Shown here piece after piece: positions 1-36,145 of a stretch of 36,145 nt of DNA (the stretch's first letter is position 1; every line of letters starts with the position of its first letter). Location: positions 1 to 36,145 of IMG/VR virus record IMGVR_UViG_3300036985_001673; one strand, 5' to 3'. The position numbers and the translations under genes were made by a program. The notes below the pieces were generated by a model. The model was not told where the DNA came from, searched no databases, and saw only the letters and a program-made list of their open reading frames with translations. The DNA comes from a virus.

Positions 1-127
1 AATCTTTAAACTTGGCATTATAAAATGGTGCGACGGTCATTCCAACTGACAATGTACCATTTATATCAATTTTACTTGATGTTTCAGAAATAATACTATT
101 ACCTATCGCACTTCCACTTGTAAACTT
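1..127. repeat. Edge direct repeat, copy 1 (identical to 32737-32863)
   Basis: All 127 bases match 32737-32863 exactly. Beyond base 127 the two copies differ at two of the next three bases, then agree again to about base 150. Both copies are read in the same frame (…NAKFKD). It either closes a 32,736-bp circle or is a shared fibre module. Confidence 0.95.
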
Positions 128-3100
128 GGGAACATAGTTTGTTGTACCTGTACCTGTAACAGGGTTAGTTAAAGTAGATACACTACCATCTGCCTTTAAA
201 TACTGAGCTGATGTACCACCACTCTTAATTAATGATGTTGCCGTAACACTACTCGAAAAAGTTGCATCTCCACCAGAGTTTAATGTTAAAGCATTAATAC
301 TTGTACCAACTCCATTTACAGTTCTTAACTGCATACTTGTGGCATAACTAATATTATATATGTTTCCAAAATAAACACCTGCATTACCTGTTAAACTTAC
401 TCCATAACTTAATGAATTAGTATATGTTGTACTACTATGTAAAGTTACGTGAGGTAAATAAACACCACTTGAAAACGAAGCACTTGTTCCTATTAATGCA
501 CCCGTTAATGTACCTCCAGTTAATGGTAGGTAAGCACTTAACGCACTTGTTAAAGCAAGAGTTCCTGTGGCACTTGGTAGTGTGTATGTAAATGTACCAT
601 TAGAAATTGTACTGCCTAATGTTAAAACGCCACTTACCCTCGCAGTACCATTTACATCTAATTTAAAACCCGAATTGGCGGTAGTGCCTACCAAGAGATT
701 CCCTCCCAACCAAGTTGATGTTGTTGAACTATTGCCTATCCACGTTCTGTTTGATTCAGTTGCACTTACACCTACACTTTGATTGCCGATAAATATATTA
801 TTACTACCTGTTGTGTTGGCATTTGTTCCTGTTCCATAACCTGCACTATTACCATTAGCTGTGTTGGTACTGCCCGTTGTGTTGGATAATAAAGCATTAA
901 CCCCATTAACTGTGTTGCTATTTCCTGTTGTGTTGGAGTATAATGCACTTGCACCATTAGCAGTGTTGCTACTGCCTGTTGTGTTTGAGAATAATGCAAT
1001 TGCACCATTAACTGTGTTGTTATATCCCGTTGTGTTGGATAATAAAGCATTAACACCAATAGCTATGTTGTAAGAACCCAAATATGATGCTCCACCACCT
1101 GTTCCACTACTTAATCCACCACCACCTATAAAGATGTTTTGTCCATCACTACCTGCACCATAAAATGTAGATATAGTTCTTGCTTGTCCACTTGTATTAA
1201 CTATTAAAGTTGTTGCCGTAACACTACTCGAAAACGTAGCACTTGTCCCCGTTAATGCACCTGTTAATCTCGCAGTACCTGTCACATCTAATTTAAAACT
1301 TGGTGATGTATTTCCGATACCAACATTTGAAGCACCAATAGTCATTACATTTGTTGAACCACTACCAAAATGTTGTTTTTCTGCTAAAATTTCTCTCCAA
1401 TACCATGTTTTAGATGTTGTTGGAGTACCAAAACTTGCATCAACAGATATTCCTGTCCAAAGACTCCAAGTTTGCCAATCTGTTCCTGTTCCTGTTCTGT
1501 ATGCCCAAGTTCTTTCATAAACATTGTTACCTCCGGCCCCACCAACATTTTGTAATGTCTGTAGCAGTAAATAATTTCCTGTAGTTCCACCTAAATTAGT
1601 AGAATCAAAAACATGGAATTTACTTTCTGGTGTTGTAGTTCCAATACCTACGTTAGTGCCATTATCAAAAATTAAACTATTACCTATCGCACTTCCACTT
1701 GTAAACTTGGGAACATAGTTTGTTGTACCTGTACCTGTAACAGGGTTAGTTAAAGTAGATACACTACCATCTGCCTTTAAATACTGAGCTGATGTACCAC
1801 CACTCTTAATTAATGATGTTGCCGTAACACTACTCGAAAAAGTTGCATCTCCACCAGAGTTTAATGTTAAAGCATTAATACTTGTACCAACTCCATTTAC
1901 AGTTCTTAACTGCATACTTGTGGCATAACTAATATTATATATGTTTCCAAAATAAACACCTGCATTACCTGTTAAACTTACTCCATAACTTAATGAATTA
2001 GTATATGTTGTACTACTATGTAAAGTTACGTGAGGTAAATAAACACCACTTGAAAACGAAGCACTTGTTCCTATTAATGCACCCGTTAATGTACCTCCAG
2101 TTAATGGTAGGTAAGCACTTAACGCACTTGTTAAAGCAAGAGTTCCTGTGGCACTTGGTAGTGTGTATGTAAATGTACCATTAGAAATTGTACTGCCTAA
2201 TGTTAAAACACCACTAACTCTTGTAGTTCCAACAATGTCAAATTTAAAACCTGAATCTGTATTTGTTCCTATTTGAATATTGCCATTACCTTTGATTTGC
2301 ATCTGGTAAATTGTATTACTACCTAATGTGCTAAAGAATATATCTTGTGCTACTCCACCTGTTGCATTAGCATTAGCAATAAAACCTACTTTATTTTGTG
2401 CATCAGATGAAAATACAACTGCATTAGAATTAGCAGATGGAACAAAATTACTTGGATAAAAATCAAAACTTCCTCTTGTAACACCTCCGGCATCTACTAA
2501 AGAAATTCCGGTAGTGGCTGTAGTTCCTAAATTTGTATTTTTAATTATTAATCCTCTGTTGTATGTATTATTAGAATATTCAATTTGTAATGGTACACTT
2601 GGTGTTGATGTTCCAATGCCCAATCTATTATTTTTTGAATCTGCATACAACCAACTGCCTATCCTTAAAGCATAATTTGTAGTTCCTGTAAAAGCACCAT
2701 TTGTAAAAGTTGGATTAATATCTAAACCTACTAAAACATCGCCATTTGCACCGGCAACTAATGTCGAACTTAAATGGATTCCTCTTGCTAACCCTAATAA
2801 AGTACTTATAGATCCCTGAACATTAAATAAACCTAATCCTACTGTGCCTGCTACAGTAATTGTTGCGCCATTATCATAAATTAAACTATTGCCAATTGTA
2901 CTACCTGATGTAAATTTGGGTATGTAATTTAATGTGCCACTTAAAGCATTAGCCTTGTTATTAAATGTATTCCAATCGGTGCTACTTAAAAATCCATTAA
3001 CGGATCCAGATGCCTGACTAATTGATATTACGTTTGTTGTAATGCTCAATGGCCCCGTAGCGCTTGTAATCCTATTTAAATAAGCAATATCCCAATTAGT

Positions 3101-5404
3101 GGTATCAGTTGTTGTAGGGATTTCAAATCCTGCTGTTAAACTTATAACCCCTGTAGTATTGGTATATGTTAAACCAAATGCTGTGGTAGATATTGCAGTC
3201 AATGGAATAAAATTACTCGGATTGCTTGCCAAATAATAAGTATTACTATCCACAGATCCATCAGCTTTTAAAAATTGGCCTGATGTTCCACCGGTTTTCT
3301 TTAATGATGTGGCAATTAAGGATCCATTTACTTGTACTATGTTAACATTATCGTTTACAACTGTTCCAAATAACCATTTTCCATCGCTTGCTATTCTTGC
3401 GCTTTCTATATCATCGGCCCTAAATATTACCGGATGTGGTGTTTCTGATCCAATGTTAACTCCAGAATTTAAGGTACTAAATACACCTTTAATCGAATTG
3501 TCTGCATGAGTAATACCAATTAATGCAGCTGCTGAAATTCCCTGTACTATAAAGTTTGTGGCCCCTGTATAATATGCAGGCAATTGACCTATAAAACTAT
3601 TTGCAACTGAATCTATTCCACCCCTTGCTGTTGCTGATCCATTGGTATAAAATTTTATACCTTGACCTGCCCTTGTAGCTACAATTGCTGCATCAGATGT
3701 GGTATTTGCTTGCCATGCACCCGATATGCCAAAGATGGCCGTTTCTGTGCCATTCTGCCTTGCGCTAAATGAACCACCACCCGTTAATCCTGTATTATCA
3801 ATAATAATTTTAGGATAGGCCGTAGAATCTTTTGCATGGATTATGTGTGCAGGTGATGTAACACCCAAACCTAAATATCCGGCAGCTGTTAATCTTGCTC
3901 TTTCACTTGTACCGGCATATAATGTGGTGAAATCACCTATTACATCTGTTCCTATTCTAAATTCCCCTGTTGCATTTGTTCTTTTTAAGATCTGGTGTGT
4001 ATCAATTCGGTAGCTATATGCCCCATCAATGGCAATATTTCCATTTAAAACGGTTAACATATCAGCCACCCCAAAAGGATTTGGAATAATACCAACCGTA
4101 CCCCCGATAATTACATTTTCAAGATCATCAAAAATTAATGAATTTGAAATACTATTTGTGCCATCAAATCTTGGCACATAATTTATACTACCTAACCCAA
4201 TTATTCCCCCTGCATTATCTAAAGCAGTTGCAAATTGTATGTTTCGCCATACCAAATCATCCTCATACCATTGTAAAATGTCAGTGTCTGTTCTTGTTAT
4301 AACCTGTACATCATGCAGTTCCTCAATTTCATAGCCATTATCTACCTTAACATAGATTTTTCCATGTATTGCATGGGCATAAACCACAAAACCCATAATC
4401 ACCGTATGCTCTGGTGCTAATGGTTTTACATTGGTAATATCACCTGCGACTAATGGTGATAAATAAAGTATATCACCATCTGCCCATGTTTCACCTTGCA
4501 GTGATCCTGTTGTATTTATTTCATTAACTAATCCTGATGATGTTATAAAACCTTCCTGATTGTTATTTATATTTTCAGTAACTAAACCTAATGTACCTGC
4601 TGATGTGCCATCAGTAACAGCTAATGCCAAATCAACTTTTAATCTTTGACCTTGCGCCCCACTAATATAAACTGCATGGTATTGTGATTCTAATAAATTG
4701 GTACCTGTTTTATTTACTACTCTTGTAACTAATTCTTGACCTATTTGTAAAGTAACATTACCACCTTTTAATTTTAAATCAACTGTACCATCTGTGTTAT
4801 TCCATGCCATTGTGCCGGCACCTACAGGAATCGATGAATTAGTGGTGTTAAATTGTACGAAATCAGATAGTAAACCAAAGGTGCCTAAATTTAAATCCTG
4901 TAATGCCCCTATATATGGCACATAGCCTCCGCCTCCACCACCACCATTGATAATATTATACCATATTTTTTCAATGGATGTTAAAATAGTATCGCTTGCC
5001 GTTACTGTTCCTGATATTGGAACGAATCCGGCTAATGCTGTGGCTAAAACTCTGGCTGTTGTAAAATATAATCGTGATCCTTCGGCTATGGCTGATGTCG
5101 TAGTGCCTATAGGTAGATATAAAGTATTGGCAACCGCAGCTGTTAAAAAACCACTTGGATTGGATGCTAAATAATAGGTATTATTATCTAATGATCCATT
5201 CCCTTTTAGAAATTGTGATGCTGTGCCACCTGTTACCTTAAATTGTGCTGCTCTTAAAAATCCATTTTGATCAATAAATACATTTGATCCTTGACCAAAA
5301 CCATCCGAAATTTGCTTTTCCGATGCCGTTAATATATCATTATCAATTAATTTTAATAGCGCTTTGTAGGTGTCTGCGACAAGTTTACCGGTTAATGTAG
5401 CCAT
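1..5404 (-). CDS. Giant modular tail fibre / adhesin, 3' end off the window
   Basis: An open frame of 1,801 codons runs from ATG 5404-5402 to the left edge without a stop; I translated it throughout. It starts MATLTGKLVADTYKALLKL, a style typical of Bacteroidota phage fibres. A Gly-rich hinge (seven glycines) sits near residues 155-161. The rest is a chain of beta-rich modules, several opened by the motif NYxPKFTSGSxIGNSLI followed by VGIGTTTP-like turns, as in trimeric fibres. Three or more such modules occur, two of them in identical 534-bp DNA copies. A YadA-like repeat block lies at 845-1048. It follows the lysis genes, 29 bases after the spanin. No catalytic domain is visible. The role as receptor-binding fibre is inferred from composition, length and context. 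At the edge the frame matches codon for codon the frame of the fibre at 32738, so the true C-terminus may be the one encoded at 32736-31655. Confidence 0.85.
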   Translation of the reverse strand, partial: MATLTGKLVADTYKALLKLIDNDILTASEKQISDGFGQGSNVFIDQNGFLRAAQFKVTGGTASQFLKGNGSLDNNTYYLASNPSGFLTAAVANTLYLPIGTTTSAIAEGSRLYFTTARVLATALAGFVPISGTVTASDTILTSIEKIWYNIINGGGGGGGYVPYIGALQDLNLGTFGLLSDFVQFNTTNSSIPVGAGTMAWNNTDGTVDLKLKGGNVTLQIGQELVTRVVNKTGTNLLESQYHAVYISGAQGQRLKVDLALAVTDGTSAGTLGLVTENINNNQEGFITSSGLVNEINTTGSLQGETWADGDILYLSPLVAGDITNVKPLAPEHTVIMGFVVYAHAIHGKIYVKVDNGYEIEELHDVQVITRTDTDILQWYEDDLVWRNIQFATALDNAGGIIGLGSINYVPRFDGTNSISNSLIFDDLENVIIGGTVGIIPNPFGVADMLTVLNGNIAIDGAYSYRIDTHQILKRTNATGEFRIGTDVIGDFTTLYAGTSERARLTAAGYLGLGVTSPAHIIHAKDSTAYPKIIIDNTGLTGGGSFSARQNGTETAIFGISGAWQANTTSDAAIVATRAGQGIKFYTNGSATARGGIDSVANSFIGQLPAYYTGATNFIVQGISAAALIGITHADNSIKGVFSTLNSGVNIGSETPHPVIFRADDIESARIASDGKWLFGTVVNDNVNIVQVNGSLIATSLKKTGGTSGQFLKADGSVDSNTYYLASNPSNFIPLTAISTTAFGLTYTNTTGVISLTAGFEIPTTTDTTNWDIAYLNRITSATGPLSITTNVISISQASGSVNGFLSSTDWNTFNNKANALSGTLNYIPKFTSGSTIGNSLIYDNGATITVAGTVGLGLFNVQGSISTLLGLARGIHLSSTLVAGANGDVLVGLDINPTFTNGAFTGTTNYALRIGSWLYADSKNNRLGIGTSTPSVPLQIEYSNNTYNRGLIIKNTNLGTTATTGISLVDAGGVTRGSFDFYPSNFVPSANSNAVVFSSDAQNKVGFIANANATGGVAQDIFFSTLGSNTIYQMQIKGNGNIQIGTNTDSGFKFDIVGTTRVSGVLTLGSTISNGTFTYTLPSATGTLALTSALSAYLPLTGGTLTGALIGTSASFSSGVYLPHVTLHSSTTYTNSLSYGVSLTGNAGVYFGNIYNISYATSMQLRTVNGVGTSINALTLNSGGDATFSSSVTATSLIKSGGTSAQYLKADGSVSTLTNPVTGTGTTNYVPKFTSGSAIGNSLIFDNGTNVGIGTTTPESKFHVFDSTNLGGTTGNYLLLQTLQNVGGAGGNNVYERTWAYRTGTGTDWQTWSLWTGISVDASFGTPTTSKTWYWREILAEKQHFGSGSTNVMTIGASNVGIGNTSPSFKLDVTGTARLTGALTGTSATFSSSVTATTLIVNTSGQARTISTFYGAGSDGQNIFIGGGGLSSGTGGGASYLGSYNIAIGVNALLSNTTGYNNTVNGAIALFSNTTGSSNTANGASALYSNTTGNSNTVNGVNALLSNTTGSTNTANGNSAGYGTGTNANTTGSNNIFIGNQSVGVSATESNRTWIGNSSTTSTWLGGNLLVGTTANSGFKLDVNGTARVSGVLTLGSTISNGTFTYTLPSATGTLALTSALSAYLPLTGGTLTGALIGTSASFSSGVYLPHVTLHSSTTYTNSLSYGVSLTGNAGVYFGNIYNISYATSMQLRTVNGVGTSINALTLNSGGDATFSSSVTATSLIKSGGTSAQYLKADGSVSTLTNPVTGTGTTNYVPKFTSGSAIGNSIISETSSKIDINGTLSVGMTVAPFYNAKFKD
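95..628. repeat. 534-bp exact direct repeat, copy 1
   Basis: Bases 95-628 are identical to 1676-2209, compared line by line. The offset is 1,581 bases, exactly 527 codons, so recombination between the copies would keep the fibre in frame. It encodes one whole fibre module, from the TLPSATGTLALTS segment to NYVPKFTSGSAIGNS. Confidence 0.95.
845..1048 (-). repeat. Four 51-bp repeats encoding a YadA-head-like module
   Basis: Four tandem 17-residue units (1048-998, 997-947, 946-896, 895-845) follow the pattern ALxSNTTGxxNTxNGxx. This resembles the head repeats of trimeric autotransporter adhesins such as YadA. It supports a trimeric beta-roll in this part of the fibre. Confidence 0.8.
1676..2209. 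repeat. 534-bp exact direct repeat, copy 2
   Basis: Second copy of the block at 95-628, inside the same fibre gene and in the same frame. The segment between the copies (629-1675) encodes the YadA-like block and a module containing NVGIGTTTPESKFHV. Confidence 0.95.
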
Positions 5405-5432
5405 TTAATATTGCCTTTATATTTCGTGCAAT

Positions 5433-5873
5433 TTAGACAAAAAATCGTTTAAAAATTTGTAGGCCAATTGCTAACAATATTAGGATAATTAATATCTGAT
5501 TTATTAATGTTTGAATCCATCCTAATTTTTTGGTTTCTGATTCCCTGTAAATGGTTTTTGTTATGTATCTATATTCTATTCTATATTCATTGCTATTAAT
5601 ATACGGATAGTAATTAATAGTTGCCTTTAGCTTGCCTTTTACACCACTTATAATCACTTCACCTTGCTGACCTTTTATCCTCTCTCTAAATGGCTTTAAA
5701 ATGCCATTAGAATCGCATGGATTTATAATCAATATTGTATCTTTTAACTCTTTATATTCTGTAATTATTTTTGTGATTACCACAGAATCTTTTTGATCTG
5801 TGATTACAGGTAATTGTTTTGCTGATCTACACGAAAAACTAAAAATGATTAGTAAAAATGCAAGATATTTCAT
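5433..5873 (-). CDS. Probable unimolecular spanin (lipoprotein with C-terminal membrane helix)
   Basis: The 146-residue product begins with a lipoprotein-like signal, MKYLAFLLIIFSFSC, with Cys15 as the candidate lipidation site; the residue at -3 is Ser, so the lipobox is imperfect. A charged, probably beta-rich middle follows, then a hydrophobic helix near residues 123-141 (LINQILIILILLAIGLQIF) and a short basic end, KRFFV. An N-terminal lipid anchor plus a C-terminal inner-membrane helix is the layout of u-spanins such as T1 gp11, which fuse inner and outer membranes after the peptidoglycan is cut. Its start overlaps the lysozyme stop (ATGA), so the two are probably translated together. The spanin role is inferred from topology and position, not from sequence homology. 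Confidence 0.65.
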   Translation of the reverse strand: MKYLAFLLIIFSFSCRSAKQLPVITDQKDSVVITKIITEYKELKDTILIINPCDSNGILKPFRERIKGQQGEVIISGVKGKLKATINYYPYINSNEYRIEYRYITKTIYRESETKKLGWIQTLINQILIILILLAIGLQIFKRFFV

Positions 5874-6328
5874 GATTGAAAATATAATTTAGCCTCTGCC
5901 ATTCTTCTAATGGTTAATCCGGTTAATGTTTTGCCCCCTGATTTATTCCATTTTAAAAATTCATCTTTAATAGTTAAATCATTGGGATCCTTATTTACCT
6001 TTTTTAATAATGTACTGCCTTTTAAATTGTTTGGCCCTACATTATAGCAAAATGAACATAACGCACTAAACTGATTGCTGTTAATATCATCCCTGCAAAA
6101 TGAATCTACTGATCTTTGAAATGGTTTTAGTAAATCCATCAATAATTCTGTGGCTTTTTCCTCTGTAATTGCAGGATCTGTTAATTTTACTTTGCCCCCC
6201 TCTGGATAAAATGTAGATCCATACCCAATGGTATTAACTCCGGCAGGACATTTGTAGGGATTTGCTTTAAATCCTTCAAATTTCTTAATTAGATCTATTC
6301 CAAATTGATTGCAAGATGTAATTTTCAC
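5870..6328 (-). CDS. Endolysin, T4-type lysozyme (GH24 muramidase)
   Basis: This 152-residue enzyme cleaves the glycan strand of peptidoglycan for host lysis. The T4 lysozyme pattern Glu-x8-Asp/Cys-x5-Thr is present as Glu18 (KKFEGF), Cys27 and Thr33, followed by IGYG at 34-37. Cys takes the usual Asp place, as in a subset of the family. NQFSALCSFCYNVG and a C-terminal GLTIRRMAEAKLY match the lysozyme C-lobe, where GLxxRRxAE is typical. There is no N-terminal hydrophobic segment, so it is not a SAR endolysin and should need a holin; the small membrane protein encoded just upstream is the candidate. It overlaps the spanin start by four bases. Confidence 0.93.
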   Translation of the reverse strand: MKITSCNQFGIDLIKKFEGFKANPYKCPAGVNTIGYGSTFYPEGGKVKLTDPAITEEKATELLMDLLKPFQRSVDSFCRDDINSNQFSALCSFCYNVGPNNLKGSTLLKKVNKDPNDLTIKDEFLKWNKSGGKTLTGLTIRRMAEAKLYFQS

Positions 6329-6357
6329 TTGATTGGTTTTGTTTTTTTACTATATTC

Positions 6358-6651
6358 TTATTCTATTGGTTTTGTTTTAATAACCTTTGGCGCTTTACCT
6401 ATCTTTAAATTATGGTTTTCAACTCTTAAACCTTCAATTTCTATGGTTAATTCATCCACTTTTTGACTTAATTGATCCACTTTCGCTTCCAATTTTTCAT
6501 TCATGGCCGTAAACATATCAATGACTTTCTGGGAATTCTCTAATTGTATTGTACTTATGTCGGCATTCTCTTTTCTTCTACCTACAATCCACCCTATAAA
6601 TGCTGATCCTGCTGATGTAATTAATGCTATTATTGTTTCCCTTGATTCCAT
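6358..6651 (-). CDS. Small membrane protein with coiled coil, holin candidate
   Basis: This 97-residue protein has one hydrophobic helix at about residues 7-25 (IIALITSAGSAFIGWIVG) followed by RRK. A long heptad-patterned region at about 38-85 (ENSQKVIDMFTAMNEKLEAK and onward) predicts a coiled coil. The end is Lys/Pro-rich. It lies directly before the lysozyme and two bases after the tail completion gene, where holins or lysis accessory proteins often sit. A single N-terminal helix with a charged cytoplasmic tail would fit a class III-like holin, but no family signature is visible. A membrane-anchored scaffold is an alternative. Confidence 0.5.
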   Translation of the reverse strand: MESRETIIALITSAGSAFIGWIVGRRKENADISTIQLENSQKVIDMFTAMNEKLEAKVDQLSQKVDELTIEIEGLRVENHNLKIGKAPKVIKTKPIE

Positions 6652-6653
6652 TG

Positions 6654-7091
6654 TTATAATTGTTGAATTTTATTGCTGATTTCTACTATGCCCCGAAAAT
6701 AGGTATAATCTGAATCCTCATCAGTTAAATAGGTAGTTCCTTCATTTACGCAGGTAAATACAGAAAATCCATCAGCTGACAAATCAAAATAACCTGCTGA
6801 TCTGGTTCTAATTAATTGTAAAATTTGTGAAATTGCTTGATTGGCCTGTAGTTCTCCACCCGAATCGCCACTAAATCTTGTAACTACTTCTATTCTTGTT
6901 AATGTTTCAGTGATGTAACTTGTTTGATTAAAATCAGTTTCATTGGTACTCACAGAATAAACATAAATGTATGGATAAATTGATGTGCTTGGCACCCTGT
7001 TGTAAACCGGTAACACCGTAGCATTTAATGTAATGGTTCCCGTTAATCTGGTGATGATCGCCTTGCGAATAAATTGGATAGCCTCTAACAT
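6654..7091 (-). CDS. Tail completion / tail terminator protein (DUF3168-like)
   Basis: The 145-residue product starts with a helix (LEAIQFIRKAIITRLTG) and continues as alternating strands: VYNRVPSTSIYPYIYVYSVS, then TETLTRIEVVTRFSG, an ANQAISQILQLI helix, and a final YFRGIVEISNKI strand. This is the layout of DUF3168/gp17-like tail completion proteins, which cap the tail tube and join it to the head. It starts on the last base of the gp10-like gene. The neighbouring order of connector, stopper, gp10-like and DUF3168 is the standard siphovirus neck cassette and strengthens the call. Confidence 0.75.
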   Translation of the reverse strand: MLEAIQFIRKAIITRLTGTITLNATVLPVYNRVPSTSIYPYIYVYSVSTNETDFNQTSYITETLTRIEVVTRFSGDSGGELQANQAISQILQLIRTRSAGYFDLSADGFSVFTCVNEGTTYLTDEDSDYTYFRGIVEISNKIQQL

Positions 7092-7543
7092 TATTTGGTC
7101 AATTGTTTAATTTTATTATCTAACCTTATTTCTAATTTATTTAATTCCTTTTTTATGTTTGTAAAGAAAAATGGCCTTGCAGGCAATACTACTTCTTTAA
7201 CTCCTTTGCCCTTAAATTGCGCTGCATAACTATCATTAAAACCCAATGCCTTTAAATGGCTTAAATCTACCTTTCTGCCTGTACCAAATTCAACGTATGG
7301 CGCATAAGGTGCTTTGGCAAATATGCTCACTTTGTTAGTACCTACCCTTTCGAAAAAAATACTTTGCATCAAATTGCCTGTATCTTTTACCACATCTATT
7401 TTCATTCCTCTCACTGCAAATGCAGCTGTATAAGCTAACTCATTGGACAACTCTTGTGCTGCCAATTGGCCTAACTGTTGGATCTTTTTTTTTAATGAAT
7501 TTAAATCCCCTTCATTAATAGTTATGCCATCCTTTTTAGCCAT
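7091..7543 (-). CDS. HK97 gp10-like neck/tail protein
   Basis: 150 residues. The N-terminal half has a helix (GDLNSLKKKIQQLGQLAAQE) and then TGNLMQSIFFERVGTNKVSI, followed by APYAPYVEFGTGRK. The sequence APYAxxVEFGTG is the hallmark of the HK97 gp10 family of head-tail or tail-completion proteins. VVLPARPFFFTNIKKELNKL is the usual conserved C-terminal part (ARPFF). It overlaps the preceding stopper gene and the following tail completion gene by a single base each, which indicates coupled translation of the neck cassette. Confidence 0.85.
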   Translation of the reverse strand: MAKKDGITINEGDLNSLKKKIQQLGQLAAQELSNELAYTAAFAVRGMKIDVVKDTGNLMQSIFFERVGTNKVSIFAKAPYAPYVEFGTGRKVDLSHLKALGFNDSYAAQFKGKGVKEVVLPARPFFFTNIKKELNKLEIRLDNKIKQLTK

Positions 7544-7878
7544 TATGCTTCAATCTTGGTAGCTGTAATCTTAACCCAAAAATTCTCAATGGTTTGGTAT
7601 CCGGAATTTATCCTGTATGTGGAGGCATTTCCCTCAACCTGTAATATATCTTGATTCTGTATTAGATCAGCTGTTGGCCTTCTAATCATAATCTCAATTT
7701 GTGTTTCAAGTGATCTAATTCCATTCTTTGCTGAAATATCACCTGATGTTTCCATAACTCTACACCAATATGTTCCAATAACAGCTGTGGTAGATGTCCA
7801 ACCACCATAGCCATCAGCAGTTTTTGTTAATCTGCTAACTATTATTCTTTGCTTTAGATCACCTGATGTTAATGCCAT
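7543..7878 (-). CDS. Head closure / stopper protein (HK97 gp9 or SPP1 gp16-like)
   Basis: The 111-residue product begins MALTSGDLKQRIIVSRLTKT and continues DGYGGWTSTTAVIGTYWCRV, then ISAKNGIRSLETQIEIMIRR. The pattern L(R/K)xRI, D-G-x-G-G-W, W-x-x-V is typical of the phage head-tail adaptor family (PF05521), beta-barrel proteins that close the head exit channel. ENFWVKITATKIEA closes the barrel as in the family. It is placed between the connector and the gp10-like protein and overlaps both by one base. Confidence 0.82.
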   Translation of the reverse strand: MALTSGDLKQRIIVSRLTKTADGYGGWTSTTAVIGTYWCRVMETSGDISAKNGIRSLETQIEIMIRRPTADLIQNQDILQVEGNASTYRINSGYQTIENFWVKITATKIEA

Positions 7879-8396
7879 TATACAAACATTGCTTTAAGTC
7901 CATTTAAAATACTTTGCGCTGATGATGGTACATCTTGCACAATGGTTCCTGTAACGTAATCAGTTCTATTATCGTAATAAGTACTGACCATCATTAACAA
8001 TGCCTGTTTTAATAGGCCATCATTCATGCCGGCTGTGGTGTAATTAATTTTAATATTTACTGCCTCACCTATTAATTCTACAATCTTATCATCTAAACCA
8101 AATACATTATATGTCAATGCCGTATTATCTACAGTACCGGTAACACTTTGGATTGATGCAATTGGGCCAAATGGCACATCAATTAATAAATCTAATCTTA
8201 CAGCAGGTAAATAATATGTTCTGGTCTTTGCGACTATATCTCTGGACATATAATTTTCGGCTGCTATTCTTGCAGCTGTAATCATTGTACCTATTAGCGC
8301 ATCATCAGCAGATGTATCTATACGAACAAAGTTTTTAACATCACTTGTTGTGATAATTTCTGATCCTGTTGTGCTATTTATTTTTATTTGGCGCAT
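7878..8396 (-). CDS. Head-tail connector (gp6-like adaptor)
   Basis: 172 residues. The segment ITTSDVKNFVRIDTSADDAL followed by IGTMITAARIAAENYMSRDI is the classic N-terminus of the phage connector family (PF05135, HK97 gp6/SPP1 gp15), with the LxxLK/VRxD element and the long helix ending near ENYMxR. The C-terminal half has the expected helices (LLKQALLMMVSTYYDNRTDY, then QSILNGLKAMFV). It forms the ring under the portal. Its ATG lies 23 bases inside the preceding small gene, so the two overlap out of frame. Confidence 0.88.
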   Translation of the reverse strand: MRQIKINSTTGSEIITTSDVKNFVRIDTSADDALIGTMITAARIAAENYMSRDIVAKTRTYYLPAVRLDLLIDVPFGPIASIQSVTGTVDNTALTYNVFGLDDKIVELIGEAVNIKINYTTAGMNDGLLKQALLMMVSTYYDNRTDYVTGTIVQDVPSSAQSILNGLKAMFV

Positions 8397-8613
8397 TTTT
8401 CTTTTTGCTTATAGCTTTTGTTTCGTAAACTGCTTTTTCTTCTTTGGTTTCTACCTCGGCCACTTTAATTTCCTTTGTTTCTGCCTCCACCATTACACCA
8501 ATTTTTTTTTCTAAATAATATTTCTCCAGATCCTTTGGTAAATAATAGGATTCCCCTGCTATGTGCATGGTTTTACCATTACAAACAGTCTTTATAATTT
8601 TAATTTGTGCCAT
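8374..8613 (-). CDS. Small protein between capsid and connector, basic tail
   Basis: This 79-residue protein has an N-terminal domain of about 50 residues (IKIIKTVCNGKTMHIAGESY and on to KYYLEKKIGVMV) and a Lys-rich tail ending SKKKNAPNKNK. The N-terminal domain resembles that of the preceding gene (8839-8615): both read (I/K)xxxKxVxxG, then Y, then a D/L-x-(x)-LEK helix and a Gly. Many siphoviruses carry such a small beta-rich protein at this spot, with a KVLK…Y..G..(V)…KGLV pattern, of uncertain function. A head decoration or neck role is a guess from position. The C-terminal coding end overlaps the connector start by 23 bases. Confidence 0.7.
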   Translation of the reverse strand: MAQIKIIKTVCNGKTMHIAGESYYLPKDLEKYYLEKKIGVMVEAETKEIKVAEVETKEEKAVYETKAISKKKNAPNKNK

Positions 8614-8614
8614 G

Positions 8615-8839
8615 TTAATCTATGTTTTCGGCTATATCTAATGATTCATCATCAATAACCGGATCTATAATTTCTTCTATTTCTTCTTCTACTATTTCTT
8701 CTACTTTCTTGGATGATTTAATGGCCCATCCTTTTGATATAAACAATTTTTCAACCTCGGATGAAACATCAAAAATACCGTATGCCTTATAATAGTGAAT
8801 ACCATCATTAACATTTTTTAGCATTGTTATTTTGCCCAT
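8615..8839 (-). CDS. Small protein between capsid and connector, acidic tail
   Basis: 74 residues. The N-terminal part (MGKITMLKNVNDGIHYYKAY, then FDVSSEVEKLFISKGWAI) looks like a paralogue of the next gene's N-terminus. The C-terminal third is strongly acidic (VEEIVEEEIEEIIDPVIDDE). The opposite charge of the two partners' tails suggests that they could bind one another, which is inference. It is the first gene after the hairpin terminator behind the capsid gene, and a TATATTTG box lies 18 bases upstream of its ATG, so it may head the neck-lysis-fibre transcript. Confidence 0.7.
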   Translation of the reverse strand: MGKITMLKNVNDGIHYYKAYGIFDVSSEVEKLFISKGWAIKSSKKVEEIVEEEIEEIIDPVIDDESLDIAENID

Positions 8840-8857
8840 ATTGTTTTATTTTTTGAA

Positions 8858-8865
8858 CAAATATA
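8858..8865 (-). promoter_or_regulatory. Candidate -7 box TATATTTG
   Basis: On the minus strand TATATTTG matches the Bacteroidota -7 consensus TAnnTTTG exactly. It sits between the capsid terminator hairpin and the gene starting at 8839. No clear -33 TTTG is seen at the usual distance, so it may be weak. Confidence 0.35.
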
Positions 8866-8871
8866 AAAGAA

Positions 8872-8898
8872 AATGGCACCCGAAATTCAGGTGCCATT
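8872..8898 (-). terminator. Hairpin terminator after the capsid gene
   Basis: A perfect 9-bp stem (AATGGCACC/GGTGCCATT) has a 9-base loop. On the minus strand it is followed by TTCTTTTATATTT. It starts 24 bases after the capsid stop and fits a rho-independent terminator between the head operon and the neck operon. Confidence 0.75.
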
Positions 8899-8922
8899 AT
8901 TCTATTTGGATTATACAATTAA

Positions 8923-10116
8923 TTAAACATCAATTGCTGCAATATCAGTAGAGAATGTACCACCAACAAAGGCCAATGGCGCATAGTTAGTTAATGCAAT
9001 TCTTTCTGTTAAACGAACAGTTACAAATCCTTCCCTTACGTTAATTCCATCCTCACGGAAAAATTCTAATGCAAGATTCTCACGCACCCACATTTGAGTT
9101 CCTAAAGCAAAATTACCAACTAAATAAGTTCCTGCCGTAACAGCTGTATTAACTACAACCGGCACACCCAAGAAATTTGGTGTTAAACCTTGATAAACTT
9201 GATCTTTCAAATACTCATTCGTGGTAGCTTTCAATAATAAGATTTTAGTAAAATCTGTTGGCGAAAGCATGATATAATCAGCTGTGTAATTAACCAAAGC
9301 TAATTGATTAATTGCAACTGTTAAAACGTCAAATTGATTTGCTGCCGGAACTGCTGCTGCGAATGATCCTGCTGCAAAAGCTGTAGCAATTGAATTGATA
9401 CCCTCAATGTTTTGACCTGATCCATTACCATAAAGCAATTGTGCATCCTCAACAGTCAATAATTTCTCTGGCGCACGCGCTGATAAATATGATGTTAATT
9501 GAGCAGTATCTGCTAACATTTCTTCAGAAATACGGAAATAAGTACCGATTTTTCTAACGTTTGCATCCTCTGCTGTCAAATCAAAATCTGATTCTGGATA
9601 TAATCCACCTTGTGCAATTGGTGCCGCACCGTTATCATAAGCAGTTTCACGCACAAAACGTACCACCTCTGATTGTGTAGATCCTTGCGCTAACAATTGG
9701 CGCACATGAACCGGTCTTGTAGGATCAAACTTAATACCTGCAACATATTGAGCAGGAATAACCTCACCTGTAAAATTGTTAGCTACAGTCATATCCCCTG
9801 CTTTGATTTCAAATGCAGCTGAACGACTATTGCCATTTACCATACCTTCTAAAGCACCTTTGCTGATCCCTTCAATCAAACCTTGCTTAAATGATTTCAC
9901 TGTTGCACCACTTGCTGTTTTTTTAGCAGCAATTTCGGCAGCATCAATGCGTGAATGAATTTCAGTAAATTTAGTTTCTAAATTCTTGATTTCACTTTTC
10001 AATAACTCATCAGCCTTTCCTGTTGCACTTGCAACTGCTTGGCCTTCTGCTTTCTCGATTCTCGAGTCAATGGCTGAATTTAATTCATCCAATTGTTTTT
10101 TGATATCCTCTGACAT
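8923..10116 (-). CDS. Major capsid protein, HK97 fold
   Basis: 397 residues. The first ~110 form an Ala/Lys/Glu-rich coiled-coil region (KKQLDELNSAIDSRIEKAEG onward), like the HK97 delta domain that acts as built-in scaffold and is removed by the prohead protease. The mature shell domain follows: GEVIPAQYVAGIKFDPTRPV, VVRFVRETAYDNGAAPIAQG, EDANVRKIGTYFRISEEMLA, AEDAQLLYGNGSG-type and GINVREGFVTVRLTERIALT segments are characteristic of PF05065 capsids. The likely cleavage lies near residues 95-120 (inferred). Length suits a T=7 siphovirus shell. It lies three bases downstream of the protease gene and before a strong hairpin terminator, consistent with high expression. Confidence 0.95.
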   Translation of the reverse strand: MSEDIKKQLDELNSAIDSRIEKAEGQAVASATGKADELLKSEIKNLETKFTEIHSRIDAAEIAAKKTASGATVKSFKQGLIEGISKGALEGMVNGNSRSAAFEIKAGDMTVANNFTGEVIPAQYVAGIKFDPTRPVHVRQLLAQGSTQSEVVRFVRETAYDNGAAPIAQGGLYPESDFDLTAEDANVRKIGTYFRISEEMLADTAQLTSYLSARAPEKLLTVEDAQLLYGNGSGQNIEGINSIATAFAAGSFAAAVPAANQFDVLTVAINQLALVNYTADYIMLSPTDFTKILLLKATTNEYLKDQVYQGLTPNFLGVPVVVNTAVTAGTYLVGNFALGTQMWVRENLALEFFREDGINVREGFVTVRLTERIALTNYAPLAFVGGTFSTDIAAIDV

Positions 10117-10119
10117 ATT

Positions 10120-10800
10120 CTATTTTTTTATACTTGTTTTTAAATAATTAAATATTTCGGAAATGTCCTCACTTTTATCTACCGGCAATGTGGCATCTGG
10201 TGCCGGCACTGTGGTAATGTCAATAAATAATGATTTCAATTTCATCAATTCTCCTTCAATTGCGTATCCAAGTTCATCAGATACATTTTCTTTTTTGATC
10301 ATTTTTGCCAAAATATCAAATCTCTTTGCTAATAGATCCTGATCAATCATTCCTTTGGCATCTGTGATCATAGCTAATGGATTTGCTGCTAATGTAACGC
10401 ATGAAATCTCATATAACTTTACTTCTTTTAATTCACGCACTCCATCCTGTCTAAATGATTTTACTATTGGCATGATACCTACACTATTCTCATTGATTAC
10501 CCCATTTTTCATTAATAACAAAACATCCTGCCCCATTCTTGTCATAGGAATTTCAGCGACAAAATATAAACCATTTCCATCCTCACGCAATTCTGTAAAC
10601 TTACCTAATGGCTGATCTATACGGTGCTGATTGCAATAACGTACCCTTGATCCGTTTTCGTTTAATGTCTTGGTGTATGCACCGGCTAAAATAATGTCAT
10701 TGTCTGAATCGATATTATTAAACACTGATCCATAGCCTTTAACAATGCCGTTTGATTCATCAATATCCTCTAATCCAATGGATGTTTGTTTGAAAATCAT
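10120..10800 (-). CDS. Prohead protease, HK97 gp4 family (S78)
   Basis: 226 residues. The protease domain shows GIVKGYGSVFNNIDSDNDII, the catalytic His in YCNQHRIDQPLGKF (His59), the catalytic Ser in INENSVGIMP (Ser106) and Glu131 in YEISCVTLAANP. All are the family's expected positions. It matures the capsid by removing the N-terminal delta domain. The C-terminal 70 residues are a less conserved tail that may bind the capsid. The gene lies directly upstream of the capsid gene. A TAATTTTG box 17 bases before the ATG could give the protease-capsid pair its own transcript. Confidence 0.93.
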   Translation of the reverse strand: MIFKQTSIGLEDIDESNGIVKGYGSVFNNIDSDNDIILAGAYTKTLNENGSRVRYCNQHRIDQPLGKFTELREDGNGLYFVAEIPMTRMGQDVLLLMKNGVINENSVGIMPIVKSFRQDGVRELKEVKLYEISCVTLAANPLAMITDAKGMIDQDLLAKRFDILAKMIKKENVSDELGYAIEGELMKLKSLFIDITTVPAPDATLPVDKSEDISEIFNYLKTSIKK

Positions 10801-10817
10801 ATCGTTTTACTTTTTCT

Positions 10818-10844
10818 CAAAATTAGTTTTTTATTGTATTCAAA
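10818..10844 (-). promoter_or_regulatory. Candidate promoter for protease-capsid genes
   Basis: The minus strand reads TTTG (10844-10841), 15 bases, then TAATTTTG (10825-10818), which matches TAnnTTTG. The spacer is shorter than the usual 17-21, so strength is uncertain. Confidence 0.35.
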
Positions 10845-10862
10845 ATTCAGATACAAATATTT

Positions 10863-11045
10863 TTATTCCATCTTTGGTTCACCTTCTTCAAATACTATTG
10901 TATTGTCCTGATTTGCTAATGGATCATCATGATTATTAGTTAATAATATTTCATCTGGTATTCCATCAGTAAACGCATCACATCCATTTGATATTAATTT
11001 AAAATGAATGCATTTAAAACATATAAAATTGCTTTTATTTTCCAT
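10863..11045 (-). CDS. Small Cys-containing conserved phage protein
   Basis: 60 residues. It contains FICFKCIHFK, a later Cys (NGCDAFTDGIPDEILL) and a conserved-looking end (NHDDPLANQDNTIVFEEG). The CxxCxxxF…C-x-AF-x-x-GIPDEI pattern recurs in small phage proteins placed beside head genes and may bind a metal through its three Cys and a His. The function is unknown. It overlaps the MuF gene by one base (TAATG), which supports the start and coupled translation. Confidence 0.7.
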   Translation of the reverse strand: MENKSNFICFKCIHFKLISNGCDAFTDGIPDEILLTNNHDDPLANQDNTIVFEEGEPKME

Positions 11046-12673
11046 TATTTTTTAAAGTATTTATCGATTAGTTTGCCTATTTCAACTGCATATTTAGATG
11101 GATTAGAGGATAATTTATATTCTGTAAATCCCTCTGCCATAAATTCATCAATATTTGTAGATGCATATTTACCTAAATAATGCTTATTGAATGAAGAAAA
11201 ATTCTTTTCAATTGTAAATTTAAGTATTTCAGCTTCATATCTATTTTGAATTTCTACCAATTCAGTGTAATAATCTTTGGTATATTCCCTAAAATTATAA
11301 TTTAATAATGTATGCCTTGTAGATAAAACATGGCCAAATTCATGCGTTAATGTTGCAATTTCTTTATTTATTTCATCTACTGCGCTTTTACCTCTAACTA
11401 TAAAATCCCTTGGAAATTGAGTAATTACTTTATTTCTATTTACAAATGCATCAGTTGAATCACCAAAATTAATTCTATTTATAGATCCATTAATTGTTTC
11501 TACAAATCCAAAATTTTCTTGTGATGATTTATATATTAATTTAATAGGTCTTTTTGTATTATATGGCCTATCAATTTTATATTCATTTGTTAATGAATTT
11601 AATTGCGCATTTAATTCATTCATTTTTGGCAAATCAATTTCACTTGAAACGGTTAATTTTTGAATTTTTATACCATTACTTTCAAAACTTTCAATGGCTT
11701 TTTCTCTGGCTTCCTTCATTGTTTTGGCATTGAATGTGCCATCAATAATTTGCTCTGCTATTGGTGCCAACACCTCTGGACTTGTTAATAATGCCTCGGT
11801 AATGGCGCTTTGTACTTGTGCTTGTGCAATTCCAAATCCAATGTCTGTAATATTTTCCCCTGTAGTCTGGGCATTAGGTTTTGGAAATACACTAACACCA
11901 CATCTGCAATTAATCACATTACTTGCTGATCCTGCCGGATCCCCTGCCCATTTAAGAAATTGACCTTGAACAGAAAATTTACCGGCATTAGGTACCGTTT
12001 GCCCATTGGCTGCGCCATGGCTTGCTCTCTCTCTGCCATCAATTGATGTGTGCCATGTCTTCATTAAATCATTTCCCTCAAATACACTTTGAGCAGAAAC
12101 AATAGTGGCATAATTCGCAGCATTAGTGGCTTCTGTACGTACTAATCTTTTAGATTGATACGTACTATACTTATTAAACTGCGTTTTAAGCATCTTGGCT
12201 TTGACCTTTTCCCCCTGATTCATAAATGCAGGATCAGACATTAGCTTTTGAGTAACTGCAATTAATGTGTTTTTAGCTGTGCCACTGACCAATGTAACCC
12301 TCTGCGCCCCTACTTGTTGCCCTACAAATGCAAATGATTTTTGCCAAATGGTCATCAAATTATCTAAATCGCTTGCCTTTTCAAGTAATTTATCGACATT
12401 CTTGTAGTACCATAAAGCAAAATGTAAACCTATTTTACTGTACATTTCTGTGTACATATTGATTAAATCAGTATCATTAAAAAATACTGATACATCTGTG
12501 GCTGATAATGCACCTTGTCTGATAAACATGGCTGATGCCTGATCGTATTGATCATTATAAAACTTATAAAAATCCTTTACAGATGATCTTTCGGCCTTGG
12601 TTAATTGCTCGCTAAATTTAGCTGTGTAATTTTCCTTGGCTGCTTTTATCTGATATTCTCTGGATAATAGCAT
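11045..12673 (-). CDS. Minor head protein (MuF/SPP1 gp7-like) fused to a zincin-type metallopeptidase domain
   Basis: 542 residues. Residues ~1-175 are helical. Residues ~176-264 form the MuF domain: KRLVRTEATNAANYAT, WHTSIDGRERASHGAANGQT and SASNVINCRCGVSVFP are hallmark motifs of the head morphogenesis family (PF04233), which enters the prohead with the portal. The C-terminal ~200 residues are extra. They carry LTHEFGHVL with HEFGH at 444-448 and downstream acidic residues in NIDEFMAEGFTEY (Glu510, Glu514), the pattern of gluzincin-like metallopeptidases. MuF proteins are known carriers of variable C-terminal effector domains injected with DNA, so a delivered protease is plausible. A structural or maturation role cannot be excluded. 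It lies directly after the portal gene. Confidence 0.88.
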   Translation of the reverse strand: MLLSREYQIKAAKENYTAKFSEQLTKAERSSVKDFYKFYNDQYDQASAMFIRQGALSATDVSVFFNDTDLINMYTEMYSKIGLHFALWYYKNVDKLLEKASDLDNLMTIWQKSFAFVGQQVGAQRVTLVSGTAKNTLIAVTQKLMSDPAFMNQGEKVKAKMLKTQFNKYSTYQSKRLVRTEATNAANYATIVSAQSVFEGNDLMKTWHTSIDGRERASHGAANGQTVPNAGKFSVQGQFLKWAGDPAGSASNVINCRCGVSVFPKPNAQTTGENITDIGFGIAQAQVQSAITEALLTSPEVLAPIAEQIIDGTFNAKTMKEAREKAIESFESNGIKIQKLTVSSEIDLPKMNELNAQLNSLTNEYKIDRPYNTKRPIKLIYKSSQENFGFVETINGSINRINFGDSTDAFVNRNKVITQFPRDFIVRGKSAVDEINKEIATLTHEFGHVLSTRHTLLNYNFREYTKDYYTELVEIQNRYEAEILKFTIEKNFSSFNKHYLGKYASTNIDEFMAEGFTEYKLSSNPSKYAVEIGKLIDKYFKK

Positions 12674-12675
12674 AA

Positions 12676-14055
12676 CTATTTTAGATCATAATCAATGTCT
12701 AATGCCTTTGGATTCTCCAACGCATCTATGGTAACATTCTGTGGCGCTAATGATGTTGGGATAAAATAGTCATTCATGTAGGCATTTACTTCATCCTTAC
12801 CATAATTCATCGCATCCCTTTTTTCGTTTGGTGTAATCCACCATGCCGATGCAAGCTGACTAACCAACTTATCCACTTCTTCTTGCATCTCACTAATCAT
12901 AGTGAAATCAAAATCTAAATATAGATTGGCACCAAATTGTGGTACTAACCACCTATTTAATTCATCCCTAATTTTAATTAGTTCTGGTATTACAGCATTT
13001 TGATACATGGCCTTCTTGGCCTCCTTCATGTTGTTGTAGGTAGATGAATCAGTATTATTAAGCAATTGCACAGGGATGTTATAGATATTACATAGATCCT
13101 TTACGGTGCCATTGTACTGCTCAATTAATGATAAATCTGCTGCACTTAATCCAAAATTAACCCATGATAAATCCTTTGATGACACAATCACATCACCGGC
13201 ATTGTTAGTGCCTTGATATTGCTTTCTAAAATTGTCCTTTAGCGCCTGTGCTTGCACTTGATTTATGGTTCCTTCCTTATCGATTAGCATTCCCCTTGAT
13301 GTCTGATTTTGCAAGTATTTTACACCTGTTGTTACAGCTTCATTGTTTGCTGTCAATACCCGTAAACCTGCTCTTAATGGTGATTGACCATAAAGATTAG
13401 ATCCTGCACTATTGTAATCCGGATTAAAATCTTTGATGTGGCAAATGTCCTCTGGACTTATTTCCTGTGTCGCATTGTACCGGATTCTATATCCACTGAT
13501 TGGATCTAAAACTCCCTGTGAAACGATTTCCACCAATTGACTTGGCAAAACATATAGCTGACCAAATTTAGCTTGGTTTGGCCCACTTGTTGGCTTAATT
13601 CCGTATATGTATCTGTTACCGGTTAGCTTTCCAAATGCAATCAATTCCTGTAAAAATGTGCTAAATGATTGCTCTGGGTTTGGCCTTAACAATAATGCCT
13701 CCAATGGACTATCAGTAACCGGTGTAAATGCTCTTTTGCGTAACACATTGGCTTTATACATTGCGCCACCATCCATAATTCCTGATGTCATGGCCTTATA
13801 TTGCTTGGCTGTGCTTTTATCACTTATTTCATAGACTTGGAATGGTATTGTGGTAGCTGCTTTGGTAATTAAATTTATAATTGAATAAACGGTGGCATTT
13901 CTTTGGTACCCATTAACAATAAACGACTGATCATTTTCCTCTTGCATGATTATGGATGTACCTAACCATTGGTACAATAACTTATTATATGCAGGATCTG
14001 TGCCTCCTAATGCTTTGATGATTGACTGTTTAAAATTATTTATAATACCTGCCAT
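12676..14055 (-). CDS. Portal protein, HK97 type
   Basis: 459 residues. NGYQRNATVYSIINLITKAA, TDSPLEALLLRPNPEQSFST, LTGNRYIYGIKPTSGPNQAK and ISPEDICHIKDFNPDYNSAG are typical portal motifs (PF04860). YGQSPLRAGLRVLTANNEAV and PVQLLNNTDSSTYNNMKEAK match the stem and crown region. It forms the dodecameric ring for DNA entry and exit. It follows the terminase by 32 bases and precedes the MuF gene by two, the standard packaging order. The ATG is preceded by an A-rich tract, not a Shine-Dalgarno site. Confidence 0.95.
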   Translation of the reverse strand: MAGIINNFKQSIIKALGGTDPAYNKLLYQWLGTSIIMQEENDQSFIVNGYQRNATVYSIINLITKAATTIPFQVYEISDKSTAKQYKAMTSGIMDGGAMYKANVLRKRAFTPVTDSPLEALLLRPNPEQSFSTFLQELIAFGKLTGNRYIYGIKPTSGPNQAKFGQLYVLPSQLVEIVSQGVLDPISGYRIRYNATQEISPEDICHIKDFNPDYNSAGSNLYGQSPLRAGLRVLTANNEAVTTGVKYLQNQTSRGMLIDKEGTINQVQAQALKDNFRKQYQGTNNAGDVIVSSKDLSWVNFGLSAADLSLIEQYNGTVKDLCNIYNIPVQLLNNTDSSTYNNMKEAKKAMYQNAVIPELIKIRDELNRWLVPQFGANLYLDFDFTMISEMQEEVDKLVSQLASAWWITPNEKRDAMNYGKDEVNAYMNDYFIPTSLAPQNVTIDALENPKALDIDYDLK

Positions 14056-14087
14056 GATATGCGCTTTTTTTTGTCAAAAATAATCAA

Positions 14088-15272
14088 TTAAATTACAAAA
14101 AAATCATTCCTATTTTTATACTTTGAATACACCCCATAACGGATTGCATCCATTAAATGGTTCTGTTTGTCGATTGGTTTATTAATAATGGTGCCATCTT
14201 TCATCTGTTCCCAAAAATAAAACTGAAATTCATTATGTAGATTTTTGCTTTCATAGCTGTAAAAAACCTCATATTCCTTTAATAAACTAATACCTGCATT
14301 AATAGATCCGGTGCCTTTAATTGCCCCTTTGGCTAATATATCCATCTGCCTTAATTCCTCAATTGATTTTGGTTCTGCGCTATCGCAATAAAACAAATCC
14401 TGATCATAGCCATTGGACTTAATAAATTCTGCAATATCCCTGTTTGTCATTCCCTTTTTGTAGCATACCTCATGCAGGTACAACCGATCTTTTACTTTAG
14501 CTATCTGGACAATGGCTGTAGGATCCTGTGCATATCCAAAATCTAATCCATAGAATACTTCATCAAACTCCGGAAAATTATCTTTGGGAATCTGTTGCCA
14601 TTTAGGAAATATCTGCCTTTCGGAAAATACTGCTCTTTTACCTTCCCCATAAACTCGCCAATAATCCGGATCTCGTTCTTTTAATCGTTCAATTTCTGCT
14701 ACCAATTCCGCAGGTAAAAACTTATTATCTTGATAAGTTGTGATCCATGTTTCACAGTCTTCACGATCTACCACCTCATCATAAATCCAATGTATGGGAT
14801 CAGATGGGTTAAAATCTATAATCATTTCATCCTCTGTTCTCATTAATAACTGCCTGTAATCCTCATAGTCTAATTCATTGCCCTCATTGATATAGCAAAT
14901 ATTACGTTTTCGGCCCCTAATCTTTTGTGGTTCATCTACTGATAAAAACTCCACCGTATGATGGCCGTATGTGTATGTGTTTTCGGATTTGTTATGATTG
15001 CCTAAAAATAAGATTCCTAACTTATCTAGGATTTCCATGAAATCCCTTTGGACTGATCCTTTAATGGCAGGCAATGTCTTGCGCACAATGCTGATTACTA
15101 ATGGCTTTGTGGTGCTTGTTAGCTTGTAGATTAGGTATTGACAGATTGCATAGGTTTTACCGGATCTGGTGCCGCCTTGATGTACCTTAATCCTTGCCTT
15201 GCTGTTTAATGTTTGGTAAAATTGTACATTGCATTCCTGTACTACTCGTTTTCGATCTTTGCCGGTGTCCAT
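14088..15272 (-). CDS. terL: Terminase large subunit (PBSX-like)
   Basis: 394 residues. The ATPase domain has Walker A at 33-41 (GGTRSGKTY), a Walker B-like ICYINE at 125-130 with the catalytic Glu130, and DFNPSDP at 153-159. The RNase H-like nuclease domain has GLDFGYAQDPTAIV (Asp244), YCDSAEP and a final HLMDAIRYG with its metal-binding Asp. This domain order and these motifs match the terminase_3/PBSX group. It powers DNA packaging and cuts the concatemer. Its start lies inside the small terminase gene (31-base overlap). Confidence 0.95.
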   Translation of the reverse strand: MDTGKDRKRVVQECNVQFYQTLNSKARIKVHQGGTRSGKTYAICQYLIYKLTSTTKPLVISIVRKTLPAIKGSVQRDFMEILDKLGILFLGNHNKSENTYTYGHHTVEFLSVDEPQKIRGRKRNICYINEGNELDYEDYRQLLMRTEDEMIIDFNPSDPIHWIYDEVVDREDCETWITTYQDNKFLPAELVAEIERLKERDPDYWRVYGEGKRAVFSERQIFPKWQQIPKDNFPEFDEVFYGLDFGYAQDPTAIVQIAKVKDRLYLHEVCYKKGMTNRDIAEFIKSNGYDQDLFYCDSAEPKSIEELRQMDILAKGAIKGTGSINAGISLLKEYEVFYSYESKNLHNEFQFYFWEQMKDGTIINKPIDKQNHLMDAIRYGVYSKYKNRNDFFVI

Positions 15273-15604
15273 TCTATGATTGATGATTCCACACCTGTTT
15301 CATGTTTGATTTCTGTTCTTTCCACATATCCCCTGCCCTTACCTTTTGTTTTTAAATGGAATATGATTGCCACTATGTTTTCTTTATTGATCTGGCTATG
15401 TAGCTTTGATTCTGACAGATCCAATGCTATATCATTTATTTCCTCTACTTGTTGTTTATAAACAGGATCTGTGTTCATCCATAGGTAATGTGTAGTGCGT
15501 TCAATACCGATTAGCTTTGCAGCTGTAGTAACGATGCCCAAAGATTTTTCCAATGCTTGGATCATTCGCTTTTTATTCCCTTCTGTTGCTTTTGCCCTTC
15601 TCAT
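15242..15604 (-). CDS. Probable terminase small subunit
   Basis: 120 residues. A helix-turn-helix is visible at about residues 20-45 (LGIVTTAAKLIGIERTTHYL), followed by DPVYKQQVEEINDIALDLSE and helices that could build the oligomer. The C-terminus (IIEWTPAKIENE) overlaps the large subunit start. Small terminases bind the packaging site, and position immediately before terL is the main support. Its ATG overlaps the ParB-like gene stop (ATGA). A general HTH regulator is the alternative. Confidence 0.75.
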   Translation of the reverse strand: MRRAKATEGNKKRMIQALEKSLGIVTTAAKLIGIERTTHYLWMNTDPVYKQQVEEINDIALDLSESKLHSQINKENIVAIIFHLKTKGKGRGYVERTEIKHETGVESSIIEWTPAKIENE

Positions 15605-16104
15605 TTGCTTAATCTTACATTATAACCCTTTTCAATTAATTCTGTGTATGCTTTTTGCCTTGATTCCTCATCATTAAATGTCAATTCAACTAAAAACAAA
15701 TCGACCGGTGATTCCTCTGGTTCCGGTTCTACTGATGGTTCAAATACCGGCACCTCTAAACCCCAATCATTTAGCAGGTGTTCATCCCATTGGTTGGCTA
15801 ATATATCCCAATCCCATTCACCATACCCTACATTATCTTTAATAATAAATTCCTTTTGCTGATCAGCTGTTAAATTATTTGCCCTAATAATTGATACTCT
15901 TTTTAATCCGGCTTCAATGCAGGCTTTTAATCGCATATTACCCCCCAACACGATCATATATTCATCTACAACAATGGGCCGTAAAGCTAACATTTCGGGA
16001 AAATCCTTTATAGATTTAACCAATTTTTTAAATTTGTCATCCTTAATAAACCTTGGATTAGATGGATTAGGGATAATCAGCTTAATGTTTACTTCTTCAA
16101 TCAT
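15601..16104 (-). CDS. ParB/sulfiredoxin-fold protein upstream of terminase
   Basis: 167 residues. The N-terminal ~90 residues are a ParB-like domain: IPNPSNPRFIKDDKFKKLVK, RPIVVDEYMIVLGGNMRLKA and CIEAGLKRVSIIRANNLT, with the GGNMRLKA box where ParB carries GxxRxxA. TADQQKEFIIKDNVGYGEWD is typical of phage ParB-like proteins. An acidic Pro/Glu linker (EPSVEPEPEESP) leads to a small C-terminal strand-helix unit. In phages this domain is often fused to DNA methyltransferases. Here it stands alone next to the small terminase, and the phage methyltransferase is 4 kb away. The role may be DNA-site recognition or nucleotide-dependent clamp formation, unproven. Confidence 0.82.
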   Translation of the reverse strand: MIEEVNIKLIIPNPSNPRFIKDDKFKKLVKSIKDFPEMLALRPIVVDEYMIVLGGNMRLKACIEAGLKRVSIIRANNLTADQQKEFIIKDNVGYGEWDWDILANQWDEHLLNDWGLEVPVFEPSVEPEPEESPVDLFLVELTFNDEESRQKAYTELIEKGYNVRLSK

Positions 16105-16202
16105 TATTTATTCTTTTCTTCTATGATCATGTAAACCATGAATATTATAAATGCAACTATTATGCCACCAAAAAAGATTGATTCTATGATCAGCCTATCC
16201 AT
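16104..16202 (-). CDS. 32-residue single-pass membrane peptide
   Basis: The peptide MDRLIIESIFFGGIIVAFII continues FMVYMIIEEKNK, one hydrophobic helix with a charged end. Its stop overlaps the ParB-like ATG (TAATG) and its own start overlaps the preceding gene's stop in the same way. This chain of start-stop overlaps, not homology, is the evidence that it is translated. Function unknown. Confidence 0.6.
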   Translation of the reverse strand: MDRLIIESIFFGGIIVAFIIFMVYMIIEEKNK

Positions 16203-16345
16203 TAACGATCATAACCAATTACTAATTCCCAAACAATCCATGAAAAAATTAATACATCATTTCTGTTCTTTTTAGGCAGATTAATGCGAATGGATGGCAA
16301 AACTTCTATGGTGTGCCTTGTTGTTTTAATTCCGAAATATGTCAT
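16202..16345 (-). CDS. 47-residue hypothetical protein
   Basis: The sequence starts MTYFGIKTTRHTIEVLPSIR and ends FSWIVWELVIGYDR, with a hydrophobic C-terminal third. The ATG overlaps the DUF3310 gene stop (ATGA), and its TAA overlaps the next ATG (TAATG). It therefore fills the gap in the coupled run from DUF3310 to terminase. No family recognised. Confidence 0.6.
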   Translation of the reverse strand: MTYFGIKTTRHTIEVLPSIRINLPKKNRNDVLIFSWIVWELVIGYDR

Positions 16346-16560
16346 AATTTATTATTTATGTGTCTTTTTAAATACCAAATAGCCTTTTCTAAATCCTCTC
16401 TTTCGTTTCCTTTCCTGCCTGATCTTAATATGTACTTGATTGCATTACCTGTATGAAACGACAAATTAAACTGTTCAATTATATCGATAGGCTGTGGCCC
16501 TGTTATAGTCTGATAATGTGGTGGTTTATTCACCATATCTGGCTGATCTGTATAATTCAT
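16342..16560 (-). CDS. DUF3310 small phage protein
   Basis: 72 residues. KPPHYQTITGPQPIDIIEQF, TGNAIKYILRSGRKGNEREDL and KAIWYLKRHI match DUF3310, a short protein in many phages annotated variously as a nucleotide kinase-like or SaV-like protein; its biochemistry is unclear. The conserved elements PPHY, IDxIE, GNAIKYIxR, K and EDLxKAxWYLxR are all present, so the gene is full length. It heads the terminase-head operon, 59 bases after a well-formed promoter. Confidence 0.88.
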   Translation of the reverse strand: MNYTDQPDMVNKPPHYQTITGPQPIDIIEQFNLSFHTGNAIKYILRSGRKGNEREDLEKAIWYLKRHINNKL

Positions 16561-16619
16561 TTTTGTTTAGGTTAATAAGTGCTTTTGTACCTGCTGTTAT
16601 TCCTCACCCAACAGCCATA

Positions 16620-16653
16620 CAAATGTAAAAACTATTTCCATAGGTTTTACAAA
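16620..16653 (-). promoter_or_regulatory. Candidate promoter of the packaging/head operon
   Basis: The minus strand has TTTG (16653-16650), 22 bases, then TACATTTG (16627-16620), a full match to TAnnTTTG. It lies in the 110-base gap before the DUF3310 gene, the only sizeable gap in this stretch, and would give a leader of about 50 bases. Confidence 0.5.
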
Positions 16654-16670
16654 CCACAACATTTGTGAAT

Positions 16671-16904
16671 TTAATTTTGTTTTTGATTTTGCAACTTACT
16701 GATTAGGTTTTTAAATTTTTGTAATCTGATAAATGCCATTCTTTTATCCTGTGGGCAATGGCCCTGTAAACGATCCATGGTAACTGCCACAAATATTCTT
16801 GAATTGGTGATCCTTTCCCAACCTGTTAGCTGAATATCTATGGATTCATTGGATAATAGGTATTGGTGGCCCCAATCCCATGCAGCTTGATAATTGGGTT
16901 TCAT
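16671..16904 (-). CDS. Hypothetical protein, 77 residues
   Basis: I do not recognise a family. The product begins MKPNYQAAWDWGHQYLLSNE, contains ITNSRIFVAVTMDRLQGHCP and ends in a Lys/Gln-rich helix (RLQKFKNLISKLQNQKQN). It is soluble, with no signal or membrane segment. Its ATG overlaps the nuclease stop (ATGA), so it is co-translated with the VRR-NUC enzyme and ends the replication-side operon. Confidence 0.65.
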   Translation of the reverse strand: MKPNYQAAWDWGHQYLLSNESIDIQLTGWERITNSRIFVAVTMDRLQGHCPQDKRMAFIRLQKFKNLISKLQNQKQN

Positions 16905-17314
16905 CTTAATATTTGTTCTTGTAGCTTACCATCTGTGAATCCAGATCTGTATCCGGCTTGATACAGATCTATAATTGGATCTGATTTAAAGATCCTTAAC
17001 ACATCAATTAACTCATCCAATGATCTAACTATTTTGTAGCAATATCCATGGTGTTCTACCATTGATTGAAATTTCTTTTGATTTGGCTGTTGCTTACGAT
17101 TTGCAAACTTAACTTCAATGAACAGGCCATGATGTGTATTATTAGCCATTACAATAAATAGATCAGCTGCGCCGGCCCTTAATCCCTCGGCATTTAATGC
17201 CCTTCCTACCCTTGGATGTCTTAACCCACCATTTGGAATGCTAAAAAAATCATAGCCATTCCAATCAAGATACTGACATAGAATTACTTGCAGGTGATGT
17301 TCCTCTTTTTTCAT
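16901..17314 (-). CDS. VRR-NUC domain nuclease
   Basis: 137 residues. The PD-(D/E)xK core is clear: SIPNGGLRHPRVGRALNAEG, then LRAGAADLFIVM with Asp51, HHGLFIEVKFA with Glu67 and Lys69, and the following QQPNQKKFQSMVEHHGYCY with the typical Gln. RAGAxDLF and FIEVK are the signature of the VRR-NUC family (PF08774), found as stand-alone Holliday-junction-type or structure-specific nucleases in phages. It probably resolves branched DNA from recombination or replication, or trims DNA before packaging. The last ~30 residues (ESDPIIDLYQAG-like tail) lie outside the core. Confidence 0.9.
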   Translation of the reverse strand: MKKEEHHLQVILCQYLDWNGYDFFSIPNGGLRHPRVGRALNAEGLRAGAADLFIVMANNTHHGLFIEVKFANRKQQPNQKKFQSMVEHHGYCYKIVRSLDELIDVLRIFKSDPIIDLYQAGYRSGFTDGKLQEQILR

Positions 17315-17319
17315 GTTGA

Positions 17320-17490
17320 TTAACGTTTATGCTTATCCATAAATTTAATAAATCCGGCATGATCATAAATTTCACTATCTACGATTTTTTTTTTAGGCTT
17401 TGGAATATCTATGGCTATAACTATTGCCGTAATTACGATTATTATAGCTGTACATAAAACAACAAAAAACGGATGTATAATCTTATTCAT
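17320..17490 (-). CDS. 56-residue single-pass membrane protein
   Basis: The frame is open further upstream, but the ATG at 17490-17488 overlaps the stop of the preceding small gene (ATGA), so this internal start is preferred. MNKIIHPFFVVLCTAIIIVI continues TAIVIAIDIPKPKKKIVDSE: one long hydrophobic helix, then a basic cluster and a short soluble tail. Function unknown. Confidence 0.6.
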   Translation of the reverse strand: MNKIIHPFFVVLCTAIIIVITAIVIAIDIPKPKKKIVDSEIYDHAGFIKFMDKHKR

Positions 17491-17591
17491 ATTGCCATGT
17501 AAATTAAAAATATTGAAATGAACAAAATTGCCCAAAAATTAATTTCAGCGCTTAAATCTGCTGATGATGATTTTTTACCTTGATTTTCCAT
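17487..17591 (-). CDS. 34-residue membrane peptide
   Basis: MENQGKKSSSADLSAEINFW is followed by the hydrophobic AILFISIFLIYMAI. The stop overlaps the next gene's ATG (ATGA). It is the first frame after the 230-base non-coding stretch. Evidence is positional and topological only. Confidence 0.5.
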   Translation of the reverse strand: MENQGKKSSSADLSAEINFWAILFISIFLIYMAI

Positions 17592-17821
17592 ATTGTTAAT
17601 TGTTAAATTTCTATTTGTTAAATGTTTGTTTTACTTTTTACCCTCATTTTGTTACCTAATTAGTTAACTTTTACCCTTATTATGTGGCATATCTTTAATT
17701 AATAATGGATTTTTGCCACAATAACATTAAACATTTTTTACATTTTACTCATTAATTGTTAATTGTCTTTAATGTTATTCAAAATTTACACTCGTTAATT
17801 ATATAAGAGTAATTTATACAC
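17592..17821. other. AT-rich non-coding stretch with an inverted repeat
   Basis: I see no convincing gene in these 230 bases. A 7-bp inverted repeat, TGTGGCA (17683-17689) and TGCCACA (17714-17720), flanks an AT-rich centre and could be an operator or weak hairpin. Short A/T words recur (TTAATTGTTAATTG and similar). No exact TAnnTTTG box was found on the minus strand. Confidence 0.5.
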
Positions 17822-18004
17822 TTATTTTAATCTACCATGTTTAGTGTATTCACCTTTTTCCATGTTGTCGATATAAATATCCTCATGTGTAATGATTCCA
17901 AAATCTCTATTTGGTTTGAAATTTACGGTTTTAACCGGTTCATTTTTAGGATATAAAAAATAAATAATGCCTGTAATGGCAATACTAATGATAATTTTTT
18001 TCAT
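17822..18004 (-). CDS. 60-residue protein with N-terminal signal or anchor
   Basis: MKKIIISIAITGIIYFLYPK is a short signal-anchor, followed by a hydrophilic 40-residue part (PVKTVNFKPNRDFGIITHED and on). It is likely exposed on the outer side of the inner membrane. It lies 17 bases after the 245-residue gene. No family recognised. Confidence 0.55.
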   Translation of the reverse strand: MKKIIISIAITGIIYFLYPKNEPVKTVNFKPNRDFGIITHEDIYIDNMEKGEYTKHGRLK

Positions 18005-18021
18005 TGGTTTAGGTTTTAAGT

Positions 18022-18759
18022 TTAAAATAATTGACCATTTTGATCAAATCTGACATCCATGTTTACCATAGATTGGATAAATTCTTGATAATATGCACTT
18101 TTATGTAGCGCATCTAGTTCTATTTCATTCAAATTAGATCTGTAAATCTTTGCTTTTATTCGATTTTTATCCGATTCTGGACATTCATATAATCCGAATT
18201 CTACTAAATGATCATACAATTGATAATAACCACCGGAAAACCACTTAAATTCTTTGCCCATTTTTACCATTAGATCTGCATGGCCATTGGCATTATTGAT
18301 TGCCATCATTTTTAATTCTTCTTGTGATGGTGGATTTTTAGGGGTTTCCATTTTTGGCAACTTTGCAAGCTCTGCCAATTCTACCTGTTTTCGTTCTATG
18401 TACTTCCGGATCCATTGAACAAAATTGGATGAATTAAAAAATACCTGTTGATCTCTTTGCAGAAATTCACCGTTCAACCCCATTTTTAAACCAATCATAA
18501 TTTCATCTTTTGTTAGATTTCCGAACAATTCCAGATCATCAGTTAGAATTACAATTTGCGCCATGTCCTCATTTTGATTCTCTGATCTTAATGATAATTT
18601 CATTTTTGCAATGGCCCAGATCTGTGTGGCTAAATCTGTCTTTTCGCTTGGTAGCATTAGCATCAATTTTGTAGATGCCTGTGCCTGCACTATTTTGTTT
18701 TGCAGATTGCTAATATTAATCACCGATGGCGAATGGATTTTTATAAGTTCCGTTTTCAT
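18022..18759 (-). CDS. Hypothetical replication-module protein, 245 residues
   Basis: No family is recognised. It is mostly helical and soluble, with segments such as SEKTDLATQIWAIAKMKLSL, LTKDEIMIGLKMGLNGEFLQ and SSNFVQWIRKYIERKQVELA. There is no Walker A motif, so it is not a DnaC-type ATPase loader. It starts 44 bases inside the end of the DUF4373 initiator gene. That overlap and order suggest a partner in replication initiation, in the place where helicase loaders or their helpers often sit; this is inference from context only. Confidence 0.75.
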   Translation of the reverse strand: MKTELIKIHSPSVINISNLQNKIVQAQASTKLMLMLPSEKTDLATQIWAIAKMKLSLRSENQNEDMAQIVILTDDLELFGNLTKDEIMIGLKMGLNGEFLQRDQQVFFNSSNFVQWIRKYIERKQVELAELAKLPKMETPKNPPSQEELKMMAINNANGHADLMVKMGKEFKWFSGGYYQLYDHLVEFGLYECPESDKNRIKAKIYRSNLNEIELDALHKSAYYQEFIQSMVNMDVRFDQNGQLF

Positions 18760-19495
18760 GTAGTTTTTGGATTTGTTGTCGTGCTAATTCTATATTATCT
18801 AAATTGGTTTGGTGTTTGCCCTTAACTTGATTTTGAGAATTGTAAATAATTGGATTGCTAAATTTATTATTATTATTCATCCAAGTATTAATCCTTCTTA
18901 AAATATCAAAATATTTTTCGGCTTCCCATCGTTCTTTTCCTTTATTATCTTTTTCTGTCCAATAAGAAAAAAAGTTATCATATTCAGAATTTAATAAATC
19001 AATATGTGGCGAAAGCATTTCGCTAAAACCTACTTTACTTTCATTTACTTTAATTTTATTTACTTTACTTTCATTTCCTTTACTTTCCTTTGTTGAACGG
19101 TCGTTGAACGGTCGTTGAACGGTCGTTGAAATATCTATTGATTTTCTTTTGTCTGCACTTTTTTGACCTGCCACTTTTCTTTGTTCTTTCATCTTAAAAT
19201 ATGGCTCTAAATAAACCAACATCTTTGGACTAAAGAATTTTTGTTCTTCATCAATTTCAAATAATCCATAGTTACAAATGGCAACTCTGACCTTTGCTTC
19301 TGATACATTAAATTCCTCTGCTAAAAGATCCAGATCCTCTAATGGATACATCAAATCCTGCTGTTCTCTTAATGTTTCTAATAGCATAAAATAAATGCCA
19401 TAACCTTCCGTTCCAAGTTCTTTTCGTAACCTACGGATTTTCCTGTCATGTCTTGCATTACAAAAATGCGGGAAATAAAATGCTTCTTTTTCCAT
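18716..19495 (-). CDS. Replisome organiser / initiator, DUF4373-type N-terminus
   Basis: 259 residues. The N-terminus reads AFYFPHFCNARHDRKIRRLR, then LGTEGYGIYFMLLETLREQQ and a winged-helix-like LDLLAEEFNVSEAKVRVAIC; this matches the DUF4373/Lin1244 N-terminal domain of phage replisome organisers. A Lys/Asn/Ser-rich linker (~105-155) is encoded by repetitive DNA, including 11-bp iterons. The C-terminal part (FFSYWTEKDNKGKERWEAEK, then ILRRINTWMNNNNKFSN) is DnaD-tail-like, a helicase or ssDNA contact region. It should bind the origin and recruit the host helicase. It begins two bases after the methyltransferase gene. Confidence 0.8.
   Translation of the reverse strand: MEKEAFYFPHFCNARHDRKIRRLRKELGTEGYGIYFMLLETLREQQDLMYPLEDLDLLAEEFNVSEAKVRVAICNYGLFEIDEEQKFFSPKMLVYLEPYFKMKEQRKVAGQKSADKRKSIDISTTVQRPFNDRSTKESKGNESKVNKIKVNESKVGFSEMLSPHIDLLNSEYDNFFSYWTEKDNKGKERWEAEKYFDILRRINTWMNNNNKFSNPIIYNSQNQVKGKHQTNLDNIELARQQIQKLHENGTYKNPFAIGD
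19093..19130. repeat. 11-bp iterons inside the initiator gene, candidate origin
   Basis: TTGAACGGTCG is repeated three times head to tail (19093-19103, 19104-19114, 19115-19125) with five bases of a fourth. The 11-bp period is not a multiple of three, so the repeats encode different residues and were not selected as protein repeats. Beside them, 19028-19090 is a very AT-rich tract with a 16-bp repeat (19031-19046 and 19061-19076), like a DNA-unwinding element. Confidence 0.65.
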
Positions 19496-19497
19496 AT

Positions 19498-20166
19498 TTA
19501 AATTCTATTTGAAATTATTTCACAATATTTTTCATCTATCTCACAACCTACTGAATCAAATCCACAGTTTTTTGCAGCTATCATTGTTGTTCCGCTTCCT
19601 GCAAATGGATCAAAAATAATATCACCATCAATTGCTGTAATTTTTATAATTCTTTCCATCAATTCGATTGGTATTTGGCATGGATGTTCTGTTTTTTCTT
19701 TACTTACATTTTTTACTTGGTTAATTTCCCACCAATCATACAATTTTGCCCCTATTTTGCCATCCTGAATCCTTTGTTGTATTCTTTTATCATTTAGGTT
19801 TTTGTATGGCTGTAATTCTTTTCTAAAATCAGGTTTGCAACCCCACCAAGAAATTAATCGTGATTGCTTACCTGTGTTTGAATTATAAACCCAAGATACT
19901 ACCTGTGAACATTCTGTATTAATTGCTTTTGGTAAAATATTGATTGTTTCTTCTGGATAATGAATAATAATACAAGGACTTTTTATACATTTCAATAAAT
20001 CAATGTATTCATCATTTTTTAAATTATCGCTGTATTTTAAATAATGATAATTCTGATTATATGGTGGATCAGTAATTGTTAAAACCCTATTAAAACCTAA
20101 AAAGGGATTTGAATTAAAATCAACATTCCTAAAATCTTGATTTAAAATTGTTATTTTATTTTCCAT
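19498..20166 (-). CDS. DNA methyltransferase, amino-group (beta-class order)
   Basis: 222 residues. Catalytic motif IV DPPY is at 33-36 (LTITDPPYNQNYHYLKYSD) and the AdoMet-binding motif I, DPFAGSGTT, is at 186-194. That order, IV before I with the target-recognition part between, is beta-class. EHPCQIPIELMERIIK precedes motif I, as usual in N6-adenine/N4-cytosine enzymes. CEIDEKYCEIISNRI closes the fold. It modifies phage DNA, probably against host restriction. No cognate nuclease is present. Specificity cannot be read from the sequence. A promoter box lies upstream, and the initiator gene follows two bases downstream. Confidence 0.9.
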   Translation of the reverse strand: MENKITILNQDFRNVDFNSNPFLGFNRVLTITDPPYNQNYHYLKYSDNLKNDEYIDLLKCIKSPCIIIHYPEETINILPKAINTECSQVVSWVYNSNTGKQSRLISWWGCKPDFRKELQPYKNLNDKRIQQRIQDGKIGAKLYDWWEINQVKNVSKEKTEHPCQIPIELMERIIKITAIDGDIIFDPFAGSGTTMIAAKNCGFDSVGCEIDEKYCEIISNRI

Positions 20167-20283
20167 TTGGAATTTTATAAATTAAAAAAGCCACCAAATA
20201 AATCCATCGGTTCTCACTTCGACTTCATTAAATGATGGCATTTTAAGACCTTTGATACTATATTGTGAGAACGTATCGCTTTA

Positions 20284-20313
20284 CAAATATACTATTTATT
20301 TGATGATCGCAAA
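20284..20313 (-). promoter_or_regulatory. Candidate promoter upstream of the methyltransferase
   Basis: The minus strand reads TTTG (20313-20310), 18 bases, TATATTTG (20291-20284), an exact TAnnTTTG. It overlaps the end of the preceding gene. Downstream, before the methyltransferase, lies an 8-bp inverted repeat (GTTCTCAC 20210-20217, GTGAGAAC 20265-20272) that could be an operator. Confidence 0.45.
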
Positions 20314-20561
20314 GGTTTAAAATTAAAAATTCCGGCATAATGTGGATGATCATTAACAAATTTTCTTGCATAATAGGCTGTGTAATTGTTGCTGACCTTA
20401 AAATATTCATTTGTTTTAATCCTTTTATGCCACCGTATTTCTTCAATAATTGACTTACTGCCCATTTTAATTTTGCCCCTTTGGATATAATCATAAGCAA
20501 TATTCTTATAAACTTCGTAGATCTCTGGATGTTCTTGATCGTACTGCTGAAAAGTTTTCAT
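20292..20561 (-). CDS. Conserved small phage protein, 89 residues
   Basis: The product contains SIIEEIRWHKRIKTNEYFKV, SNNYTAYYARKFVNDHPHYA and ends GIFNFKPLRSSNK. The sequence IRW…..(F)KVSNNYxAYYARxFxxxHPxxAGxFxxRxLRS recurs in small proteins of many phages and prophages, but I know of no established function. It is soluble and basic. Start and stop are set by an ATGA overlap with the membrane protein gene before it. It is the last gene before the methyltransferase promoter. Confidence 0.75.
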   Translation of the reverse strand: MKTFQQYDQEHPEIYEVYKNIAYDYIQRGKIKMGSKSIIEEIRWHKRIKTNEYFKVSNNYTAYYARKFVNDHPHYAGIFNFKPLRSSNK

Positions 20562-20743
20562 TTGCGTAGGAAAAAAAAGATTAAAATAAAAATATAAAAT
20601 TCACATCCTAACAATATCATTGTAGGAATCATGGCCTCAAACCATGAATAATTGAAAACACCTGTTAGCTTTAAAAATACAGCTATGAATGTAATCACTA
20701 ACAAAATCTTGACTAATGGATTAAAATTAAAGTTAAATATCAT
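20558..20743 (-). CDS. 61-residue membrane protein, two helices
   Basis: MIFNFNFNPLVKILLVITFI with AVFLKLTGVF forms one hydrophobic helix, and AMIPTMILLGCEFYIFILIF a second. Both ends overlap neighbours by four bases (ATGA), which supports the gene. Function unknown. Confidence 0.65.
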   Translation of the reverse strand: MIFNFNFNPLVKILLVITFIAVFLKLTGVFNYSWFEAMIPTMILLGCEFYIFILIFFFLRK

Positions 20744-20970
20744 ATGCCTAAATGGTCATCAATGTGTGTGTATTTATTATTATTTATGGGTGTGTGTTTA
20801 TTATAAATTGAATACCGATTATTAAGATAAATTAATAACGATTTTTCCTCAATTTTAGCATCATTTGGTAGGATGCCACTTCGCCTATGTTTCAAAACGA
20901 CTTGCGTAATTTCTTCTATTAATTCAAGATTTCTTATTTCTTCTATCTTGATCCTGTGTAAAGCTGACAT
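20740..20970 (-). CDS. Hypothetical protein, 76 residues
   Basis: MSALHRIKIEEIRNLELIEE, then ITQVVLKHRRSGILPNDAKI: a helical, charged N-terminal half, then an Asn/His/Tyr-rich tail ending HIDDHLGI. No family recognised. Its stop overlaps the next gene (ATGA). Its first 47 bases overlap the 44-residue frame at 21058-20924 in another frame, so one of the two starts may be wrong. Confidence 0.55.
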   Translation of the reverse strand: MSALHRIKIEEIRNLELIEEITQVVLKHRRSGILPNDAKIEEKSLLIYLNNRYSIYNKHTPINNNKYTHIDDHLGI

Positions 20971-21058
20971 ATTTTAGCTTTTTATAATTTGCCCTTAACT
21001 CTTTTGCTATGTGCGTAAACACCTCATTATAGGTGTACCCTAATTCGTTCTTTTTCAT
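20924..21058 (-). CDS. 44-residue basic hypothetical protein
   Basis: MKKNELGYTYNEVFTHIAKE continues LRANYKKLKYVSFTQDQDRR and ends NKKS, a lysine- and arginine-rich helical peptide. The ATG overlaps the stop of the preceding gene (ATGA), the arrangement used by most genes here. It overlaps the following 76-residue frame by 47 bases. Confidence 0.5.
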   Translation of the reverse strand: MKKNELGYTYNEVFTHIAKELRANYKKLKYVSFTQDQDRRNKKS

Positions 21059-21318
21059 TTCTTTATGTATTTAACGATTGACATAATAGGGATCCCTATG
21101 GATTTTCCCTCTGTTGTTTTAAAAAATAATGTACGATTTCCTTCGGTGGCAAGTTCTAAAACTCCAGACAGATAGGCATCTTTATTACCTAATTTATATT
21201 GAATTTCAAATTTACTTCCCAATTCTATGTCCTTATGTTTAAAGACTGAATTTGCAACCGAATAAATGGCCCTTAATTCGCCATGCCTTGTCGTGTATTG
21301 ACCTACTATTTTTCGCAT
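21055..21318 (-). CDS. Hypothetical protein, 87 residues
   Basis: The longer frame begins at 21354, but its first twelve codons are the arms of a terminator hairpin, so I choose the ATG at 21318-21316 (MRKIVGQYTTRHGELRAIYS). The product looks beta-rich, with KFEIQYKLGNKDAYLSGVLE and a final IGIPIMSIVKYIKK. No family recognised. It is the first gene after the SSB-like terminator and overlaps the next small gene by four bases. Confidence 0.65.
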   Translation of the reverse strand: MRKIVGQYTTRHGELRAIYSVANSVFKHKDIELGSKFEIQYKLGNKDAYLSGVLELATEGNRTLFFKTTEGKSIGIPIMSIVKYIKK

Positions 21319-21332
21319 AATTAAATAATAAA

Positions 21333-21352
21333 GGCCGACATTTCTGCCGGCC
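21333..21352 (-). terminator. Rho-independent terminator after the SSB-like gene
   Basis: On the minus strand GGCCGGCA, a GAAA tetraloop and TGTCGGCC form an 8-bp stem with one G-T pair, followed by TTTATTATTT. It lies five bases after the SSB-like stop. Confidence 0.8.
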
Positions 21353-21357
21353 ATAGT

Positions 21358-21678
21358 TTAAAATGGTAAATCATCATCCAAATCCATTGGCTGTGGTGCT
21401 TTTGTTGGCACCGTATTTACCTTTGGATTGATTTCTTTCTGTACTTTGGTAGGATTTGCCATTGGCAGTTTAAAATTGCCTAAAATGGGCAACTTTTGGC
21501 CACCTTCCCTTTCTTCTTTGGTTTGGCTTTGAGTTATAAATCCATTATTACCATAATCATCTGGGATTTCATTCACAAATCCCGATAAATTTAGCCATGA
21601 ATTGCCGTTTTTGTCTTTGGTCAATCTTAATTTATCGACCTTGTTTAAATTAATGCTAATGTTTGTTAAAGTTCCCAT
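21358..21678 (-). CDS. SSB-like single-stranded DNA-binding protein
   Basis: 106 residues. The C-terminus is MDLDDDLPF, the acidic tip with terminal Pro-Phe by which bacterial and phage SSBs recruit partner proteins. The N-terminal part (ISINLNKVDKLRLTKDKNGN, then SWLNLSGFVNEIPDDYGNNG and FITQSQTKEERE) fits an abbreviated OB fold seen in short phage SSB-like proteins. A Pro/Lys/Thr linker precedes the tip. It is smaller than E. coli SSB. It lies next to the ERF annealing gene and directly before a terminator, fitting a recombination cassette. Confidence 0.8.
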   Translation of the reverse strand: MGTLTNISINLNKVDKLRLTKDKNGNSWLNLSGFVNEIPDDYGNNGFITQSQTKEEREGGQKLPILGNFKLPMANPTKVQKEINPKVNTVPTKAPQPMDLDDDLPF

Positions 21679-21679
21679 G

Positions 21680-22147
21680 TTATTTTACTGTTTTTTTGAT
21701 TGATGTTGTAGATTTTTTTGATGCCGGATAAAATTCGTGTGCCTCACCTGTTTCAGGATTTACAGTAGTGGTAAAATTGGTGATGGCTTTACAGAATCCT
21801 TCAATTTCTTTTTGTTGCCTTTTAAGGAAACTAATTTGATCCTCAATATCATTCCATTTCTTGGTGGCTGTATAATCATAAGATGTGCCGACCTCTGCTA
21901 TGGCAAACTCCACCCCATGCACATTATGCTTTCCACCTAATTTGTGCAGTTCATCAATTGATTTCTGCTTGATTCCCTTATCTACCGTTTCAAATAAGAT
22001 CTGAAATTTAGATATGATGGCCAATTGAGTTAATGGATCTTTTAAAGATACATCAAATTCATCCACCATAACTTGCGCCTGATGGATGATTTCTTGTTTA
22101 TCCATGTTAATAATCATGGATGGTTTTAATGTTAATTCATTTTTCAT
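21680..22147 (-). CDS. Hypothetical protein of the recombination cassette, 155 residues
   Basis: I do not recognise the family with certainty. MDKQEIIHQAQVMVDEFDVS, LTQLAIISKFQILFETVDKG and NDIEDQISFLKRQQKEIEGF are helical, with coiled-coil character near residues 105-125. VHGVEFAIAEVGTSYDYTAT and NPETGEAHEFYPASKK resemble stretches found in uncharacterised Bacteroidota phage proteins beside recombinases. It is encoded between ERF (ATGA overlap) and SSB-like genes, so a role assisting strand annealing is plausible but inferred from position. Confidence 0.75.
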   Translation of the reverse strand: MKNELTLKPSMIINMDKQEIIHQAQVMVDEFDVSLKDPLTQLAIISKFQILFETVDKGIKQKSIDELHKLGGKHNVHGVEFAIAEVGTSYDYTATKKWNDIEDQISFLKRQQKEIEGFCKAITNFTTTVNPETGEAHEFYPASKKSTTSIKKTVK

Positions 22148-22719
22148 TTTAATTGGTTTTTACGGTTGGTAAATAATTTTTTAACTTGATTTATTTTTAT
22201 GTATTCAGGTTCTAATTGATCCCATAATGCTAACACTTGGCCTAATTCAGTACAGGTATTTAATGAGTTAATCAATTCAGTTTCCTCATCTTTGTTTAAT
22301 TTAATTTCCTCTATCACTACATTAGGTTTAGTTTCTGTGGATGTCGCATCAGAATCCTTATTATCATCCAAAGCAAATAATCCATTTAACGCATATTTTC
22401 GTGAGTAACTTCCTGTCGTTCCAGAAATCTGCGCAGAATCCATGCCCTTTTTTTCTTCAGGTTCTCTGGCATAAGATGTGGCGCTGTAGGAATTCTCGCC
22501 ATTGCTGATGGTGGCTGTGGCTTTGATGTAATATCTCTCGCCTATGATCACCATTTCATCGGATAGGATCAAATGGTATCCCTTGGGATTTATAATCGGC
22601 TTAACAGCTTCTATGATGTTTTCAGCTGACCTATAGGCATATTTTCCAAAGGAATTAAATTTATTCTTTGGTGCCTGTACTTCGGCCTGTATAATGGCCA
22701 AATCATTTTTTGCATTCAT
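22144..22719 (-). CDS. ERF-family single-strand annealing protein
   Basis: 191 residues. KNKFNSFGKYAYRSAENIIE, AVKPIINPKGYHLILSDEMV, IKATATISNGENSYSATSYA and MDSAQISGTTGSYSRKYALN with GLFALDDNKDSDA are the ERF superfamily core (PF04404), including the strongly conserved Q(I/V)xGxxxSYxRKYAL. It anneals complementary single strands in phage recombination and end repair. The C-terminal ~60 residues (EETELINSLNTCTELGQVLA) are the usual variable tail. SSB-like and possibly accessory genes follow in the same operon. Confidence 0.93.
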   Translation of the reverse strand: MNAKNDLAIIQAEVQAPKNKFNSFGKYAYRSAENIIEAVKPIINPKGYHLILSDEMVIIGERYYIKATATISNGENSYSATSYAREPEEKKGMDSAQISGTTGSYSRKYALNGLFALDDNKDSDATSTETKPNVVIEEIKLNKDEETELINSLNTCTELGQVLALWDQLEPEYIKINQVKKLFTNRKNQLK

Positions 22720-22720
22720 T

Positions 22721-22915
22721 TTACTTATTGGTTTGGTTTAGGATGTTTATAACTTTTTCTATTTCTGCATTGATCACAGGATCATTTACTTTTCGGCTAA
22801 TAATACTCTGGATGTTATGGGGTTTAAATTCCCTTGCAGAATGTGGCAGATATCCCATTTTATTGAGATTCTCTGCCACCATTTGATTGATTTCGTATTG
22901 CTTTACTTTACGCAT
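22721..22915 (-). CDS. Hypothetical protein, 64 residues
   Basis: The frame extends upstream, but the ATG at 22915-22913 (MRKVKQYEINQMVAENLNKM) overlaps only the last eight bases of the previous gene, and I prefer it. GYLPHSAREFKPHNIQSIIS with RKVNDPVINAEIEKVIN is a small helical protein, perhaps DNA-associated. No family recognised. One base separates its stop from the ERF start. Confidence 0.6.
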   Translation of the reverse strand: MRKVKQYEINQMVAENLNKMGYLPHSAREFKPHNIQSIISRKVNDPVINAEIEKVINILNQTNK

Positions 22916-23105
22916 GATTGATTTGATTAGATTGCATTGGATCCGGCACATCCATGATTTGTACTAACCGGCCCCTAAATATGCGCCATTCTTTGTCTAA
23001 AAAACTTTGCGCCTCATTAAAGGTGTAAAACTCCCTGATCACCGTATAATATCCGGCATCATCACGAAATTTCATTTTCAAAATAAACGATTCTTCATTT
23101 TTCAT
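22908..23105 (-). CDS. Hypothetical protein, 65 residues
   Basis: MKNEESFILKMKFRDDAGYY, TVIREFYTFNEAQSFLDKEW and RIFRGRLVQIMDVPDPMQSN suggest a small beta-alpha-beta domain. No family recognised. The ATG overlaps the stop of the tiny membrane protein before it (ATGA). Confidence 0.6.
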   Translation of the reverse strand: MKNEESFILKMKFRDDAGYYTVIREFYTFNEAQSFLDKEWRIFRGRLVQIMDVPDPMQSNQINHA

Positions 23106-23230
23106 GGTTTGATAATTGGTAGGATGTGAAACAATAATAAATAAAAAAAACTAAAAATGGCAATGCCACCATATAATCCTTCTGGATCTTGATGGTGGAA
23201 ATCTTTGATGTAATTGATGATTTTTTTCAT
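23102..23230 (-). CDS. 42-residue membrane peptide
   Basis: MKKIINYIKDFHHQDPEGLY is an amphipathic start, then GGIAIFSFFYLLLFHILPII ends KP: one membrane helix. The stop overlaps the next ATG (ATGA). It and the next gene share the leader word TATCAAACC or similar just before or at the ATG. Function unknown. Confidence 0.55.
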   Translation of the reverse strand: MKKIINYIKDFHHQDPEGLYGGIAIFSFFYLLLFHILPIIKP

Positions 23231-23241
23231 GGTTTGATAAA

Positions 23242-23270
23242 TTAAAAATGCCATGGAATCTGCCATGGCA
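23242..23270 (-). terminator. Rho-independent terminator
   Basis: TGCCATGG (23249-23256) and CCATGGCA (23263-23270) form a perfect 8-bp stem with a 6-base loop. On the minus strand TTTTTAATTT follows. It lies ten bases after the stop of the gene at 23281. Confidence 0.8.
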
Positions 23271-23280
23271 CAGGGTTTTA

Positions 23281-23520
23281 TTAAAGTTTTACGAACTTAA
23301 AATATGAATCTGATAATGTATATAAATGGTAAAATTTAAAAAAATCATTTGGATTAAATTCAATATTTTGCATTTCAAAATATGCTAAAATTATACCTTT
23401 TGTGTATGCATAATATTTATAGGTATTTTCTAAATTTATAAATTTAGATCCATCAAGTAATAAGAATTTTTGGATGTCAATTTCTACTTGATTTTCAGTT
23501 GGTAAGATTAAATTTGTCAT
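23281..23520 (-). CDS. Hypothetical protein, 79 residues
   Basis: The open frame begins at 23586, but a promoter covers 23552-23582, so the likely start is the ATG at 23520-23518 (MTNLILPTENQVEIDIQKFL), with a leader of about 25 bases. The product is acidic and aromatic (LENTYKYYAYTKGIILAYFE, NDFFKFYHLYTLSDSYFKFV). No family recognised. It stands alone between a promoter and a terminator, a monocistronic arrangement often seen for early anti-host genes; that role is only a suggestion. Confidence 0.6.
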   Translation of the reverse strand: MTNLILPTENQVEIDIQKFLLLDGSKFINLENTYKYYAYTKGIILAYFEMQNIEFNPNDFFKFYHLYTLSDSYFKFVKL

Positions 23521-23551
23521 GTTTTTGTTGGTTTGATTGTTTAACATGATG

Positions 23552-23582
23552 TAAATGTACAGGGTTATTTGATATTTCCAAA
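23552..23582 (-). promoter_or_regulatory. Candidate promoter, 19-base spacer
   Basis: The minus strand reads TTTG (23582-23579), 19 bases, TACATTTA (23559-23552), which matches TAnnTTTG at seven of eight positions with ideal spacing. Confidence 0.45.
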
Positions 23583-23650
23583 ACATTTTAAAACTTTTTT
23601 AAAAAATAAATCAATAATTTTCTAATAAATTTTAATTAGTACCTTTTTTA

Positions 23651-23687
23651 TTAGGGGCATTTAGGGGCATCAATGGGGAGTACTCCC
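23651..23687. repeat. Tandem 10-bp repeat plus 12-bp palindrome, possible operator
   Basis: TTAGGGGCAT occurs twice in tandem (23651-23660, 23661-23670), followed six bases later by the perfect palindrome GGGAGTACTCCC (23676-23687). It is the only G-rich block in an AT-rich gap between a terminator and a promoter, as expected for a protein-binding site. Confidence 0.5.
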
Positions 23688-23694
23688 TAAATAT

Positions 23695-23729
23695 AAAAAA
23701 AAGCACCTAAAAATTAGATGCCTTTTTGC
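23695..23729 (-). terminator. Rho-independent terminator after the phosphoesterase gene
   Basis: Arms 23703-23709 and 23715-23721 pair over 7 bp with one G-T. On the minus strand eight T residues follow. The A-rich left flank could extend the stem. Confidence 0.75.
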
Positions 23730-23763
23730 TACTTAACCAACAAACCATTATGAATAAACGAAT

Positions 23764-24762
23764 TTACAAAACTTTTCCATCTTTAATAATCAAATTATGT
23801 ACATTGCTTTTGCCGTTTTCAATTTCAACAATGGCAAATCCCTGATTATGTTGTGCCATTACCATGTATTTAGGTGATGTATATGTCAAACATCCTGTAG
23901 TGTATGTTTTAATTGATTCTTTAAATCCTGTCTTCTTCATGGCAAAACTTGTTTTATGCACATGGCCTATTAACGCATTGCACATTACCTTGTTCATTAA
24001 ATTTTGCGCAGGATTAGCGCCACCGGATCCATACAATTCATGGCCATGTAGCACCAATAAATCACCCATGTAGCAACCCTGCCAATCTTGAACCATGTTA
24101 TAACCTAACCTTTCTAAATGGAAAAATATTTCAAATTGTAGATCATGGATCTGTGCAAATTCCTCTGCTTGATTCTGTAGGATTCTGGCATACCGGTTCT
24201 CATGGTTTCCTAATTTAAAATAGATTGGAATATGTTTAAAAATATCCCTGATCCTCTGCATGAATTCCCTGCACATATCCACTTCTTTTGGGAAATCCCT
24301 TAAATCCGGATCTTTCTGATGGGCCGACAGACTGTACACATCGAAGACATCCCCATTAAGATACAAACAGTCAATTTCCTGATTCTTTAAATAACTAATT
24401 GCACAGGCTAATGATTCTCGATGGTGAAATGGCACATGAATATCTGATAAAATTCCAACCTTTTTAAATTGTTCTGGCAGATAAAACGGTAAATGATCTT
24501 TACCTATAGATTCGGAAATACCGAAATAGTCTAAACTGTCTAAATTGTAATCTTTGTATTCAGCTGTTTGCTTGGTGCTTTGCTTTTCAATGAATTCATT
24601 TTTTGCTTTTAATGTTATGCCTTGCATTATCATAACATCCTTTAATGCTTTTGGATTCTTATATCCGTAATCTTGGTAATGTTGCTCGTGAAAATTCTTT
24701 AGATTATAATGGCATTTGAAAAAATGATCTCGGATTATATTGTATTTTTCTTCTTTACCCAT
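23764..24762 (-). CDS. Calcineurin-like metallophosphoesterase with N-terminal HTH-like region
   Basis: 332 residues. All five metal-binding blocks are present: SDIH (106-109), NGDVFD (136-141), GNHE (185-188), HGHE (239-242) and GHVH (266-269). The enzyme should be active on a phosphodiester or phosphomonoester. Residues 1-60 are helical (IIRDHFFKCHYNLKNFHEQH, ALKDVMIMQGITLK) and look like a small DNA-binding helical unit. Related phosphoesterases occur in many phages between structural and replication genes, where nucleic-acid processing is presumed but the substrate is unknown. It lies alone between its own candidate promoter and terminator. Confidence 0.9.
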   Translation of the reverse strand: MGKEEKYNIIRDHFFKCHYNLKNFHEQHYQDYGYKNPKALKDVMIMQGITLKAKNEFIEKQSTKQTAEYKDYNLDSLDYFGISESIGKDHLPFYLPEQFKKVGILSDIHVPFHHRESLACAISYLKNQEIDCLYLNGDVFDVYSLSAHQKDPDLRDFPKEVDMCREFMQRIRDIFKHIPIYFKLGNHENRYARILQNQAEEFAQIHDLQFEIFFHLERLGYNMVQDWQGCYMGDLLVLHGHELYGSGGANPAQNLMNKVMCNALIGHVHKTSFAMKKTGFKESIKTYTTGCLTYTSPKYMVMAQHNQGFAIVEIENGKSNVHNLIIKDGKVL

Positions 24763-24775
24763 GATTAGTTTTTTT

Positions 24776-24803
24776 CAAAATTAGTCAAATAAACAAATAC
24801 AAA
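24776..24803 (-). promoter_or_regulatory. Candidate promoter of the phosphoesterase gene
   Basis: The minus strand has TTTG (24803-24800), 16 bases, TAATTTTG (24783-24776). The ATG lies 13 bases further, so the leader would be very short. Confidence 0.4.
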
Positions 24804-24827
24804 TCACATTTGTAAATTAACAAAAAA

Positions 24828-24855
24828 GACCACTAACAATGTTAATGATCTTTTT
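24828..24855 (-). terminator. Terminator at the end of the tail operon
   Basis: GACCACTAAC (24828-24837) and GTTAATGATC (24841-24850) pair over 10 bp with two G-T pairs on the minus strand, which continues with six T residues. A second hairpin (CCCGATT/AATCGGG, 24881-24897) lies between it and the tail-tip stop and may back it up. Confidence 0.7.
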
Positions 24856-24939
24856 GCATCCCAACCTAACCAATAAACAACCCGATTAAAAATCGGGCCA
24901 TTTACACAAACACAACCTATTTACTATGAAAACAAACTA

Positions 24940-26874
24940 CTATTCTTGATAACTAACCCTGTAATTATTGGCAATATCTGTATAATTATTAGGGATATGA
25001 CACCTTACAGTATACACATTTGATTTAACTGATAATTTAATTGAATCCATGATCGCTGAATCGGTTTCCGGTATGGCAAAATTAATAAAAAATTTATGTG
25101 CCATACTTAACATATTGTATTGAACCTGATTATAGAAATCCCCTTCATAGGTTTTACTATATTGCCTAAAATCATTGATCCTTTGCTGTGTTACAATTTC
25201 CTCAATCACTTTGGCTGTAGAATCTTGCGCCCTTTTAAAGGTATTATTAGTAAAAAATGCACCTAAAAATATAAAATCAGGAACACTACTTTGGTAGATT
25301 CCCTCATGTTCCATTAAATCTGTAGCAATAAAAGATGTATTTTGAACCCTAATAAATAGAATTTCTTTATACACATTTTGCTCTGTATCAATATTTCGTA
25401 AAACAAAATTATCAATGTATGTAGCTGTGTAACTACCTGATGCATCAATATAAGTTACCCCAATTCCTATTTCCATTGGGCCACCATCAGGCGCTGCTAA
25501 TGTTGTAATTTTTATTACTTCATATTCTCCCTCGGCATTTAATATTTTTTCATCATTCCATCCTATTGTTCCCGAATTACCCCATGCCTGATTTACTGTT
25601 GACCAATACCAATAATTTCCAGAATAAAAATACCTGATATAATATGGAATTCTTGTGCCATTAAATCCACCACTTGCTTCATCTACATTAACTGAAATTA
25701 ACAATTGATATTGATTTCCTTTTACAATATTTAAACCACCTGTACTATGCAATTTTTGTGTATAACTACCCAATGTTTGCGTATAATCTGTAAATCTATA
25801 GCTTTTTAATCCTGCAAATGGCACATCTGAAATTGTATAAGATCCGGTATCATTAGACCAATTTTCTAAATCAAATTCAAAAGATCCATTATAGTTTAGA
25901 TCTATTTGCTTTTGTTCAATATTGACTACTTCTTGGTATCTTTTTACAGGTCGTTTAATTTCCCTTAATAAGTTGTTATTTATTGGCTGTGCTTGGCTTG
26001 GCGCTATGTATAACATAGATGGCTGAATGATATTTAGATAAACACCTAAATAATTGTAAATCACATATTTAATTTCTTCTGTGCCTCCGGCTAAAAATCC
26101 TTGTTTAGCTGATAAAATACCATTACCTGTGTATGTGCCATTTTGAATACCTGCTATAATTCTTTGATCACCATAAGATGATGAATTAACAATGTACCAT
26201 CTACCAAATGATTGAAAAATTTTGCAATTAAATCCAATTAATATTGATCTTAATACGGTTTTAGCATCCCAAATAATGTAATTTTTGTGAAACATACCTG
26301 TTTTTTTGATGTTCACAATGTTAAACACATTACCCCATTCACTTTCTGCTGATCCTCTTATGTCATTAGATAAATAAATTTCAAAATCTAAATTTAAATA
26401 ATTTAAATTATTGTGGATAAATTTCCACAATGTCGGATCAGCTTCACCATTTGCCGGCATCCATGTATTAAATCCTTCTAATGATCCTAAACCATCTGTG
26501 GCATTAATTGTCAATGGATATGGCTTTGTGGTTATAGCTTCGATGTAAATATCATTACTGATAAATCCCATCCAATATGTGCTATAATTACCGCCTGATG
26601 ATTCATAAGATATTTTTAATTGATATTCCCTTTCATCATATTCATAGAAATTGTCATAAGATACCGTATCTGTTACCATTAAATGTAAAGATGCGTTTGA
26701 TCCAATTAATGGCTCATATATATCATTATCTGCTCGCCATTCTATTGTTACCGGTTCGCCTTGGCATACCATAGGCAAAACAGATGATACATAATCTTTT
26801 TTAAGGATCTCTACCTTTCTTTTATTGCCTTTAACATCTGAAAATTCTAATCTGTATTTAACACCGTATGCCAT
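24940..26874 (-). CDS. Large tail-tip / baseplate protein with carbohydrate-binding-like domain
   Basis: 644 residues. The start MAYGVKYRLEFSDVKGNKRK and EPVTIEWRADNDIYEPLIGS are strand-rich, as in distal-tail proteins. WYIVNSSSYGDQ and the middle are also beta-rich. Near residues 330-495, YNGSFEFDLENWSNDTGSYT, SYRFTDYTQTLGSYTQKLHS and TYIDNFVLRNIDTE match a CBM4/9-like jelly roll (NGSFE…W…, then a final IDNF strand), suggesting sugar binding on the host surface. The gene begins one base after the tape-measure stop, where distal tail and tail-associated proteins lie in siphoviruses. It is the last gene of the tail operon, before the terminators. Confidence 0.75.
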   Translation of the reverse strand: MAYGVKYRLEFSDVKGNKRKVEILKKDYVSSVLPMVCQGEPVTIEWRADNDIYEPLIGSNASLHLMVTDTVSYDNFYEYDEREYQLKISYESSGGNYSTYWMGFISNDIYIEAITTKPYPLTINATDGLGSLEGFNTWMPANGEADPTLWKFIHNNLNYLNLDFEIYLSNDIRGSAESEWGNVFNIVNIKKTGMFHKNYIIWDAKTVLRSILIGFNCKIFQSFGRWYIVNSSSYGDQRIIAGIQNGTYTGNGILSAKQGFLAGGTEEIKYVIYNYLGVYLNIIQPSMLYIAPSQAQPINNNLLREIKRPVKRYQEVVNIEQKQIDLNYNGSFEFDLENWSNDTGSYTISDVPFAGLKSYRFTDYTQTLGSYTQKLHSTGGLNIVKGNQYQLLISVNVDEASGGFNGTRIPYYIRYFYSGNYWYWSTVNQAWGNSGTIGWNDEKILNAEGEYEVIKITTLAAPDGGPMEIGIGVTYIDASGSYTATYIDNFVLRNIDTEQNVYKEILFIRVQNTSFIATDLMEHEGIYQSSVPDFIFLGAFFTNNTFKRAQDSTAKVIEEIVTQQRINDFRQYSKTYEGDFYNQVQYNMLSMAHKFFINFAIPETDSAIMDSIKLSVKSNVYTVRCHIPNNYTDIANNYRVSYQE

Positions 26875-26875
26875 A

Positions 26876-29119
26876 TTATCCTATTCTATTTCGTGTTTTT
26901 TCTGCTCTTTGTAAAGCTAAAATTAAATCTTGGCCCCTTACTACAAACTCCCCAGATAAATTCATGTTATTGCCTCCACCATTGTCCAACATACTTTGTA
27001 ATCTTGATAGTGGTGCAATTACTTCCGGATTTGATTTAGCACCCATGTACTCACCCATTAATCCCATTGTCGGGCCACTAACTATACCACCTTTAGCAAA
27101 TGCAGGAATTGTGCTAAATGCACCTTGTACCACTCCCATTGCAGCTGCAATAAATGGCGCTATTGTTGCTATTCCTGCCGGCCCAGATGCTGCTGCTGCG
27201 TTTGTACCAATTGTAATCGCATTCGCTTGTGATTCGGCATATTTTGTAGCTACTTTTTTCTTACCAAAAATAGATTCAGCTATGGCCATGGCACCCATTT
27301 GTACCAATACATTTAACATGGCCCCTAAAAATCCTTCTAATCCTGTTTTAGCTAATCCAAATGAATTTACAATACTATTTCCAATGCTTTGAAAAACTTG
27401 CTGTGTGGCATTTTTTAACATATCCATGGCTTGCATATAAATATTAAATTGCTCTGCCTGTAATGCTAACTGTTCCTGTAAAACTACTGTACTTGCTGTA
27501 ATCCCTTGTTCCATTACAGCAAAAGGTGTGGCAATATTACTAACCTGACCATATAGCTTTTGTAATGATGTAAAAAATTCTGATTGAGTAATATCGTAAT
27601 TAAAAAAACCTTTGATTAGTTTTCCAAATTCTTGACCTTTTGATGATGTTGTAGCTAAAAATCTATTTAATGCGTTTTCTTGCCCTGATGTTATTGTTTT
27701 ATTTATTGATTGTAGATCACCAAAAATCTCTTTATTAAGATCATTAATCTTACTACCTAATGCACTAAAATCAAATTTTTCTGCTGCACTTTCTTCATCA
27801 CCACCTAAAACTGCTAAATCTGGACCTTTGCCCAAATCAATTTTTTGCGCCTTTGTTAATTGTGCAATAATGGCTTTATTTTCATTGTATAATTTAGCCT
27901 GTTCATTTCTTGCAGCTGCAATTTGTTGTGGTGTTCTCTGCATTGGACTTGCAGTATTTGGCCCTGTAGGAAATAACTTTGGCTGACTTAACATTCTTGC
28001 TTCTTGATCAAGCAAACCAATTTTTTTCTTTATTGCTTCATTAGTTGCTAAAACAACATCAAGATTCTTTTTCTGATCCTCTGTTAGTTTGTTTGTTTCA
28101 CCTAATGCTTTGTTATAATCATAGGCTGATTCTGCAACATATCCTAAACCTGCTATTAATACCCCTAATGCGCCTCCTTTGCCTATTGTTAAATTAAATT
28201 TACCGGCTGCACTTGTTAATAATTTAAAACCGGTTAATACTTTTGGTAAAATTGATCCTGCTAAAAATAACAATGGCCCTGTTGCAGCTGCTATACCTGC
28301 AATGGTTAAAATAAATGTTTTTGTGGCAGGTGATAAATCACGCAAATAACCTAAAATTGAATTAAACTTTGTAATTATTTGAGTTACTGCCGGCAATATT
28401 ACTGCACCAAATTGCACTCCCAATTCTTTTAATGATTCGTTAAACATCCTCATTTGATTGGCTGCACCTCCACCTGTCCTTTCAAAATCCCCTTGTGCAT
28501 TGGCTGTGTTTTTCATCACATATTGATATCTCAAAAGTACTTTTTCAGATTGTGTCATCTGATCTAAATTCTTTTTAATACCTTGTTCCATGGCAAACTG
28601 TTTTAAGTTTACCTCTGTCATTACAATACCTAATCTTTTTAATGATTCTGTTTCACCTGTAAAAACACCATTTAAAGCTGTCGTAACTTCTTCAATGTTC
28701 ATGTTTTTAAATGATGCAAGATCACCGGCTAAACCCACCATAGATGTGCTTAATTTAGCTGCTTGGCCTGTAGATAATCCCATTGATGTGGACATATCAC
28801 CAAATAATGCAGCCATATCTAAAGCAGTACCCTCTGCAATACCAAATGATTTTAAGGTAGTTTTAGCAAATGCCTGTACATCTTTAGATGAATCTTTAAA
28901 AGCTACATTTACTTTATTTAAAGATTCTTCAAAATCAGATGCTAATTTAATGGCTGCGCCTCCGGCTAATGCCAATGGTGCTGTTAATCGCAGTGATAAT
29001 GATTGACCTATGTCTTTCATTTTACTGCTAAAACCTGCTAATTTCTTTTCTGCTGATGATAACGCTGCTTCCAGATCTTTGGAATTACCGTTAATGAATA
29101 TTTCTAATGTATTTGCCAT
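26876..29119 (-). CDS. Tape measure protein
   Basis: 747 residues from the preferred ATG at 29119 (MANTLEIFINGNSKDLEAAL). The open frame reaches 29143, but that part lies in a terminator hairpin. SLSLRLTAPLALAGGAAIKL and LKSFGIAEGTALDMAALFGD, then LAGDLASFKNMNIEEVTTAL, FTGETESLKRLGIVMTEVNL and RYQYVMKNTANAQGDFERTG are classic PhageMin_Tail motifs. Hydrophobic stretches near 250-290 (ILTIAGIAAATGPLLFLAGS) and near 590-650 fit the membrane-inserting segments. By the usual 1.5 Angstrom per residue the tail would be about 110 nm. It follows the G/GT chaperones and is succeeded by the tail-tip gene. Confidence 0.93.
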   Translation of the reverse strand: MANTLEIFINGNSKDLEAALSSAEKKLAGFSSKMKDIGQSLSLRLTAPLALAGGAAIKLASDFEESLNKVNVAFKDSSKDVQAFAKTTLKSFGIAEGTALDMAALFGDMSTSMGLSTGQAAKLSTSMVGLAGDLASFKNMNIEEVTTALNGVFTGETESLKRLGIVMTEVNLKQFAMEQGIKKNLDQMTQSEKVLLRYQYVMKNTANAQGDFERTGGGAANQMRMFNESLKELGVQFGAVILPAVTQIITKFNSILGYLRDLSPATKTFILTIAGIAAATGPLLFLAGSILPKVLTGFKLLTSAAGKFNLTIGKGGALGVLIAGLGYVAESAYDYNKALGETNKLTEDQKKNLDVVLATNEAIKKKIGLLDQEARMLSQPKLFPTGPNTASPMQRTPQQIAAARNEQAKLYNENKAIIAQLTKAQKIDLGKGPDLAVLGGDEESAAEKFDFSALGSKINDLNKEIFGDLQSINKTITSGQENALNRFLATTSSKGQEFGKLIKGFFNYDITQSEFFTSLQKLYGQVSNIATPFAVMEQGITASTVVLQEQLALQAEQFNIYMQAMDMLKNATQQVFQSIGNSIVNSFGLAKTGLEGFLGAMLNVLVQMGAMAIAESIFGKKKVATKYAESQANAITIGTNAAAASGPAGIATIAPFIAAAMGVVQGAFSTIPAFAKGGIVSGPTMGLMGEYMGAKSNPEVIAPLSRLQSMLDNGGGNNMNLSGEFVVRGQDLILALQRAEKTRNRIG

Positions 29120-29135
29120 ACCCAAAGTTAGAAAA

Positions 29136-29165
29136 AAAACCAATCCTTTATTTAGATTGGCTTTT
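29136..29165 (-). terminator. Hairpin between chaperone and tape measure genes
   Basis: GCCAATC and GATTGGT pair on the minus strand, extended by A-T pairs, with a 9-base loop. A run of eight T follows. It overlaps the chaperone stop, so it probably reduces rather than blocks readthrough. TAACTTTG, a TAnnTTTG match, lies just before the tape-measure ATG. Confidence 0.55.
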
Positions 29166-29483
29166 CTTGATTTGATCCATAAATGCTTTTAATTCTTCTG
29201 GTGATGATTTAGGTACACCCTTATTTAAATACACATCCTGTGGCAAAGGAAATAGCTTATCCGGTGTGATCAATTGTGATCTCTTTTTGGCTGTAGAATT
29301 TACGATCATGGCGCTTTCAAATCTACTCATTTCCCAAAATAGATTCATTTTAATTGACCAACTTTCCCCTAACAACGCATTTTCCTTCCATGTATTGCGC
29401 CAAAAATGATCTGGTAAAATACCTGCTTGACCAATGTAATAATCAAGCATGGCATCCCATGTTAGGGGTTTATCTGCTTTGGG
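29148..29483 (-). CDS. Tail assembly chaperone T segment, made by -1 frameshift
   Basis: The 111-codon frame has no good start before an ATG at 29450, but it is open back through the slippery heptamer at 29483-29489. After a -1 shift the G protein continues PKADKPLTWDAMLDYYIGQA, giving a G-T fusion of about 235 residues. The segment (ILPDHFWRNTWKENALLGES, then MNLFWEMSRFESAMIVNSTA) is aromatic-rich and helical, as expected for a tape-measure chaperone. Position directly before the tape measure fits lambda gpGT logic. Separate translation from the ATG at 29450 (100 residues) is the alternative. Confidence 0.75.
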   Translation of the reverse strand, partial: PKADKPLTWDAMLDYYIGQAGILPDHFWRNTWKENALLGESWSIKMNLFWEMSRFESAMIVNSTAKKRSQLITPDKLFPLPQDVYLNKGVPKSSPEELKAFMDQIKKSQSK

Positions 29484-29854
29484 TTTTTTGTGGATTTAGA
29501 TACGTTCCTACGCACTCCGGCATTTAGATCATTACCCAATACCCTTGATTCCATTAATGTATTTATAATTGTGCCTAATGCTTCTTGATCTATTTCATCC
29601 ATCCATGCACCTACAGAAAATTTATTGTAATCTATTTCATTATTATTTTCCTGATCATAAGCTATGATACCGGCATAAACTAGATCACGCATTGTGGCCA
29701 TTGATAAACCGGATCCAAATACCTTGTCAACCTCGGAAATTTTAAATCCCGATGCTTCCTCAAATGCTGCCCAGAAATTCATTGAAAAATGTAATGTTCG
29801 GGTTTTGCCTCCCAATTCTAATTGGCAGTAACCCCTGCGTTTGTTGACTTCCAT
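29462..29854 (-). CDS. Tail assembly chaperone G-like protein
   Basis: 130 residues. KRRGYCQLELGGKTRTLHFS, MNFWAAFEEASGFKISEVDK and MRDLVYAGIIAYDQENNNEI have the GxxxxLxFxxNxxxxFEExxG pattern of gpG-like chaperones (GTA/TP901 type). It binds the tape measure before tail tube assembly. Its last codons contain the A AAA AAC frameshift site, read in frame as Lys123 (AAA) and Asn124 (AAC). A hairpin lies upstream between this gene and the tail tube gene. Confidence 0.8.
   Translation of the reverse strand: MEVNKRRGYCQLELGGKTRTLHFSMNFWAAFEEASGFKISEVDKVFGSGLSMATMRDLVYAGIIAYDQENNNEIDYNKFSVGAWMDEIDQEALGTIINTLMESRVLGNDLNAGVRRNVSKSTKNPKQINP
29483..29489 (-). promoter_or_regulatory. -1 ribosomal frameshift slippery site A AAA AAC
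   Basis: On the minus strand the heptamer is in the correct phase for -1 slippage from the G-like frame (zero-frame codons AAA AAC). The -1 frame then stays open for 111 codons. The site precedes the upstream frame's stop by seven codons. Confidence 0.8.
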
Positions 29855-29883
29855 TTGTTTTTATGATTAGATTAAATTCAAAT

Positions 29884-29909
29884 ACCCAACACCATCGCTG
29901 ATGTTGGGT
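29884..29909 (-). terminator. Hairpin after the tail tube gene
   Basis: ACCCAACA and TGTTGGGT form an 8-bp stem around a 10-base loop, 22 bases after the tail tube stop. The minus strand continues ATTTGAATTT, only modestly T-rich. It is probably a partial terminator or mRNA-stabilising hairpin that sets tube protein above chaperone. Confidence 0.55.
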
Positions 29910-29930
29910 TAATATATTTATTGCAAATTA

Positions 29931-30338
29931 TTACAATACTGATTTAACAATTGCACCTGTAACAGTAATCGTACCACTAAAAGTTACAGCAGCTTCCATC
30001 TCACCTGTTTGCTCTAATGATGAAATAAATCCATCACAGGTATAAATTGAATCGCCTGCTGTAGTTGTTCCAAAAATTGCAGTTAATTGAGTTCTTGCAA
30101 TTAACAAATCCAATAATTGCTCTGCATTATTAGAATCTGAATAATCTACCAAACCATCAAATGAAATTTCACCTGATTTTAAACCTGCAATTCCTTCCGA
30201 CCAACCGGCTGAATCTTTTGTCGTAGCATCAGCCACATCCAAATTTACTGATAATGTACATGATGTGGTGTGTCCTACCACTGTGCCTTCAACCTTTAAA
30301 ACAAGATTGGTGCCGTTAAATACTCCTGCTGTTGCCAT
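29931..30338 (-). CDS. Major tail tube protein
   Basis: 135 residues. GVFNGTNLVLKVEGTVVGHT, TSCTLSVNLDVADATTKDSA, GWSEGIAGLKSGEISFDGLV and DYSDSNNAEQLLDLLIARTQ are typical of TP901-1-type major tail proteins (PF06199): an all-beta tube subunit with the conserved T-x-x-GW-E-x-I-x-G element and a variable loop. VTFSGTITVTGAIVKSVL is the closing strand. It should polymerise into the tail shaft. A hairpin behind the gene fits high expression. The upstream gene is a paralogue. Confidence 0.88.
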   Translation of the reverse strand: MATAGVFNGTNLVLKVEGTVVGHTTSCTLSVNLDVADATTKDSAGWSEGIAGLKSGEISFDGLVDYSDSNNAEQLLDLLIARTQLTAIFGTTTAGDSIYTCDGFISSLEQTGEMEAAVTFSGTITVTGAIVKSVL

Positions 30339-30390
30339 ATTATTTGTTAAATTTTATTCCTCTTTTTTTGTGTAAAAATAGAAAAATATA

Positions 30391-30840
30391 TTACACATTT
30401 TCCCAATTGATATTTATATTTTCCCAATTCGTAAAAACCAAATTCCATGGCAACATCGGTTCCCAATAAACACGACCATCGATTACAATATCAAGTGAAT
30501 ATCTAACTACGGTTTCGCTTTCTGCAATTTCTTCTACAGCTGTTACATAGCCTCCACCAAAATAATACATTCCGGCTGTTTGAAAAAACCATTTAGTGTA
30601 TTTTCTGGTGATCAGTAAATCGACAAATTGCTCATAATTCATCTGATCGCTGTAATCCACTAAACCTTCCACCTTCATTGTAACAGATCGTTTACCTGCT
30701 ATACATTCGGCCCATCCACCACTATTCTTATTTGTAGTGGATGGTAAATCTAAATTCATTGATAATACAGCATTAGTGCTATGCCCTAATCCTATATCAT
30801 TATTATAAACAACTACATTAGTACCATTATATAGCGGCAT
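30391..30840 (-). CDS. Second tail-tube-like protein, paralogue of the next gene
   Basis: 149 residues. It shares with the gene at 30338 the chain NGTNxVV, GHSTNAVLSMNLDLPSTTNK, SGGWAECIAGKRS, KVEGLVDYSDQMNYEQFVDL and LLITRK, so it has the tail-tube fold. It differs in the second half (TAGMYYFGGGYVTAVEEIAE) and has an extra aromatic tail, PWNLVFTNWENININWENV. It may form a tube end ring, a second tube subunit or a decorated version. Its start overlaps the preceding DUF7936-like gene by 14 bases. Confidence 0.8.
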   Translation of the reverse strand: MPLYNGTNVVVYNNDIGLGHSTNAVLSMNLDLPSTTNKNSGGWAECIAGKRSVTMKVEGLVDYSDQMNYEQFVDLLITRKYTKWFFQTAGMYYFGGGYVTAVEEIAESETVVRYSLDIVIDGRVYWEPMLPWNLVFTNWENININWENV

Positions 30841-31213
30841 TTTCTTCTATTGGTGGCACAGGTGGCACCGGTTCCCATGGCAATGGTAATGTAATAATTG
30901 GTGGATTTACTAAATCCTCAATTTGCTTGGCTAAATTAATGTCCAATGCCTGCACATCCAATGATTCATCTAACCAACCACAAACAATGTCGTATGTTAA
31001 ATCAGCATATGGAATGTAGGTACTACCTTCACTCTGTGAATATGTCTGGCACCCATAAACATCAGCAAAATATTGCTCAAATGTGGCATTTCTGCGCCAA
31101 TGTACATACACTACAAAGTCTGTTTCTCCTTCATAAGATGGATAACATTGCATCTGACTGATTACCCATTCAAAGGATAAATCTGTGGTTTTAATTGCTC
31201 TATAATTCGACAT
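30827..31213 (-). CDS. DUF7936-like phage structural protein
   Basis: 128 residues. CYPSYEGETDFVVYVHWRRN, SEGSTYIPYADLTYDIVCGW and LDESLDVQALDINLAKQIED, with NPPIITLPLPW, match a small protein common in marine and freshwater phages: a beta domain with V-x-W, then PYADLT…V..WL…L….…..IE…NPP…PLPW. Family function is unknown, but the genes usually occur near tail or fibre genes. The Pro-rich C-terminus is probably extended. It overlaps both neighbours by 14 bases. Confidence 0.75.
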   Translation of the reverse strand: MSNYRAIKTTDLSFEWVISQMQCYPSYEGETDFVVYVHWRRNATFEQYFADVYGCQTYSQSEGSTYIPYADLTYDIVCGWLDESLDVQALDINLAKQIEDLVNPPIITLPLPWEPVPPVPPIEENAAI

Positions 31214-31601
31214 CTTCTATAATTTCTATTTCTTTAAATTCTACACCTGTTACCCATCCATCCAAAAACGGATATATTTCTAATCCTTCTGGATTGTTAA
31301 TTACGATAGGATCAAAATCAAAAGTTGATAAATTTAACTCCTTACTTTTTTCGTTTAAACTTTTTAAACCATCCTTTGAAAATGAATAACTACCCTTTTC
31401 GTTTAGGATTAAATTTCCATCTTTGTCCACCGATGCTGCATCTAAACGCAATTCTTCGGCCTTTTCATTGTAAACATCCAAAAATAATTGAACTTTTTTT
31501 GAAATTAGAACAATCTTTTTTTGTCCTTTTGTCTTACCATCTTTCGCATTAGAATTTAAAAAATGTACCAATGTGAATAACTCTACATAACTTTTTTTCA
31601 T
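31200..31601 (-). CDS. Hypothetical protein heading the tail operon, 133 residues
   Basis: No certain family. SYVELFTLVHFLNSNAKDGK, KKVQLFLDVYNEKAEELRLD and GNLILNEKGSYSFSKDGLKS show a helical start and a charged middle. DFDPIVINNPEGLEIYPFLD with GWVTGVEFKEIEI closes the protein. It lies 18-25 bases downstream of the best promoter in the window and overlaps the DUF7936-like gene by 14 bases. A structural or virion-assembly role is inferred only from position at the head of the tail genes. Confidence 0.7.
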   Translation of the reverse strand: MKKSYVELFTLVHFLNSNAKDGKTKGQKKIVLISKKVQLFLDVYNEKAEELRLDAASVDKDGNLILNEKGSYSFSKDGLKSLNEKSKELNLSTFDFDPIVINNPEGLEIYPFLDGWVTGVEFKEIEIIEDVEL

Positions 31602-31625
31602 TGTATTTATTGATTTGATTTATTG

Positions 31626-31652
31626 CAAAGGTATAAAAAATATAATCACAAA
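31626..31652 (-). promoter_or_regulatory. Promoter of the tail operon
   Basis: The minus strand has TTTG (31652-31649), 15 bases, TACCTTTG (31633-31626), an exact TAnnTTTG. It starts three bases after the fibre stop and is 24 bases before the ATG at 31601. Confidence 0.55.
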
Positions 31653-31654
31653 AA

Positions 31655-34600
31655 CTAGGTAACAATTTTAACAGTTCCACCATCATTGTATAAACTTCCT
31701 GCAGCTAATCCACCACCTGATGTCGGCAAATCCATTCCTATAGTATCACTACTAATTGATATTTTAGTTTTAAATGTTGTACTTGCCCATATTCCTAAAT
31801 TTAAAGCACCCGTATCCTGTGTAGCCCATATTCCAGAAACATTAAAACTTGCATTATATCCTATGGCAATTCCTTTTTTTACGCTTTCATCTTGCATAAA
31901 TCTTGCAAAAATTTGCACCGTAGTTCCTCCGCCTCTATAAACAGAATTAAATGCCGTAGATGCTGATCTAATCGCATTTAAGGTGTATCCATCTGTAGTG
32001 GAATTAATACCTAAATTACCTGCATTATTATAAATTAAACTATTTCCTAATCCTGTTGTTGATGTCCATAATGGCATAAAATTAGTAGATCCGGATCCGC
32101 TAACACCCCCTATTGTCCATGATCTGTCAACTGATAAATCAAGTGCAGTTCCGTTTATAGTCAATGTTCTGGATGTTGGAACATAAGATGATAAATCACT
32201 TGTTAATGCTAAAGTACCGGTTGCACTTGGTAGTGTGTAACTATATGTGCCGTTAGATATTGTACTGCTTAATGTTAATACACCACTGACTCTTGTAGTA
32301 CCAACAACATCTAATTTAAAACTTGGACTTCCTTGATTTATACCCACATTACCATCCCCTCTGATAAGCATAGCGATACTGTTGTCATTCTTAATCATCT
32401 TTACTACCTCACTACCCGTTCCTAAATCTCCTCCTTTTAATACTGTGCCATATTGCCCTCCATTAACATAAAATTTGTATGATGCTGTTGATGTAGTTCC
32501 AATTGCCACATCCCCTGTACTTGTAATACGCATTCTTTCCGATGGAGTAAAATTGGTATTTGCCGTTAATCCACTATTAGTATAAAATTTAATTATACCA
32601 TCATTCAATCCAATAACTGTTGATGTAGTTAAATCACTATACCATAAAGATGAATTATTATAATATGATTCCCCCGAAATGTATTTATAACCTCCTGCTT
32701 GTACTGAACCAATATAAACTCCACTTCCATCTGAATAATCTTTAAACTTGGCATTATAAAATGGTGCGACGGTCATTCCAACTGACAATGTACCATTTAT
32801 ATCAATTTTACTTGATGTTTCAGAAATAATACTATTACCTATCGCACTTCCACTTGTAAACTTAGCAACATAGTTTGTTGTACCTGAAATAGTTCCTGCA
32901 CCAGAACTTCCACTTGTACCAGCTGTTCCATTAAGCGCAGAGGTTCCTGAAGAACCTGATGTACCAGTTGCTCCACTAGTTCCACTTTGTCCACTTGAAC
33001 CAGAAGATGCTGACGATCCACTGGTTCCGCTAGACCCCGAGGTACCAGATGAACCTGAGGTTCCTGAAGATGCTGAAGTACCTGTTGTTCCAGATGAACC
33101 ACTAGTACCAGAACTTCCAGAAGAAGCGGATGTTCCTGAAGATCCATTAGTTCCACTAGTTGCTGATGAACCAGATGTTCCTGAAGATCCTGAAGTGGCA
33201 GAAGTTCCACTACTACCACTAGTTGCAGAAGTACCACTAGACCCACTACTACCAGATGTAGCAGAAGTTCCAGATGAAGCTGAAGTTCCACTGCTTCCTG
33301 AGGATGCACTTGTTCCTGAAGAACCAGAGCTTGCACTAGATCCACTTGATCCACTAGTTGCTGAGGTTCCTGATGAAGCTGATGTTCCTGTAGAACCAGA
33401 GGTTCCACTTGTACCATTAACTCCAGATGTACCTGATGTTCCTGAAGGAGCGTTAAATGTTGTTTGTGCGTATGAGTAATAAGAACTACCTTCTGTATAG
33501 AAGTTTAATGTATGTGATACACCATTGATATTCTTTGAATTAATCTGTGCATAAATTCTATCACTTGCATTTAATGATTGTCCAGTAACAAAAGTATCAC
33601 AATATAACTGTTGAATATTTACTCCATCTAATGCAACTAAAACAGTGTTAGTTGTACCTAATAAAGTACTTACACCACCCATTGTATATTTATAAAGAGT
33701 TACATATACCTCCCAGCTAGACGCAGAGTCTGCTAAGAAGTGTAAAGTAAATGACCAGTTACCAGCAGTGAATGTTGTTTCGTTAGGCACACCACTATCT
33801 GTAGCAAATGTAGCAATGACACCACTTGCACCACCTGCTAATATAATATTTGCAGTGGTCTGAGCTGATGCACTTGGGTTAGGGCTTAACTGTTTATATG
33901 TAGGAGTTCCAAATGCTGTGTTAGTGTTATTAGACAAGTTCATGTAATACACTTGTCCACCAGAGATACCTGATGCACCACTTGATCCTGAGGTTCCTGT
34001 TGTTCCAGATGATCCTGATGAACCTGAGGTTCCTGCAGATGCAGATGAACCACTAGTTGCGGATGTACCAGAAGATCCTGATGTTGAAGATGTACCAGCT
34101 GTTGCAGAAGTACCACTAGAACCATTAGTTCCTGAGGTTCCACTTGAACCATTAGAACCAGACGTGCCACTAGACCCACTACTACCAGATGTAGCAGACG
34201 TCCCTGAAGAACCAGAACTTCCTGACGTAGCACTTGTACCACTAGTTCCAGCAGATCCTGATGTTGCACTGGTTCCAGAACTAGCTGATGATCCAGACGT
34301 AGCACTTGTTCCACTTGAACCTGAGGTTCCACTAGATCCTGATGTTCCTCCACTACCACTTGTTCCAGAAGATCCACTAGTTCCGCTTGAACCATCAGTA
34401 CCTGAGCTTCCATTTGTACCACTTGATCCTCCTGTACCTGAAGTACCTGATGACCCATTAGTACCTGACGAGCCAGATGTTCCTGAAGAACCAGACGTAC
34501 CACTTGATGCAGACGTACCGCTTGTACCAGATGAACCATCAGTTCCAGTTGTACCACTTGTTGCCGAAGATCCTGAAGATGCAGAAGTACCTGATGATCC

Positions 34601-35821
34601 AGAGCTAGCTGATGTACCAGAAGATGCTGAGGTTCCATTAGAACCATCTGTTCCAGATGTAGCTGATGTTCCTGAACTTGCAGAAGTTCCTGAACTTCCA
34701 TTTGTTCCAGATGAACCATCTGTACCAGTTGTGCCAGAGGTTCCACTTGATCCATCAGTTCCAGATGAACCGTTGGTTCCTGATGAACCGCTAGTTGCAC
34801 TAGTACCAGAAGATGCTGAAGAACCTGATGTACCGTTAGTACCTGAGGTGGCACTAGAACCTGAGGTGCCTGATGAACCATCACCACCTGCAGCTCCAGC
34901 TAAGTTAATACTCCAAACAGAATATGTACCACTTCCTGTAACAGCAGAAGGTAAAGGTGCTTCAAATACTAATTGACCAGTTGCTGAATCATAACTAGCA
35001 ATATCACATATTTGATAATTAAGATAATCATATGCAATCAATACAGACTGTGCAGCTGTAAATGCTAGTCCTGGTTGAACCATTAACGTACCACCATTAC
35101 CTAATGTAAGAGTACCTGTTGAGAACGTTTTATATATATCACCTGTTAATCCTGAAGAACCAGAGGTGCCTGAGGAGCCAGAAGATCCTGAAGTTCCAGA
35201 GGAACCTGACGTTCCAGAACTTCCTGAAGTTGCTGAAGAACCACTAGTTCCGCTAGTTCCTTTTATACCAGAAGACCCACTTGTGCCACTAGATCCTGAG
35301 GTTCCTTGTGTACCAGCACGTCCACTAGTACCTGATGATCCAGAAGAACCAGAGGTACCTGCTGTTCCCTGTCTACCACTTGTAGCAGAAGTACCATTGG
35401 TTCCTGAGGAACCTGATGTACCATTAGTGCCACTTGTACCTGTAGTTCCTGATGTACCTGTATCAAAGTTACCTAATGTACCATCACCTAATACCACTTG
35501 TTGGTTTGTACCACCAGCTGTAACAAAGGCAGGGGCATTTATATCTCCTTGTAATGTAAGACTATAGTTTCCTGTAATAGTTGTATTTTGAATCAATGAT
35601 CCACCAAGTCCTACGGGAGCACCTGGTGTAGTTTGAATAATACCATTGTTAAATACATACCCAACCATTGCATCACCAAAGGCTGCATCAATCTTCTGTA
35701 AAGCTAACTGTAAGTTATCATTAGTGTTAATGCCTGTATATATCAAATTGGCTCCCTCGTAGAATACGCATTGGGAGTTTAATATAACGGGACACTCGAA
35801 GGTTGAGCAATTTATATCCAT
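31655..35821 (-). CDS. Gly-Thr/Ser-rich fibre protein, possibly a chimera of two genes
   Basis: 1,388 residues from the preferred ATG at 35821 (MDINCSTFECPVILNSQCVF); a start at 35851 is also open. Residues 1-125 form an attachment domain (YEGANLIYTGINTNDNLQLA). Long collagen-like stretches of GTSGSSGTSG follow, broken by two beta domains near 35110-34890 and 33950-33440. From 32863 down come fibre modules like those of the giant left-edge fibre (NYVAKFTSGSAIGNSIISET, SPSFKLDVVGTTRVSGVLTL) and an end GSLYNDGGTVKIVT, typical for Bacteroidota fibres. Upstream of 32863 the codons favour AAC, TTC and AAG; downstream AAT, TTT and TTA, as in the rest of the phage. No S74 chaperone domain is seen. 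The two halves may come from different genes. Confidence 0.7.
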   Translation of the reverse strand: MDINCSTFECPVILNSQCVFYEGANLIYTGINTNDNLQLALQKIDAAFGDAMVGYVFNNGIIQTTPGAPVGLGGSLIQNTTITGNYSLTLQGDINAPAFVTAGGTNQQVVLGDGTLGNFDTGTSGTTGTSGTNGTSGSSGTNGTSATSGRQGTAGTSGSSGSSGTSGRAGTQGTSGSSGTSGSSGIKGTSGTSGSSATSGSSGTSGSSGTSGSSGSSGTSGSSGLTGDIYKTFSTGTLTLGNGGTLMVQPGLAFTAAQSVLIAYDYLNYQICDIASYDSATGQLVFEAPLPSAVTGSGTYSVWSINLAGAAGGDGSSGTSGSSATSGTNGTSGSSASSGTSATSGSSGTNGSSGTDGSSGTSGTTGTDGSSGTNGSSGTSASSGTSATSGTDGSNGTSASSGTSASSGSSGTSASSGSSATSGTTGTDGSSGTSGTSASSGTSGSSGTSGSSGTNGSSGTSGTGGSSGTNGSSGTDGSSGTSGSSGTSGSGGTSGSSGTSGSSGTSATSGSSASSGTSATSGSAGTSGTSATSGSSGSSGTSATSGSSGSSGTSGSNGSSGTSGTNGSSGTSATAGTSSTSGSSGTSATSGSSASAGTSGSSGSSGTTGTSGSSGASGISGGQVYYMNLSNNTNTAFGTPTYKQLSPNPSASAQTTANIILAGGASGVIATFATDSGVPNETTFTAGNWSFTLHFLADSASSWEVYVTLYKYTMGGVSTLLGTTNTVLVALDGVNIQQLYCDTFVTGQSLNASDRIYAQINSKNINGVSHTLNFYTEGSSYYSYAQTTFNAPSGTSGTSGVNGTSGTSGSTGTSASSGTSATSGSSGSSASSGSSGTSASSGSSGTSASSGTSATSGSSGSSGTSATSGSSGTSATSGSSGTSGSSATSGTNGSSGTSASSGSSGTSGSSGTTGTSASSGTSGSSGTSGSSGTSGSSASSGSSGQSGTSGATGTSGSSGTSALNGTAGTSGSSGAGTISGTTNYVAKFTSGSAIGNSIISETSSKIDINGTLSVGMTVAPFYNAKFKDYSDGSGVYIGSVQAGGYKYISGESYYNNSSLWYSDLTTSTVIGLNDGIIKFYTNSGLTANTNFTPSERMRITSTGDVAIGTTSTASYKFYVNGGQYGTVLKGGDLGTGSEVVKMIKNDNSIAMLIRGDGNVGINQGSPSFKLDVVGTTRVSGVLTLSSTISNGTYSYTLPSATGTLALTSDLSSYVPTSRTLTINGTALDLSVDRSWTIGGVSGSGSTNFMPLWTSTTGLGNSLIYNNAGNLGINSTTDGYTLNAIRSASTAFNSVYRGGGTTVQIFARFMQDESVKKGIAIGYNASFNVSGIWATQDTGALNLGIWASTTFKTKISISSDTIGMDLPTSGGGLAAGSLYNDGGTVKIVT
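32737..32863. repeat. Edge direct repeat, copy 2 (identical to 1-127)
   Basis: Exact 127-base match to the left edge, in the same reading frame of a fibre gene. If the window is cut here and joined to base 1, the circle is 32,736 bp. Confidence 0.95.
32890..35460 (-). repeat. Low-complexity Gly-Thr-Ser coding repeats
   Basis: Three blocks (about 32890-33440, 33960-34890, 35140-35460) encode hundreds of three-residue G-(T/S/A/N/D)-S units. They are degenerate at the DNA level, built from words such as GGTACATCAGGATCT. They resemble collagen-like or polyglycine-helix fibre shafts. The long Pro/Glu/Val open frames on the other strand are shadows of this. Confidence 0.85.
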
Positions 35822-35931
35822 AGTGATATTTATAAATATTTTACATACCAAATAGTAGTAAAAATAGTTAAATAATTTTAGTTGTTACGTCTAGTATATA
35901 AACTATAATATATAATATAGCAATAGGAAAC

Positions 35932-36145
35932 CTATTTCATATTGTTTTCTTCTTGTATTGTCATTTTGTATTCTTTAGCAAATTCAGAATCTAAAATAGC
36001 TCTGTATGTAAGAACACTCTTTGTTATTGGCATAGCCTTAGCTAGATACTTTATAGGCATTGCTTTCTCTCTTGCTTCATCATCTGTTGTAGAACTATTG
36101 AAATCAATACCTGTAACTTCTATAAAGAAATGATCAAAGAACTTA
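35932..36145 (-). CDS. 3' end of an unrecognised gene, start beyond the window
   Basis: The last 70 codons before TAG (35934-35932) read KFFDHFFIEVTGIDFNSSTT, DDEAREKAMPIKYLAKAMPI, TKSVLTYRAILDSEFAKEYK and end MTIQEENNMK. It is helical and charged. I recognise no family. Codon use (AAG, CTA, GAG) resembles the adjacent fibre N-terminus, not the rest of the phage. An AT-rich gap of about 80-110 bases separates it from that fibre; I see no clear TAnnTTTG box there. Confidence 0.6.
   Translation of the reverse strand, partial: KFFDHFFIEVTGIDFNSSTTDDEAREKAMPIKYLAKAMPITKSVLTYRAILDSEFAKEYKMTIQEENNMK

Follow-up and report, generated by a model that had tools for sequence, protein, structure and literature searches.

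A candidate replication origin inside a phage initiator gene and the correspondence of its 11-bp iterons with a protein tail motif

The window, the whole stretch of 36,145 nucleotides analysed here, carries a replication initiator gene whose coding sequence contains an array of 11-bp repeats next to an AT-rich stretch, and on sequence evidence the two elements very probably constitute a replication origin. The more specific reading, that positions 19031-19131 are the origin of this phage, placed inside the initiator's own gene and bound and opened by the initiator, is in our judgement likely. Iteron origins located within a gene are of a known kind. What appears to be novel is a correspondence between a short motif in the initiator protein and the type of iteron in its gene, for which few independent switches are available. 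The features involved are the following.

18022-18759, minus strand: following gene in the operon (245 aa), at the place where other phages have a DnaC or lambda-P-like loader.
18716-19495, minus strand: replication initiator gene (259 aa), assigned from the open reading frame and from matches to PF14297 (E 3.8e-15) and PHROG 2562 (E 1.1e-18).
18752-19027, minus strand: coding stretch of a C-terminal helical domain (residues 157-248, AlphaFold2 model), by analogy a candidate replisome-recruiting part.
19031-19091, no strand assigned: AT-rich tract, a candidate duplex-unwinding element (TRF, composition, adjoins the array in relatives).
19092-19131, plus strand: iteron array, three copies of GTTGAACGGTC and, at 19125, part of a fourth core, GTTGAA (TRF, core positions).
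19139-19228, minus strand: long helix (residues 90-119, AlphaFold2 model) ending in the tail motif.
19145-19171, minus strand: tail motif AGQKSADKR (class AGxxSAxxR), a candidate specificity element (conservation, 43:0 pairing of class and iteron).
19229-19477, minus strand: region encoding the Lin1244_N domain (residues 7-89, from the Pfam range), a predicted winged helix (AlphaFold2 pLDDT ~95 over most of it, structural matches).

The GTTGAAC cores of the array begin at 19092, 19103 and 19114 and are followed by GTTGAAA at 19125, with a spacing of exactly 11 bp throughout. The repeat unit is best drawn as GTTGAACGGTC, with the fourth, partial core extending to 19131, and it is near-palindromic (GTTSAAC). 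TRF places the array at 19092-19130 with a period of 11, 3.5 copies and 100% matches, which bears out the three and a half codon-breaking 11-bp repeats of the initial annotation. The array is out of codon phase because 11 is not a multiple of 3, and the peptide it encodes is STTVQRPFNDRST. The adjacent AT-rich direct-repeat tract of about 60 bp, claimed in the same annotation, was likewise recovered by TRF; it spans 61 bp directly adjoining the array and has a period of 15 with a 5-bp sub-period (86% matches). Its AT content is 80%, versus 69% for the gene and 66% for the window, and its plus strand contains 38 T, 12 C, 11 A and no G. The tract keeps the codon phase and encodes K-V-N-E-S repeats.

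Periodicity in the window gene was compared with that of 1000 synonymous-codon shuffles, which keep both the protein and its codon usage. At lag 11 the gene reaches 24/24 matches (p = 0.001, the floor of this test), lag 22 is also at the floor (p = 0.001), and the lags of the AT tract (10, 15, 20 and 25) give p = 0.004-0.025. Since the periodicity of array and tract exceeds that of protein-preserving shuffles, both elements are DNA-level features. A search for further iteron copies across the window gave, besides the array itself, a single match with two mismatches at 18467, which is at chance level. A GC-skew switch near 19.1 kb, suggested earlier as a check, is absent; the skew is negative throughout the window and comes nearest to zero at 22-24 kb. 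Skew is a weak test for an origin here because almost all of the main genes are on a single strand, the minus strand.

The initiator protein matches PF14297 (Lin1244_N), which we take to be the family formerly named DUF4373, over residues 7-89 with 56.8 bits against a gathering cut-off of 25, and the earlier statement that a DUF4373-type gene hosts both elements agrees with this match. The matching PHROG 2562 is annotated as 'replication initiation protein'. Beyond PF14297, the Pfam search (up to E 0.1) returned only a sub-threshold match to DpnI_C and none to RepA_N (PF06970), Phage_rep_O (PF04492) or DUF1376 (PF07120), and sequence-profile searches of the PDB found no credible relatives. An hhalign comparison of the window family with DUF1376 (A3 vs A4) gave 99.1% and E 1.4e-18, a score that is inflated by the aligned array-encoded peptide. 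All 38 aligned relatives of the window protein match PF14297, and in these the tail-motif residues A109, G110, S113 and R117 are each at least 90% conserved. In the AlphaFold2 model, built from the same 38 relatives, the N-terminal domain is confident and residues ~125-153 are of low confidence; the latter form the linker encoded by array and tract. The repeats that break codon phase and the AT tract are thus located between the coding parts of the N- and C-terminal domains. In structural comparisons the N-terminal domain matched chiefly winged-helix proteins, at moderate Z (best 7.0; 4pql with Z 6.1, 3.9 Å over 85), values that may reflect a common fold only. The model of a DUF1376 protein gave similarly moderate matches, perhaps again of a common fold only, to a RepA-DNA complex (5kbj, Z 6.4), 4pql (Z 6.5) and DnaD (2v79, Z 5.4); its list also has 4pt7 and 4pta and includes origin-recognition and RepA/DnaD winged helices. 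Overall, the structural Z scores are about 6-8.

The initiator gene lies in a gene cluster. Directly upstream is an N6_N4 DNA methyltransferase gene (19498-20166), and the cluster also includes a ParB_N-like gene (15601-16104), a VRR-NUC gene (16901-17314) and a gene for an ERF annealing protein (22144-22719), all on the minus strand. The product of the next operon gene, 18022-18759, gave no usable family match in Pfam and PHROG searches. Farther along, a 1398-aa minus-strand ORF (31655-35851) with dense 9-, 18-, 27- and 36-bp repeats probably encodes a protein of fibre or adhesin type and is overlapped by long antisense ORFs, for example 34164-34976 on the plus strand.

In viral contigs 74 related loci were found, many with the exact repeat. 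Where the exact 22-mer is missing, the hinge of nearly all intact relatives has an 11-spaced array with small substitutions beside a T-rich tract. The most distant relative, L075, has no 11-spaced array and tract at the hinge, and in L074, a fragment, the inspected region falls outside the hinge. Of the six peptides used for the search, one was taken from the AT tract, so that conservation of the tract is slightly ascertained; none included the array. Essentially all intact close relatives carry both elements. A lack of the repeats in homologous initiator genes had been named at the outset as an observation that would refute the proposal, which withstood this check.

The distribution of the iteron extends well beyond these relatives. 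The exact 22-mer TTGAACGGTCGTTGAACGGTCG occurs in 115 viral stretches (0 for a control with its letters reversed), with hosts or contexts that range from Bacteroidota to Moraxella and Rahnella; the array is present in Moraxella phages and, with changes, in Pseudomonas phages. The genes that host it belong by Pfam to Lin1244_N or to DUF1376 (PF07120, YdaU-like), apart from a few with no Pfam match, and its position is typically after the N-terminal domain. In annotated phages the array-hosting gene adjoins a gene for DnaC or for 'replication protein P'. Among 99 distinct contexts the three codon phases of the array are represented 70, 17 and 11 times, with one further array in the opposite orientation. 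As the array is read in all three phases, it is the DNA and not the peptide that is conserved. A related 20-mer is present in 14 contigs from bacterial genomes, among them records of Dysgonomonas, Tannerella, Prevotella, Rahnella and Marinobacter, and complete E. coli genomes gave no match to the array. Some of the 14 matches lie outside initiator genes (L190, within an ORF resembling a helicase; L200; and L189 and L198 of Hymenobacter) and probably represent chance matches or unrelated repeats. A Geomonas diazotrophica contig (L196:1221-1337) has about a dozen 11-bp units TTGAACGGT(A/C)G outside any initiator gene, between an ORF of 342 aa that has an HExxH motif and an excisionase-like HTH ORF beside a type I restriction-modification gene; this run may be a chance minisatellite, or else the same iteron in a different context.

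The shuffle test was extended to both families. In 67 viral DUF1376 genes lag 11 exceeds synonymous shuffles in 39 (p<=0.01) or 58 (p<=0.05), in a set that favours array-carrying relatives because the genes were found by their N-terminal domain with query rows that were mostly array-bearing. Other significant lags in this set are 7 (32 genes), 22 (27), 14 (24), 21 (14) and 6 (13), and every remaining lag is significant in 0-5 genes only. The best lag-11 windows are mostly at codons 100-128, the hinge, or at codons 51-56, a second array. Such a second GTTCAAC-type array, in opposite orientation within the part coding for the DUF1376 domain, is found at L203:3187-3230 and L204:3166-3211. A sample selected by family only, consisting of 64 non-redundant DUF1376 and Lin1244_N genes from genomes with the genes of three seed genomes left out, has a significant lag 11 (p<=0.01) in 9/64 genes, where ~0.6 would be expected. 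Here lags 10, 15 and 20 are prominent in Lin1244_N, with the AT tract as their source; in DUF1376 the prominent lag is 7, produced by TTATTGG-type tracts. Most Bacillota Lin1244_N genes have AT-tract periodicity instead of an 11-bp array. Of ten control genes (lambda O and Phage_rep_org_N), one had a lag-11 signal with p<=0.01.

Comparison of protein tails with arrays revealed that the motif AGxxSAxxR (class A) accompanies GTT(C/G)AAC iterons and that [SA]AxxRW (class B) accompanies ATGC-type iterons. The motif patterns were set after seeing about eight genes, after which further relatives were collected and 147 non-redundant genes scored. Class A motifs occur with class A arrays in 43 genes (37 DUF1376, 6 Lin1244_N) and class B motifs with class B arrays in 22 (17 and 5, respectively), versus 0 crossed pairs in either direction; Fisher's test gives p 8e-18, a figure that ignores relatedness. 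No array was scored in a further 12 genes of class A and 9 of class B, several of which have arrays that are visibly degenerate, and 57/147 genes of both families have neither motif nor these arrays. A control region farther downstream scored arrays in 2/147 and 1/147 genes. Lin1244_N proteins with SAKKRW have ATGCGAACGCA arrays beside an AGTAAAG-type tract, as in the window. Other 11-bp units are of the ATGCGnnCGCA type (L229, L472, L295), AACGGCGTTCC (L233) and the GGGACA type (L245). The DUF1376 proteins of L279, L280 and L244 end in a GGRP-type, AT-hook-like tail with neither motif A nor B, and no clear iteron could be assigned to these tails.

These observations suggest, tentatively, that the motif with which the long helix ends decides between the 11-bp iterons, GTTSAAC or ATGCGnnCGCA type, in two families and several phyla, and that exchange of a small motif together with the in-gene array could switch origin specificity; we hold this with somewhat less than even confidence. 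Trees of the N-terminal domain, calculated with the motif left out, bear on the number of independent events. For DUF1376 the best tree has five switches, two of which are forced by supported branches, and for Lin1244_N there are two switches for the motif and one for the array. All independent motif-array pairs agree, in numbers too few for a significant sign test. The small count of forced switches (two supported in DUF1376, one in Lin1244_N) would also suit an explanation in which the hinge is a recombination seam and motif and array travel as a linked cassette, so that their association reflects linkage and not recognition. The two are within tens of codons of each other, and plasmid pPR9 provides a precedent for exchange of a domain plus origin. 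However, codon phase and the distance between motif and array vary from gene to gene, yet no crossed pair was found. We regard linkage as rather unlikely, though a serious alternative; it competes with reading of the iteron by the motif and not with the role of the array as an origin. The limited set of literature that we searched contained neither a single iteron shared widely between phyla nor the motif-iteron correspondence, TTGAACGGTCG retrieved unrelated papers only, and DUF1376 and DUF4373 are mentioned in papers of which none, judging from title and abstract, deals with the protein.

In phage lambda the origin lies inside the initiator gene O, with the order N-terminal domain, iterons, AT-rich tract and C-terminal domain. 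The same layout and order of parts are found in the window gene, and in annotated relatives the position in the operon, before a helicase-loader gene, is also that of O. However, the window protein does not match Phage_rep_O, and the Phage_rep_O gene that was tested has its signal at lag 20, at codon 118, and not at lag 11. The analogy with lambda O drawn in the initial annotation is therefore retained for layout but neither for protein family nor for iteron spacing (~20 vs 11 bp). Replisome-organiser genes of lactococcal and staphylococcal phages also have in-gene binding sites; of seven Phage_rep_org_N loci found, five were run, and one reached p = 0.01 at lag 11.

The Rep protein of plasmid pSK41 is at least as close an analogue as lambda O. 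Its N-terminal winged-helix domain of ~120 residues binds four Rep boxes located centrally in its own rep gene, and the box-encoded linker before the C-terminal domain is dispensable (PMC5703833). As in the window gene, central in-gene repeats encode a linker between N- and C-terminal domains, and RepA_N structures are among the structural matches of the DUF1376 model. On the other hand, the window protein does not match RepA_N in Pfam, and here the repeats form a plain 11-bp tandem array in tailed phages of mostly Gram-negative hosts. A further parallel is YdaU of the Rac prophage, a DUF1376 protein followed by the putative ATP-binding protein YdaV; its N-terminal part ends in AGKASV and at the hinge its gene carries a degenerate GTTCAA array, but this array is weak (p ~0.02). 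At the level of the prophage, Rac of E. coli has an active origin, oriJ (PMC3945230).

In view of the above, the following mechanism can be considered. Copies of the initiator would bind the 11-bp iterons, whose spacing of about one helical turn would place them on about one face of the DNA. Recognition of the GTTSAAC iteron would fall to the N-terminal part, in which AGxxSAxxR, where the long helix ends, is the likely determinant of specificity. Both GTTSAAC and TGCGnnCGCA have dyad symmetry, which suits binding by a dimer. Initiator binding would then strain and open the adjacent AT-rich tract, after which the C-terminal domain, perhaps with the product of the next gene, could bring in the replicative helicase.

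The array might instead bind the initiator mainly for autoregulation or copy-number control, through handcuffing or by repressing the replication operon, in which case the strands would open elsewhere. Plasmid iteron arrays serve both as origins and in autoregulation or copy control, and the second array at codons 51-56 of some DUF1376 genes (L203, L204) would be in agreement with such a role. In the relatives examined, however, the G-free AT-rich tract adjoins the array in a constant order, which is the layout of a lambda-type origin, and we consider a mainly regulatory array improbable. It is very improbable that a host factor binds the iterons in place of the phage initiator. Many origins do involve host DnaA and IHF, but an identical iteron is used with hosts of several phyla and its type follows a phage-protein motif in both Pfam families. 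Finally, although the array is translated and the linkers of these proteins are of low complexity (RPFNDRSTTVQ plus KVNES repeats here), retention of the repeats for a protein-level role, with the DNA pattern as a by-product, is hardly credible, as one DNA array encodes different peptides in three phases and the 11-, 22-, 7- and 14-bp periodicities surpass protein-preserving shuffles.

For the initiator itself, the reading we prefer is thus that of a protein acting at an origin in its own gene. DUF1376 and Lin1244_N are large families of 'unknown function' or with loose names, and the data point to a likely role for them and to a concrete DNA target recognisable in the sequence itself. Candidate origins could be located in many uncultured phages from the arrays, and the correspondence between protein motif and DNA repeat is simple and testable. 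If it is true, exchange of motif and array would explain rapid change of origin specificity in phages, and hence of their replication compatibility.
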